The translations under genes were made by a program, and so were the position numbers. A DNA stretch of 32,173 bases from the IMG/VR virus record IMGVR_UViG_3300033155_001185, positions 1 through 32,173 of that record. One strand, 5' to 3'. The notes beneath the pieces were generated by a model. The model was not told the origin of the DNA and searched no databases. It saw only the letters and a program-made list of their open reading frames with translations. Source of the DNA: a virus. This document shows, one piece after another, positions 1-32,173 of this stretch. Each line of letters opens with the position of its first letter. Within the stretch, counting starts at the first letter, position 1.

Positions 1-178
1 CCACAGGAGCTACCTCTTCAGGAGTAGCCTCCCTTTTTTGTGCATTATTTAATAACTCTTGTAGCTGTCCTATGCTTTGTATTTCTATTTCATTCTGTGC
101 CACAGCTTGCGCTTGCCCTGGTACAGGACTAACCAAATTCTCCGGTTGACTTAAAGAAAATACTCCTGGTTCTGCCAT
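1..178 (-). CDS. Partial virion-module protein (N-terminal part only)
   Basis: The reading frame starts with ATG at 178 and runs off the left edge with no stop, giving 59 residues that begin MAEPGVFSLSQPENL. The visible part is rich in Gln, Pro and Glu and has no recognisable domain. The start lies one base after the TGA of the upstream ejection-type gene, with GGACA as a weak ribosome site, so translation is probably coupled. By position at the downstream end of a tail/ejection module it may be another internal virion protein or a large ejection protein, but that is inference from context only. Confidence 0.6.
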   Translation of the reverse strand, partial: MAEPGVFSLSQPENLVSPVPGQAQAVAQNEIEIQSIGQLQELLNNAQKREATPEEVAPV

Positions 179-179
179 A

Positions 180-1505
180 TCACTGTCCTAGTGTTGCGTT
201 AGCTTGATTCATGAATTGTTGTGTTCCTAGCTGCGCTCCCTCTTCAGGAGGAGCTTGCACTGGAGCTTCAGGAGCTTGTCCTTGTGGCTTGCGTGACTTA
301 AGTAACTCTTTCTGTCTATTAAGTAAGATAGTTCTGAGCTGTGGAGTATCCTTAATTTTAGAATCTAAAATCTGTAACTGTTTTACCATAGCGTCAGGAG
401 AAGTAGCATTAAGAATGATCTCGTCAGCACTAAATGACTTAGCAGGAGTCTCTTTAGTAGTTCCAAATAGTCCTTTTAGACTAGGACCAGTAAACTTACT
501 AAGACCAGATCCGCTAAGTAACTCATCTTTCCTATCTACGAACTCTCCAAAGTCTAACTGAGCTTCAAACTGCCCAGCTTTCTTTGCAATAGAATCATCT
601 AAGGTAGCAGCTTGTCTCTTAACTTGATCTATCAATGCTTGGACTTTCTCTTCGTTAACAGTAGGTGCGATCAGTAAGTTACTCAAGTCTGACATTAGAC
701 CTAAGAAACCAGAACCACTCAAGAATGGCTTCACATCTTTCTCAGTAAGCTGTCCTGGCTGAGCTGCTCTACCTAACGCGATACCTGCAGTATCAAAGGC
801 AGTTCTAATTTGTTCTCCAGTCATCGTAGTCTTACCCTTAAAGGAAGCTTGAATGATACTTAAATTTCTCTCCGCTGTAGCTAGGGCATCTTTCATAGTG
901 TTAACTTTCTTAAATCGACTGTTAACTTCCTTATTAACAAGCTGTAATTTCTTATCAAACCTAACATCTTTAGCTGTCTCTAATGCGTTCTGCTCTTTCT
1001 GAACACCTAGAAGCTTTTCCATCTTTTTGTTACTCTCAATAAAGTTAGTTTTAGAATCTACGTTAGAAAAAGCAACAGCAGCTGACTGTGCCATCGACTC
1101 AGCAAGCTCTGGTGTCATGCCAGCCTGCTCTAGAACTTTTGTGTTAAGTGAGATGGCAGTTTTAATGGCTGCTGCGTACTCAAGATCTTCAGCTAACGCT
1201 ATCTTATTGTCTTCTGAGATTCCTTCAGCACCTAAAGCAGTAGCAGTGTCATCATATTTTTGCATCAACACTTTTTTAATCTTAGGATTAGCTGTCTTAA
1301 GAATTACGTCCATCCTATTCTTAAGCTGCGTATATTTAGCTATATTTAAGCTAGTCTTAGCTGTTGCAGTCTCAGCCTTCTTCTTATTTACGTCAGCAGC
1401 AAGAGCAGCTGCCTGCATCCCTGTTCCGACTGTCTTCTGAAATGCGTTAAGACTATTATCTGTGTCGAAGCTTTTTGCTAACACAATTTCACTTAATGAT
1501 GCCAT
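180..1505 (-). CDS. Putative internal virion / DNA-ejection protein
   Basis: The product has 441 residues, is almost entirely predicted helix, rich in Ala, Lys and Gln, and has no membrane segment or enzyme motif. The C-terminus (about residues 404-435) is a Pro/Gln-rich tail, a composition that continues into the next partial gene. The start ATG overlaps the previous stop as TAATG and has AGGAGAAGG upstream. Long soluble helical proteins encoded after the tail tube and fibre genes of podoviruses are commonly internal capsid proteins ejected with the DNA. This is a call from gene order and composition, not from a recognised family. Confidence 0.5.
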   Translation of the reverse strand: MASLSEIVLAKSFDTDNSLNAFQKTVGTGMQAAALAADVNKKKAETATAKTSLNIAKYTQLKNRMDVILKTANPKIKKVLMQKYDDTATALGAEGISEDNKIALAEDLEYAAAIKTAISLNTKVLEQAGMTPELAESMAQSAAVAFSNVDSKTNFIESNKKMEKLLGVQKEQNALETAKDVRFDKKLQLVNKEVNSRFKKVNTMKDALATAERNLSIIQASFKGKTTMTGEQIRTAFDTAGIALGRAAQPGQLTEKDVKPFLSGSGFLGLMSDLSNLLIAPTVNEEKVQALIDQVKRQAATLDDSIAKKAGQFEAQLDFGEFVDRKDELLSGSGLSKFTGPSLKGLFGTTKETPAKSFSADEIILNATSPDAMVKQLQILDSKIKDTPQLRTILLNRQKELLKSRKPQGQAPEAPVQAPPEEGAQLGTQQFMNQANATLGQ

Positions 1506-1771
1506 TACCTTCTCCTGTTCTTACTTACGATCTGTTCAATTCTAACTTTCTTATCAAACTCTTTTAAGATTCCTTTGATACCAGGAAAAGTTCTGAAGCC
1601 ATCACCGAAGCGATTCTTCAAAGCTCTTAGTAGTCTTATCTTACCTACTGTACTATTAGGAAGCTCGGGCATCTTCTCACCAAGTAAGCCAGGAAGATCT
1701 TTAAGTCCCTCTGGAATCTTAGCTCCCATTACTTCATTTAACGTTGCTGCACTCTTCTTAGGTCGTGACAC
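1505..1771 (-). CDS. Small basic protein with GKI-LL-LK-GD-F repeat-like module
   Basis: This is an 88-residue basic protein with a GTG start preceded by GGGAGG, ending in KNRRR. Residues about 43-74 (GKIRLLRALKNRFGDGF, then P..IKGILKEFD) match the pattern of residues about 107-139 of the protein at 3041-3574 (GKILLMARLKERVGDNF, then P.VRSILTQFD). The two proteins therefore share a short helical module, although they are separated by two other genes. The function is unknown. A structural or ejection-associated role is suggested only by its position between two putative ejection proteins. Confidence 0.6.
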   Translation of the reverse strand: MSRPKKSAATLNEVMGAKIPEGLKDLPGLLGEKMPELPNSTVGKIRLLRALKNRFGDGFRTFPGIKGILKEFDKKVRIEQIVSKNRRR

Positions 1772-2677
1772 TTAACCTCCCGTAAATGGTTGTAATACAT
1801 TAGGAGTACCACCGCCACCACCAAGTGTGCCAGCAGTACCAGCAGTACTACTCTGATTACTTGGATTCAAAGATCCTAAGATTCCACCAAGAGTTAAAGC
1901 TCCACCGACCTGTCCGAAGGCAGTGGCTCCTGCTTGTGCTCTAACAGCCTCTCCAGCAAAGTTAGCACTCGAGTTTTGTACTGCAAACTGTGAGCTAAGA
2001 GGAGTTCCTGTTACTGCATTAACCTGTCTATTTTGAATATTACCAAAGAGTCCTGCAATAGTTCCACTAGCTGCAATGTTCGGAGCAAGAGAGGAGAATT
2101 GTCTCACATTCTGTGAAACTCCCAAGAGTCTTCCGAGAGTCCTGTCTTGCTCTGTCGCAAGCACTGTATCTGTTCCAGAGTCATAATCATTTAATGCTCT
2201 AATGCCAGCAGAAGAATTAGCGTAACCTGTACCTAACTGTGCTTGTAATCTATTTTCTAACTCTATTCTTCCTTCTCTTCTAGCACTACGAATAGGATCC
2301 AATGTCGCAGCCTCTTGGCCTTGCAATAAGGCAAGTGTCTGCTTACCTACTTCCATTAAAGCTGGATCTATTGTCGATAAGAGTCTTTCTTTTCCTGCAA
2401 TGCTTTGTTGATTAATATCTATTGTTCGACTGATTGCTTCAAGTTCCTCGGGAGTAGCTTCTGCAAACTGTAATGCAAGATCTCTAGACTCTCTGCGAAG
2501 AGCTAAGTCTTGTGATCTCATTCTCTCTTGCGCTGCTATCTGTGAACGCGCTGCTCGATTAGCTGCACTAGCTGCTCTCTCTCCACCGATTAAACTTCCT
2601 ACAGCAGAAATGCCTGCCCCACCTAAAATTGCTGTTCCTATTCCCATTCCACCGACAGCTGCTGCTACTGTTCCCAT
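1772..2677 (-). CDS. Putative membrane-interacting internal virion protein
   Basis: The best start is ATG at 2677, eight bases after GGAGG and overlapping the previous TAA as TAATG. A longer frame from TTG at 2701 would place this ribosome site inside the gene and is less likely. The 301-residue product has a hydrophobic Gly/Ala N-terminus (residues about 1-33, MGTVAAAVGGMGIGTAILGG and onward), then a charged helical segment rich in Arg/Ala/Gln, and a low-complexity Gly/Thr/Ser C-terminus. The architecture resembles podovirus internal core or ejection proteins that insert into the host envelope. The family is not identified. Confidence 0.5.
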   Translation of the reverse strand: MGTVAAAVGGMGIGTAILGGAGISAVGSLIGGERAASAANRAARSQIAAQERMRSQDLALRRESRDLALQFAEATPEELEAISRTIDINQQSIAGKERLLSTIDPALMEVGKQTLALLQGQEAATLDPIRSARREGRIELENRLQAQLGTGYANSSAGIRALNDYDSGTDTVLATEQDRTLGRLLGVSQNVRQFSSLAPNIAASGTIAGLFGNIQNRQVNAVTGTPLSSQFAVQNSSANFAGEAVRAQAGATAFGQVGGALTLGGILGSLNPSNQSSTAGTAGTLGGGGGTPNVLQPFTGG

Positions 2678-3066
2678 TATAAAAACCTCCATAATTGGCA
2701 AATATCTTCATCACCTACTAGGTAATTATGCCGTAATAATCTCTCTTTAACAACGCCAAGTCCTGTAGTAGTCCAGATATATTTATACCCTTTAGACCTT
2801 GCAAACACATGAATTTCCTCAAGTATTTCATCTAGAACTAAATCACGTAAATTTTTATTTACTTCTTTATCTGAAATAGGCCAGCCTAGCCATGCTATTT
2901 TAGATCCTATAGTAGGGTAGAGGAAGATTGTCGCTACTGGCTGTTCGTCATAATAACCAGTGAAACCACTAGCCGAAAGTAGCTCAGGATCAAACTCAAC
3001 TTTCTGTCTATCCTTCCACCACTTCTTAATGACATCAGGATCATAGTCCTGCCTTACCTCTATCAC
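2677..3066 (-). CDS. GNAT-fold acetyltransferase-like protein
   Basis: The product has 129 residues and a GTG start with AAGGAGC placed inside the end of the preceding gene (26-nt overlap). The order of elements fits a compact GNAT fold: a GYYDEQPVATIFLYP strand pair, a WLGWPISD strand, a long helix (LVLDEILEEIHVFARSKG), and a final YIWTTTG / LLRHNYLV strand region. The usual Q/R-x-x-G-x-G/A pyrophosphate loop is not clear, and the protein is shorter than typical GNATs (140-170 residues). It may be a degenerate or structural member. GNAT-like genes are known in phage tail modules; the substrate here is unknown. Confidence 0.5.
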   Translation of the reverse strand: MIEVRQDYDPDVIKKWWKDRQKVEFDPELLSASGFTGYYDEQPVATIFLYPTIGSKIAWLGWPISDKEVNKNLRDLVLDEILEEIHVFARSKGYKYIWTTTGLGVVKERLLRHNYLVGDEDICQLWRFL

Positions 3067-3574
3067 CTAATAGCTCCTTAATTGTCCTGTCTCCAGAACT
3101 CTTAGCTCTCACAAGATCAGCTTCTTCGTCCTTCTCATCTACCTTCTGCAAGGCTGCATCGAATTGAGTTAGTATTGATCTCACTGCAGGATTAGATTCA
3201 AAATTATCTCCCACACGTTCCTTAAGCCTAGCCATTAGAAGAATCTTTCCCATATTCGTCAAGCCAATGCCTTCTTTAATATCGCCTAGTCCTAAGCCAT
3301 CAATGTGACTAGATATTCTAGACTTCATAAAGCTTCTAATTTCCATATCTGTAGCAGGAGCTAGTGTCTTAGCTAAGTTCTTCTCAGGTTGCTCAGGAAG
3401 CCCTGGAGAAAGCACAGGACGTTCCTCGAATGGAGACAAAGGATTCTCAAAGGGATTAAATTCCATAGCTGTAGGAACTATATCCCCTCTCTTTCGCATC
3501 TCTTGCGCTTTCTGAAAGGGATCCCTCTGGAGTAACTGATCGTTTAGTAGTTCCTTAGTCCTTCCGTCTGCCAT
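3041..3574 (-). CDS. Virion-module protein of unknown function with the shared GKI-LL module
   Basis: The product is a 177-residue hydrophilic protein. The start ATG one base after the preceding TAA has GGAGC upstream. Residues 1-90 look extended and Pro-rich (for example NPFENPLSPFEERPVLSPG). The C-terminal half is helical and contains the module GKILLMARLKERVGDNF, followed by P.VRSILTQFD, shared with the 88-residue protein at 1505-1771. The last 25 nt overlap the GNAT-like gene. No catalytic motif is visible. It lies between the tail fibre and the ejection proteins, so a tail or ejection accessory role is plausible. Confidence 0.5.
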   Translation of the reverse strand: MADGRTKELLNDQLLQRDPFQKAQEMRKRGDIVPTAMEFNPFENPLSPFEERPVLSPGLPEQPEKNLAKTLAPATDMEIRSFMKSRISSHIDGLGLGDIKEGIGLTNMGKILLMARLKERVGDNFESNPAVRSILTQFDAALQKVDEKDEEADLVRAKSSGDRTIKELLGDRGKAGL

Positions 3575-3575
3575 C

Positions 3576-5072
3576 TTAAGCTCCAGTTGCCGTAGTAGTA
3601 CTTACGTAAAATACAAATACTACGCCTTTACCGCCAGCACCACCATTACCTGAGTCACGACCAGGGCCAGCAGCTTCACCGCCGCCTCCACCGCCGCCAC
3701 CGCCAGCTCCAGAGTTAGCTACAGGGGAGCCTCCTCCACCTCCGTCAGCTCCACCACCGCCAGCAACACCACCAACGCCGCCAATGCTAATACCGTAGCC
3801 ACCGCCACCGCCTCCAGCACCACCGCCTTGACCACCTAGAGCAGCGCCACCAGCACCACCACTAGCTCCAGTAATTCCATACATATTAAGACCACCAGTA
3901 CTTCCAGCAGGTCCACTGCCTCCACCTGATCCAGTTCCTCCAGCACCACCAAAACTTTGCAGTGTCTGCTGAACTGAGAAAGTAGTACTTGGAGAAGTTC
4001 CACCAACGCTGACGTTACTAGGATTACCTCCAGGTGCGCCAAGAAAAGTGTGCACGCCAAATCTAGAGAATCCTCCACTACCGCCAGCAGTCGCTGATGC
4101 AGGAGAAGAAATAGTTCCTGCAACTCCCGCCGATCCTACAGCTCCTATAGTGACAGAAACCACACCTAATGGAGTTACTGCAACAGAGACTAGCGTAGGA
4201 GTAGAGCCTTGACCTCCGCTTCCTCCACCAGCACTAATTACGCCAGAAGAAGCATCAGCGCCACCGCCTCCTCCTCCTCCTCCGCAAGCGAGTACTAAAA
4301 CTCTAGTTACGTCAGAAGGTACTGTAAACGTTCCACTATTATTAAAAGTAGTAGTGTTAAGTTCTGGTATGATTCCAACTGCTAACTTAGCTGCAGTAAC
4401 GTTAAGATCTTTAATTTTAATTGTAGTCACAGCGTCAGTAGCGATTTTATCTTCAGTTACCTCACCGTCAGTAATTCCAGTTCCAGTCTCAACCCAATCA
4501 GTGCCATCGAACGTTAGGATTAAACCACCTTGAAAGGCAGCAGGAAGAACTTTGTCAGCTCCTCCTTCTAGTTTAATCTTCTGAGTACCAGCACCATTAT
4601 GTCTTACCGTAACCGTATTAGTCGTATCCTTAGTTACTAAGAAAAGAATTTGCTCACTAGCTCCTCCAACGAAACCAGTCAGATCTATGGCACCACTACT
4701 TGTGTCGAAGAAGAGAATATCCTTGTCGCTAATATCAGGATCAGTGTCTGTATCGACTAAGGTAAGTGCATTATATTGTGAGGCAGAATCAAGGCTTCGA
4801 TCAGGAGACTCATACCACTGTGTCTTTCCTGTGATCTCCTTAAGTAAAGTTCTCATCCTTCTGATTTCACCTTCAATAGAACTAGCTAAGCTTTCACTTC
4901 CTACCTCTCCAGGATCTTCAGTAGTTTGCATATTTCCGACAGTAGCTGAACTACCACCAACCTGATCTGCATCCAGATTATCTAGAATGTTATTAAATTC
5001 AGCGTTAAGATCACTCGCTGTGAGTTTCTCTAAGCTGACCCATGTTTTAATTCTACTAAATAATGATGGCAT
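3576..5072 (-). CDS. Tail fibre with glycine-rich C-terminal receptor-binding domain
   Basis: The product has 498 residues. The N-terminus (FSRIKTW...LTASDLNAEFNNIL, residues 5-30) is a typical phage fibre attachment start. A short helical stretch follows (residues 66-82), then beta-rich repeats including FDGTDWVETGTG (188-199) and GEVTEDKIATDAV (203-215). From TFTVPSDVTRVLVLACGGG (about 248 on) to the end, the chain is dominated by Gly clusters separated by short Ser/Ala/Pro turns. This is the pattern of glycine-rich (Gly_rich_2-like) domains and of polyglycine sandwich receptor-binding tips. It probably binds the host surface. The gene follows the tail hub gene, and its start sits after GGAGG. 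Confidence 0.8.
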   Translation of the reverse strand: MPSLFSRIKTWVSLEKLTASDLNAEFNNILDNLDADQVGGSSATVGNMQTTEDPGEVGSESLASSIEGEIRRMRTLLKEITGKTQWYESPDRSLDSASQYNALTLVDTDTDPDISDKDILFFDTSSGAIDLTGFVGGASEQILFLVTKDTTNTVTVRHNGAGTQKIKLEGGADKVLPAAFQGGLILTFDGTDWVETGTGITDGEVTEDKIATDAVTTIKIKDLNVTAAKLAVGIIPELNTTTFNNSGTFTVPSDVTRVLVLACGGGGGGGGADASSGVISAGGGSGGQGSTPTLVSVAVTPLGVVSVTIGAVGSAGVAGTISSPASATAGGSGGFSRFGVHTFLGAPGGNPSNVSVGGTSPSTTFSVQQTLQSFGGAGGTGSGGGSGPAGSTGGLNMYGITGASGGAGGAALGGQGGGAGGGGGGYGISIGGVGGVAGGGGADGGGGGSPVANSGAGGGGGGGGGEAAGPGRDSGNGGAGGKGVVFVFYVSTTTATGA

Positions 5073-5074
5073 TA

Positions 5075-6658
5075 CTAACCTCCAGCTTCGCCTTCGTCTC
5101 CAAGTCTAAAGCCTACTACTAATTGTTCGATTTTGAAATTAGTAGCTGTCGTACTATAGACTCTAAATTGTATTCTTTTTCCACAACCTTTAAGCTGCTT
5201 CCTTCTTGTCTGAACTTCATCTCCTGCTAACACATCTACGTCTAGCGTAAAGTCATCTAAGCCTACTCCCGTAAACTGGGGAAAGGTCAAAGTATTAACA
5301 AATCTACCATCAATTATGACATCTACTCTGACTGGCTCATTAGTAGTTCCTTCAAAGACCAGAGAGAGAAAGTCAAAGATCTTCGTTTTGATACTTAAGC
5401 TAGGATCTAAGAAAGCAAAGTCAATTTCTGGTGTCTTAAAGCTTCCAACATAAGCTGCTCCATCTACGGTAAAATCGGAAGATTCCATGTCATATACGAA
5501 ACCTAGCCGATCCCCGTAGATTGGCCTTTCAATATTATCATCATCTTTTTTCAACGTAAGCACTTCTGCAGCATCTTTCGTATTAAGAGTGTATCTTGGC
5601 TTAGCCTTATTAACGTCAACTTCTAAGATGACGTCATTGTAGCTGATTCCTTTCCTGCGATAAGTAAAGAAAGCTCTCTTCTTCTCAGGATAATACAATG
5701 CTTGCATATCACTTGTGCCAGCTTTCGTAGTGACCTTTCTCATGTAATCTTCTATTCCTGCAATAGCTAAGATGTCTCCAGAGCTTACGTCACCTAACTT
5801 CTCACTCGCTTGCACTGAGGTAACACTACCTGTAGCGTTGCCACCAAGTAGATCATCTAAGACTTGTATTACTGAGTTAGGAGAGGCAGCACCAAAGCTC
5901 GAGTCAAGCTTAGCTAGGTGCCAATTTGCAGTACTAGGATCATCGTCCACTAGGTAGTACAAACCGAATGGCTCTTTGAACAAAAACAATCTTCCCTTGT
6001 AAGCAAAAGCAGCAACAATCCTGTCACCTTCACCTGGAAATACTTCAAAGATTAGACTTCCTGCACCTGCAAAATCTGTATGATCTCCAGGATCGCTGAC
6101 ATAAAGAAAGTGTGGCTGGTTAATATTTCCCATCGCAAACAATCTATTCCTATGGATTACGCCAAAAGTAGGAAAGTTAGCACTCCAGTCAGCGGCAGGA
6201 GCTGCGACCGTAGTTAGAGCTATAGCGTCACCATCAAGGTAACTTAGCTGATTAGTTCCAGAAAAGAGGAAAAGCTTCTTATTCTGTCCTGAAGCTTCAG
6301 AACCTCCCTCTACGAATCTCATTGTATTCTTATCTAAAGCGCCCAGTCCTGTAACTATGGGAGTATTGGCAGAAAATGTACCATCACCAGTATCTCTCCA
6401 TAACTTACCATCAGCAGATGCTGCTATAAGCCTCTGTACGGTCGGTGAGGGGAAGTAATCAAAGAGACCTGTTATGGCTGCACTTAAGGCAGTAGCGTTA
6501 AACTTGGAGCTGCCAGGGCTCTTTTCGATACGTCCAGAGAAGTACGTCAGGTTAATAGATTCAGTGAGCATATTAGGAGCTAATCGAGTCTGGGGATCAT
6601 CTGTCCTTAGACCTTCGTCTCCTACTGGTATGTTAACTTGCTGCCCAATGTAAGCCAT
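5075..6658 (-). CDS. Beta-propeller tail hub / nozzle-like protein (P22 gp10-like role)
   Basis: The product has 527 residues. It starts MAYIGQQVNIPVG and then shows repeating blade-like units such as RLIAASADGKLWRDTGDG, KKLFLFSGTNQLSYLDGD and GVIHRNRLFAMGN. Later come YVSDPGDHTDF and KGRLFLFKEPFGLYYLVDD, then a C-terminal beta domain. This blade pattern is that of the beta-propeller tail hub or packaged-DNA stabilisation proteins that close the podovirus tail below the adaptor. The gene begins at TAATG overlapping the stop of the adaptor gene, as expected for two interacting tail-tube parts. Alternative name: tail tubular protein B-like. Confidence 0.75.
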   Translation of the reverse strand: MAYIGQQVNIPVGDEGLRTDDPQTRLAPNMLTESINLTYFSGRIEKSPGSSKFNATALSAAITGLFDYFPSPTVQRLIAASADGKLWRDTGDGTFSANTPIVTGLGALDKNTMRFVEGGSEASGQNKKLFLFSGTNQLSYLDGDAIALTTVAAPAADWSANFPTFGVIHRNRLFAMGNINQPHFLYVSDPGDHTDFAGAGSLIFEVFPGEGDRIVAAFAYKGRLFLFKEPFGLYYLVDDDPSTANWHLAKLDSSFGAASPNSVIQVLDDLLGGNATGSVTSVQASEKLGDVSSGDILAIAGIEDYMRKVTTKAGTSDMQALYYPEKKRAFFTYRRKGISYNDVILEVDVNKAKPRYTLNTKDAAEVLTLKKDDDNIERPIYGDRLGFVYDMESSDFTVDGAAYVGSFKTPEIDFAFLDPSLSIKTKIFDFLSLVFEGTTNEPVRVDVIIDGRFVNTLTFPQFTGVGLDDFTLDVDVLAGDEVQTRRKQLKGCGKRIQFRVYSTTATNFKIEQLVVGFRLGDEGEAGG

Positions 6659-7980
6659 TAGAAGCCCCTTCTATCCCTTCTAGGAATAAGCCTAGCATAA
6701 TTAGTAGCAGGCGTTCTTAATCTCTCTCTATTCGCATTGACTAAAGCCTGTAGTTTTGCCTGAGCTAACGCGAACTCAGTCTGAGCCTTGTTGTCTGATT
6801 TCTCTAGCATGATGTAATAAGAGGCAGCGTGAACTAGGAAGCTACGATAAGCCCTTGGAATTAAAGGAACACTAGCTGCATTATCTCGTAATGCCTGCGG
6901 TATTGGAATGTAATCTACCTCTACTCGAGTATTATTTCTAGAGTAGCGATTAAACCTGACTGATATTATTCCATTACTTCTTGTCTTAACTTCCGCAAAT
7001 CTATCAGGAACTCCCTCAGAAAGATGAACCATAGGATAGTCTCTTAGCATTACATTAAAATCTACTCCGAAGATCTTACCATTAGAGTCAGTAGATGTCC
7101 TGTTAGCGTAAACTTGAGGATGCGTTCCTTTGAGGAAGAACGTATTAAGCTCAGTATCACGATAAGTTGTCATTGGCCTTACTAGCCTATCTATAGAGTT
7201 AAGTGGTCTGCTTGCTTCGTAAGAAGTCAAACCTGTAAGATCAGCAACCTCATAGCTAATCTGCGGTAAGAAAGCTCTATACCTATTCGCTCCTGTAGCA
7301 CTAAGGAACTCAAGAAAGGCTCCTCCATGAGCCGCAGTCCACTTCCTTGTGAGGCTGTCGAATGTAATCGTATAAGTCTCACCTCCGCTAGCTTCTAATT
7401 GTGTCTTCATCTCTACTGCTAAATCTGCAGTCGAATACACACCATTAGTCAATGTAGCTACTAGAGGAGTCGCTGTGGCTTCTTGGAAGTCTATCTTGTT
7501 ATTGTCGCTATCTACGTGAATTAAGTCATCTGACAATTCGTAGTCTAGCTTTATGCTTCTAAAATTAAAAGAGCCCGAGTCTTCAGTATAAGCCTGGTCT
7601 ATTTCAAAAGCAGATGCACCCGCTGTGTGTGACCTAATAATGAAGTACTCGTCTCTAGCTTCTATTTTTAAAAATCGTCCTTGCTGTGATTCTGCAGGAG
7701 TTCCAGAGAATGTGCCTTCTGTGCTCCCTAGAGTCAACGTAACACTGCCAGTATCGTAAGCTGGTAGCAGCGTTAGAATTATAGGCTTCTCAGCCTTAGC
7801 CCAGTTCCAGGCTTCATCTACATCTATTCCAAATTCATTACCACCAGCGAATAGTCCTAAGTAGACATCGTTAAGTAAGTCAATGGAGCGAGACTCAAAG
7901 TCAGACGTTCCGTCAACGACCTCTCCCACTCTCTGTAAAACTTCGTTCTTTAGATCTGTAGTATTATTATACTCTGCCAT
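6658..7980 (-). CDS. Head-to-tail adaptor / tail tubular protein A-like
   Basis: The product has 440 residues. The N-terminal helices (LKNEVLQRVGEVVDGTSDFE, followed by a NDVYLGLFAGG helix) and the C-terminal helices (PRAYRSFLVHAASYYIMLEKSD...AQTEFALAQAKLQALV) frame the protein as in podovirus adaptors of the SU10/P22 gp4-like type. Two beta-rich insertions lie between them: about 75-150 (with GRFLKIEARDEYFIIRSHT) and about 160-240 (with LTNGVYSTADLAVEMKTQL and YTITFDSLTRKWT). The second resembles a small domain found inserted in other phage structural proteins. It joins the portal to the tail hub encoded immediately downstream. Confidence 0.7.
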   Translation of the reverse strand: MAEYNNTTDLKNEVLQRVGEVVDGTSDFESRSIDLLNDVYLGLFAGGNEFGIDVDEAWNWAKAEKPIILTLLPAYDTGSVTLTLGSTEGTFSGTPAESQQGRFLKIEARDEYFIIRSHTAGASAFEIDQAYTEDSGSFNFRSIKLDYELSDDLIHVDSDNNKIDFQEATATPLVATLTNGVYSTADLAVEMKTQLEASGGETYTITFDSLTRKWTAAHGGAFLEFLSATGANRYRAFLPQISYEVADLTGLTSYEASRPLNSIDRLVRPMTTYRDTELNTFFLKGTHPQVYANRTSTDSNGKIFGVDFNVMLRDYPMVHLSEGVPDRFAEVKTRSNGIISVRFNRYSRNNTRVEVDYIPIPQALRDNAASVPLIPRAYRSFLVHAASYYIMLEKSDNKAQTEFALAQAKLQALVNANRERLRTPATNYARLIPRRDRRGF

Positions 7981-7994
7981 TACTTACCTCTTTC

Positions 7995-8303
7995 TTATTC
8001 TCTAAGTAGACCTGCCCCTCTTAAAACTCTAATTACATCTTTTAGTCTGTTTTTAGATTGTAGATCAGTTAGAGGCGCTGATAAATCTAAATTTCTTAAC
8101 CTTCGTTTAGCACCATCTTTATTGCTATCTGCTGTAGCGTCATGAACGTCCAATACAGCTTGTATTGCTGTTCTATCACCGACTACAGCATCTATGATTC
8201 TAACTTCAACTTTATTAATTCTAATGTCTGAAAAGCCAGCAGACTCTAATTCATCAATTAAAGTAATCCTTTTATAAGGATTAGGAGTTACAAATACTTC
8301 CAT
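7995..8303 (-). CDS. Small virion-module protein of unknown function
   Basis: The start is ATG at 8303 with GAGGAG seven bases upstream; a longer frame from 8342 lacks a ribosome site and would overlap the previous gene. The 102-residue product starts MEVFVTPNPYKRITLIDELE, and a mixed alpha/beta N-terminal half is followed by a basic helical C-terminus (SKNRLKDVIRVLRGAGLLRE). No family is recognised. Its position directly before the adaptor gene would suit a head-completion or neck component, by context only. Confidence 0.55.
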   Translation of the reverse strand: MEVFVTPNPYKRITLIDELESAGFSDIRINKVEVRIIDAVVGDRTAIQAVLDVHDATADSNKDGAKRRLRNLDLSAPLTDLQSKNRLKDVIRVLRGAGLLRE

Positions 8304-8304
8304 T

Positions 8305-8511
8305 TTATGTCTCCTCTTCTGGAGGTAAGACCACAAAATCACTAATTAATTGTGTTGCTGGTGCTGGATGAGTAGGACAATCTGCACCTTCCTCAATAGT
8401 GGTCTGATCTTCTTCAATATAATGCCAGCCTTTGCCGTTACCATAATCACCAGGGCTTGAACCATCATCCTCATACCCGCATTTACGCCTGGTCCTATAT
8501 ACTGTTGCCAC
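8305..8511 (-). CDS. Small acidic protein of unknown function
   Basis: The 68-residue product uses a GTG start preceded by GGAGG and overlaps the end of the YkgJ-like gene by 17 nt. It is acidic and Gly/Pro-rich, with two cysteines (C11 and C45) and a WHYIEEDQTTIEEG stretch. There is no domain match by eye. The ribosome site embedded in the preceding gene supports a real coding sequence. Confidence 0.5.
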   Translation of the reverse strand: MATVYRTRRKCGYEDDGSSPGDYGNGKGWHYIEEDQTTIEEGADCPTHPAPATQLISDFVVLPPEEET

Positions 8512-9181
8512 TTCTAGCCTCCATAATTGCTTTAGGTAATGACGTTAATTTTTTTACTCCTGTAGAGTAGCCAGCAGCTACAACTTCAGCCTTGTGCATA
8601 TAATACAATATCTTCTCACTCTTACTATCACCCTTACATAATTCAGGATCAGACTGAGATAGCAACAACCTACAAGCATTAGGTCTGTCTTTATATGCGT
8701 TACAAGATCCTTTATCATTTAAAAAAATACAAGGCTTCTTGTGATAATTCTTAGCTGTCTCTTCAAGCTTTGAATACTCTTCTAATCTATTTCCAATAGT
8801 AGGGTAGTCTTTTAATAATTGAGCTTCATCGTCAGATGTTGCAATAAATTGGTAACAGCAGTTAGAACAGCCTGACTTGCAAGAAATATCACCTGGTTTC
8901 TCATCTCTTTGAATTTTAATTTCAGCTTCTACAATATCGTGAATAAACTTTGCTCTTCTTGGACCAGCATCCATTCTTCTAACTTTCAAGGCTATGGTAA
9001 AAACATTTAACATTGTCTCAAGCCATACTGCTTTATGCTCCTTAGAGTCAGACTTCTTTATGTCTTTTAACATCTTCAAAGTCTTCATAGAAAAAGCACA
9101 GCCCCTTAGATCATAGTCATCTAAAAAACTATCATCTTTAGTTTCTATAAAATTCTTAAGCTGCTTCTCTAAATCTTTCAT
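8495..9181 (-). CDS. YkgJ-family cysteine-cluster protein (putative Zn/Fe chelating)
   Basis: The 228-residue product has a helical N-terminus and a clear cysteine cluster: C101-x3-C105-x2-C108-C109, then PC151, GSC160-x-x-Y, RPNAC170R, and a further C182. This order (CxxxCxxCC ... PC.FL..G.C..Y..RP..CR) is that of the YkgJ/UPF0153 cysteine-cluster family, thought to bind zinc or iron. All core cysteines are intact. It is embedded between a fibre-like gene and the neck genes, with tight spacing, so it is co-transcribed with virion genes. Whether it is a virion part or an accessory metalloprotein acting on host or phage proteins cannot be told from sequence. Confidence 0.75.
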   Translation of the reverse strand: MKDLEKQLKNFIETKDDSFLDDYDLRGCAFSMKTLKMLKDIKKSDSKEHKAVWLETMLNVFTIALKVRRMDAGPRRAKFIHDIVEAEIKIQRDEKPGDISCKSGCSNCCYQFIATSDDEAQLLKDYPTIGNRLEEYSKLEETAKNYHKKPCIFLNDKGSCNAYKDRPNACRLLLSQSDPELCKGDSKSEKILYYMHKAEVVAAGYSTGVKKLTSLPKAIMEARSGNSI

Positions 9182-9187
9182 GCTTCC

Positions 9188-10066
9188 TTAAAATGTTATC
9201 GTTAAGAATTGAACATATACTTTTTCTTTTCCACTTGCTGTCGCTGAATCCCATTTAGCTTGAACTTCATAAATTGCTTGAGCAGAATCTTGATTGCTTA
9301 TTGTTCCCAGGTCAATGATAGATGAGACTGTATTAGAATTACCAGTCTTTTCGCAAATAGCTAAGGCGTTATCTAAGTCATAAAGCTTCAGAGAATAAGT
9401 AGCCGGATCAGATTCCTGGTAAGCAATTATTTCTACTTTAGTTACAGTATAGTCAGTAGTGCCAGGACTCTTTAAAACAGCCATAACTTCGTAAGAAGTA
9501 TTTTTAGTATTTTCATTTCCAAAACTTAAATTAATTTCTTTTGGTATCGAGTTCCACTTAACCCCAAATGCCTCTGTCGAGTCAGAAGTTAAGACCGCGC
9601 CATTAGCTCCCACTGGAAGCCTTCCATATATCGTAGAAAAGCTTACTAAATCACCCTTAGTAGTAAGAACATCTGCATCTCCACCGCTGGGAGGAGTAGA
9701 ATAAACTCCAGTTCCACTTAAATATTCTGTAGAAACATTTGAAAGCTTAGGAGTTAAACCATGAGCTGATGTGCTTACATTCAAATCTGTATTGTCATCA
9801 GGAGTCGCCAAGTCATCTAGTTTCAAAGGATCGGCAGCAGCAGGGCCATGAGTAGAGGCGTGATCTCTTGCGTGATGATCGTCAGTACCCTGCCCCGTGG
9901 TACTCGCGTGAGTATGGGTATGCGCTGGAGCGTCAACCAAATCAATCACAGTACCTGTATCATCAATTTGCTTAACATGACTGTCTGCTGAATCTACATA
10001 AATCGAAGTCTTACCAGTTGCAGGAGTTGGAACAGATGCAACCTCTTCAAAAGTTAATTTAGCCAT
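9188..10066 (-). CDS. Histidine-rich fibre-like structural protein
   Basis: The 292-residue product starts MAKLTFEEVASVPTPATGK. Residues about 48-80 form a His/Asp/Ala-rich stretch (HTHTHAS...GTDDHHARDHASTHG), typical of phage fibre linkers that may bind metal along a trimer axis. Next comes TTKGDLVSFSTIYGRLPVG with VLTSDS...GVKWN, a motif seen repeatedly in phage fibre stalks, and then a beta-rich C-terminal domain. The ATG directly follows the TAG of the preceding 58-residue gene and has GGAGG upstream. It is probably a fibre or appendage protein. Confidence 0.6.
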   Translation of the reverse strand: MAKLTFEEVASVPTPATGKTSIYVDSADSHVKQIDDTGTVIDLVDAPAHTHTHASTTGQGTDDHHARDHASTHGPAAADPLKLDDLATPDDNTDLNVSTSAHGLTPKLSNVSTEYLSGTGVYSTPPSGGDADVLTTKGDLVSFSTIYGRLPVGANGAVLTSDSTEAFGVKWNSIPKEINLSFGNENTKNTSYEVMAVLKSPGTTDYTVTKVEIIAYQESDPATYSLKLYDLDNALAICEKTGNSNTVSSIIDLGTISNQDSAQAIYEVQAKWDSATASGKEKVYVQFLTITF

Positions 10067-10243
10067 CTATCCTCCAGTTCCTATGATTATAAATTCTCCA
10101 CCAGCCTGAATCTCTACAGTGAAACCATCTGGTATTATTGTATTAGAATGAAAACATGAGTAGCCAGTCATTACTAATATGTCGGAACATATCTCATGAA
10201 CAACACAATAGACATTATCAGCTTCATCTAAATTAATAGGCAC
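10067..10243 (-). CDS. 58-residue protein, GTG start, hypothetical
   Basis: A GTG start at 10243 overlaps the preceding TAG as TAGTG, and the TAG stop directly abuts the ATG of the fibre-like gene. The product (VPINLDEADNVYCVVHEICS and onward) has three cysteines (13, 19, 30) and a beta-like C-terminal half with PDGFTVEIQAGGEFIIIGT. It ends in the same kind of beta-strand pattern as the small structural proteins upstream. No family is recognised. The exact fit between its neighbours is the main support. Confidence 0.6.
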   Translation of the reverse strand: MPINLDEADNVYCVVHEICSDILVMTGYSCFHSNTIIPDGFTVEIQAGGEFIIIGTGG

Positions 10244-10419
10244 TACTTCTTACCTTTCTTCTTCGGTTCTAGGTCATTATGAATCTTTTTTTCTAGATCC
10301 TCTAGCCATTTCAGAATTGTAACAAACCCGAGGACTGACCGCCCTTTAAGCAGAAAGTCCCCTTCGTTAATAATCTTCTTTAATGATAAGATATATACCT
10401 TATCTTTTTCCTCAAACAT
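10243..10419 (-). CDS. 58-residue basic helical protein, hypothetical
   Basis: The ATG at 10419 overlaps the upstream TAA (TAATG), and the TAG stop overlaps the next GTG. The product is mostly helix (DKVYILSLKKIINEGDFLL ... ILKWLEDLEKKIHNDLEP) and ends in a lysine-rich KKKGKK tail. It has no signal, membrane segment or known motif. Tight coupling on both sides supports translation within the late operon. Confidence 0.6.
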   Translation of the reverse strand: MFEEKDKVYILSLKKIINEGDFLLKGRSVLGFVTILKWLEDLEKKIHNDLEPKKKGKK

Positions 10420-10994
10420 TAAGCACTCTCTAATACCCTTACATCAGGCGTTCCTGAAGAAGCGATCATGAAAATATCAATGTCCTCGCCCCACATAAAC
10501 TCAGCAGAAGATCTTTTAGAAATCTTCATTCCTGTTGCAGTAGTTATTGCAGCAGCACCAACATAAACATCTACAGAACCCTCGTTTTGAATAGTAACAA
10601 AACGTCGCCCAGCTAAAGGGGTTGCAACAATTTCTCCTACAGTAGTAGAAAGAGTCTCCGCTGTACTCTTAATTGCAATATTTGCAGAATCGTTCACATA
10701 AGTTCTACGGTACAAGTCACCCAATAGATCATAACGATCATTAGAAGCAGATAAAGCAGTTAATGCTCCACTCACTCCACGACCACCAATCTTTAAAGGG
10801 TTGCCAGCATCTGCAGAATCATCGGCAGTTACAACACTAAAACTAACGTTAATGCTACCATCACCATTAATTGCTAGAGTATCAGTGCCATCACCAATCT
10901 CTACAGAATCTGTAGTATGGCTTAGATCCCTAATATCTAAGTCAGTAGCCGATACTACTAACGTGTCATCCATTTCGTCTAAATTTATTCCCAT
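10419..10994 (-). CDS. Small beta-rich structural protein (two-part, paralogous to neighbours)
   Basis: The product has 191 residues. The N-terminal part contains LVVSATDLDIRDLSHTTDSV and EIGDGT, nearly the same pattern as LAVSATDLDVRDLTHVSDSV and RIGDGT in the large repeat protein at 20975-22744. The C-terminal part (VATPLAGRRFVTIQNEGSVD ... AEFMWGEDIDIFMIASSGTP) aligns by pattern with the C-terminal half of the protein at 11321-11752 (PATPLVGRNGIGIQNESGTA ... GEFFVDITESILIFAKAAIGTP). It therefore joins a linker module from a fibre-like protein to a small beta-sandwich domain. A virion surface or decoration role is likely. Confidence 0.55.
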   Translation of the reverse strand: MGINLDEMDDTLVVSATDLDIRDLSHTTDSVEIGDGTDTLAINGDGSINVSFSVVTADDSADAGNPLKIGGRGVSGALTALSASNDRYDLLGDLYRRTYVNDSANIAIKSTAETLSTTVGEIVATPLAGRRFVTIQNEGSVDVYVGAAAITTATGMKISKRSSAEFMWGEDIDIFMIASSGTPDVRVLESA

Positions 10995-11009
10995 CTTAAT
11001 CCTCCCTGA

Positions 11010-11321
11010 TTAGATTTGCCAAGCTATGATCTCCACCACATCACCTGTCTGCGGAGATTGAAAATACAAAGTTAAACCGCTGTATGAATGGCTGTCTTCA
11101 AAAGTAGCTTTTCTAGGTACAGTAATATACTTAGAACCACTCTCAGTAGCCACATGAGCTAACTTTAACTCACTACCACCTCTAGTCCTAATCATGTATC
11201 CAACTATGGACGATGGTAGTACTTGAGATTGCTCGGTATCAACAGTACCTAATGATACATTATAAACTGTAGTTGTTACAACTTTTGCTGAAGATAATGT
11301 TGAAGAGCCAACAAATGCCAT
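11010..11321 (-). CDS. Small beta-sandwich structural protein
   Basis: The 103-residue product is nearly all predicted strand: VVTTTVYNVSLGTVD, VGYMIRTRGGSELKLAHVA, SKYITVPRKATFED, LTLYFQSPQTGDVVEIIAW. The strand order and the closing hydrophobic strand (VVEIIAWQI) echo those of the proteins at 11321-11752 (VTIMEIA end) and 10419-10994 (VRVLESA end). It may be the third member of a tandem paralogous set. Its start overlaps the previous stop (TAATG) and has GGAG upstream. It is presumably a virion surface component. Confidence 0.5.
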   Translation of the reverse strand: MAFVGSSTLSSAKVVTTTVYNVSLGTVDTEQSQVLPSSIVGYMIRTRGGSELKLAHVATESGSKYITVPRKATFEDSHSYSGLTLYFQSPQTGDVVEIIAWQI

Positions 11322-11752
11322 TACGCAATCTCCATTATTGTCACACTAGGAGTGCCAATAGCAGCCTTAGCAAAGATCAATATAGACTCTGTTATGTCTA
11401 CGAAGAACTCACCACCATCTGCAATGGTCCAACCTATGTATCCTCCAGGAGTAGCGAAGTTAAGCTTCAACGCTGTTCCTGACTCATTCTGTATTCCTAT
11501 TCCATTACGTCCTACGAGAGGTGTAGCGGGCAGGGCTGTCCATGTCACAGCATTAAGTGCGACGACAGTTATTAAGCCACCAGTCGTAAGACCTGCAGGA
11601 GTAGAGCTAACGCTACCTTCTTTAATGGCAACATCGAGCAATCTTTTTTTATTGGGATCTGTACCGAAATCAGTACCTGTAACGTCAGTCCAATTGTCGT
11701 CAGTACTCTGTGCAGAGCTAGAGGTAATAGTCTTAATTCCGTCTTCTGACAT
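11321..11752 (-). CDS. Small beta-sandwich structural protein
   Basis: The 143-residue protein has an alternating strand pattern and no enzymatic motif. The block PATPLVGRNGIGIQNESGTA with GGEFFVDITESILIFAKAAI and GTPSVTIMEIA matches, position by position in hydrophobic and Gly residues, the C-terminal half of the 191-residue protein encoded two genes further on. The start is ATG after GGGAGG. It lies in a run of small beta-rich genes after the capsid genes, consistent with a decoration, tail-surface or fibre-collar component. Confidence 0.5.
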   Translation of the reverse strand: MSEDGIKTITSSSAQSTDDNWTDVTGTDFGTDPNKKRLLDVAIKEGSVSSTPAGLTTGGLITVVALNAVTWTALPATPLVGRNGIGIQNESGTALKLNFATPGGYIGWTIADGGEFFVDITESILIFAKAAIGTPSVTIMEIA

Positions 11753-11761
11753 CTTACCTCC

Positions 11762-12217
11762 CTAGTCTGCGGATATTACAAAATTAAACCTCAAAGAGTT
11801 AGCAGCACCGTAGGTAGGAGTTCCTCTAGAAACAATCTGAGCGTAAACAGTCGTACTACTGTCTAATTGGAAGCCAAGATCCACAGGTATTGTAGCGACT
11901 GAACTAGCCCCTACAGTTATGTAATCTAAGGCATCCACTTCAACTACGCCCACACACTCTAAGATCTCTGCATCACTTGGAGCATAAGCAGCATTATCTA
12001 CTCCTCCAGTAACAGAAGATTGAAAAAGGAAAACGTCAATCGGAGCACTCTGGTTATCTATGTCAACTACAACAAGATTCTCAAGAGTCCCTGACTGCTT
12101 ACTGCCTGAGACAGCACCTGCAAGGCTCTGTAAAACTCCAATGGCATCGCCAGAGCCGTAAGCTGCTGGCGTGACTGGAGCTACAGAGAAGTTACGGCGA
12201 TCATTTTTTAATCTCAC
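11762..12217 (-). CDS. Structural protein, unknown
   Basis: A GTG start at 12217 gives 151 residues (MRLKNDRRNFSVAPVTPAAY and onward) and overlaps the previous gene by 17 nt. The chain is beta-rich (LENLVVVDIDNQSAPIDVFLF, TVYAQIVSRGTPTY, SLRFNFVISAD), with Ser/Gly/Ala turns and no cysteine-rich or catalytic motif. Composition and position put it with virion structural proteins downstream of the capsid gene. Confidence 0.5.
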   Translation of the reverse strand: MRLKNDRRNFSVAPVTPAAYGSGDAIGVLQSLAGAVSGSKQSGTLENLVVVDIDNQSAPIDVFLFQSSVTGGVDNAAYAPSDAEILECVGVVEVDALDYITVGASSVATIPVDLGFQLDSSTTVYAQIVSRGTPTYGAANSLRFNFVISAD

Positions 12218-12497
12218 CCTTAACCTCTACTTTAACTTTAGATTTAATTTCAGCTTGTTTAGCCTGTATCTTAACTTTATCTAAAATAGGCTCTACTACT
12301 TTCATTGGCTTAATTTCAGGATTAATTTTAGATTCTTGTTTCTCCATAGGACTTCCGTCAGCATTGAAGAAAATACCACTATTAGGTGGGCGTTCAAACT
12401 TAGTTCCATTCTTATTAACGTACATCTTGTAAGGCTGAACAGCATAAACCTTACCCTTCTTATTTCTCAAGTGCGTCTTGTAATCAAAACTCTTCAT
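12201..12497 (-). CDS. Small lysine-rich protein, hypothetical
   Basis: The product has 98 residues. The N-terminal half (YKTHLRNKKGKVYAVQPYKM) is basic with aromatic residues, and the C-terminal half is a repetitive Lys/Val/Ile/Glu helix or extended tail (KVKIQAKQAEIKSKVKVEVK). ATG at 12497 has GAGGAG upstream, just after the candidate terminator hairpin. No family is recognised. The charge would suit nucleic acid or capsid-interior binding, but this is only a composition argument. Confidence 0.5.
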   Translation of the reverse strand: MKSFDYKTHLRNKKGKVYAVQPYKMYVNKNGTKFERPPNSGIFFNADGSPMEKQESKINPEIKPMKVVEPILDKVKIQAKQAEIKSKVKVEVKGEIKK

Positions 12498-12514
12498 GTT
12501 GTCTCCTCTTTGTT

Positions 12515-12544
12515 GGAAAATAAAGGGGCCAGTTGCCCAGCCCC
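12515..12544 (-). terminator. Candidate rho-independent (partial) terminator after capsid genes
   Basis: On the minus strand, GGGGC (12544-12540) pairs with GCCCC (12529-12525) around a 10-nt loop, followed by TTTATTTTCC (12524-12515). It is the only GC-rich hairpin with a T tract noticed inside the late operon. It sits directly after the major capsid and decoration-like genes. A leaky terminator here would lower transcription of distal tail genes relative to capsid genes, an arrangement common in phages. Confidence 0.55.
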
Positions 12545-12551
12545 ATTATAC

Positions 12552-12980
12552 TTATGCAGATGCGATCATGTCACCTTCGTTAGCAGCGTACTCAGGCATT
12601 AGATCAGCGGCAAAGCCGTATAATCCATTACCTGAAGTAGCAGCTGCTGTCACTTCAAATGACAAGCCGTCGCCAGCCTGAAATTCTACAGGATCAATAT
12701 CCTTGTAGAGTATGCTTCCAGCGGCAGTAGCTGCAGGAATAATAAGAGAGCCTATCGCAACCTCACCAGCGGCAGAGCCTGCTAGTGGACGACGATTAAA
12801 CTCGACAGTGCTGGCACCAACAGTAACCACACTGACATAAAACATTAATCTCTTAACGCTAACTCGTTGTAATGCCAAATATTCACCATGAACAGCGGCA
12901 GCACTTAAGTCATCAGCATCGAGAACAGAAGATCCTAATGGAATTAGGGAACCTTCTAATAATTCTTCACCGTAAGACAT
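12552..12980 (-). CDS. Head decoration-like protein
   Basis: The 142-residue protein is encoded 16 bases downstream of the capsid gene stop, with GGGAGG before its ATG. It is Ala/Gly/Val-rich and beta-patterned: VKRLMFYVSVVTVGASTVEF, AAGEVAIGSLIIPAAT, DPVEFQAGDGLSFEVTAA. It has no signal peptide or catalytic motif. The size, the beta content, and the position between the capsid gene and a terminator-like hairpin are what is expected for a capsid decoration or cement protein made in high copy. The family itself is not recognised. Confidence 0.5.
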   Translation of the reverse strand: MSYGEELLEGSLIPLGSSVLDADDLSAAAVHGEYLALQRVSVKRLMFYVSVVTVGASTVEFNRRPLAGSAAGEVAIGSLIIPAATAAGSILYKDIDPVEFQAGDGLSFEVTAAATSGNGLYGFAADLMPEYAANEGDMIASA

Positions 12981-12996
12981 ATTCCAATCCTCCCTA

Positions 12997-13941
12997 TTAA
13001 GACGACGTTACGTGAACGATTTTAGCTTCACCTGCGTTAGCAGTATCCCAGATAATACCGAACTCAAGTATTCCATACCAAGCCACGGAGCGTAAACGTC
13101 CGAAGTCTTTAGGAATCTCAGCTCGCAATTCAGGATCTTCAGCTACAGCCATAGTCACGGCGTCTTCACCGAATATGACAGCCTCGCCCAGCACTCCACC
13201 AGCACCTAAAGCACCAGACAGAGCATTTGCGTTATTGATCTCTATGAACCGAATGTTCTCAAGACGACCAATCTCCGAGTTAAACTTACTCGCAGGATCA
13301 GTGTACTTGTGCCAAGTTTCCCAGGCAGGATCGCTGATAATACCGCGTTTTGCCTTCGTGGAAACTAGACCAATATAGTCATCGCCTTCCATAGGTGGCA
13401 CAAGCAAAGTAGAGAACATATAGTCTCTGATCTGCTCAACGTGATACACGTTCATATTCACTGTGGCACTTGTGCTCGGCGTTCCGTCAGTATCGAAAAC
13501 GATACTTGCAACACCATCAGGAATGGCCTTAACTTGCGCTAGCTTAAATGCAGCAGCGGCAGCTTTGTCCAAAACTAATGCCATTTGATCTCTCAGCTTA
13601 CGTTGAATCATGTTTTCCATGTCAAACGAGCCAAGATCTTCTGACAAGCTAGTGTAAGGAACAGAACGGCCCCACTCACTAACAGTCACAGCGATTGTAC
13701 TGAGTACTAACTCGTCTTCGGGAATACGTTGATTCTCCGAAAGTCTGCCGTCAGTAGGTTCAGTGATATTCGAAAGCCTTGTGATGGTGATACTCTCACC
13801 CATCTTCTTTCCGTAGCCAGGCTCAGGGCGTACGAATTGCATAAACTTCGTCTCAGCGATTGCCGCGACGCGTAATCTTGCACTCATGTCGTGATTCTTA
13901 AACACACCTGTAGGTGCGTCAAAAGTCCATTGAAAACCCAT
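12997..13941 (-). CDS. Major capsid protein (HK97-type fold, N4 gp56-like)
   Basis: The 314-residue protein has the strongest ribosome site of the operon (GGAGGAGG before ATG at 13941), which suits its expected abundance. The N-terminus has LRVAAIAETKFMQFVRPEPG then GKKMGESITITR. A P-loop and E-loop-like region follow (EPTDGRLSENQRIPEDELVL, WGRSVPYTSLSEDL), then a long spine-like helix (MIQRKLRDQMALVLDKAAAA). The C-terminal part has A-domain-like segments (DDYIGLVSTKAKRGIISDPA, EAVIFGEDAVTMAVAEDPEL, AWYGILEFGIIWDT). This layout fits the N4 gp56-type capsid family. The preceding scaffold-like gene supports the call. Confidence 0.8.
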   Translation of the reverse strand: MGFQWTFDAPTGVFKNHDMSARLRVAAIAETKFMQFVRPEPGYGKKMGESITITRLSNITEPTDGRLSENQRIPEDELVLSTIAVTVSEWGRSVPYTSLSEDLGSFDMENMIQRKLRDQMALVLDKAAAAAFKLAQVKAIPDGVASIVFDTDGTPSTSATVNMNVYHVEQIRDYMFSTLLVPPMEGDDYIGLVSTKAKRGIISDPAWETWHKYTDPASKFNSEIGRLENIRFIEINNANALSGALGAGGVLGEAVIFGEDAVTMAVAEDPELRAEIPKDFGRLRSVAWYGILEFGIIWDTANAGEAKIVHVTSS

Positions 13942-13960
13942 GTTTCAACCTCCTCCTAGA

Positions 13961-14764
13961 TTATTTCTTAATCCCTAAGCGAGTCATCTCTTCGCCTAGC
14001 GTCCGACTTCTATGTTTCTTGACTTGTGTAATAAAATCAAGATCTTTCTGCGGTGCTTCCTCAACAGGGGCAGCAGGTGCTCCACCAGCTCCAGGTACAA
14101 TTGCAGGCTTACTTTCTAATTCCTGTCTCGGAATAGCTTCCTCTTTATACCCAGAAAGGATACCACGTGCATTTTCGGCTAATAGCTTTAGACCTTTCTC
14201 TAGGTCGATATGAGCTACGTCATTCCAGCTCTTCTCTAGCACAAATTCCACTAGGTCCTTATGGTTAGACAGGTCTTGATTGCTCTCATAGAAGTTAGAC
14301 CACATATCCTTTTCTTGCCCTTGCCTAGTCTGCGTATCATTAATTTTAGACGTTATTTGTTTTTCTATCTCAGCTCGGTATATCTTTAATGCCTCTGCTG
14401 GATTCTCAAATAACATATCTTGGATCTGTTCTTCGACTGCAATTGGAGCATCTTTCTGGTCTTTTGGCTGTGCGTCAATTATGCCTTTTTTGTACGCTTC
14501 ACCGACAATTCTCTGTCTTTCAATGTCTTGCGCGTACTTTATGGCGTCAGATTGGTTAGTGAATTCTTTGTCACCAATCGTAATTTTAGTCTCTTTAGGT
14601 ACTTCTGCTCCTGGCTTAGCTTGAGTTACTTGCTCAACTAAGTCAGCTTGCTTTGGCATCCCTTGTGCCATTTGCTCTTCCACCGTAGGCGGTACTACTT
14701 CCACTGGCGCAGCTACTGCTGGCGCTCCTGGTTTTGCTTGTTTTAATTCTTCTGCTAGTCCCAT
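13961..14764 (-). CDS. Scaffold-like protein
   Basis: The 267-residue hydrophilic protein is rich in Glu, Lys, Gln, Pro and Ala and lies immediately upstream of the capsid gene. The N-terminal third is Pro/Ala/Val-rich and disordered-looking. The centre is helical (AEALKIYRAEIEKQITSKIN and HKDLVEFVLEKSWNDVAHID). A Pro/Ala linker precedes a basic C-terminal helix (FITQVKKHRSRTLGEEMTRL). A basic helix at the C-terminus that binds capsid protein is typical of podovirus scaffolds. There is no sequence family to name, but size, charge and gene order fit well. Confidence 0.65.
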   Translation of the reverse strand: MGLAEELKQAKPGAPAVAAPVEVVPPTVEEQMAQGMPKQADLVEQVTQAKPGAEVPKETKITIGDKEFTNQSDAIKYAQDIERQRIVGEAYKKGIIDAQPKDQKDAPIAVEEQIQDMLFENPAEALKIYRAEIEKQITSKINDTQTRQGQEKDMWSNFYESNQDLSNHKDLVEFVLEKSWNDVAHIDLEKGLKLLAENARGILSGYKEEAIPRQELESKPAIVPGAGGAPAAPVEEAPQKDLDFITQVKKHRSRTLGEEMTRLGIKK

Positions 14765-15022
14765 CTAGTTGTCTCCTTGATTAAGTTTCTTGTAGGCTGC
14801 ATTTCCTTTAGTCTTCTTTCTCTCTAATTCATCTACAAGATCCCTAATATAGCTTAATTGTGCTACGAGAGGCAGGAAGTTTGTTCCTCCAGCTCGAAAT
14901 TCAATACATAACTTAGCTATAAGATCTTCGCAGTGCTGTTTGAACATTGGAACGAAGAGCCCTTCCGTGGCGTTAATCAACCTGCCATCATTCATCTGCT
15001 CTACTAATTTCTCTACGTTCAC
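14765..15022 (-). CDS. Small helical protein, hypothetical
   Basis: The 85-residue protein uses a GTG start at 15022 with AGGAG upstream and abuts the scaffold-like gene start. It is predicted helical (EKLVEQMNDGRLI, FKQHCEDLIAKLCIEFR, LSYIRDLVDELERKK) with a basic C-terminus. It lies between the portal and scaffold genes, where small head-assembly proteins are often found. No function can be assigned. Confidence 0.55.
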   Translation of the reverse strand: MNVEKLVEQMNDGRLINATEGLFVPMFKQHCEDLIAKLCIEFRAGGTNFLPLVAQLSYIRDLVDELERKKTKGNAAYKKLNQGDN

Positions 15023-15023
15023 T

Positions 15024-15254
15024 TCATACTCCTGCGTACGCTATGTGTTTCTTATATTTCTTAATTATCCTCTTAATGATCCAACCTTCTGTTTTAAAGA
15101 ATCCTGCTATCTCTTCCACGCCATTACCATTATCAAAGGCAGCTACAATCGAGGCATGAGTTTCGGGATGAAATGGAACTTTAAGTACCTTGCACCCCTG
15201 CGGCTCCTGTCGCAGAGCTTGCAGGAAATTCGGCCTGTGGAATCTGTCCTTCAC
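15024..15254 (-). CDS. Small basic HTH-like protein, long overlap with portal gene
   Basis: The GTG start at 15254 is preceded by AAGGAG nine bases upstream, both inside the portal gene, so 74 nt are read in two frames. There is no alternative in-frame start after the portal stop. Residues about 32-70 (HASIVAAFDNGNGVEEIAGF, then KTEGWIIKRIIKKYKKH) look like a helix-turn-helix with a basic recognition helix. The function is unknown. A DNA-contacting role in packaging or regulation is a possibility only. Confidence 0.55.
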   Translation of the reverse strand: MKDRFHRPNFLQALRQEPQGCKVLKVPFHPETHASIVAAFDNGNGVEEIAGFFKTEGWIIKRIIKKYKKHIAYAGV

Positions 15255-17067
15255 TTGTTAGATCTCCTTGATTACCCGCAGCACCAGCTTGCGGAATTTG
15301 ACTCTGTTCATTACCTGTTTCTTGCAAGTTCTCTACAGCACTCGTATCAGGACCCCTTTCGTCAGCTTGTAGCTTATAGGTGTCAATATCGAGACTCTTC
15401 ATTACTTCAGTGAGAAGCTTACCGAAATCATATTTCTTTGCATACTCTTCAAGTAGTATTTCTGAGCTAGCGACTGTTTGCAGCAAAGCTTGAATCTTCG
15501 TAAAGTCCCTTTGCTTATTCAATGTCGCACTAACTCCAAAGACTCTAAACAGGCAGGCACTCACTGTCTCAGCGAATAGCTCCTCATTACTCAAAGCTTG
15601 TATAGCTTCTCCTCTTTGTCTTCCGATTAATGCTTTCGTCTTTTCAGTATTTAAGTCAGTAATATGCTGCGCTATAACCTTCCAGCTCTTCTCGAGTAAC
15701 TTACTCAGGTAAGAAGACTCAATTTGCTTAGCCATTCCAGTAAACATTGAAGTAATACTCTGACTAGCTTCAATTACCTCTGTCGCTTTAACTTGCCTGA
15801 AACTTTGAACACCTTGTCTTAGGTCATTCGTAAGTGCTGACGCATTAAACTCTTGTGAGATTACATTGAGTACATTAAGTCCGTCAGCTGGTACTGTCGC
15901 AGTGTCTACTCTCTCTAGTACTTTCGCACCTGGAGGAGCCGTATTGTTCATTCGTAGTGTGTCACCAGGAAAGATTCCATTTTCCACTTGCGCAGGATCA
16001 TCTAACCAGCTCTCTCTAATTTGTTTAATTCCATGAACTGACATTAATCCACCATCTAAGGTTAGATTAAATAGTTCATTGATTGCTTTATTTAGCATCG
16101 TAGGAGCGTCCATTAATGCCTTTCCCCAGACTGAGTGAGGAACTGACATTATCGGTGCTACCACAAAAGGACTCTCTTTATGCCAGAAGGGATTAGGAGT
16201 AGGCTTTTGAATTACCCAAGCATCGTCAGCTATCGTAGTTACAATATTCTCATGAAGTATTTCTCCCCTGTCTCCTAGTATCGTTCCCCAAATCTCAGTA
16301 ACCTTAACTTGATTCCTGTAACCTGAGTTCGTAGAATTTTGTCCTGTCTCTCTACTCTTCTCAAACTTATCGTCAAGACTCTGATTTCCTTGTCTAGACT
16401 TTAGGAGTTTAACTTGCGCAGGATCGTAGATTGCATCCTTACCTTTACTTAACTTTTCTATTTCATGAAAGTCCATGTAGATGTCTTGCATCTCATAGAG
16501 TCCGCGACCTGTGGGATCTGGAAAGAAATCTTCCTGCCTTACTAGATCTATTTGTAATTGCCACATCTGATCCTCTACTCTTATTAACTTAGTAGAGTAC
16601 GTATTATCTTTGAGACTTTCTTTAGTCTCGAAGCGAGGAGCTGGAACCATCTTCCCTGTAACTTTCGCTATCATTAAGCTTCCTAGAAGTCCTAGCTTTA
16701 CTGAATCACCAACAAGCTTTAGAAAGTTAATTGACTCTAGCTGACGATTTAAGATTCGTTGTATCTCTCCAGATTTAATCTTAAGCATATCATCGCTGAC
16801 TCCTTCTTCAGGATCCACTCTGAACCAGTCACCTATGTCTACCAGTCCTTGTTGGATGAAATTAGAGATCTGTTCGACGGCCATACTTTGCTTAGGCAAG
16901 AACTCCGCAGACTGTCCTTCCTTCTTATGAGAGTAATCTTGACGAAGATGATACGCCTCAAAGTTCATCTTATTCTTTGCCATTCTGATATGCTTCGCTT
17001 GCTCACTCTCTTTACGATAGTTAGATAAAGCTTTTATAACTTCCTGATTTTTTGCATCTGTTGCCAT
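15181..17067 (-). CDS. Portal (head-tail connector) protein
   Basis: The 628-residue protein forms the dodecameric DNA-entry vertex. Features that fit podovirus portals are: the helical N-terminus (YRKESEQAKHIRMAKNKMNF), AVEQISNFIQQGLVDIGDWF with a following VDPEEG, and a beta-rich wing (KVTEIWGTILGDRGEILHEN). Then come PFVVAPIMSVPHSVWGKALM, ATEVIEASQSITSMFTGMAK and the long stem helix, and the C-terminal Gln/Gly/Ala-rich tail. It overlaps the end of the large terminase gene by 34 nt, with AAAGGA before its ATG. Terminase-portal adjacency is the canonical packaging order. Confidence 0.85.
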   Translation of the reverse strand: MATDAKNQEVIKALSNYRKESEQAKHIRMAKNKMNFEAYHLRQDYSHKKEGQSAEFLPKQSMAVEQISNFIQQGLVDIGDWFRVDPEEGVSDDMLKIKSGEIQRILNRQLESINFLKLVGDSVKLGLLGSLMIAKVTGKMVPAPRFETKESLKDNTYSTKLIRVEDQMWQLQIDLVRQEDFFPDPTGRGLYEMQDIYMDFHEIEKLSKGKDAIYDPAQVKLLKSRQGNQSLDDKFEKSRETGQNSTNSGYRNQVKVTEIWGTILGDRGEILHENIVTTIADDAWVIQKPTPNPFWHKESPFVVAPIMSVPHSVWGKALMDAPTMLNKAINELFNLTLDGGLMSVHGIKQIRESWLDDPAQVENGIFPGDTLRMNNTAPPGAKVLERVDTATVPADGLNVLNVISQEFNASALTNDLRQGVQSFRQVKATEVIEASQSITSMFTGMAKQIESSYLSKLLEKSWKVIAQHITDLNTEKTKALIGRQRGEAIQALSNEELFAETVSACLFRVFGVSATLNKQRDFTKIQALLQTVASSEILLEEYAKKYDFGKLLTEVMKSLDIDTYKLQADERGPDTSAVENLQETGNEQSQIPQAGAAGNQGDLTSEGQIPQAEFPASSATGAAGVQGT

Positions 17068-18572
17068 AACTCATCCTTTTGCATAAAGCCTGAAGCATAT
17101 CTTGGTCTCGGTATTGATACACTTGTTCTGCCTGAAATAGCTCTCACACCACTAGCAAGATACTGGTAGGCATCGTGTGCGTGAGAGAAGTGATCTTTAA
17201 TTGGTCGTAACTTACTAGGCTCTATCTCTCCTGCTCTATCTGGAAATCTATAACCACCTTCAAAACCTTTAACTAGCGTAGGGCAGTCAGGAACATAAAT
17301 CTGAAATGCTGGTCCTTCCTTTCCTAGCTTCTGTAGAAAGTAAACTACGTTACTTCGCCTTGCTTCCCAAGTCACGGGACCTGGCTGCGGGTTAAAGCCA
17401 TTCTCATGTAAAATTCTAAAGCAAGTATTAGCGTCTGTATCTTTTCTAAACGTACCACTAGGATCACCATAACACAGCCAATTCTTACGAAGATCAGAAT
17501 ACTCTGGATAGTACATTCTAAGTTTGCTTATTACTTCTGGAATAAAAACATCAGCAGCCTTATTAACTTCTACGAACTCTTTGAAGATTACTAGCTGGTC
17601 TCCTTGAAGTTGCCCCACTACTGCTGCAGGAGTCAGACCGAAGTCAAAGCCAATTAGCATTGGAAGTCCTGGCTGAGGAGTAGGCTCTTCCGTTATCTTA
17701 TGTATTGGAAGAAATTCTGGGAAGACTGGAAAGCCTTCAAAGGTATCCCAAGAAAGTTCATACTCTCTCAAGTATTCTATTAATGGCATAGAGTTTTTAA
17801 TTGACTCTCTATACTCGTCACTTCTCTTTTTTGGATCCGCTTTATAGTGTAATTCCATTACTGCAAATCTATTCTTATTGTTGTACCACATCTTAACACC
17901 TTCCATAGGTGTCTTGAAGTCAGCGACGTGTTCTGCAATCTCGTCAGCGATCACAGAATCCATCCTATCGTAACAGAGTCTCTTAAAGAAGCCAGGAGCG
18001 GGAGAGGAGACAAGACTCATTCTTCCACCACCGTCAATCGTAGGAAAGGAGGCAGAGTAGAATTTCTGTGCGTGTTCCCAGAAAGCACACTCATCACCTA
18101 AGATTCCAGAGAAGGTAAACTGTCTTAGCTGATCGGCTCCTTGCGGGAAACCTCTAATGACAGAATTAATCTCTGGAAATTCTAGCGTACAATACTTATC
18201 TTTATATTGTGGAATTAGATCTCTAGGAAGTTTATCTTCGTCAATATGATCCAGTATGAACTTCGCTCTCTGCACTAACTCATGAGCATCATCTTCCTTC
18301 TTACTAACAAAAGCTTGAAATCTACCTTTATTAAATATCGTATCCCAGAGATACAGTGATATGAAAGTCCAAGAGACAGTCATTCGTCGAGACTTAGGAA
18401 CTGCGAAGAGTGGGTACTTCTGCCAAGTCTTGCACAGTAGTTTCAGATACTCACGATTAGGGAATCTCTTAATGGGATTATGCTTGTCTACTTGATCTAA
18501 CGTAAACACACACTCCGTTATGAAAGCCCACGCGTCATTTTTGTACCTAACATAGTTCTCTAAGTGATTCAT
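17034..18572 (-). CDS. terL: Terminase large subunit (packaging ATPase and nuclease)
   Basis: The 512-residue packaging motor starts at ATGA overlapping the previous stop. The ATPase part has a Walker A-like PKSRRMTVSW (59-68), the non-classical form common in phage terminases, and Walker B GILGDE with D160-E161. The RNase H-like nuclease part carries the acidic residues IGFDFG (D310), CYGDPSG (D370) and a C-terminal DHFSHAHDAYQYLASG (D460/D467). All key residues are present, and the length matches full-size TerL. It acts with the portal (downstream) and a TerS-like protein. Unusually, the latter is separated from it by about 4.4 kb. Confidence 0.92.
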   Translation of the reverse strand: MNHLENYVRYKNDAWAFITECVFTLDQVDKHNPIKRFPNREYLKLLCKTWQKYPLFAVPKSRRMTVSWTFISLYLWDTIFNKGRFQAFVSKKEDDAHELVQRAKFILDHIDEDKLPRDLIPQYKDKYCTLEFPEINSVIRGFPQGADQLRQFTFSGILGDECAFWEHAQKFYSASFPTIDGGGRMSLVSSPAPGFFKRLCYDRMDSVIADEIAEHVADFKTPMEGVKMWYNNKNRFAVMELHYKADPKKRSDEYRESIKNSMPLIEYLREYELSWDTFEGFPVFPEFLPIHKITEEPTPQPGLPMLIGFDFGLTPAAVVGQLQGDQLVIFKEFVEVNKAADVFIPEVISKLRMYYPEYSDLRKNWLCYGDPSGTFRKDTDANTCFRILHENGFNPQPGPVTWEARRSNVVYFLQKLGKEGPAFQIYVPDCPTLVKGFEGGYRFPDRAGEIEPSKLRPIKDHFSHAHDAYQYLASGVRAISGRTSVSIPRPRYASGFMQKDELWQQMQKIRKL

Positions 18573-18943
18573 CTAAGTCCTAGTACTTCCATTACTTCAA
18601 TCAAGGCGTCTCTTAGTTTAGGCAAAGAGTTAAGATCGTTATTTTTTAATGCTTTAAGATTATCTCTCTTAGCTTTATCTGCATCATGTGCTGCATCTTT
18701 CGCATCTTGCTTAGCTTGATTCGCTGCTTGCTTGTCTGCTTTCTTAGTTGGATTCAAAATAGGAGTCTTGATTAAGTTACCGAAGCCATCGTCAACATCT
18801 AAGATGTCAAGATAGTCAATGTCTGTAACTTGCACTCCATTGTCTAGTGGAGAAGGACCGATGCTTCCTATAGGAACAAAACCACCCGTAATCATTATAA
18901 TATAATTCTCACCACCAGTGTCTATTACGTATGCTTGTCTCAT
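18569..18943 (-). CDS. Small protein with charged coiled-coil region
   Basis: The start at 18943 overlaps the fibre gene stop (TAATG) with AAGGAG nine bases upstream; a longer frame from 18964 lacks a good ribosome site. The product has 124 residues. The N-terminal half is beta-like (QAYVIDTGGENYIIMITGGF, then YLDILDVDDGFGN). The centre is a Lys/Asp/Ala-rich coiled coil (KKADKQAANQAKQDAKDAAH). It sits between a fibre-like gene and TerL. It may be a fibre-associated or chaperone-like protein, but nothing specific supports that. Confidence 0.5.
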   Translation of the reverse strand: MRQAYVIDTGGENYIIMITGGFVPIGSIGPSPLDNGVQVTDIDYLDILDVDDGFGNLIKTPILNPTKKADKQAANQAKQDAKDAAHDADKAKRDNLKALKNNDLNSLPKLRDALIEVMEVLGLR

Positions 18944-20949
18944 TAGCTTATTCTCCTTGCCCATAAGATTGTAGTTGAATCTGGATTACTTAGTGTCCCA
19001 TTCCAGCTAGTACCTCTAACAGAGACATCTCCTAAACCTGAGCCAAGATCTTTCCTAACTCTTAGCTTAAAAGTTTCTGTGTCTGTTACTGTTCGTCGAA
19101 TTACTCCAGATACCTGAGAACCTATGGAGCCAGTATTGGCGACGGAGGCTTGATTTATAGATGAAACCGAAGCACTGTCTACAACGTTACTAGAGTCAGT
19201 TATTGCAATTTGTCCAATCATTGCTCCTGCTCCACCTAGCTTTTGCATAGACAAATGAGAGCTATATCCTAGATCCCACAAACCAGGACTTAAAGAGATA
19301 CTTACTCCTGTGACGTCCACGTAAGTATTGGCAGCTAATGTGCCTACGGTAGTGAAGTTAGTAGAGAGCATAGTTTCTAAGTACTCTTGCGTTCCATAAA
19401 GGGCAAAGATCGAAAAGTCAGGTTGCTCACTGATAGCCCATGTGTGATTAACCGCCGTTACCGCTAGTGTAAATCCAAGGTTAGACCTAATCGTTAAATC
19501 GTCACCTTTAATTAACTTAGCATGGCCTGAAAATGGTATCAGTGTAGCCGTACCGTCACCTTGTCCTATAACTTTATCAGCAACAGTATTAACATAAGAT
19601 ATTATAACTGCGACGGGACTTGTTGACATTTGAACACAGCCATTAAAAAAATAGTCTCCTGTCTTTGGCGCGGTAAAAGTCGTGCCATCAAACGAACTTG
19701 TATTGTCTGACACTTCAATAAATGGAATGTCTGTAACACTAGCTGTAATTACTTCTGCTGCATTATTTCTAGCATCCACTAAAGCAGTATTAAAGAAAGA
19801 CTCAGTTGTTGAAAGCATTGCACCTGCAGACCAGCCGACGATCGGAACAGTAAATCTTGCTGCAAGTTCTTCCTGATCTCCCCAGTCTGTCGCTACTATA
19901 AATCCAGTAGTGTCATAAAAGGCTATGGTTGTTGTCGTAGAGTAAATTGTCGTTCCTTCTTCTGCGGAAGCGTTCATTATGAAATTACCAAAGACTTGCT
20001 CAGCGGAGCCAGTGCCCGTGATCTTATCTGTGTCTATTGTTAGTCCTGGAGGAATTGATACTGTAATTACGGAGCCCCCAGTACCTGTAGTTTCTTTCCT
20101 AGCTTTAATCATGCACTCAACAGAATCACCTACTCTTCGAAACCTACCTTCTATTTGTGAGAGTCCGCCTGTAGGACCAAACGTAAATGTCGGCACGTAT
20201 TCATTCCAGGGTGTAATGATAGAGCCAGGAACTACTACATCAGGAGCCACCTCAATACTACTCATTCTTATTGTCGTTGTGGCTGCAGGAGGAAACTCCA
20301 CGTAAACTCTTAGCTTATAATCTATGTTCGTTGGATCAAACTCAAATGACCCAGTAAATTTAGTTCTATTTGTGAGGCCACCTGTAGGTAACAGAACACC
20401 TAAGTCAGAAGACATCGAAGTAACTGGTATATTAACTCCCGCAGTTACATCTCGTATAACAATTTCTATGTCTCCATTAACTAAATTAGATTCGGAATAA
20501 TCAAAATTAACATGAACACGCTTTCCAAGATCTTGTGCTTCTGTGGGAAGTAAATTAATTTCCCCATAGTTCCCAGCGATTGCTGAGGTAGTTACCACAA
20601 CATCGTACGAGGATATTCCTCTGTGTGGTGATGAAGTCTGCCTAGTTACAGTGACGTTAGCAGACGATCCAGTATCACTTGCGTCAGTGTCGGCGCTAGG
20701 ATTAATAGCGTAATTAAACTTACCATTATTTACTTGCTCCCAGCCAGTTGACGATCCAGAGTCAAGCTTCTTGTAGCTCCTCCCTGTCGTAGTATTAATT
20801 AATGTGGATCCAGGATTAGCTGAAGTAGCTGACGTTGTTGGATCGGTAGCTGAGTTAAGTAATAATGGAGCGGAAGAGTCATCCTTACCTATTTGGATAT
20901 TGTCTTTTAATGACGCAACCTTATTCCCTTTAAAAATTACTGCTGACAT
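18943..20949 (-). CDS. Multi-domain tail-fibre / appendage protein
   Basis: The 668-residue protein is built of beta-rich modules. Residues 1-75 form an N-terminal fibre base (SATDPTTSATSANPGSTLIN, then RSYKKL). Residues about 78-240 form a carbohydrate-binding-like beta-sandwich opening with NYAINPSADTDAS. Residues about 248-375 contain WNEYVPTF and RRVGDSVECMI and end with a SIPPGLTID-type strand common in phage fibres. Residues about 400-520 form a C1q/TNF-like domain (FDGTTFTAPKTGDYFFNGC and IPFSGHAKLIKGDDLTI). The C-terminal beta domain covers 530-668. It probably binds host or environmental glycans. Its place between TerS-like and TerL genes is unusual. Confidence 0.65.
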   Translation of the reverse strand: MSAVIFKGNKVASLKDNIQIGKDDSSAPLLLNSATDPTTSATSANPGSTLINTTTGRSYKKLDSGSSTGWEQVNNGKFNYAINPSADTDASDTGSSANVTVTRQTSSPHRGISSYDVVVTTSAIAGNYGEINLLPTEAQDLGKRVHVNFDYSESNLVNGDIEIVIRDVTAGVNIPVTSMSSDLGVLLPTGGLTNRTKFTGSFEFDPTNIDYKLRVYVEFPPAATTTIRMSSIEVAPDVVVPGSIITPWNEYVPTFTFGPTGGLSQIEGRFRRVGDSVECMIKARKETTGTGGSVITVSIPPGLTIDTDKITGTGSAEQVFGNFIMNASAEEGTTIYSTTTTIAFYDTTGFIVATDWGDQEELAARFTVPIVGWSAGAMLSTTESFFNTALVDARNNAAEVITASVTDIPFIEVSDNTSSFDGTTFTAPKTGDYFFNGCVQMSTSPVAVIISYVNTVADKVIGQGDGTATLIPFSGHAKLIKGDDLTIRSNLGFTLAVTAVNHTWAISEQPDFSIFALYGTQEYLETMLSTNFTTVGTLAANTYVDVTGVSISLSPGLWDLGYSSHLSMQKLGGAGAMIGQIAITDSSNVVDSASVSSINQASVANTGSIGSQVSGVIRRTVTDTETFKLRVRKDLGSGLGDVSVRGTSWNGTLSNPDSTTILWARRIS

Positions 20950-20974
20950 AAAATAGCTCCTTAGCTAGTTCCTC

Positions 20975-22744
20975 TTAGCCGAGGAAGTTCATTGTGATAT
21001 TACCTAAGCTAATTGCTGTGGTAGTCATCGAGCGTAATCCTAATACTGTTCCTGAAGGAATCGTTACGGGCACGGTTTCGTTAGAGCCCGGTCCTACGAT
21101 TGCTTCTAGCGCAATTCCAGGACCAACACTTAATGGATCTGAATATATCCCAAAGAAGTCTCCTGTCGTATCAAATACTTGTATTGCACTAACATCTGCT
21201 GCCAAAGAAGCTACAAAAGTAGTGGGAGCTGCCGCACTTCCAGGAAGATTACTTACGTTAGCGTCAAGTAATGGAGTATCCAGAAAGTCAACTACGTCGA
21301 GCTGATTTAAGTTTACGTTACCTATCGTGTTAGTTCCCGCAGGTAGTGGAGCTACAACATCTACTTGCATTTCCGTTCCTGAGACAGCGCCAGCAATAGT
21401 GCCTGCGTCAGTAGCTATGCTTCCTGTATCTGCATCAATTGTTAGTAATGTAGCTTCTGTCGCTGCTCCAGTAGGAAGCGCGGAACTCGCAACGTCTACG
21501 TCACCTATATTATTTGTTCCTGCTGGCAGTGGCGCTACTATGTCAACTTGAAGTTCACTTCCACTGACTGTGCCAGCTAATGCTGACGTATCTGCGTCTA
21601 TTGTTCCGAGTAGTGTGTTTGCTCCAGAGTCTAATACTTGAAGTTCATTTGCTACGCTAACATTAGCTAATTCTGTTCCGTCTCCAATTCTCACAGAGTC
21701 AGAGACATGAGTTAGGTCACGAACATCTAAATCTGTAGCTGAGACAGCAAGAGGAGTTCCTCCGTCATCGACTGAGATACTTCCACCACCATCAATAATA
21801 GTTACTGTTCCGTCTACCGTGAGACTACCTGCTCCATCGTCTACTGAGAGTGTTAGTCCTCCATCATCGACCGTTATAGTTCCAGCTCCATCATCAATAC
21901 TAAGAGTCGAGCCAGCATCGTCTACTGAGATTATGTTTCCACCATCTTGAATATTGACTGCACCTGCACCTGCTGCATTATTTACAGTTACGTCACCAAT
22001 GTCTGTGCCAGTAACAAACTTAGCGTTCATTGCAGAAAGGGTAGCTTGCGTAGCTACTGTACTTAGTGCGACATCTAAATTACTTGTGTCCGCGTCAATC
22101 GTAGTGAGTAGCGCATTTCCCAGAGAATCTTCTGTCTGCAAATCTAATGCTGCGCTTACTGCAGCGAGATTTGTTCCATCTCCGATTCTCACTGAATCTG
22201 GCGTTGCTCCCGTATGCTCTAATTGAACATCTATATTGTCTGCTGTAATTGTAATGTCACCAGTAGTACTGACTAGCTTAACTGGAAGTGGCCTATTGTT
22301 TGCGGGAGTCACCGTATCTTCGGTAACTACCTGATTCGAACCGTCACGCAAGAAAGTATTAACTGAGCTTACTCCACCAGTCGAACTCAATGTCTGCGTA
22401 ATTGGAGCGAGTATATCAAAAGCATCTGCTGCGGATGGTGCAGGAGATAAATCTTCCGCTAACTTAATTGTATTTGTAGTTACTGAGTAGACTGAGAACT
22501 CTCGACCTGCGAGAGCGCCAGAAGTAAATCGTAGTGTGTTACCTGCGAGAGCTATGTGAGCTGCGGCCGTAATTTCATTGTTCGCTGCATCAAAAGAGTC
22601 AACTGCGTCTGTTCCTGCTGAAGTAACAGAGCCATGAGACTTTACGTCTTGTGCCCATTTTCCGTCTCCAACTGGAGATGCTGTCGGGTATGCACCGTGA
22701 GAGCGTTCCGAGAGCGATTCTTGTATTTTACGTTTTTCTGACAT
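20975..22744 (-). CDS. Repeat-rich structural / fibre-like protein with VDDG repeats
   Basis: The start ATG at 22744 has AGGAG nearby; an upstream in-frame extension to 22804 overlaps the previous gene and lacks a ribosome site. The 589-residue protein has an N-terminal domain (about 1-115), then repetitive beta segments. Residues about 265-332 are tandem units of roughly nine residues of the type LSVDDGAGT. TIDADTS-like segments recur three times and VSGTEMQVDVVAPLPAGTN-type segments twice. The VSATDLDVRDL...DSVRIGDGT block is also found in the protein at 10419-10994. A trimeric fibre or surface decoration with a repeat stalk is likely. Confidence 0.6.
   Translation of the reverse strand: MSEKRKIQESLSERSHGAYPTASPVGDGKWAQDVKSHGSVTSAGTDAVDSFDAANNEITAAAHIALAGNTLRFTSGALAGREFSVYSVTTNTIKLAEDLSPAPSAADAFDILAPITQTLSSTGGVSSVNTFLRDGSNQVVTEDTVTPANNRPLPVKLVSTTGDITITADNIDVQLEHTGATPDSVRIGDGTNLAAVSAALDLQTEDSLGNALLTTIDADTSNLDVALSTVATQATLSAMNAKFVTGTDIGDVTVNNAAGAGAVNIQDGGNIISVDDAGSTLSIDDGAGTITVDDGGLTLSVDDGAGSLTVDGTVTIIDGGGSISVDDGGTPLAVSATDLDVRDLTHVSDSVRIGDGTELANVSVANELQVLDSGANTLLGTIDADTSALAGTVSGSELQVDIVAPLPAGTNNIGDVDVASSALPTGAATEATLLTIDADTGSIATDAGTIAGAVSGTEMQVDVVAPLPAGTNTIGNVNLNQLDVVDFLDTPLLDANVSNLPGSAAAPTTFVASLAADVSAIQVFDTTGDFFGIYSDPLSVGPGIALEAIVGPGSNETVPVTIPSGTVLGLRSMTTTAISLGNITMNFLG
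21765..21952 (-). repeat. Degenerate tandem repeat coding VDDG units
   Basis: On the minus strand the DNA codes successive units ending in VDDGG or VDDGAG, about 27 bp each (LSIDDGAGT, ITVDDGGLT, LSVDDGAGS), with shorter degenerate units after. On the plus strand this appears as repeated CCATCATCGAC / CCATCGTCTAC words. The copies have diverged at third positions, so the array is old or under protein-level selection rather than freshly amplified. Confidence 0.7.
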
Positions 22745-22754
22745 TTCTAGTCTC

Positions 22755-22958
22755 CTATTTTTTCTTGAAGAGGCTCTCTCTATGTTTCTTGGCCTCGCTG
22801 ACAAATTCTTTGGTAGGCTTAACGCCAGTTTGCTTATTGAGCTTCTTTACCACTTCTTTATTCTTACTGACTGTGTTCGGGGCTCCCGAAACCTTCAATT
22901 TCCACGCAAAAGGAACGAACTCTTTTTGCTTAGTCTTCGTCTTTGCTTTTTTCGCCAT
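22755..22958 (-). CDS. Small lysine-rich protein, hypothetical
   Basis: The 67-residue protein has about one-third Lys plus Arg (starts MAKKAKTKTKQKEF, ends HRESLFKKK), with a short central segment WKLKVSGAPNTVSKN. It overlaps the end of the TerS-like gene by 29 nt and has AAAGAGGGG upstream. Strong positive charge suggests nucleic acid binding, possibly as a partner of the packaging machinery. No domain is recognised. Confidence 0.5.
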   Translation of the reverse strand: MAKKAKTKTKQKEFVPFAWKLKVSGAPNTVSKNKEVVKKLNKQTGVKPTKEFVSEAKKHRESLFKKK

Positions 22959-23508
22959 CAGTGCCCCTCTTTCCTACTATAGCCTTATCAGGAATAAAGT
23001 CGTCTAAGAAATTATCCATTTTATCTTTAGGTTCGTCCAGAGGAGTTACATTACGAGCTAACATTTCGTCTAGCTGGCCTATTACGTCACCTAAGATACT
23101 TCCTTGAATTTCTGTCACTTGCTTCGACTTACCGAGAGTGCGATCCCAGATTGTCTTCATTAGCTCGAGTTTGATATTACTCTTTTCCTCTCCATCGTCT
23201 AGCATTTCCTCTGCTATATCTAGAGTCTTAGGCATCATAGCTTCGAAGTATTTCTGAAATTGCTTCCCGAAGTGCCTATCTTGAATGTTTTTGATCTCTT
23301 TAACTACTTTAGGAAGATTCAACGTCCTATATATGTTCTCTTTCGACATTCCCATAGTTTCGGCGATCTCAACAGGGGGAGTTCCTACTGCAGCCATGTA
23401 AGCGATGGTTCTTTGATTATTTCTGAGTTTCTCTATGGTTTCGTCTGGAGCTTCCTCGGGAAGTGAGCTTCCGTCTTCTGCGTATTCTGGCTTGAAATAT
23501 TTGGACAT
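22930..23508 (-). CDS. Putative small terminase subunit (HTH protein)
   Basis: The start is ATG at 23508, preceded by AGGAGTT, the same ribosome site style as the early genes; a longer frame to 23586 has no such site. The 192-residue product has a helix-turn-helix near residues 33-65 (RTIAYMAAVGTPPVEIAETM, then GMSKENIYRTL). A central oligomerisation-like helical part follows (IKLELMKTIWDRTLGKSKQV), then an acidic C-terminal tail. DNA-binding HTH plus helical core plus acidic tail, first in the late operon, is typical of TerS. It would recognise the packaging site. An alternative is a generic HTH regulator. Confidence 0.6.
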   Translation of the reverse strand: MSKYFKPEYAEDGSSLPEEAPDETIEKLRNNQRTIAYMAAVGTPPVEIAETMGMSKENIYRTLNLPKVVKEIKNIQDRHFGKQFQKYFEAMMPKTLDIAEEMLDDGEEKSNIKLELMKTIWDRTLGKSKQVTEIQGSILGDVIGQLDEMLARNVTPLDEPKDKMDNFLDDFIPDKAIVGKRGTDGEKSKDED

Positions 23509-23898
23509 TAGAACTCCTGCAATAACTTTAAGGTATAAAGTAATTACAACGCCCATAGTAACACAACAAGAGTTTTCTAGACGCATTGTGTCAAATCTAT
23601 ATTCTATAGTGTATATACAGTTAAATGTGGCTCTAAAAAAGTGAAAAATTACGAAAAATGACTTAACGCAGTGTAAAAAGTTAAGTATCTGTTATTACTC
23701 GTGAAATCGAATGACATGGTGCCTGTTTGATCTGAGTGTCAATGAATTACGGTACCTGTACTTAGAGTAATTATGCTGCACCGTGTTATATTGAGAAACA
23801 CATTAGATTTCTAGAAAATGCTATAGCCTACGCACAGGGTCAGACACAGCCTATGTATGCGTAACCAGGGGGTTTTTTGAAATAATTACATGGGGGTA

Positions 23899-23913
23899 GT
23901 GTAATAAGTGCAC
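23899..23913 (+). promoter_or_regulatory. Candidate operator copy 1, GTGT-N7-GCAC
   Basis: GTGTAATAAGTGCAC is the weakest of three copies of a GTGTAAT...CAC dyad in the divergent region. It shares the first seven bases with the other two, and its right half-site has one change (GCAC for ACAC). Confidence 0.35.
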
Positions 23914-23939
23914 GGGTATGAAAGAGTTACCTGGCTTTA

Positions 23940-23954
23940 GTGTAATTATGACAC
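23940..23954 (+). promoter_or_regulatory. Candidate operator copy 2, GTGT-N7-ACAC
   Basis: GTGTAATTATGACAC has perfect GTGT/ACAC half-sites around seven bases and starts 41 bp after copy 1, about four helical turns. Together with copy 3 it defines the consensus GTGTAATTWTRACAC. Confidence 0.45.
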
Positions 23955-24011
23955 ACATGAGCTAACGCACCGCAAACACAGACGATTTTCCTTGTAATTT
24001 GTTCATTGTGA

Positions 24012-24026
24012 GTGTAATTTTAACAC
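24012..24026 (+). promoter_or_regulatory. Candidate operator copy 3, GTGT-N7-ACAC
   Basis: GTGTAATTTTAACAC has perfect half-sites, differs from copy 2 at only two positions, and starts 72 bp after it, close to seven helical turns. A further single half-site (TTGTAATTTG) lies 20 bp upstream. Confidence 0.45.
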
Positions 24027-24150
24027 ACTAACATTCCTCTGCCCCTATTGCATACATTACATACCTCATTGTAACTCTTTCAATGCTTACTGAATTAACT
24101 TCAAGACCCTATATCTATTATATGGTATTTATTTCTTGTAAAACTTACTT

Positions 24151-24164
24151 TTCTTTGCAAAGAA
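24151..24164. promoter_or_regulatory. 14-bp perfect palindrome, candidate protein-binding site
   Basis: TTCTTTGCAAAGAA is a perfect 7+7 palindrome with no loop, about 100 bp upstream of the likely early transcription start. It is followed directly by TACAAT. A protein dimer site is more likely than an RNA hairpin because there is no loop. Confidence 0.4.
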
Positions 24165-24212
24165 TACAATAGAATTATGGGCAAAAATACCATGTAAATA
24201 CTTCACAACGAT

Positions 24213-24262
24213 TGTAATGATTACAGGATAGTGAATTGACGCTTGACATTATAATCATTACA
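24213..24262 (+). promoter_or_regulatory. Early promoter region with paired TGTAATGATTACA operators
   Basis: TGTAATGATTACA (24213-24225) is a perfect 13-bp dyad. A near-copy in reverse orientation (24250-24262, TATAATCATTACA) overlaps a TATAAT hexamer at 24250-24255. If that hexamer is the -10, the start would be near 24262 and the upstream dyad would centre near -43, the usual place for an activator. The downstream dyad would cover the -10, as for a repressor. One regulator using both sites could switch the early operon on and off. This is inferred from geometry only. Confidence 0.4.
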
Positions 24263-24290
24263 AAGATTCTTAGAAGGGCTTGACTTATAT

Positions 24291-24533
24291 ATGAATCATA
24301 AAAATGTAGGATACGCAGTTAAGAAGATTTATGGTTTTGCTTGCAGTAAGCTCCTTCTAACTCGTGCCCGCCGTCTAGGTCTTGACATCCCTTCCCTTCT
24401 TAATGCTGCTCTAGCCTATGCTACGAAGGCTAAGAAGTGCCCCTATTGTCACCAGAAGCTCCCACTAGAGCAGACAACTGACGATCTGCTAAGTGCGCAG
24501 GATCAGAAGCTTTTTGATACTTTTAGGAAATGA
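24291..24533 (+). CDS. First early gene: RHH-like / CxxC zinc-ribbon protein
   Basis: The 80-residue protein is encoded first in the rightward operon. Residues 19-45 (SKLLLTRARRLGLDIPSLLN and a following AALAYATK helix) resemble the second half of a CcdA/RHH-type DNA-binding domain. They are followed at once by CPYCHQKLP (C50, C53), a half zinc ribbon. The ribosome site (GAAGGG, 12 bases from ATG) is weak, so translation may be inefficient or regulated. Its position and small size suit an early regulator, possibly of the nearby operators. That link is not shown. Confidence 0.55.
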   Translation: MNHKNVGYAVKKIYGFACSKLLLTRARRLGLDIPSLLNAALAYATKAKKCPYCHQKLPLEQTTDDLLSAQDQKLFDTFRK

Positions 24534-24554
24534 TTACATTGTGCGTTAATTAAA

Positions 24555-24583
24555 TTGCGCTATGCGTATCTTGTGCGTATAAC
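24555..24583 (+). promoter_or_regulatory. Candidate sigma70-type promoter
   Basis: TTGCGC (24555-24560) and TATAAC (24578-24583) are separated by 17 bp and lie upstream of the AGGAG-led gene at 24661. The direct repeat TTGTGCGT (24539-24546 and 24571-24578) overlaps it at 32-bp spacing. The -35 is poor (three of six). Confidence 0.35.
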
Positions 24584-24660
24584 AATATTAATTGAATAAC
24601 GCGGTAAGACTAGCCCAGCAGAACGTATATTGAGTCGAACCACTAAACCTAGGAGTTAAT

Positions 24661-24858
24661 ATGCGCAAAAAGATGCGGATAGAGCTTGATCGTCAGACTC
24701 TGACTTTTGCGCTCTTGCTGCTTGACACAGCGAAGCAGAACAGCTTTTTTGATGAGCTTGATGCTGACCTAACTACTGACGGTAAAGTGCCATTGATCCA
24801 CTATCCTAACATTGCTGAAATGGTAATTAAAGAGCTTGAAAGCAAGTTAGGAGTCTAA
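24661..24858 (+). CDS. Small early protein, hypothetical
   Basis: The 65-residue protein has AGGAGTTAAT directly before its ATG. It is mixed: a basic start (MRKKMRIELDRQTLTFALLL), an acidic centre (FFDELDADLTTDG), and an amphipathic C-terminal helix (NIAEMVIKELESKLGV). There is no membrane segment or motif. The next gene follows after one base, with its own AGGAGT site inside the end of this gene. Confidence 0.55.
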   Translation: MRKKMRIELDRQTLTFALLLLDTAKQNSFFDELDADLTTDGKVPLIHYPNIAEMVIKELESKLGV

Positions 24859-24859
24859 A

Positions 24860-25066
24860 ATGGACCTTAAGAGATTTCAAGAGGCATTAAGGCAAATTTA
24901 TTGCTTTCATGCTGACAACTTTAAAGCTGCTTTCGGTGAGGAAATGGGCGGGCATTTATGGAGCAAATATAGAAGCTTCGATAGTGACCCAGCGAAGTTA
25001 ATCTGCAGCTTAGATTACCAAAATCTGCAGCTGCTAAGTGATTACTTAGTCAAGGCGGGCATTTAG
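24860..25066 (+). CDS. Small early helical protein, hypothetical
   Basis: The 68-residue protein (MDLKRFQEALRQIYCFHADN and onward) is mostly predicted helix with aromatic residues and no recognised domain. AGGAGT precedes ATG by six bases. The 59 bases after the stop hold three GAGCTT words (25068, 25079, 25092), which may form a small RNA structure between cistrons. Confidence 0.55.
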   Translation: MDLKRFQEALRQIYCFHADNFKAAFGEEMGGHLWSKYRSFDSDPAKLICSLDYQNLQLLSDYLVKAGI

Positions 25067-25125
25067 AGCTTAATTTAGAGCTTGCGAAAGTGAGCTTTAA
25101 TTTAAGACCTAAAAAGGAGTTAATT

Positions 25126-25224
25126 ATGAGATTCATATCGAAAATCATATTTGAATGGATGATAGCAGTTTATACAATAGCAATTTTTGCTGCTTTCAGC
25201 TATTTAGTTTTAAATATAGCTTGA
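25126..25224 (+). CDS. Small single-span membrane peptide
   Basis: The 32-residue peptide is preceded by AAAAAGGAGTTAATT, the common early ribosome site, so it is very likely translated. MRFISKIIFEWM is followed by a hydrophobic span (MIAVYTIAIFAAFSYLVLNI) that fills the rest of the chain. It would lie in the inner membrane with a basic inside end. The role is unknown; tiny early membrane peptides of phages often act on host membrane functions. Confidence 0.6.
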   Translation: MRFISKIIFEWMIAVYTIAIFAAFSYLVLNIA

Positions 25225-25231
25225 GTCACGG

Positions 25232-25270
25232 TTGACTCTTACTTTAATGCGCATTATATGCGTATTAAAA
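25232..25270 (+). promoter_or_regulatory. Candidate promoter overlapped by a hairpin/operator dyad
   Basis: TTGACT (25232-25237) and TATATG (25255-25260) are separated by 17 bp. A dyad TTTAATGCGCA / TGCGTATTAAA (25243-25253 and 25259-25269, one G-T pair) overlaps the -10, and it contains the perfect 12-bp palindrome TAATGCGCATTA (25245-25256). It could be an operator on this promoter or an intercistronic RNA hairpin protecting the downstream message. Confidence 0.4.
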
Positions 25271-25282
25271 CAGGAGTTAAAC

Positions 25283-25462
25283 ATGAATAAAACAACTGCA
25301 ATAGCAGGTCTACTGGCAATAGCATTTACAGGCTATTACATAGGCAAGCCTTATTATGACGCGAAGCGCACCGCTGATGTAATTTACATTGATGGTAATA
25401 CGCAAGTTTATAAGTGCAATTTAGTGAAATCAAAAGGAAATTTGAAGCTAGTACGCAAGTGA
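25283..25462 (+). CDS. Small exported or membrane-anchored protein, hypothetical
   Basis: The start is ATG at 25283 with AGGAGTTAAAC before it; the frame extends upstream but without a ribosome site. The 59-residue product has an N-terminal hydrophobic segment (KTTAIAGLLAIAFTGYYIGK), then a polar part with DVIYIDGNTQVYKCNLVKSK. It is either a signal-anchor or a cleaved precursor. The single cysteine does not fit a lipobox. The periplasmic part is too short to assign. Confidence 0.55.
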   Translation: MNKTTAIAGLLAIAFTGYYIGKPYYDAKRTADVIYIDGNTQVYKCNLVKSKGNLKLVRK

Positions 25463-25486
25463 GCGTATTAGCTTTTAGGAGTTACT

Positions 25487-25648
25487 ATGGAAAATAATAT
25501 CTATTTAAGTCTAACTAAGTCAGAAGTTGAGGTAGTCATGTCTCTGCTACTGGAAAAAGTAAAAGATAAAAATATAAGCGATAAGAAAAGAGAAAAGTTA
25601 ACGGCAGCTTTCTATAGTCTTATTACTAGCTACTTAGAGGAAATATGA
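25487..25648 (+). CDS. Small helical protein, hypothetical
   Basis: The 53-residue protein is preceded by AGGAGTTACT and overlaps the next ATG by four bases (ATGA). The composition is Lys/Glu/Leu-rich and helical (SLTKSEVEVVMSLLLEKVKD, then SDKKREKLTAAFYSLITSYL). Resembling short regulatory helical hairpin proteins is all that can be said. Coupling with the following gene suggests the two act or are needed together. Confidence 0.55.
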   Translation: MENNIYLSLTKSEVEVVMSLLLEKVKDKNISDKKREKLTAAFYSLITSYLEEI

Positions 25649-25845
25649 CGCTAGAGCAAAAAAATGCCTTTCTTAAAAGTCTACGCAAAGATGCAAGAGA
25701 TTATATAGACTTTGGAATGGACAATAAGACAATAAAGCAAAACTTAATGTTTATTATTGAAAGGCAAGGCTTTGACTTACTAGCTGCTGAAAAGGTAGCT
25801 GCTGCAATTTTAGAGCAAGAACAACAATATATCAGAGGAGTCTAA
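25645..25845 (+). CDS. Small helical protein, hypothetical
   Basis: The 66-residue protein starts in an ATGA overlap and is helical throughout (EQKNAFLKSLRKDARDYIDF, QNLMFIIERQGFDLLAAEKV). The last part is Ala/Glu-rich (AAAILEQEQQYI). It has no cysteines and no membrane span. It is probably a soluble early protein; the family is not recognised. Confidence 0.55.
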   Translation: MTLEQKNAFLKSLRKDARDYIDFGMDNKTIKQNLMFIIERQGFDLLAAEKVAAAILEQEQQYIRGV

Positions 25846-25849
25846 GACA

Positions 25850-26092
25850 ATGGTAGATTTCTATCATTATGAACTAAACAAGAAAAAAATTGCCTTTCAC
25901 CACACTAGCGTCATAGAGCTACAAGAAAGCAAAGGAAAACAGAGTTACAAGACTGTAATGCAGTTTAATGCTGCTGAGTTTTCTAGGGCTGTCATGATGT
26001 TTAATATGAAATGCGCACACAATGGTTGGAACAAGAGGTTAATTTGTCGCACATTAAACAAGCCAATATTGGCAAGGGTAAGGAGTCACTAG
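25850..26092 (+). CDS. Small basic protein, hypothetical
   Basis: The 80-residue basic protein follows AGGAGTCTAAGACA. It has a beta-like N-terminal half (MVDFYHYELNKKKIAFHHTS, then YKTVMQFNAAEFSRAVMMFN) and a basic C-terminus with two cysteines (CAHNGWNKRLICRTLNK). No domain can be named. It is separated from the next gene by a single base. Confidence 0.5.
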   Translation: MVDFYHYELNKKKIAFHHTSVIELQESKGKQSYKTVMQFNAAEFSRAVMMFNMKCAHNGWNKRLICRTLNKPILARVRSH

Positions 26093-26093
26093 T

Positions 26094-26405
26094 ATGGTAG
26101 AAATAAGAGACAAAGAGCACTTTAGAAGTGCACTAGCAATGGCAAAGAAATTAGGAGGCAAGTCTAAGCAAAGTTTTCGTCGCTCATTGACTAGCATTAA
26201 CAGAATCAAAAGAAATTATGCTAGGGGAAAAGAGTCAAAATTGATTATGACTCCCGATTTTGTAAAGCATAGTTTTGCTTGGGGCGTACTAAATGACGAT
26301 GGTCGCTGCGTATATAATGGAGGCATGATTTTGCATGGCTTTGAGCAGACATTTGCTGTCCAAATTGATCCGCAAAACTTCCCTAACTGGTCGATACACA
26401 CATGA
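26094..26405 (+). CDS. DUF4120-like protein
   Basis: The 103-residue protein has AAGGAGTCACTAGT before its ATG. The N-terminal helix (DKEHFRSALAMAKKLGGKSK), the central FVKHSFAWGVLNDDGRCVYN, and the ending GGMILHGFEQTFAVQIDP with NWSIHT follow the layout I recall for DUF4120 proteins (GG.LYHG....FAV...P..GW.IHT). That family is best known from Bacteroidetes genomes and phages. The match is by eye and by motif order only. The function is unknown. The last four bases overlap the next gene (ATGA). Confidence 0.45.
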   Translation: MVEIRDKEHFRSALAMAKKLGGKSKQSFRRSLTSINRIKRNYARGKESKLIMTPDFVKHSFAWGVLNDDGRCVYNGGMILHGFEQTFAVQIDPQNFPNWSIHT

Positions 26406-26686
26406 CTAGCGAAACACTAAAGGAACTCTGCGAAGATTTAGACGGATTAAAAGAAAAGGTACGTTATAGCTATGTGGGAGCTAACGAAGCACTAAAGGCT
26501 TTCATCATGGCCATTGATACGGAAGATTTAAAAGTCAGAGTAGAGCAAGAAATAGAAGACGAAGTAGAGAAACACGAGGAAGAGTTTTTAGAGAAATGGG
26601 AAGAAGAGAAGGCAGAGTTAGAAGCACAAGTAGAAGAGATTAGCACAAAATTACGCAATAATAGAATAATACAACAAATGACATAG
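26402..26686 (+). CDS. Acidic coiled-coil protein
   Basis: The 94-residue protein starts at ATGA with no separate ribosome site, so it depends on coupling to the gene before. From residue about 50 it is a highly acidic Glu/Lys coiled coil (VRVEQEIEDEVEKHEEEFLE and onward) that would dimerise. There is no DNA-binding or membrane element. DNA-mimic or scaffold-type functions are possible for such acidic phage proteins but are not shown here. Confidence 0.55.
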   Translation: MTSETLKELCEDLDGLKEKVRYSYVGANEALKAFIMAIDTEDLKVRVEQEIEDEVEKHEEEFLEKWEEEKAELEAQVEEISTKLRNNRIIQQMT

Positions 26687-26694
26687 GAGAAATA

Positions 26695-27081
26695 ATGCAA
26701 GAATTGACAGGATTACAAACAAAAGTAATAGAACAACTAGGATATGAAGAAGTTAACGCAGAATGTCTAGAGTCACTTAAAGACATTGCTGATCATGGCG
26801 CTGACGGAGGATCTAGTGGTTTCACTTACTATTCCGATACTCTAAGCTTTTTTGATAAGAATAAAGTAGAGATTTTAGCCGCAACGCAAGAAATGGCCGA
26901 GGCACTTGGCGAAGATATGCTAGCTATGATCGCAAGCTTTGTGTGTCTTAGGGATTTAAAGCTAACACCGACACAAGTCATGGCTGCAATCTATGAGGAC
27001 ACAGACGACTCAATAGCAGTGCAAAATGCTCTCTCTTGGTTCGCTCTAGAAGAAAGTGCGCGGACTATTACTGAGTCATGA
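26695..27081 (+). CDS. Acidic early protein, hypothetical
   Basis: The 128-residue acidic protein has AGGAGAAATA before ATG. Helical segments (VIEQLGYEEVNAECLESLKD, ILAATQEMAEALGEDMLAMI, SIAVQNALSWFALEESARTI) flank a Gly-rich loop (DHGADGGSSGFTYYSD). No enzyme motif is visible. The net charge is strongly negative. Some small acidic early phage proteins inhibit host enzymes, but nothing here identifies a target. Confidence 0.55.
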   Translation: MQELTGLQTKVIEQLGYEEVNAECLESLKDIADHGADGGSSGFTYYSDTLSFFDKNKVEILAATQEMAEALGEDMLAMIASFVCLRDLKLTPTQVMAAIYEDTDDSIAVQNALSWFALEESARTITES

Positions 27082-27248
27082 CAGAAGAAGAAAAGGCAGA
27101 CGATCTCCGAACAAGTATAATACTAGACTTTTGGGAGATCGAAAGCTCAATGACTAGGGCTGAACTAAAGGTAGCAATTACTGAACTCTTAGCTATCCTA
27201 AAATATTTTAACTCTTACGAGCTAGAAGTAGCGAAAGGAATGAAATAA
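27078..27248 (+). CDS. Small helical protein, hypothetical
   Basis: The 56-residue protein starts at an ATGA overlap and ends in TAATG with the next gene. It is helical and acidic at the front (MTEEEKADDLRTSIILDFWE) with a leucine/isoleucine-rich C-terminal helix (ELKVAITELLAILKYFNSYE). There is no known domain. Coupling on both sides makes translation likely. Confidence 0.55.
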   Translation: MTEEEKADDLRTSIILDFWEIESSMTRAELKVAITELLAILKYFNSYELEVAKGMK

Positions 27249-27496
27249 TGAAACACAGCGTTATAATAACACTAGCATTAGCTGGCTTAAGTTGTACTAA
27301 AGCAGATGCGTTAAGAAATACAGACGGAAGACTAAGAGAAAGCAATCAAGCTTGCGTTAGAGTCTTTCAAGATCACAAGGAGCACGTCACAGAGTGTCAA
27401 TTTGGTAACAATACTTGCTATGCCTATTTCACAGCGACAGGAAGTAACATCGTCTGTGGCTTCGGAGAACGGCCAGCACAGGACTTAGAGCTATGA
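27248..27496 (+). CDS. Exported cysteine-rich small protein
   Basis: The 82-residue precursor has a signal peptide-like start (MKHSVIITLALAGLSCTKAD). GLSC at 13-16 resembles a lipobox but has Gly rather than Leu/Val/Ile at -3, so cleavage after ADA (about residue 21) is equally possible. Besides C16, cysteines 36, 50, 57 and 70 could form two disulfides in the periplasm. A phage protein exported early could act in superinfection exclusion or envelope modification; this is inferred only from localisation. Confidence 0.6.
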   Translation: MKHSVIITLALAGLSCTKADALRNTDGRLRESNQACVRVFQDHKEHVTECQFGNNTCYAYFTATGSNIVCGFGERPAQDLEL

Positions 27497-27729
27497 CTAT
27501 ACTAATTTGTCCATATTGCCTAACACACAAGGCAGAGGACGCTCCAGGATGCTGTGACGAGTCCTCAGCACACTTCCAAGAGATTGAACTCGACTTCGGA
27601 GATACGTCCTCTAGGGTCAACATATACCTTCCTAAGCAATTACTCGCTGCAGCTAGGTCATTTGACCTAAACATAAGCGAAATAACTCGTAGTGCCATTA
27701 GAGACGCGCTGCAGAATAGAGACAAATGA
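27493..27729 (+). CDS. Zinc-binding plus ribbon-helix-helix regulator
   Basis: The 78-residue protein has an N-terminal metal-site candidate CPYC (C6, C9) with C20-C21, followed by a ribbon-helix-helix domain at about 40-75. The latter consists of the strand SRVNIYLPKQLLAAARSFDL and a second helix with SEITRSAIRDAL. RHH proteins bind DNA as dimers through the strand. The zinc site could add stability or a partner. It is the last gene before the non-coding inverted-repeat block, which makes that block a natural candidate target. The first gene of the operon has a related RHH/CPYC composition. Confidence 0.65.
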   Translation: MTILICPYCLTHKAEDAPGCCDESSAHFQEIELDFGDTSSRVNIYLPKQLLAAARSFDLNISEITRSAIRDALQNRDK

Positions 27730-27761
27730 CGCACTGTTATCGTGAAAATAGCAATCTAGAG

Positions 27762-28045
27762 GAAAAGCATAGTGCAATTATTTTTACTGCACTTTCAGTC
27801 ACTTACAATCTTTTCGTTCTATGCTTATCTACACTGCATTGTTTGAAGGTAGCTTGTAAGGGGGGGGGTCTGGTTGTTTAGTTGTAGAAAAAAAAAAAAA
27901 AAAAAAGACTATATACAGTGTGCCAACTAATCTTTTCCCGTGACTGCCATAGTGGGTAGGGTTAGAAATACGTCTGCGGATAAGCATAGCACCTAAATCT
28001 TGTAAGTGCCTAGAATAGGCCAATTATTTATGTCTTATGCTTTTC
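27762..28045. repeat. Nested imperfect inverted repeat (arms of about 67-68 bp)
   Basis: Three perfect inverted matches occur in strictly nested order. GAAAAGCATA (27762-27771) pairs with TATGCTTTTC (28036-28045). CACTTACAA (27800-27808) pairs with TTGTAAGTG (28000-28008). CTATGCTTATC (27819-27829) pairs with GATAAGCATAG (27979-27989). Spacings within the two arms agree (28 and 10 nt against 27 and 10 nt), so the arms are diverged copies in opposite orientation around a 149-bp core. The GCATAG word in each arm end is itself repeated. The whole 27730-28108 stretch has no gene on either strand that I find credible. Confidence 0.75.
27860..27906 (+). repeat. G9 and A19 homopolymer tracts in the centre of the inverted repeat
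   Basis: G9 occupies 27860-27868 and A19 occupies 27888-27906, with the A tract at the exact midpoint region of the surrounding inverted repeat. Both are outliers for this window. They could be real (DNA bending, slippage-variable switch, replication origin) or a sign of a sequence join. Confidence 0.8.
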
Positions 28046-28108
28046 GCTGAAAACAGACTTTTAGAGAAAAACACCAAGAGCAGCGCGTCAGAAGGGGGGT
28101 CTTCAGCT

Positions 28109-28489
28109 ATGTTACACACCATGCCATATAATTACGAACCCGATATACAGATCAATTTTCGGGAATACTCATTCACGGTAAAACTATTAGTAGACGAAAA
28201 CTGGATAGAGCCAGCTCAAATATTAGCCTACGGAGAGTATGAACTAGAACCGAAAGATGACGGAACTTGCATCGTCTCTACATATGGCGTCCAGAGGTCC
28301 CTGGATGGCGCAGGAATCCCTGAAACTATAATCATAGCTCCAAGTAGGCAATGGATAGAGGAAGCTGTTAGGAGCTACCTGGAGGCTAATTACAGCGAAG
28401 AGATCTGTGAGTTAGCTGAGAATATTAGAGAGGAAGATGACGCGGAACGGCGTCGAGAGAATCAGATAATAGATCGCCACGAGAAGTGA
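28109..28489 (+). CDS. Early protein, hypothetical (127 aa)
   Basis: I choose ATG at 28109, preceded by AAGGGGGG ten bases upstream. The frame is open back to an ATG at 28037 lying inside the inverted repeat, but that start has no ribosome site. The product contains a beta-rich first half (EPDIQINFREYSFTVKLLVD, EPAQILAYGEYELEPKDDG). A helical, very acidic and then Arg-rich second half follows (SRQWIEEAVRSYLEANYSEE, EDDAERRRENQII). No domain is recognised. It is the first gene of the second early block. Confidence 0.55.
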   Translation: MLHTMPYNYEPDIQINFREYSFTVKLLVDENWIEPAQILAYGEYELEPKDDGTCIVSTYGVQRSLDGAGIPETIIIAPSRQWIEEAVRSYLEANYSEEICELAENIREEDDAERRRENQIIDRHEK

Positions 28490-28490
28490 C

Positions 28491-28601
28491 TTGTTCGAGG
28501 TCATTAAAGTAATGCTGGGATTCTACGCGCCACAGGTTCCCAAGCTAATCATTATGGTGATCGCTATATTTTTACTCTACACGATGAGGGAGACAACATG
28601 A
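28491..28601 (+). CDS. Small single-span membrane peptide
   Basis: The frame can start at TTG 28491 (GAGAAG just upstream) or ATG 28512, giving 36 or 29 residues. It overlaps the next gene as ATGA. The peptide carries one hydrophobic span (VPKLIIMVIAIFLLYTM) and a short polar tail. The compact overlap supports it. It could be a small membrane effector. A holin role is not supported because no lysis gene is near. Confidence 0.45.
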   Translation: MFEVIKVMLGFYAPQVPKLIIMVIAIFLLYTMRETT

Positions 28602-28933
28602 CGGAAGAAGAAGCAAAGAAAGAGTCAAAGATGACTCGAATTACTAACTCAATGCAGAATGAATTAAAAATGCACTGGAAGACTTGGAAGAGACCATTAA
28701 AGCTGTACCAAGTTTCCGCAGCATTTAATAGAAAGATCACATCTCTTGGTTACACGACAATAGAGTTCGTAACTAAATTAGATAAGCAAGAGAAAATAAT
28801 CTATCTGATGTCACCACTAGGCAAGAGGTATGTTTTTCCAATGGAAGCTCTCGGAGATATGAACAGAGATGAGCTATTAGAGGAAATTAGGGATCTTGAC
28901 TCTCAAGAATTAAAACGAAAGGAAAAGAAATGA
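28598..28933 (+). CDS. Basic early protein, hypothetical
   Basis: The 111-residue protein has GAGGGAGACAAC before ATG. It is highly charged with a Trp/Lys-rich segment (ELKMHWKTWKRPLKLYQVSA), a beta-like centre (YTTIEFVTKLDKQEKIIYLM) and a charged C-terminal helix (NRDELLEEIRDLDSQELKRK). There is no recognised domain. It overlaps the next gene by four bases. Confidence 0.55.
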   Translation: MTEEEAKKESKMTRITNSMQNELKMHWKTWKRPLKLYQVSAAFNRKITSLGYTTIEFVTKLDKQEKIIYLMSPLGKRYVFPMEALGDMNRDELLEEIRDLDSQELKRKEKK

Positions 28934-29259
28934 AAGCATTAGATAAGCTAGGAATAGACGTTGAGATAACAAATGAAAGGCTACCTGGAGATTCACACTT
29001 AAAGAAGCACTTAATGGCCTGTGGGAAGCACATAAAGCCTGCTGACTTTGAGTATATTGGCTCTGTGGCCACACACTTATACAAGACAGAGTTCGGAAAG
29101 GAAGTTACCTACGCACATCATCATCATTTTGAGACAACGCCAGGAGAAAAATTTGTATCTATGGCTGTGTCAGACCTTGCCTTACACCTAATGCAAGTAT
29201 TATTTGGAAGAAAGAAACCAGGAACTCTCGATAAGAGAGACAAAAGGAGTAAGTTATGA
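28930..29259 (+). CDS. Early protein with histidine cluster, hypothetical
   Basis: The 109-residue protein is coupled at ATGA on both sides, with AAAGGAAAAGAA upstream. It carries a natural HHHH run (TYAHHHHFETTP) and further His residues (SHLKKHLMACGKHIK), so metal binding is possible. The remainder is alpha/beta with a basic tail (GRKKPGTLDKRDKRSK). The family is not recognised. Confidence 0.55.
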   Translation: MKALDKLGIDVEITNERLPGDSHLKKHLMACGKHIKPADFEYIGSVATHLYKTEFGKEVTYAHHHHFETTPGEKFVSMAVSDLALHLMQVLFGRKKPGTLDKRDKRSKL

Positions 29260-29432
29260 AGGAACAAACAGTAGAAAAGATATTTTTCAGTATAGTAGGA
29301 GTATTAATAACACTGCTAATTGTAGCTTGCGTAGGCATGGCAACCAGTAGCTACCTATGCTATCAGAAGCATGGAGTATTGCAGTGTGAAGCAAAGACAA
29401 TTAATGGAATTGACGGAGTAACCTATGAGTGA
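29256..29432 (+). CDS. Small single-span membrane protein
   Basis: The 58-residue protein has AAAAGGAGTAAGTT before its ATG, overlapping the previous stop. One membrane span (KIFFSIVGVLITLLIVACVG, residues about 8-27) is followed by a short tail with two cysteines (C35, C44) that may form a disulfide outside the inner membrane. Its end overlaps the start of the AT-hook gene by 8 nt. The function is unknown. Confidence 0.6.
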   Translation: MKEQTVEKIFFSIVGVLITLLIVACVGMATSSYLCYQKHGVLQCEAKTINGIDGVTYE

Positions 29433-29766
29433 GCTATTAGTTAAGAAAAAGACAAGAGGACGACCAAAGAAGGAACATAAAGTTATCGGCAAGATGATGA
29501 AGGTAGCAGAGAGACATCTCGAGCAACTAAAAGAGATACGTGACGTCGAGGGAAAGGCTTCTCTTGCGGAAGTTATAGACTTCCTTCTTACAACACATAC
29601 CTTTGTTAAGAATAGTAAAAAGTCTTTTATTGTAGATGATAGGCTACTCGAAGATTCGACTTTGAACGTGGCGCGTGGTGCTGCGATTCTTAACGCAGTC
29701 AAAGAAGGACGTCCACCGACTCTTCCTAAGATCATGTTGTATCTAGGAGAAGATGATGGCTTTTAG
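29425..29766 (+). CDS. AT-hook plus helical DNA-binding regulator
   Basis: The 113-residue protein has KKKTRGRPKKEHK near the N-terminus, with the AT-hook core RGRPKK at 11-16, which binds the minor groove of AT-rich DNA. Residues about 27-58 (VAERHLEQLKEIRDVEGKAS, then LAEVIDFLLTTH) look like an RHH or short HTH dimer domain. The rest is a helical C-terminus (GAAILNAVKEGRPPTLPKIM). It is probably a regulator of phage or host promoters. The A19 tract and the AT-rich divergent region are possible targets, not demonstrated ones. Confidence 0.6.
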   Translation: MSELLVKKKTRGRPKKEHKVIGKMMKVAERHLEQLKEIRDVEGKASLAEVIDFLLTTHTFVKNSKKSFIVDDRLLEDSTLNVARGAAILNAVKEGRPPTLPKIMLYLGEDDGF

Positions 29767-30040
29767 TTTTAGAGAAGTATTAGGAGTATCTCCGAAAGAC
29801 TCTTCGGACGGAGATTTCTTTGCTCATGTGCGATCACTTTATGTCATGCCTGAGACAAAGACTGCTTCAGCCGTTCCAGGAGTCAGTATCTCTTTCGGAA
29901 AGAGAACGATCGTTCGTAATAATAGAACGCCTAAGTATGTAAGAGAGAAAGAGTTAAGAGTATTAGCAAAGGAATATGAAAAGACTTTCACAGAACTATG
30001 GAACTTAATGAAGCTCCGAAAGATAGAGGTTAGAAAATGA
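29753..30040 (+). CDS. Basic early protein, hypothetical
   Basis: The 95-residue protein starts at tandem ATGs (29753 and 29756) after TAGGAGAAG. It is basic, with a flexible N-terminal half (VLGVSPKDSSDGDFFAHVRS, GVSISFGKRTIVRNNRTPK) and a C-terminal helix (REKELRVLAKEYEKTFTELW). No domain is recognised. It overlaps the genes on both sides (14 nt upstream, 4 nt downstream). Confidence 0.5.
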   Translation: MMAFSFREVLGVSPKDSSDGDFFAHVRSLYVMPETKTASAVPGVSISFGKRTIVRNNRTPKYVREKELRVLAKEYEKTFTELWNLMKLRKIEVRK

Positions 30041-30345
30041 CAGGCACAATTCAAGAAGAGATAGTGGAAGCAATGGAAGCTATGTCAAAGCACATAACGC
30101 AACATGAGAATGATGTAACAAATTTATTTCACATAAGCTGTAAGCTATTAAAAATTTCCATAATAAATGCAGAATTTCTAAATAAAACTACACATTTTGC
30201 TAGCTCTGAGCAATACAAGATGTTTGAAGAAGAATTAAACCTCATTACTCATATAATGGATAAGTCAGTAAAAGGAGAACGCTATGACGCAACCAAAGAA
30301 AGAGGCACCGAAGGAGATGATTTCGGTCTCGGAAAAAAACAATAA
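30037..30345 (+). CDS. Helical early protein overlapping the nuclease gene
   Basis: The 102-residue helical protein (EEIVEAMEAMSKHITQHEND, NLFHISCKLLKISIINAEFL, EEELNLITHIMDKSVKG) starts in an ATGA overlap. Its last 20 residues are encoded inside the nuclease gene (62-nt overlap, another frame) and look unstructured (RGTEGDDFGLGKKQ). The ribosome site of the nuclease gene lies within this gene, so the two are tightly linked. A nuclease partner or modulator role is possible by context only. Confidence 0.5.
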   Translation: MTGTIQEEIVEAMEAMSKHITQHENDVTNLFHISCKLLKISIINAEFLNKTTHFASSEQYKMFEEELNLITHIMDKSVKGERYDATKERGTEGDDFGLGKKQ

Positions 30346-31264
30346 GACCTATGTTAAGATCAATTTTTCATCTCTTGACATAATTAATACCTGTCTCAGA
30401 AAGACATTTTATTCGCTAGAAAAAGGCTATCGCAACACAGAGCCTAGTCCCGCATTGATTATGGGATCTGCAATTCATAAGGCACTGGAAGTCTGGTACT
30501 TATCGGACCCAGCTGAGAGAATAGTCCCAACTAATGCTAACGATAATGGACTTAAGGTGGCACTAGGTCACTTAGATCCTCCTCCAGGGAGTGTATTCTT
30601 CGCTGCAATCAAAGGATTCGCAGAGGTAATGGAGCCAGTTAAGGACACGCCAGCAAGTGATAAGAGAAGTATTGATAATGGAATTAAGATCCTAGTAGAG
30701 TACTTTAAGCGATATAAAGATGACGGAATGGAAGTGCTCTGTGACTCGGAAGGCTTGCCTTACGTTGAGAGACTGGCATCACACGTTATGTATGACTCGA
30801 GTGATCTACAAATAACCTACTTCGGAACAGTTGATGTAATATTACAAAACAAACAGACAGGTATCGTAGCAGTGACAGATCACAAGACTACTGCAGCTCT
30901 AGGAACTCAATTCTATAATCGTCTTAAGCCGAATCATCAATACACTGGTTATTTATGGTTAGCTCAAAAAGAACTCTTAATTGACACTAGGATGTTTATG
31001 ATTAATGGAATCCAGATCGCTAAGACTAAGCAAGACTTTGCGAGACAATTTACAGAACGCGATGAGTCTGACTTCCAGGAACTCGAGAACGCAGTAGTAG
31101 GTGGGGTGAAGAGGTACTTAGAGGCCAGAGAAACTGGAGTCTGGACTCAGAACGCACCGCAGCCATGCACTATGTACGGAAGTTGTAGTTACTTGAGAGT
31201 CTGTGAAGTTAATCCTAAGCTGAGAGAGAACGTAATTAGCTCACTTTGGGAAAATAGTATTTGA
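30284..31264 (+). CDS. Cas4/RecB-like PD-(D/E)XK nuclease with Fe-S cluster residues
   Basis: The 326-residue protein has AAAGGAGAAC before its ATG. Residues follow the RecB-type nuclease order: SLDIINTCLRKTFYS (C37), IMGSAIHKALEVW (H65), FGTVDVIL (D184), VTDHKT (D199, K201) and NHQYTGYLW (Q219, Y220). The C-terminal CTMYGSCSYLRVC supplies C295, C301 and C307, which with C37 make a four-cysteine 4Fe-4S site as in Cas4 and AddB-type nucleases. It would degrade or process DNA ends in phage recombination or replication. No cas1, cas2 or CRISPR array is nearby, so a CRISPR adaptation role is not indicated. Confidence 0.8.
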   Translation: MTQPKKEAPKEMISVSEKNNKTYVKINFSSLDIINTCLRKTFYSLEKGYRNTEPSPALIMGSAIHKALEVWYLSDPAERIVPTNANDNGLKVALGHLDPPPGSVFFAAIKGFAEVMEPVKDTPASDKRSIDNGIKILVEYFKRYKDDGMEVLCDSEGLPYVERLASHVMYDSSDLQITYFGTVDVILQNKQTGIVAVTDHKTTAALGTQFYNRLKPNHQYTGYLWLAQKELLIDTRMFMINGIQIAKTKQDFARQFTERDESDFQELENAVVGGVKRYLEARETGVWTQNAPQPCTMYGSCSYLRVCEVNPKLRENVISSLWENSI

Positions 31265-31312
31265 AATAACGAAGAATTACTGAGAGGTTAGGACCAGCAT
31301 AGTAAAACTCCT

Positions 31313-31353
31313 AGCCCCTTGGTTTTGTTCTTAACATATCGAGGGGCTTTTTT
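31313..31353 (+). terminator. Rho-independent-like terminator after nuclease gene
   Basis: AGCCCCT (31313-31319) pairs with AGGGGCT (31342-31348), seven base pairs plus a possible T-G pair, around a 22-nt loop, and T6 occupies 31348-31353. The long loop may make it weak. The 3' arm GAGGGG also lies seven bases before a GTG start, so hairpin formation would hide that ribosome site. Confidence 0.65.
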
Positions 31354-31446
31354 GTGGAACCAGCTGATGTCATATTTATAGGAATAACTATTAGCTTACT
31401 CACAGGAGCACTTTTTATTTATTGGATACTGAGGGAGAGATTATGA
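31354..31446 (+). CDS. Small single-span membrane peptide, GTG start
   Basis: The 30-residue frame (VEPADVIFIGITISLLTGAL, then FIYWILRERL) starts with GTG just after the terminator T tract and overlaps the next ATG. It has one clear membrane span with a basic inside end. Its only ribosome site is the GAGGGG in the 3' arm of the terminator hairpin. Real coding is plausible because of the exact ATGA coupling, but it could be chance. Confidence 0.4.
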   Translation: MEPADVIFIGITISLLTGALFIYWILRERL

Positions 31447-31754
31447 ACAGCAAACATAAATTCAAATGTAAAAGTTTTGGCCAAGATGTTTATTACCTGG
31501 CAGCGGAAGTAAATAAAATGCTAAGTGAGGGTGTTGAGGTTTATGGTAACGATACGCAATTTGATATTATAAAAAATCCAAGGCCAGATGCAATTAACGG
31601 CTGTACACATAAGGCACTTGTAATTAACATCGAGCCGATAGTTAGGGAAACTGCTGAAGATGTTTTAAGAGCTTATATTAAAGCTTGGGAAGGCGGCCCA
31701 GATTTCCCGGGTAAGGAATTAGTTGAAAGAGCAAAGGCAGTATTAAATGAGTGA
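31443..31754 (+). CDS. Early protein, hypothetical (103 aa)
   Basis: The start is ATG at 31443 with GAGGGAGAG upstream; the frame extends to 31422 without a better site. It encodes a small alpha/beta protein (KHKFKCKSFGQDVYYLAAEV, then a helix-rich C-terminus VRETAEDVLRAYIKAWEGGP). Two cysteines (C9, C54) are present. No family is recognised. It ends 8 nt into the next gene and lies downstream of the terminator, so it may have separate transcription. Confidence 0.55.
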   Translation: MNSKHKFKCKSFGQDVYYLAAEVNKMLSEGVEVYGNDTQFDIIKNPRPDAINGCTHKALVINIEPIVRETAEDVLRAYIKAWEGGPDFPGKELVERAKAVLNE

Positions 31755-32034
31755 CAGTGAATTTGAGGGGGCGCGTGATAAGCTATTTAAAGAGGGAAGG
31801 CTTTCTGAGGGCGATTTGCATATTGCTACAGTCTGGTCTAACTGGGCAAGAGCTTACTGCATGAATGGTATGGTTCAAAATAGTCTACCTTCAGATAGTA
31901 TAGCTGTTGAGAAGTCTTCCGCTGATAAGTTGGCAAATGCCATTGAGAAGTTCTGGATATCCGGTGCAAGTATGAATAAACACTATTACGAAGATATGAT
32001 TAAAGAGTTAAAAGAATACAGGGGCTTAGACTAA
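31747..32034 (+). CDS. Early protein, hypothetical (95 aa)
   Basis: The 95-residue acidic helical protein (EFEGARDKLFKEGRLSEGDL, TVWSNWARAYCMNGMVQNSL, DKLANAIEKFWISGASMNKH) overlaps the previous gene by 8 nt with no separate strong ribosome site, so it is likely coupled. There is no known domain. It is the last gene before the tRNA-like sequence. Confidence 0.55.
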   Translation: MSDSEFEGARDKLFKEGRLSEGDLHIATVWSNWARAYCMNGMVQNSLPSDSIAVEKSSADKLANAIEKFWISGASMNKHYYEDMIKELKEYRGLD

Positions 32035-32063
32035 CAAGTGCATGAGTTTTACATAAAAGAGAT

Positions 32064-32139
32064 TAAAGTCTAGCTCGGTTTTTAGAGCACTTGACCGATA
32101 ATCAAGAGGTCCCAGGTTCGAGGCCTGGTCCCTGTACCA
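32064..32139 (+). tRNA. tRNA-Ile(GAT)-like sequence with defective acceptor stem
   Basis: The D arm (GCTC 32073-32076 with GAGC 32085-32088), the anticodon arm (CTTGA / TCAAG, loop CCGATAA, anticodon GAT at 32097-32099) and the T arm (CCAGG / CCTGG, loop TTCGAGG) are intact. CCA is encoded at 32137-32139. The 5' acceptor strand (TAAAGTC) pairs with the 3' strand (TCCCTGT) at only two of seven positions, and position 33 is C, not T. It is therefore either a decayed tRNA gene or the tRNA-derived part of a phage attachment site. Working tRNA function is doubtful. Confidence 0.6.
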
Positions 32140-32173
32140 AGTTTTGACAGATTTAGAATTAATATTGGGGTAT

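Follow-up and report, generated by a model that had tools for sequence, protein, structure and literature searches.

The stretch of DNA analysed here, referred to as the window, is a linear viral record of 32 kb, in which the late block TerS-TerL-portal lies on the minus strand and the early block, which includes a PD-(D/E)XK exonuclease, on the plus strand. The early/late divergence is located at 23587-24290, apart from the element described in this work, which is at 27762, lies between two blocks of early genes and is 9.2 kb from terL. The preliminary description of this locus reported a gene desert of 379 bp that no coding feature explains, and this was borne out by our analysis, given that no ORF inside the non-coding gap (27730-28108) looks coding. 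An ORF of 51 aa (27726-27881), which overlaps the stop codon of the upstream gene by ATGA, was rejected as a coding sequence on the basis of its codon statistics (log-likelihood -0.12, with the early genes ranging from +0.02 to +0.54); likewise, the extension 28037-28108 of the downstream gene scores as non-coding. No promoter was detected in a search for the sigma-70-like type on the plus strand from 27267 to 30037. The upstream gene encodes a ribbon-helix-helix (RHH) protein that had been put forward as the obvious candidate to bind the element; this idea is unsupported, since tblastn of the phage collection gave no match to this protein, and the named neighbour of the element in a related locus, L030, is a homologue of DUF7222. 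A DUF7222 protein is encoded near the element in both the window (26695-27081) and L030 (770-1081), where it is the first early gene and adjoins the element.

Other regions of the window also contain features that deserve mention. The divergence carries, at 23753-24028 and 24212-24263, direct repeats (AGTGTAATTATGACACAC) and a perfect 12-bp dyad (TTGTAATGATTA/TAATCATTACAA), which together are likely the main operator/promoter region, as well as a weaker second dyad (23877-23905/24056-24083) with a gap of 150 bp. The only word that the element has in common with the divergence at 23.6-24.3 kb, TATATACAGT, was estimated to be at chance level and was discarded as a shared operator. Within the early operon, RNA structure is strongest at 24950-25450 (z -4.8, plus strand), where hairpins occur between very small genes, and a membrane-like ORF of 32 aa (25127-25225) is included in it. 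Near the end of the window, the segment 32067-32145 resembles a tRNA-Ile (Rfam tRNA, 34.8 bits at 32071-32128; approx. 80% identity to phage tRNA-Ile genes); ARAGORN calls no tRNA in this segment, which is possibly a degraded tRNA gene.

Table 1. Features of the element and its flanking genes in the window.
Feature	Position	Strand	Sequence or remark
P1 outer block, left	27762..27771	+	GAAAAGCATA
P1 outer block, right	28036..28045	-	TATGCTTTTC
P2 middle block, left	27800..27808	+	CACTTACAA
P2 middle block, right	28000..28008	-	TTGTAAGTG
P3 inner block, left	27819..27829	+	CTATGCTTATC; P1 motif, opposite orientation
P3 inner block, right	27979..27989	-	GATAAGCATAG
G9 run	27860..27868	+	ends 19 nt ahead of the A-tract
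A19 tract	27888..27906	+	longest A/T run of the window; runner-up 7
Whole dyad, extended limits	27727..28090	.	gapped alignment around the A-tract
Small hairpin, left P1-P2 spacer	27771..27793	minus-strand pairing	8 pairs including one G-T; recurs in folds
Small hairpin, right P1-P2 spacer	28008..28020	.	GCCTA/TAGGC
Upstream neighbour gene	27493..27729	+	78 aa; CcdA-like ribbon-helix-helix C-terminus (PF07362, E 2.6e-5); membership of the element putative
Downstream gene	28109..28489	+	likely start 28109; ribosome-binding-like sequence AGAAGGGGGG upstream; no family

The element is a large, imperfect mirror-image DNA structure of approx. 300-360 non-coding bases (Table 1). A G9 run and an A19 tract are enclosed by three perfect inverted matches, nested in one another, whose blocks measure 10, 9 and 11 bp (27762-28045); the two innermost blocks are 149 bp apart. 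The coordinates given for this arrangement in the preliminary description were confirmed, and perfect inverted matches of 9 bp or longer form a nested triple once in the whole window and in none of 200 dinucleotide shuffles, which contain on average 0.03 nested pairs each. When gaps were allowed, the inverted repeat scored 37, whereas the highest value among 1000 shuffles was 29 and the next-best site of the window reached 26; the extended arms (27727-27829/27979-28090) scored 55, versus a mean of 31.7 and a maximum of 50 in 500 shuffles. On the other hand, the proposal that the two arms are diverged copies of 67-68 bp did not hold, given that only the blocks match, and the spacers between the blocks are no more alike as inverted copies than shuffled sequences (p 0.33 and 0.12). 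The motif AAGCATA is present four times, in the orientations + - + -, because P1 and P3 are one motif; none of 100 shuffles reached this number.

Relatives of this phage were found through the similarity of the exonuclease and of TerL (terminase). These relatives encode a family A polymerase, a DUF3987 protein, an AAA_24 ATPase and a PD-(D/E)XK nuclease, and the group is common in metagenomes, a single scan having provided 80 loci that were retained. None of the relatives preserves the block at the level of DNA sequence, and no DNA homologue was found in phages, plasmids, viral contigs or genome contigs; in the genome contigs, neither chromosomes nor prophages of the relatives were found. Conservation of the arms among related phages, on which the preliminary description had made its proposal depend, is thus absent at the level of sequence, and present at the level of architecture in a part of the family. 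A scan of approx. 1.09 Mb of related loci revealed large-gap inverted repeats in L025, L026, L030, L043, L066/L067/L070, L085 and L093, all of them upstream of terL and mostly in the divergent early/late gap; among the scan centres with a score of 56 or more in the family loci, 12 lie upstream of TerL and none downstream. In the window, L096, L099, L025, L043, L066, L067, L078 and L085, the longest A/T run coincides with the centre of an inverted repeat that ranks first or nearly first (rank fraction 0.0006-0.013), L070 being grouped with L066/L067; this coincidence is weaker in L030 and L069. In each locus, the coinciding sites are non-coding and located in the early region or the divergence. 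The tracts at the dyads are A9 (L025), A19 (L030), A23 (L043), A10 (L066-70), A15 (L069) and A13 (L078 and L085), and A-tracts of at least 10 occur in the family loci almost solely at the element. The arms around the tract beat the shuffles in nine of the ten tract-bearing family loci (p <= 0.01), L030 being borderline (p 0.05).

A blind check was done with four named genomes that were fetched by exonuclease/TerL similarity before the feature was looked for, i.e., the isolate Microcystis phage Mel-JY34 (L096), a cyanobacterial phage, MW202524 (L097), Pelagibacter phage Hodr (L098) and the contig MW202489 (L099). In Mel-JY34 (z 8.7) and MW202489 (z 10.7) the strongest inverted repeat of the whole genome is centred on the longest A/T run and lies in the early region; in Mel-JY34 the element is at 44020-44407 and has a T9/A9 core. 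In MW202524 the longest A/T run is not the centre of the top inverted repeat, and Hodr shows a giant palindrome at the divergence without an A-tract. This palindrome (12053-12520; arms of approx. 205 nt, z 29) spans the early/late divergence and extends into the first early gene. The coincidence is also missing in two further genomes and in BcepC6B, the loci without it including L101, and several near-complete family records are devoid of an A10 tract. The lineages other than L096-L099 were mostly noticed through the repeat or the tract, so that their number represents a biased frequency; the element is frequent in this phage group and not universal. From these results, the window feature is a member of a DNA element that is conserved in architecture and variable in sequence, present in phages of 40-45 kb that carry a family A polymerase, and sited in a non-coding gap at or close to where the early region starts.

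Some additional observations were made in the course of these comparisons. An inverted repeat of the relative L004 with the same geometry as that of the window (15216-15247/15395-15426; 32-nt arms, 88%, 147-nt gap, fold z -5.4) is inside the family A polymerase gene, although the protein aligns without an insertion there, and was set aside; the N-terminal domain of this polymerase (14876-17152) resembles uracil-DNA glycosylase (Pfam UDG, E 8.7e-8). A structured gap of L022, also excluded, appears by eye to hold a tRNA. The contigs L034, L045 and L076 start inside A-tracts, and the 42.7-kb record behind L052 has A18 at its end; contig ends at tracts of A17-A26 suggest that the element is a frequent breakpoint when phages of this group are assembled, and therefore the so-called linear fragments of this group may be near complete genomes.

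Concerning the core of the element, a run of at least four G ends 8-27 nt before the tract on the A-strand in the window, L030, L066, L085, L096 and L099, i.e., in 6/10 lineages, versus a background of 8% (p 4e-5). The A's are on the TerL-sense strand in all the kin checked and on the opposite strand in the window; from this, together with the site between early blocks and far from terL, the element was displaced and inverted in the window relative to its kin. The arms of several elements include short inverted repeats, or inverted iterons: AAGCATA in the window and AGGTTGC in L066 are each present four times, which is significant, and GCCATTTCC is found twice per arm in L099; L070, grouped with L066, also has such repeats, and no inverted iterons are detectable in the arms of L025, L026 and L043.

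The level at which this symmetry operates bears on several explanations. A large RNA structure was among the possibilities raised in the preliminary description, and pairing of the arms in a transcript, as an early leader, an antiterminator, a decoy or a stable RNA, would agree with the RNA fold of the minus strand of the window element (z -3.2, which beats 200 shuffles), with the folding of the L025 element on both strands (z -5.1 and -3.7) and with the arm mismatches of L066, which are wobbles on the early-sense strand. However, the plus strand of the window element has a z of just -1.9, the more stable strand differs from phage to phage, the element is reversed in the window, and Rfam at gathering and permissive thresholds gave chance matches only. 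Moreover, the arm mismatches of 13 elements are mostly transversions, with wobble-compatible changes about equally distributed on both strands, and among these relatives, which are too distant for true covariation, no conservation of the arms through wobble or compensatory pairs is apparent. A structured RNA is therefore disfavoured and regarded as improbable. Because the mismatches show no G-U bias, we infer that the symmetry of the arms is selected at the DNA and not at the RNA level. The DNA fold of the window element is no better than that of shuffles (z -0.92); with this value and the moderate z of the RNA folds, a free cruciform is therefore also not favoured, and the arms would fit best as a set of protein-binding sites. 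A mobile element remnant or an inversion site, with terminal inverted repeats around a short core, would account for inverted arms that flank 149 bp and for an element that has moved and turned; nevertheless, the spacers are unrelated, the arms hold four short motifs instead of long repeats, no target duplication, flanking direct repeat or recombinase was noticed, there is no DNA relative in the collections mentioned above, and in the kin the element is present once per genome, always at the same kind of site, and its sequence is unrelated. These results speak against the joined terminal inverted repeats suggested earlier, and this origin for the element is very unlikely. Even more remote is chance or an assembly artefact: homopolymers are error-prone and the window is a single metagenomic contig, but the nested triple is absent from the shuffles, and assemblies made independently, as well as the isolate Mel-JY34, show this combination of features too.

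The position of the element in the kin is relevant to two other explanations. In several of them (L043, L066) the terminase genes follow it directly, and the A-tract contains the end of several contigs (L034, L045, L076, G008), as could be expected for a pac or cos site at which the small terminase would recognise the DNA for packaging; yet the distance to terL in the window, the internal location of the element in the contigs of L025, L043, L066 and L085, and the fact that contig ends in homopolymers are expected assembly breaks, make this function quite improbable, slightly more so than the structured RNA. The strongest rival is a switch between early and late transcription, in which the arms would serve as operators and the core with the A-tract would be a segment that bends easily, so that phage proteins would build a nucleoprotein hairpin that turns the early promoters off and the late promoters on, similarly to p4/p6 of phi29. 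Most kin carry the element in the divergent early/late gap (a location between divergent early and late promoters was found in L043, L066 and L085), and the sites of p4 in phi29, which separate the early promoters from the late ones, are likewise inverted repeats that contain A-tracts (PMC3100819). The control region to which p4 and p6 bind in phi29 thus shares these two features, and their setting between early and late genes, with the element; it differs in that its A-tracts are short (CTTTTT/AAAATG), and those of the element span 9-23 nt, are accompanied by a G-run and, in three genomes, are inside the early region. In the window, Mel-JY34 and MW202489 the element is indeed 1.7-4 kb within the early region, off the divergence, which in the window has its own operator-like repeats (23764-24028 and 24212-24263), and the element itself showed no promoter of the sigma-70-like type. 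A switch of this kind is a possible but unlikely function. The two alternatives that the preliminary description proposed as an origin or a regulator-binding switch remain, nonetheless, the best candidates, given that the architecture recurs in the kin at or near the early/late divergence, in contrast to the joined terminal repeats and the large RNA.

As a reasoned guess, held with somewhat less than even confidence, we favour a replication origin as the function of this DNA-level cis element. According to this proposal, a protein encoded by the phage or the host would bind the mirror-image sites of the arms, and the core between them would open or be transcribed, acting as a melting or priming site. 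A transcript of the A-rich strand would pass the G-run and stay hybridised, as rG:dC followed by rA:dT; RNase H would then trim it, and the family A polymerase could extend it at the A-tract, in the manner of Pol I in ColE1. The GC skew of the whole sequence has its turning point near 24 kb, where transcription diverges, and gives the origin reading no clear support; the third-position skew differs weakly between the early genes that precede the element and those that follow it (0.000 +/- 0.052 versus 0.145 +/- 0.047), with no consistent pattern in the kin.

The origin reading is related to several known systems. The ColE1 origin has a G-run followed by an A-run on one strand, and the same order on the putative primer strand is seen in the 6/10 lineages mentioned above. 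In ColE1, the primer RNA is extended by DNA polymerase I after the action of RNase H (PMC5043065). The likeness lies in the presence of a family A polymerase and in the persistent RNA-DNA hybrid, which for the element is proposed here; in contrast, ColE1, with its RNA II primer, is devoid of a large DNA dyad and has no sequence relation to the element, and the sigma-70-like search in the window did not reveal an upstream promoter for a structured primer RNA. Iteron or dyad origins such as lambda ori, SV40 ori and herpesvirus oriS contain mirror-image or repeated sites beside an A/T tract. The element resembles them in its mirror-image sites by an A/T tract and its location in a gap near divergent transcription; however, its arms differ completely between relatives. 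Frpo of the F plasmid, and single-strand initiation sites in general, form a long imperfect hairpin in single-stranded DNA; the element could also form such a hairpin when single-stranded, although its DNA fold is not above that of shuffles. A more speculative and rather doubtful extension of the origin reading is that the element represents an undescribed class of origins, in which an initiator-bound mirror-image array would surround a G-run/A-tract core that primes replication via a persistent RNA-DNA hybrid and the phage's own family A polymerase. Such a class would be conserved in architecture and not in sequence across a widespread group, and could change its place and orientation.

In the literature searched, no description was found of an origin or of an early/late control site for this phage group. 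The elements reported here constitute a real and unusual family of DNA elements, apparently undescribed. The claim worth keeping is an architectural rule, i.e., that the longest A/T run is centred in the strongest dyad, and this rule is testable in the isolate Microcystis phage Mel-JY34. Recognition by architecture alone would locate origins or control regions in genomes of this kind without sequence homology.

Follow-up and report, generated by a model that had tools for sequence, protein, structure and literature searches.

A tRNA-Ile(GAT)-like remnant near the end of a phage contig, probably a broken tRNA gene

Near the right end of an incomplete virus record of 32,173 bases (the window, by which we mean the whole stretch of DNA analyzed) lies a tRNA-Ile(GAT)-like remnant. 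In our view, this remnant was quite probably once a tRNA-Ile(GAT) gene carried by the phage as cargo and is now broken and probably without function. Many phages carry tRNA genes in this way. Judged by its sequence, the locus is clearly related to phage tRNA-Ile(GAT), and it combines clear tRNA descent with the loss of parts for processing and folding, as is expected of a tRNA pseudogene. Its parts, together with the reading frame directly upstream, are as follows.

31747-32034, + strand: ORF of 95 aa, directly upstream of the remnant; its start overlaps the end of ORF 31422-31754 (ORF list)
32018-32024, + strand: ACAGGGG, a possible displaced 5' acceptor strand within the 3' end of ORF 31747-32034 (sequence)
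32064-32139, + strand: the whole tRNA-Ile(GAT)-like remnant, 5' acceptor strand position through CCA (phage tRNA-Ile(GAT) model, RF00005)
32064-32070, + strand: place of the 5' acceptor strand, unpaired with 32129-32135 (2 of 7 pairs)
32071-32088, + strand: T8-A9 and D arm, with the stem GCTC/GAGC intact and the loop lacking A14, G18 and G19 (position table against 65 distinct phage controls)
32090-32106, + strand: anticodon arm, stem with 5 of 5 pairs, loop CCGATAA (RF00005, phage controls)
32097-32099, + strand: anticodon GAT, with C33 at 32096 (read within the anticodon arm)
32112-32128, + strand: T arm, stem with 5 of 5 pairs, loop TTCGAGG (RF00005, phage controls, phage model)
32129-32139, + strand: 3' acceptor strand TCCCTGT, discriminator A and encoded CCA (sequence, phage controls)

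Three intact arms and a missing acceptor stem

The initial annotation held that everything from the D arm to CCA folds as a tRNA, and this is borne out: Rfam RF00005 matches 32071-32128 with 34.8 bits (gathering score 29), over model positions 8-63 of 71, which cover the D, anticodon and T arms and leave the acceptor stem outside. The D, anticodon and T stems are intact, with 4, 5 and 5 pairs, and the sequence reads CTTGA/TCAAG in the anticodon stem, AGGTC in the variable loop and CCAGG/CCTGG in the T stem. A GAT anticodon arm, a T arm with TTCRA, a discriminator A and CCA, all expected of tRNA-Ile(GAT), are present at the locus. The 7-base-pair acceptor stem is missing, since only two of the seven pairs form between the seven bases before T8 (32064-32070) and 32129-32135; the 5' acceptor strand is thus unpaired, as had also been claimed. 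ARAGORN, one of the tRNA callers suggested at the same time, called no tRNA in the window at default settings.

When introns were allowed, ARAGORN proposed a tRNA-Leu(tag) over 32010-32139, which was rejected because it has several acceptor mismatches and ignores the good anticodon arm. The remnant is the sole RF00005 match in the record, and ARAGORN finds no other tRNA there. Insertion of a jumping element into a tRNA was likewise rejected: the expected second tRNA copy is absent from the window, where the next-best match covers 13 bases, at 28703.

Comparison with phage tRNA-Ile(GAT) genes

The degree of damage was judged against control tRNAs from other phages. The pattern with which we scanned viral_contigs required T8-A9, the D stem, GATAA and portions of the anticodon stem; the acceptor stem, D loop and T arm were free to vary, and position 33 could be only C or T. 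The scan returned at least 119 stretches, 80 of which were made into loci, and all 80 (L081-L160, from IMG/VR) were read. After L142, which is ended by the locus edge, was dropped, 79 controls with a readable 3' part remained, among them 65 distinct sequences. Seven acceptor pairs form in 65 of the 79 controls listed, six in 13 and five in one (L138, for which the wrong T arm was apparently parsed), so that at least 6 of 7 pairs are found in 78 of 79 phage controls listed versus 2 of 7 in the remnant. ARAGORN calls a tRNA-Ile(gat) in 79 of the 80 control loci listed, the exception being L142.

A covariance model of phage tRNA-Ile(GAT) was built from 35 controls; 45 loci stayed outside the model, and 25 of these were scored. 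The model matches 32064-32136 with 57.1 bits (E = 2.3e-17). The target tRNAs of the 25 held-out loci score higher without exception: 24 lie at 80.2-93.7 bits (L117 and L127, with equal scores, look like one sequence) and L153 at 62.5 bits.

The D loop, GGTTTTTA (32077-32084), carries G14, T18 and T19. The bases A14, G18 and G19 are kept in 65, 65 and 63 of the 65 distinct controls listed, respectively, and all three are changed in the remnant. Counted by locus, A14 is present in 80 of 80 controls listed, and GG stands at the columns of positions 18 and 19 in 76; the remaining four have GG one column earlier, at which the remnant has TT. The initial annotation did not mention the loss of A14, G18 and G19. 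These D-loop changes are better evidence of damage than position 33.

At position 33, the initial annotation had reported that U33 is replaced and had taken this for damage. The first part stands, since the remnant has C33 rather than U33, but the second does not: C33 occurs in 60 of the 80 phage tRNA-Ile(GAT) loci listed (T in 20) and in 50 of the 65 distinct sequences, the scan having admitted only these two bases. Bacterial tRNA-Ile(GAT) generally has T33, as does ileV of E. coli K-12. C33 is accordingly the usual state among these phage tRNA-Ile(GAT) genes and points to no decay. ARAGORN accepts 79 of the 80 controls, most of them with C33, and position 33 therefore cannot separate broken from working phage tRNA-Ile(GAT) genes here. 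In practice, C33 alone is no ground for calling a phage tRNA-Ile damaged.

The C33 bias in phage tRNA-Ile(GAT) might fit with anticodon-loop changes that evade tRNA-cutting defenses. It has been proposed that phage tRNAs carry anticodon-loop changes by which they escape such defenses (PMC10264068); in its available portion, the main text of that paper contains neither "position 33" nor "isoleucine." A literature search on position 33 of phage tRNAs brought up a paper on RloC (PMC2610378) and none on the C33 of phage tRNA-Ile.

The remnant has T at position 29 and A at position 41, while C29 and G41 are each found in 51 of the 65 distinct controls listed. T29/A41 is a two-sided change that preserves the pair, which suggests past selection on the gene within its own lineage, prior to the damage.

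The phage and its relatives

Among the gene products of the window are a large terminase subunit, a portal of the SU10 type, a major head protein and a PD-(D/E)XK exonuclease. Named phages share only 24-39% identity with its terminase and exonuclease; in IMG/VR, the major head protein has relatives at 48 loci and the exonuclease at 3. Integrases and tRNAs were sought in the window and in 15 records holding related loci, which derive from 15 of the 51 loci L006-L056 and include fragments. Five related contigs are 41.9-43.1 kb long, and one of them, G006, has 43,144 bases with a 36-base direct repeat at its very ends and looks complete. The first and last 400 bases of the window share no stretch of 10 bases or more, which marks the contig as a fragment; the full genome is probably about 42-43 kb long, and about 10 kb would then be missing.

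The closest contig fetched is G001 (head protein 82%, exonuclease 54%), and the matching structural genes of G001 and G006 follow the order of the window. Proteins of related phages map to the structural genes, the exonuclease and a few small ORFs of the window. The exonuclease gene is followed by genes for an AAA ATPase and a family A DNA polymerase, directly in L007 and past small genes in L006. In related records, the replication genes are followed in turn by relatives of the gene at window 1505-1771. This order suggests that the stretch past the right edge of the window probably holds replication genes of this type. In L006, a single protein encoded at 14876-17155 joins an N-terminal uracil-DNA-glycosylase-type domain to a C-terminal DNA polymerase A; its L007 counterpart gave no such N-terminal match.

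No tRNA like the remnant was found in these relatives. RF00005 matched none of the 15 related records at E values up to 1, ARAGORN called no tRNA in any of the 51 related loci, and the phage tRNA-Ile(GAT) model matched none of the 29 loci of related phages searched with it. ARAGORN with lowered thresholds was discarded as uninformative, as it gave matches throughout the relatives. In viral_contigs, exact-pattern scans for a close relative with the same tRNA returned 0 matches, as did a terminase scan for a close relative. That the tRNA was not found in related records, many of which are fragments, is as expected of dispensable cargo.

How the gene may have been lost

Of the two options in the title of the initial annotation, an attachment site or a dying tRNA, the latter is supported, since the 5' acceptor strand is gone and three highly conserved bases of the D loop have been replaced. 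The acceptor stem and the D-loop bases are needed for the 5' cut by RNase P, for charging and for the locking of the D and T loops. We envisage that the phage once carried a phage-type tRNA-Ile(GAT) gene as dispensable cargo and that a rearrangement upstream replaced its 5' end; the arrival of the orphan ORF 31747-32034, for which no relatives were found in PHROGs, Pfam, the related loci, phages or viral_contigs, was perhaps this rearrangement. The transcript of the broken gene would have lost the acceptor stem and, with it, the RNase P cut, charging and the lock between the D loop and the T loop. The loss may well be recent, as none of the 14 pairs in the three arms has been lost.

Some features sit less easily with a dead gene. 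The damage is clustered at the 5' side, unlike the spread left by neutral decay, and this clustering suggests that the 5' end was replaced by rearrangement rather than worn away slowly. TAGCTC survives between the two damaged patches, so that either two events or some remaining selection is needed. The 3' acceptor strand could also pair fully with a stretch 46 bases upstream. Finally, the remnant ends 34 bases from the end of the contig, where an assembly error may have occurred.

The last of these points could mean that reads from different strains were joined near the contig end and that no single genome has the odd 5' side. The remnant starts 110 bases from the end, which suits such an artifact, but the D-loop substitutions stand beside an intact D stem, which is not the mark of a simple join, and the two ORFs directly upstream are open and overlapping. 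We therefore think a misassembly unlikely. Just before the contig end, window 32149-32166 is an 18-base exact match to L006 5631-5648 (E = 0.008, in a small database). The L006 stretch sits in a 428-aa ORF (L006:5269-6555), and DLELI is encoded on both sides in one frame; the match may reflect the beginning of a related gene, or it may be fortuitous.

The upstream partner raises the question of whether the tRNA is interrupted rather than truncated. Here, ACAGGGG at 32018-32024 would be the 5' strand, with a 46-base insert (32025-32070) between positions 7 and 8 and the acceptor stem formed across it, perhaps closed by a TAGAC/GTCTA helix (32027-32031 with 32068-32072). ACAGGGG pairs at all seven positions with 32129-32135 (six Watson-Crick pairs and one G-T), and both predicted folds of 32018-32138, minimum-energy and centroid, contain six of the acceptor pairs. 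The chance of a full partner is about 1.5-3%: with G-T allowed, one is present in 97 of 6,270 sixty-base (1.5%) and 187 of 6,260 110-base (3.0%) sense-DNA stretches of the phage, which overlap and rest on 9 occurrences.

Against this arrangement, the strand falls within the final codons of ORF 31747-32034, an ORF that begins inside the end of the previous gene, and it is thus explained as coding DNA. The closing helix would consume T8 and A9 and is absent from both predicted folds, as is the anticodon arm. The fold of 32018-32138 is just 1.84 standard deviations better than that of shuffled sequences, with 9 of 200 shuffles folding as well, and the D loop is broken all the same. The arrangement has no match in the relatives searched. 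An interrupted tRNA is, in our view, very unlikely, and the ACAGGGG match is probably chance.

Farther upstream, after the exonuclease gene, an inverted repeat seen by eye at window 31313-31353 (AGCCCCT/AGGGGCT with a 22-base loop, then a T run) resembles a terminator; it went unreported by a scan limited to loops of 3-8. If this terminator-like repeat is real, the two small ORFs and the tRNA remnant would form a separate unit.

The initial annotation had also put forward a reading in which attP is the 3' portion of a tRNA-Ile gene of the host; the phage would integrate into that gene, and its integrase would lie beyond the right edge. A 3' tRNA part that runs to CCA and is preceded by an ill-fitting 5' part is the form that an attP takes, and as the window is a fragment, the stretch past its right end is unseen. 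However, exact searches with the 3' block (20 bases) and the anticodon arm (21 bases) gave 0 matches among the 84,980 species of genome_contigs (a scan run without a positive control, on a collection from which short contigs are absent and the host species may be missing). The comparison with host tRNA-Ile(GAT) genes that had been recommended thus yielded no identical stretch, and integration into a host tRNA-Ile gains no support.

The evidence on integrases, whose absence would have counted against attP, is mixed. PF00589 has no profile match in the window or in 12 of the 15 related records (many of them fragments), including G006 and G001, and PF00239 has none in any of the 16 records. A tyrosine integrase, matched by PF00589, is present in the other three, G013, G014 and G015, which are the most distant by head protein (39-44% identical to that of the window); their integrase regions are 99.97-100% identical over 3,444 bases, and the three are therefore counted as one case. 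Lysogeny is accordingly not foreign to the wider group, which seems to hold a temperate branch (G013-G015; L057-L059) beside integrase-free members. In L006 and L007, on the other hand, it is the AAA ATPase and DNA polymerase A that come after the exonuclease, and a DUF3987 protein is found in L007 and in L062, a piece of G001.

The extent of the remnant also argues against attP. The sites of tRNA-targeting integrases fall into anticodon-loop, T-loop and 3'-end classes, and the tRNA-derived part here includes the 5' strand of the D stem, to the left of the usual sites; C33, moreover, is the usual base in phage tRNA-Ile(GAT). A related treatment of the sites of tRNA-targeting integrases is given in the available part of PMC8371274. 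With no block match in genome_contigs, no integrase in the window or in 12 of the 15 related records, and both D-stem strands within the tRNA-derived part, an attachment site is very unlikely. More generally, a lone 3' tRNA part in a phage contig is not to be read as attP without a matching host tRNA and an integrase.

Seven plasmid records match the remnant (identity 77-90%, with 21-40% of the query covered); the gene table for them names no tRNA but lists no RNA genes at all. One E. coli genome matches the remnant at a tRNA-Lys with 80.7%. These matches were considered as pointers to a host, and neither set yields one.

It is hardly to be expected that 46 inserted bases, reaching into the end of a protein gene, separate the acceptor stem from the D arm and that the locus then makes either a larger, working tRNA whose D loop is unusual or a structure resembling a tRNA with a role outside translation (for example, as a decoy for tRNA-cutting defenses or an RNA-processing signal).

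Comparison with known systems

A broken cargo gene, the reading that we prefer, places the remnant beside intact tRNA-Ile genes of other phages. DNA similar to it occurs in 378 phage records, and a tRNA-Ile is annotated in 29 of 40 among the matches listed. The tRNA-Ile(GAT) genes of Providencia phage PSTCR5, Stenotrophomonas phage Pokken and Klebsiella phage phiA85 resemble it in the GAT anticodon, the T arm and the encoded CCA, with 81-85% identity over the aligned part. The anticodon loop is CCGATAA in the remnant, Pokken and phiA85 and CTGATAA in PSTCR5. In all three phage tRNAs the acceptor stem is complete and the D loop normal, and ARAGORN calls each of them; none of this is true of the remnant.

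The attP of tRNA-integrating temperate phages is like the remnant in being a 3' tRNA part that reaches CCA without a matching 5' strand. Unlike such sites, the remnant retains the D stem, has no integrase in the window and shares its block with no species genome searched.

Degenerate tRNAs in phages offer a further parallel. The available text of one report describes predicted tRNA pseudogenes in T4-like phages (PMC1524935), and that of another describes a degenerate tRNA in phage CBA120 that follows tRNA genes including Ile (GAU) (PMC3184105). As far as these accounts go, the remnant resembles them in being a degenerate tRNA in a phage, but it stands alone in the known part of its genome and its specificity is still legible. 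Degenerate phage tRNA genes of this sort are already in print, and the remnant, which in itself matters little, is an ordinary find.
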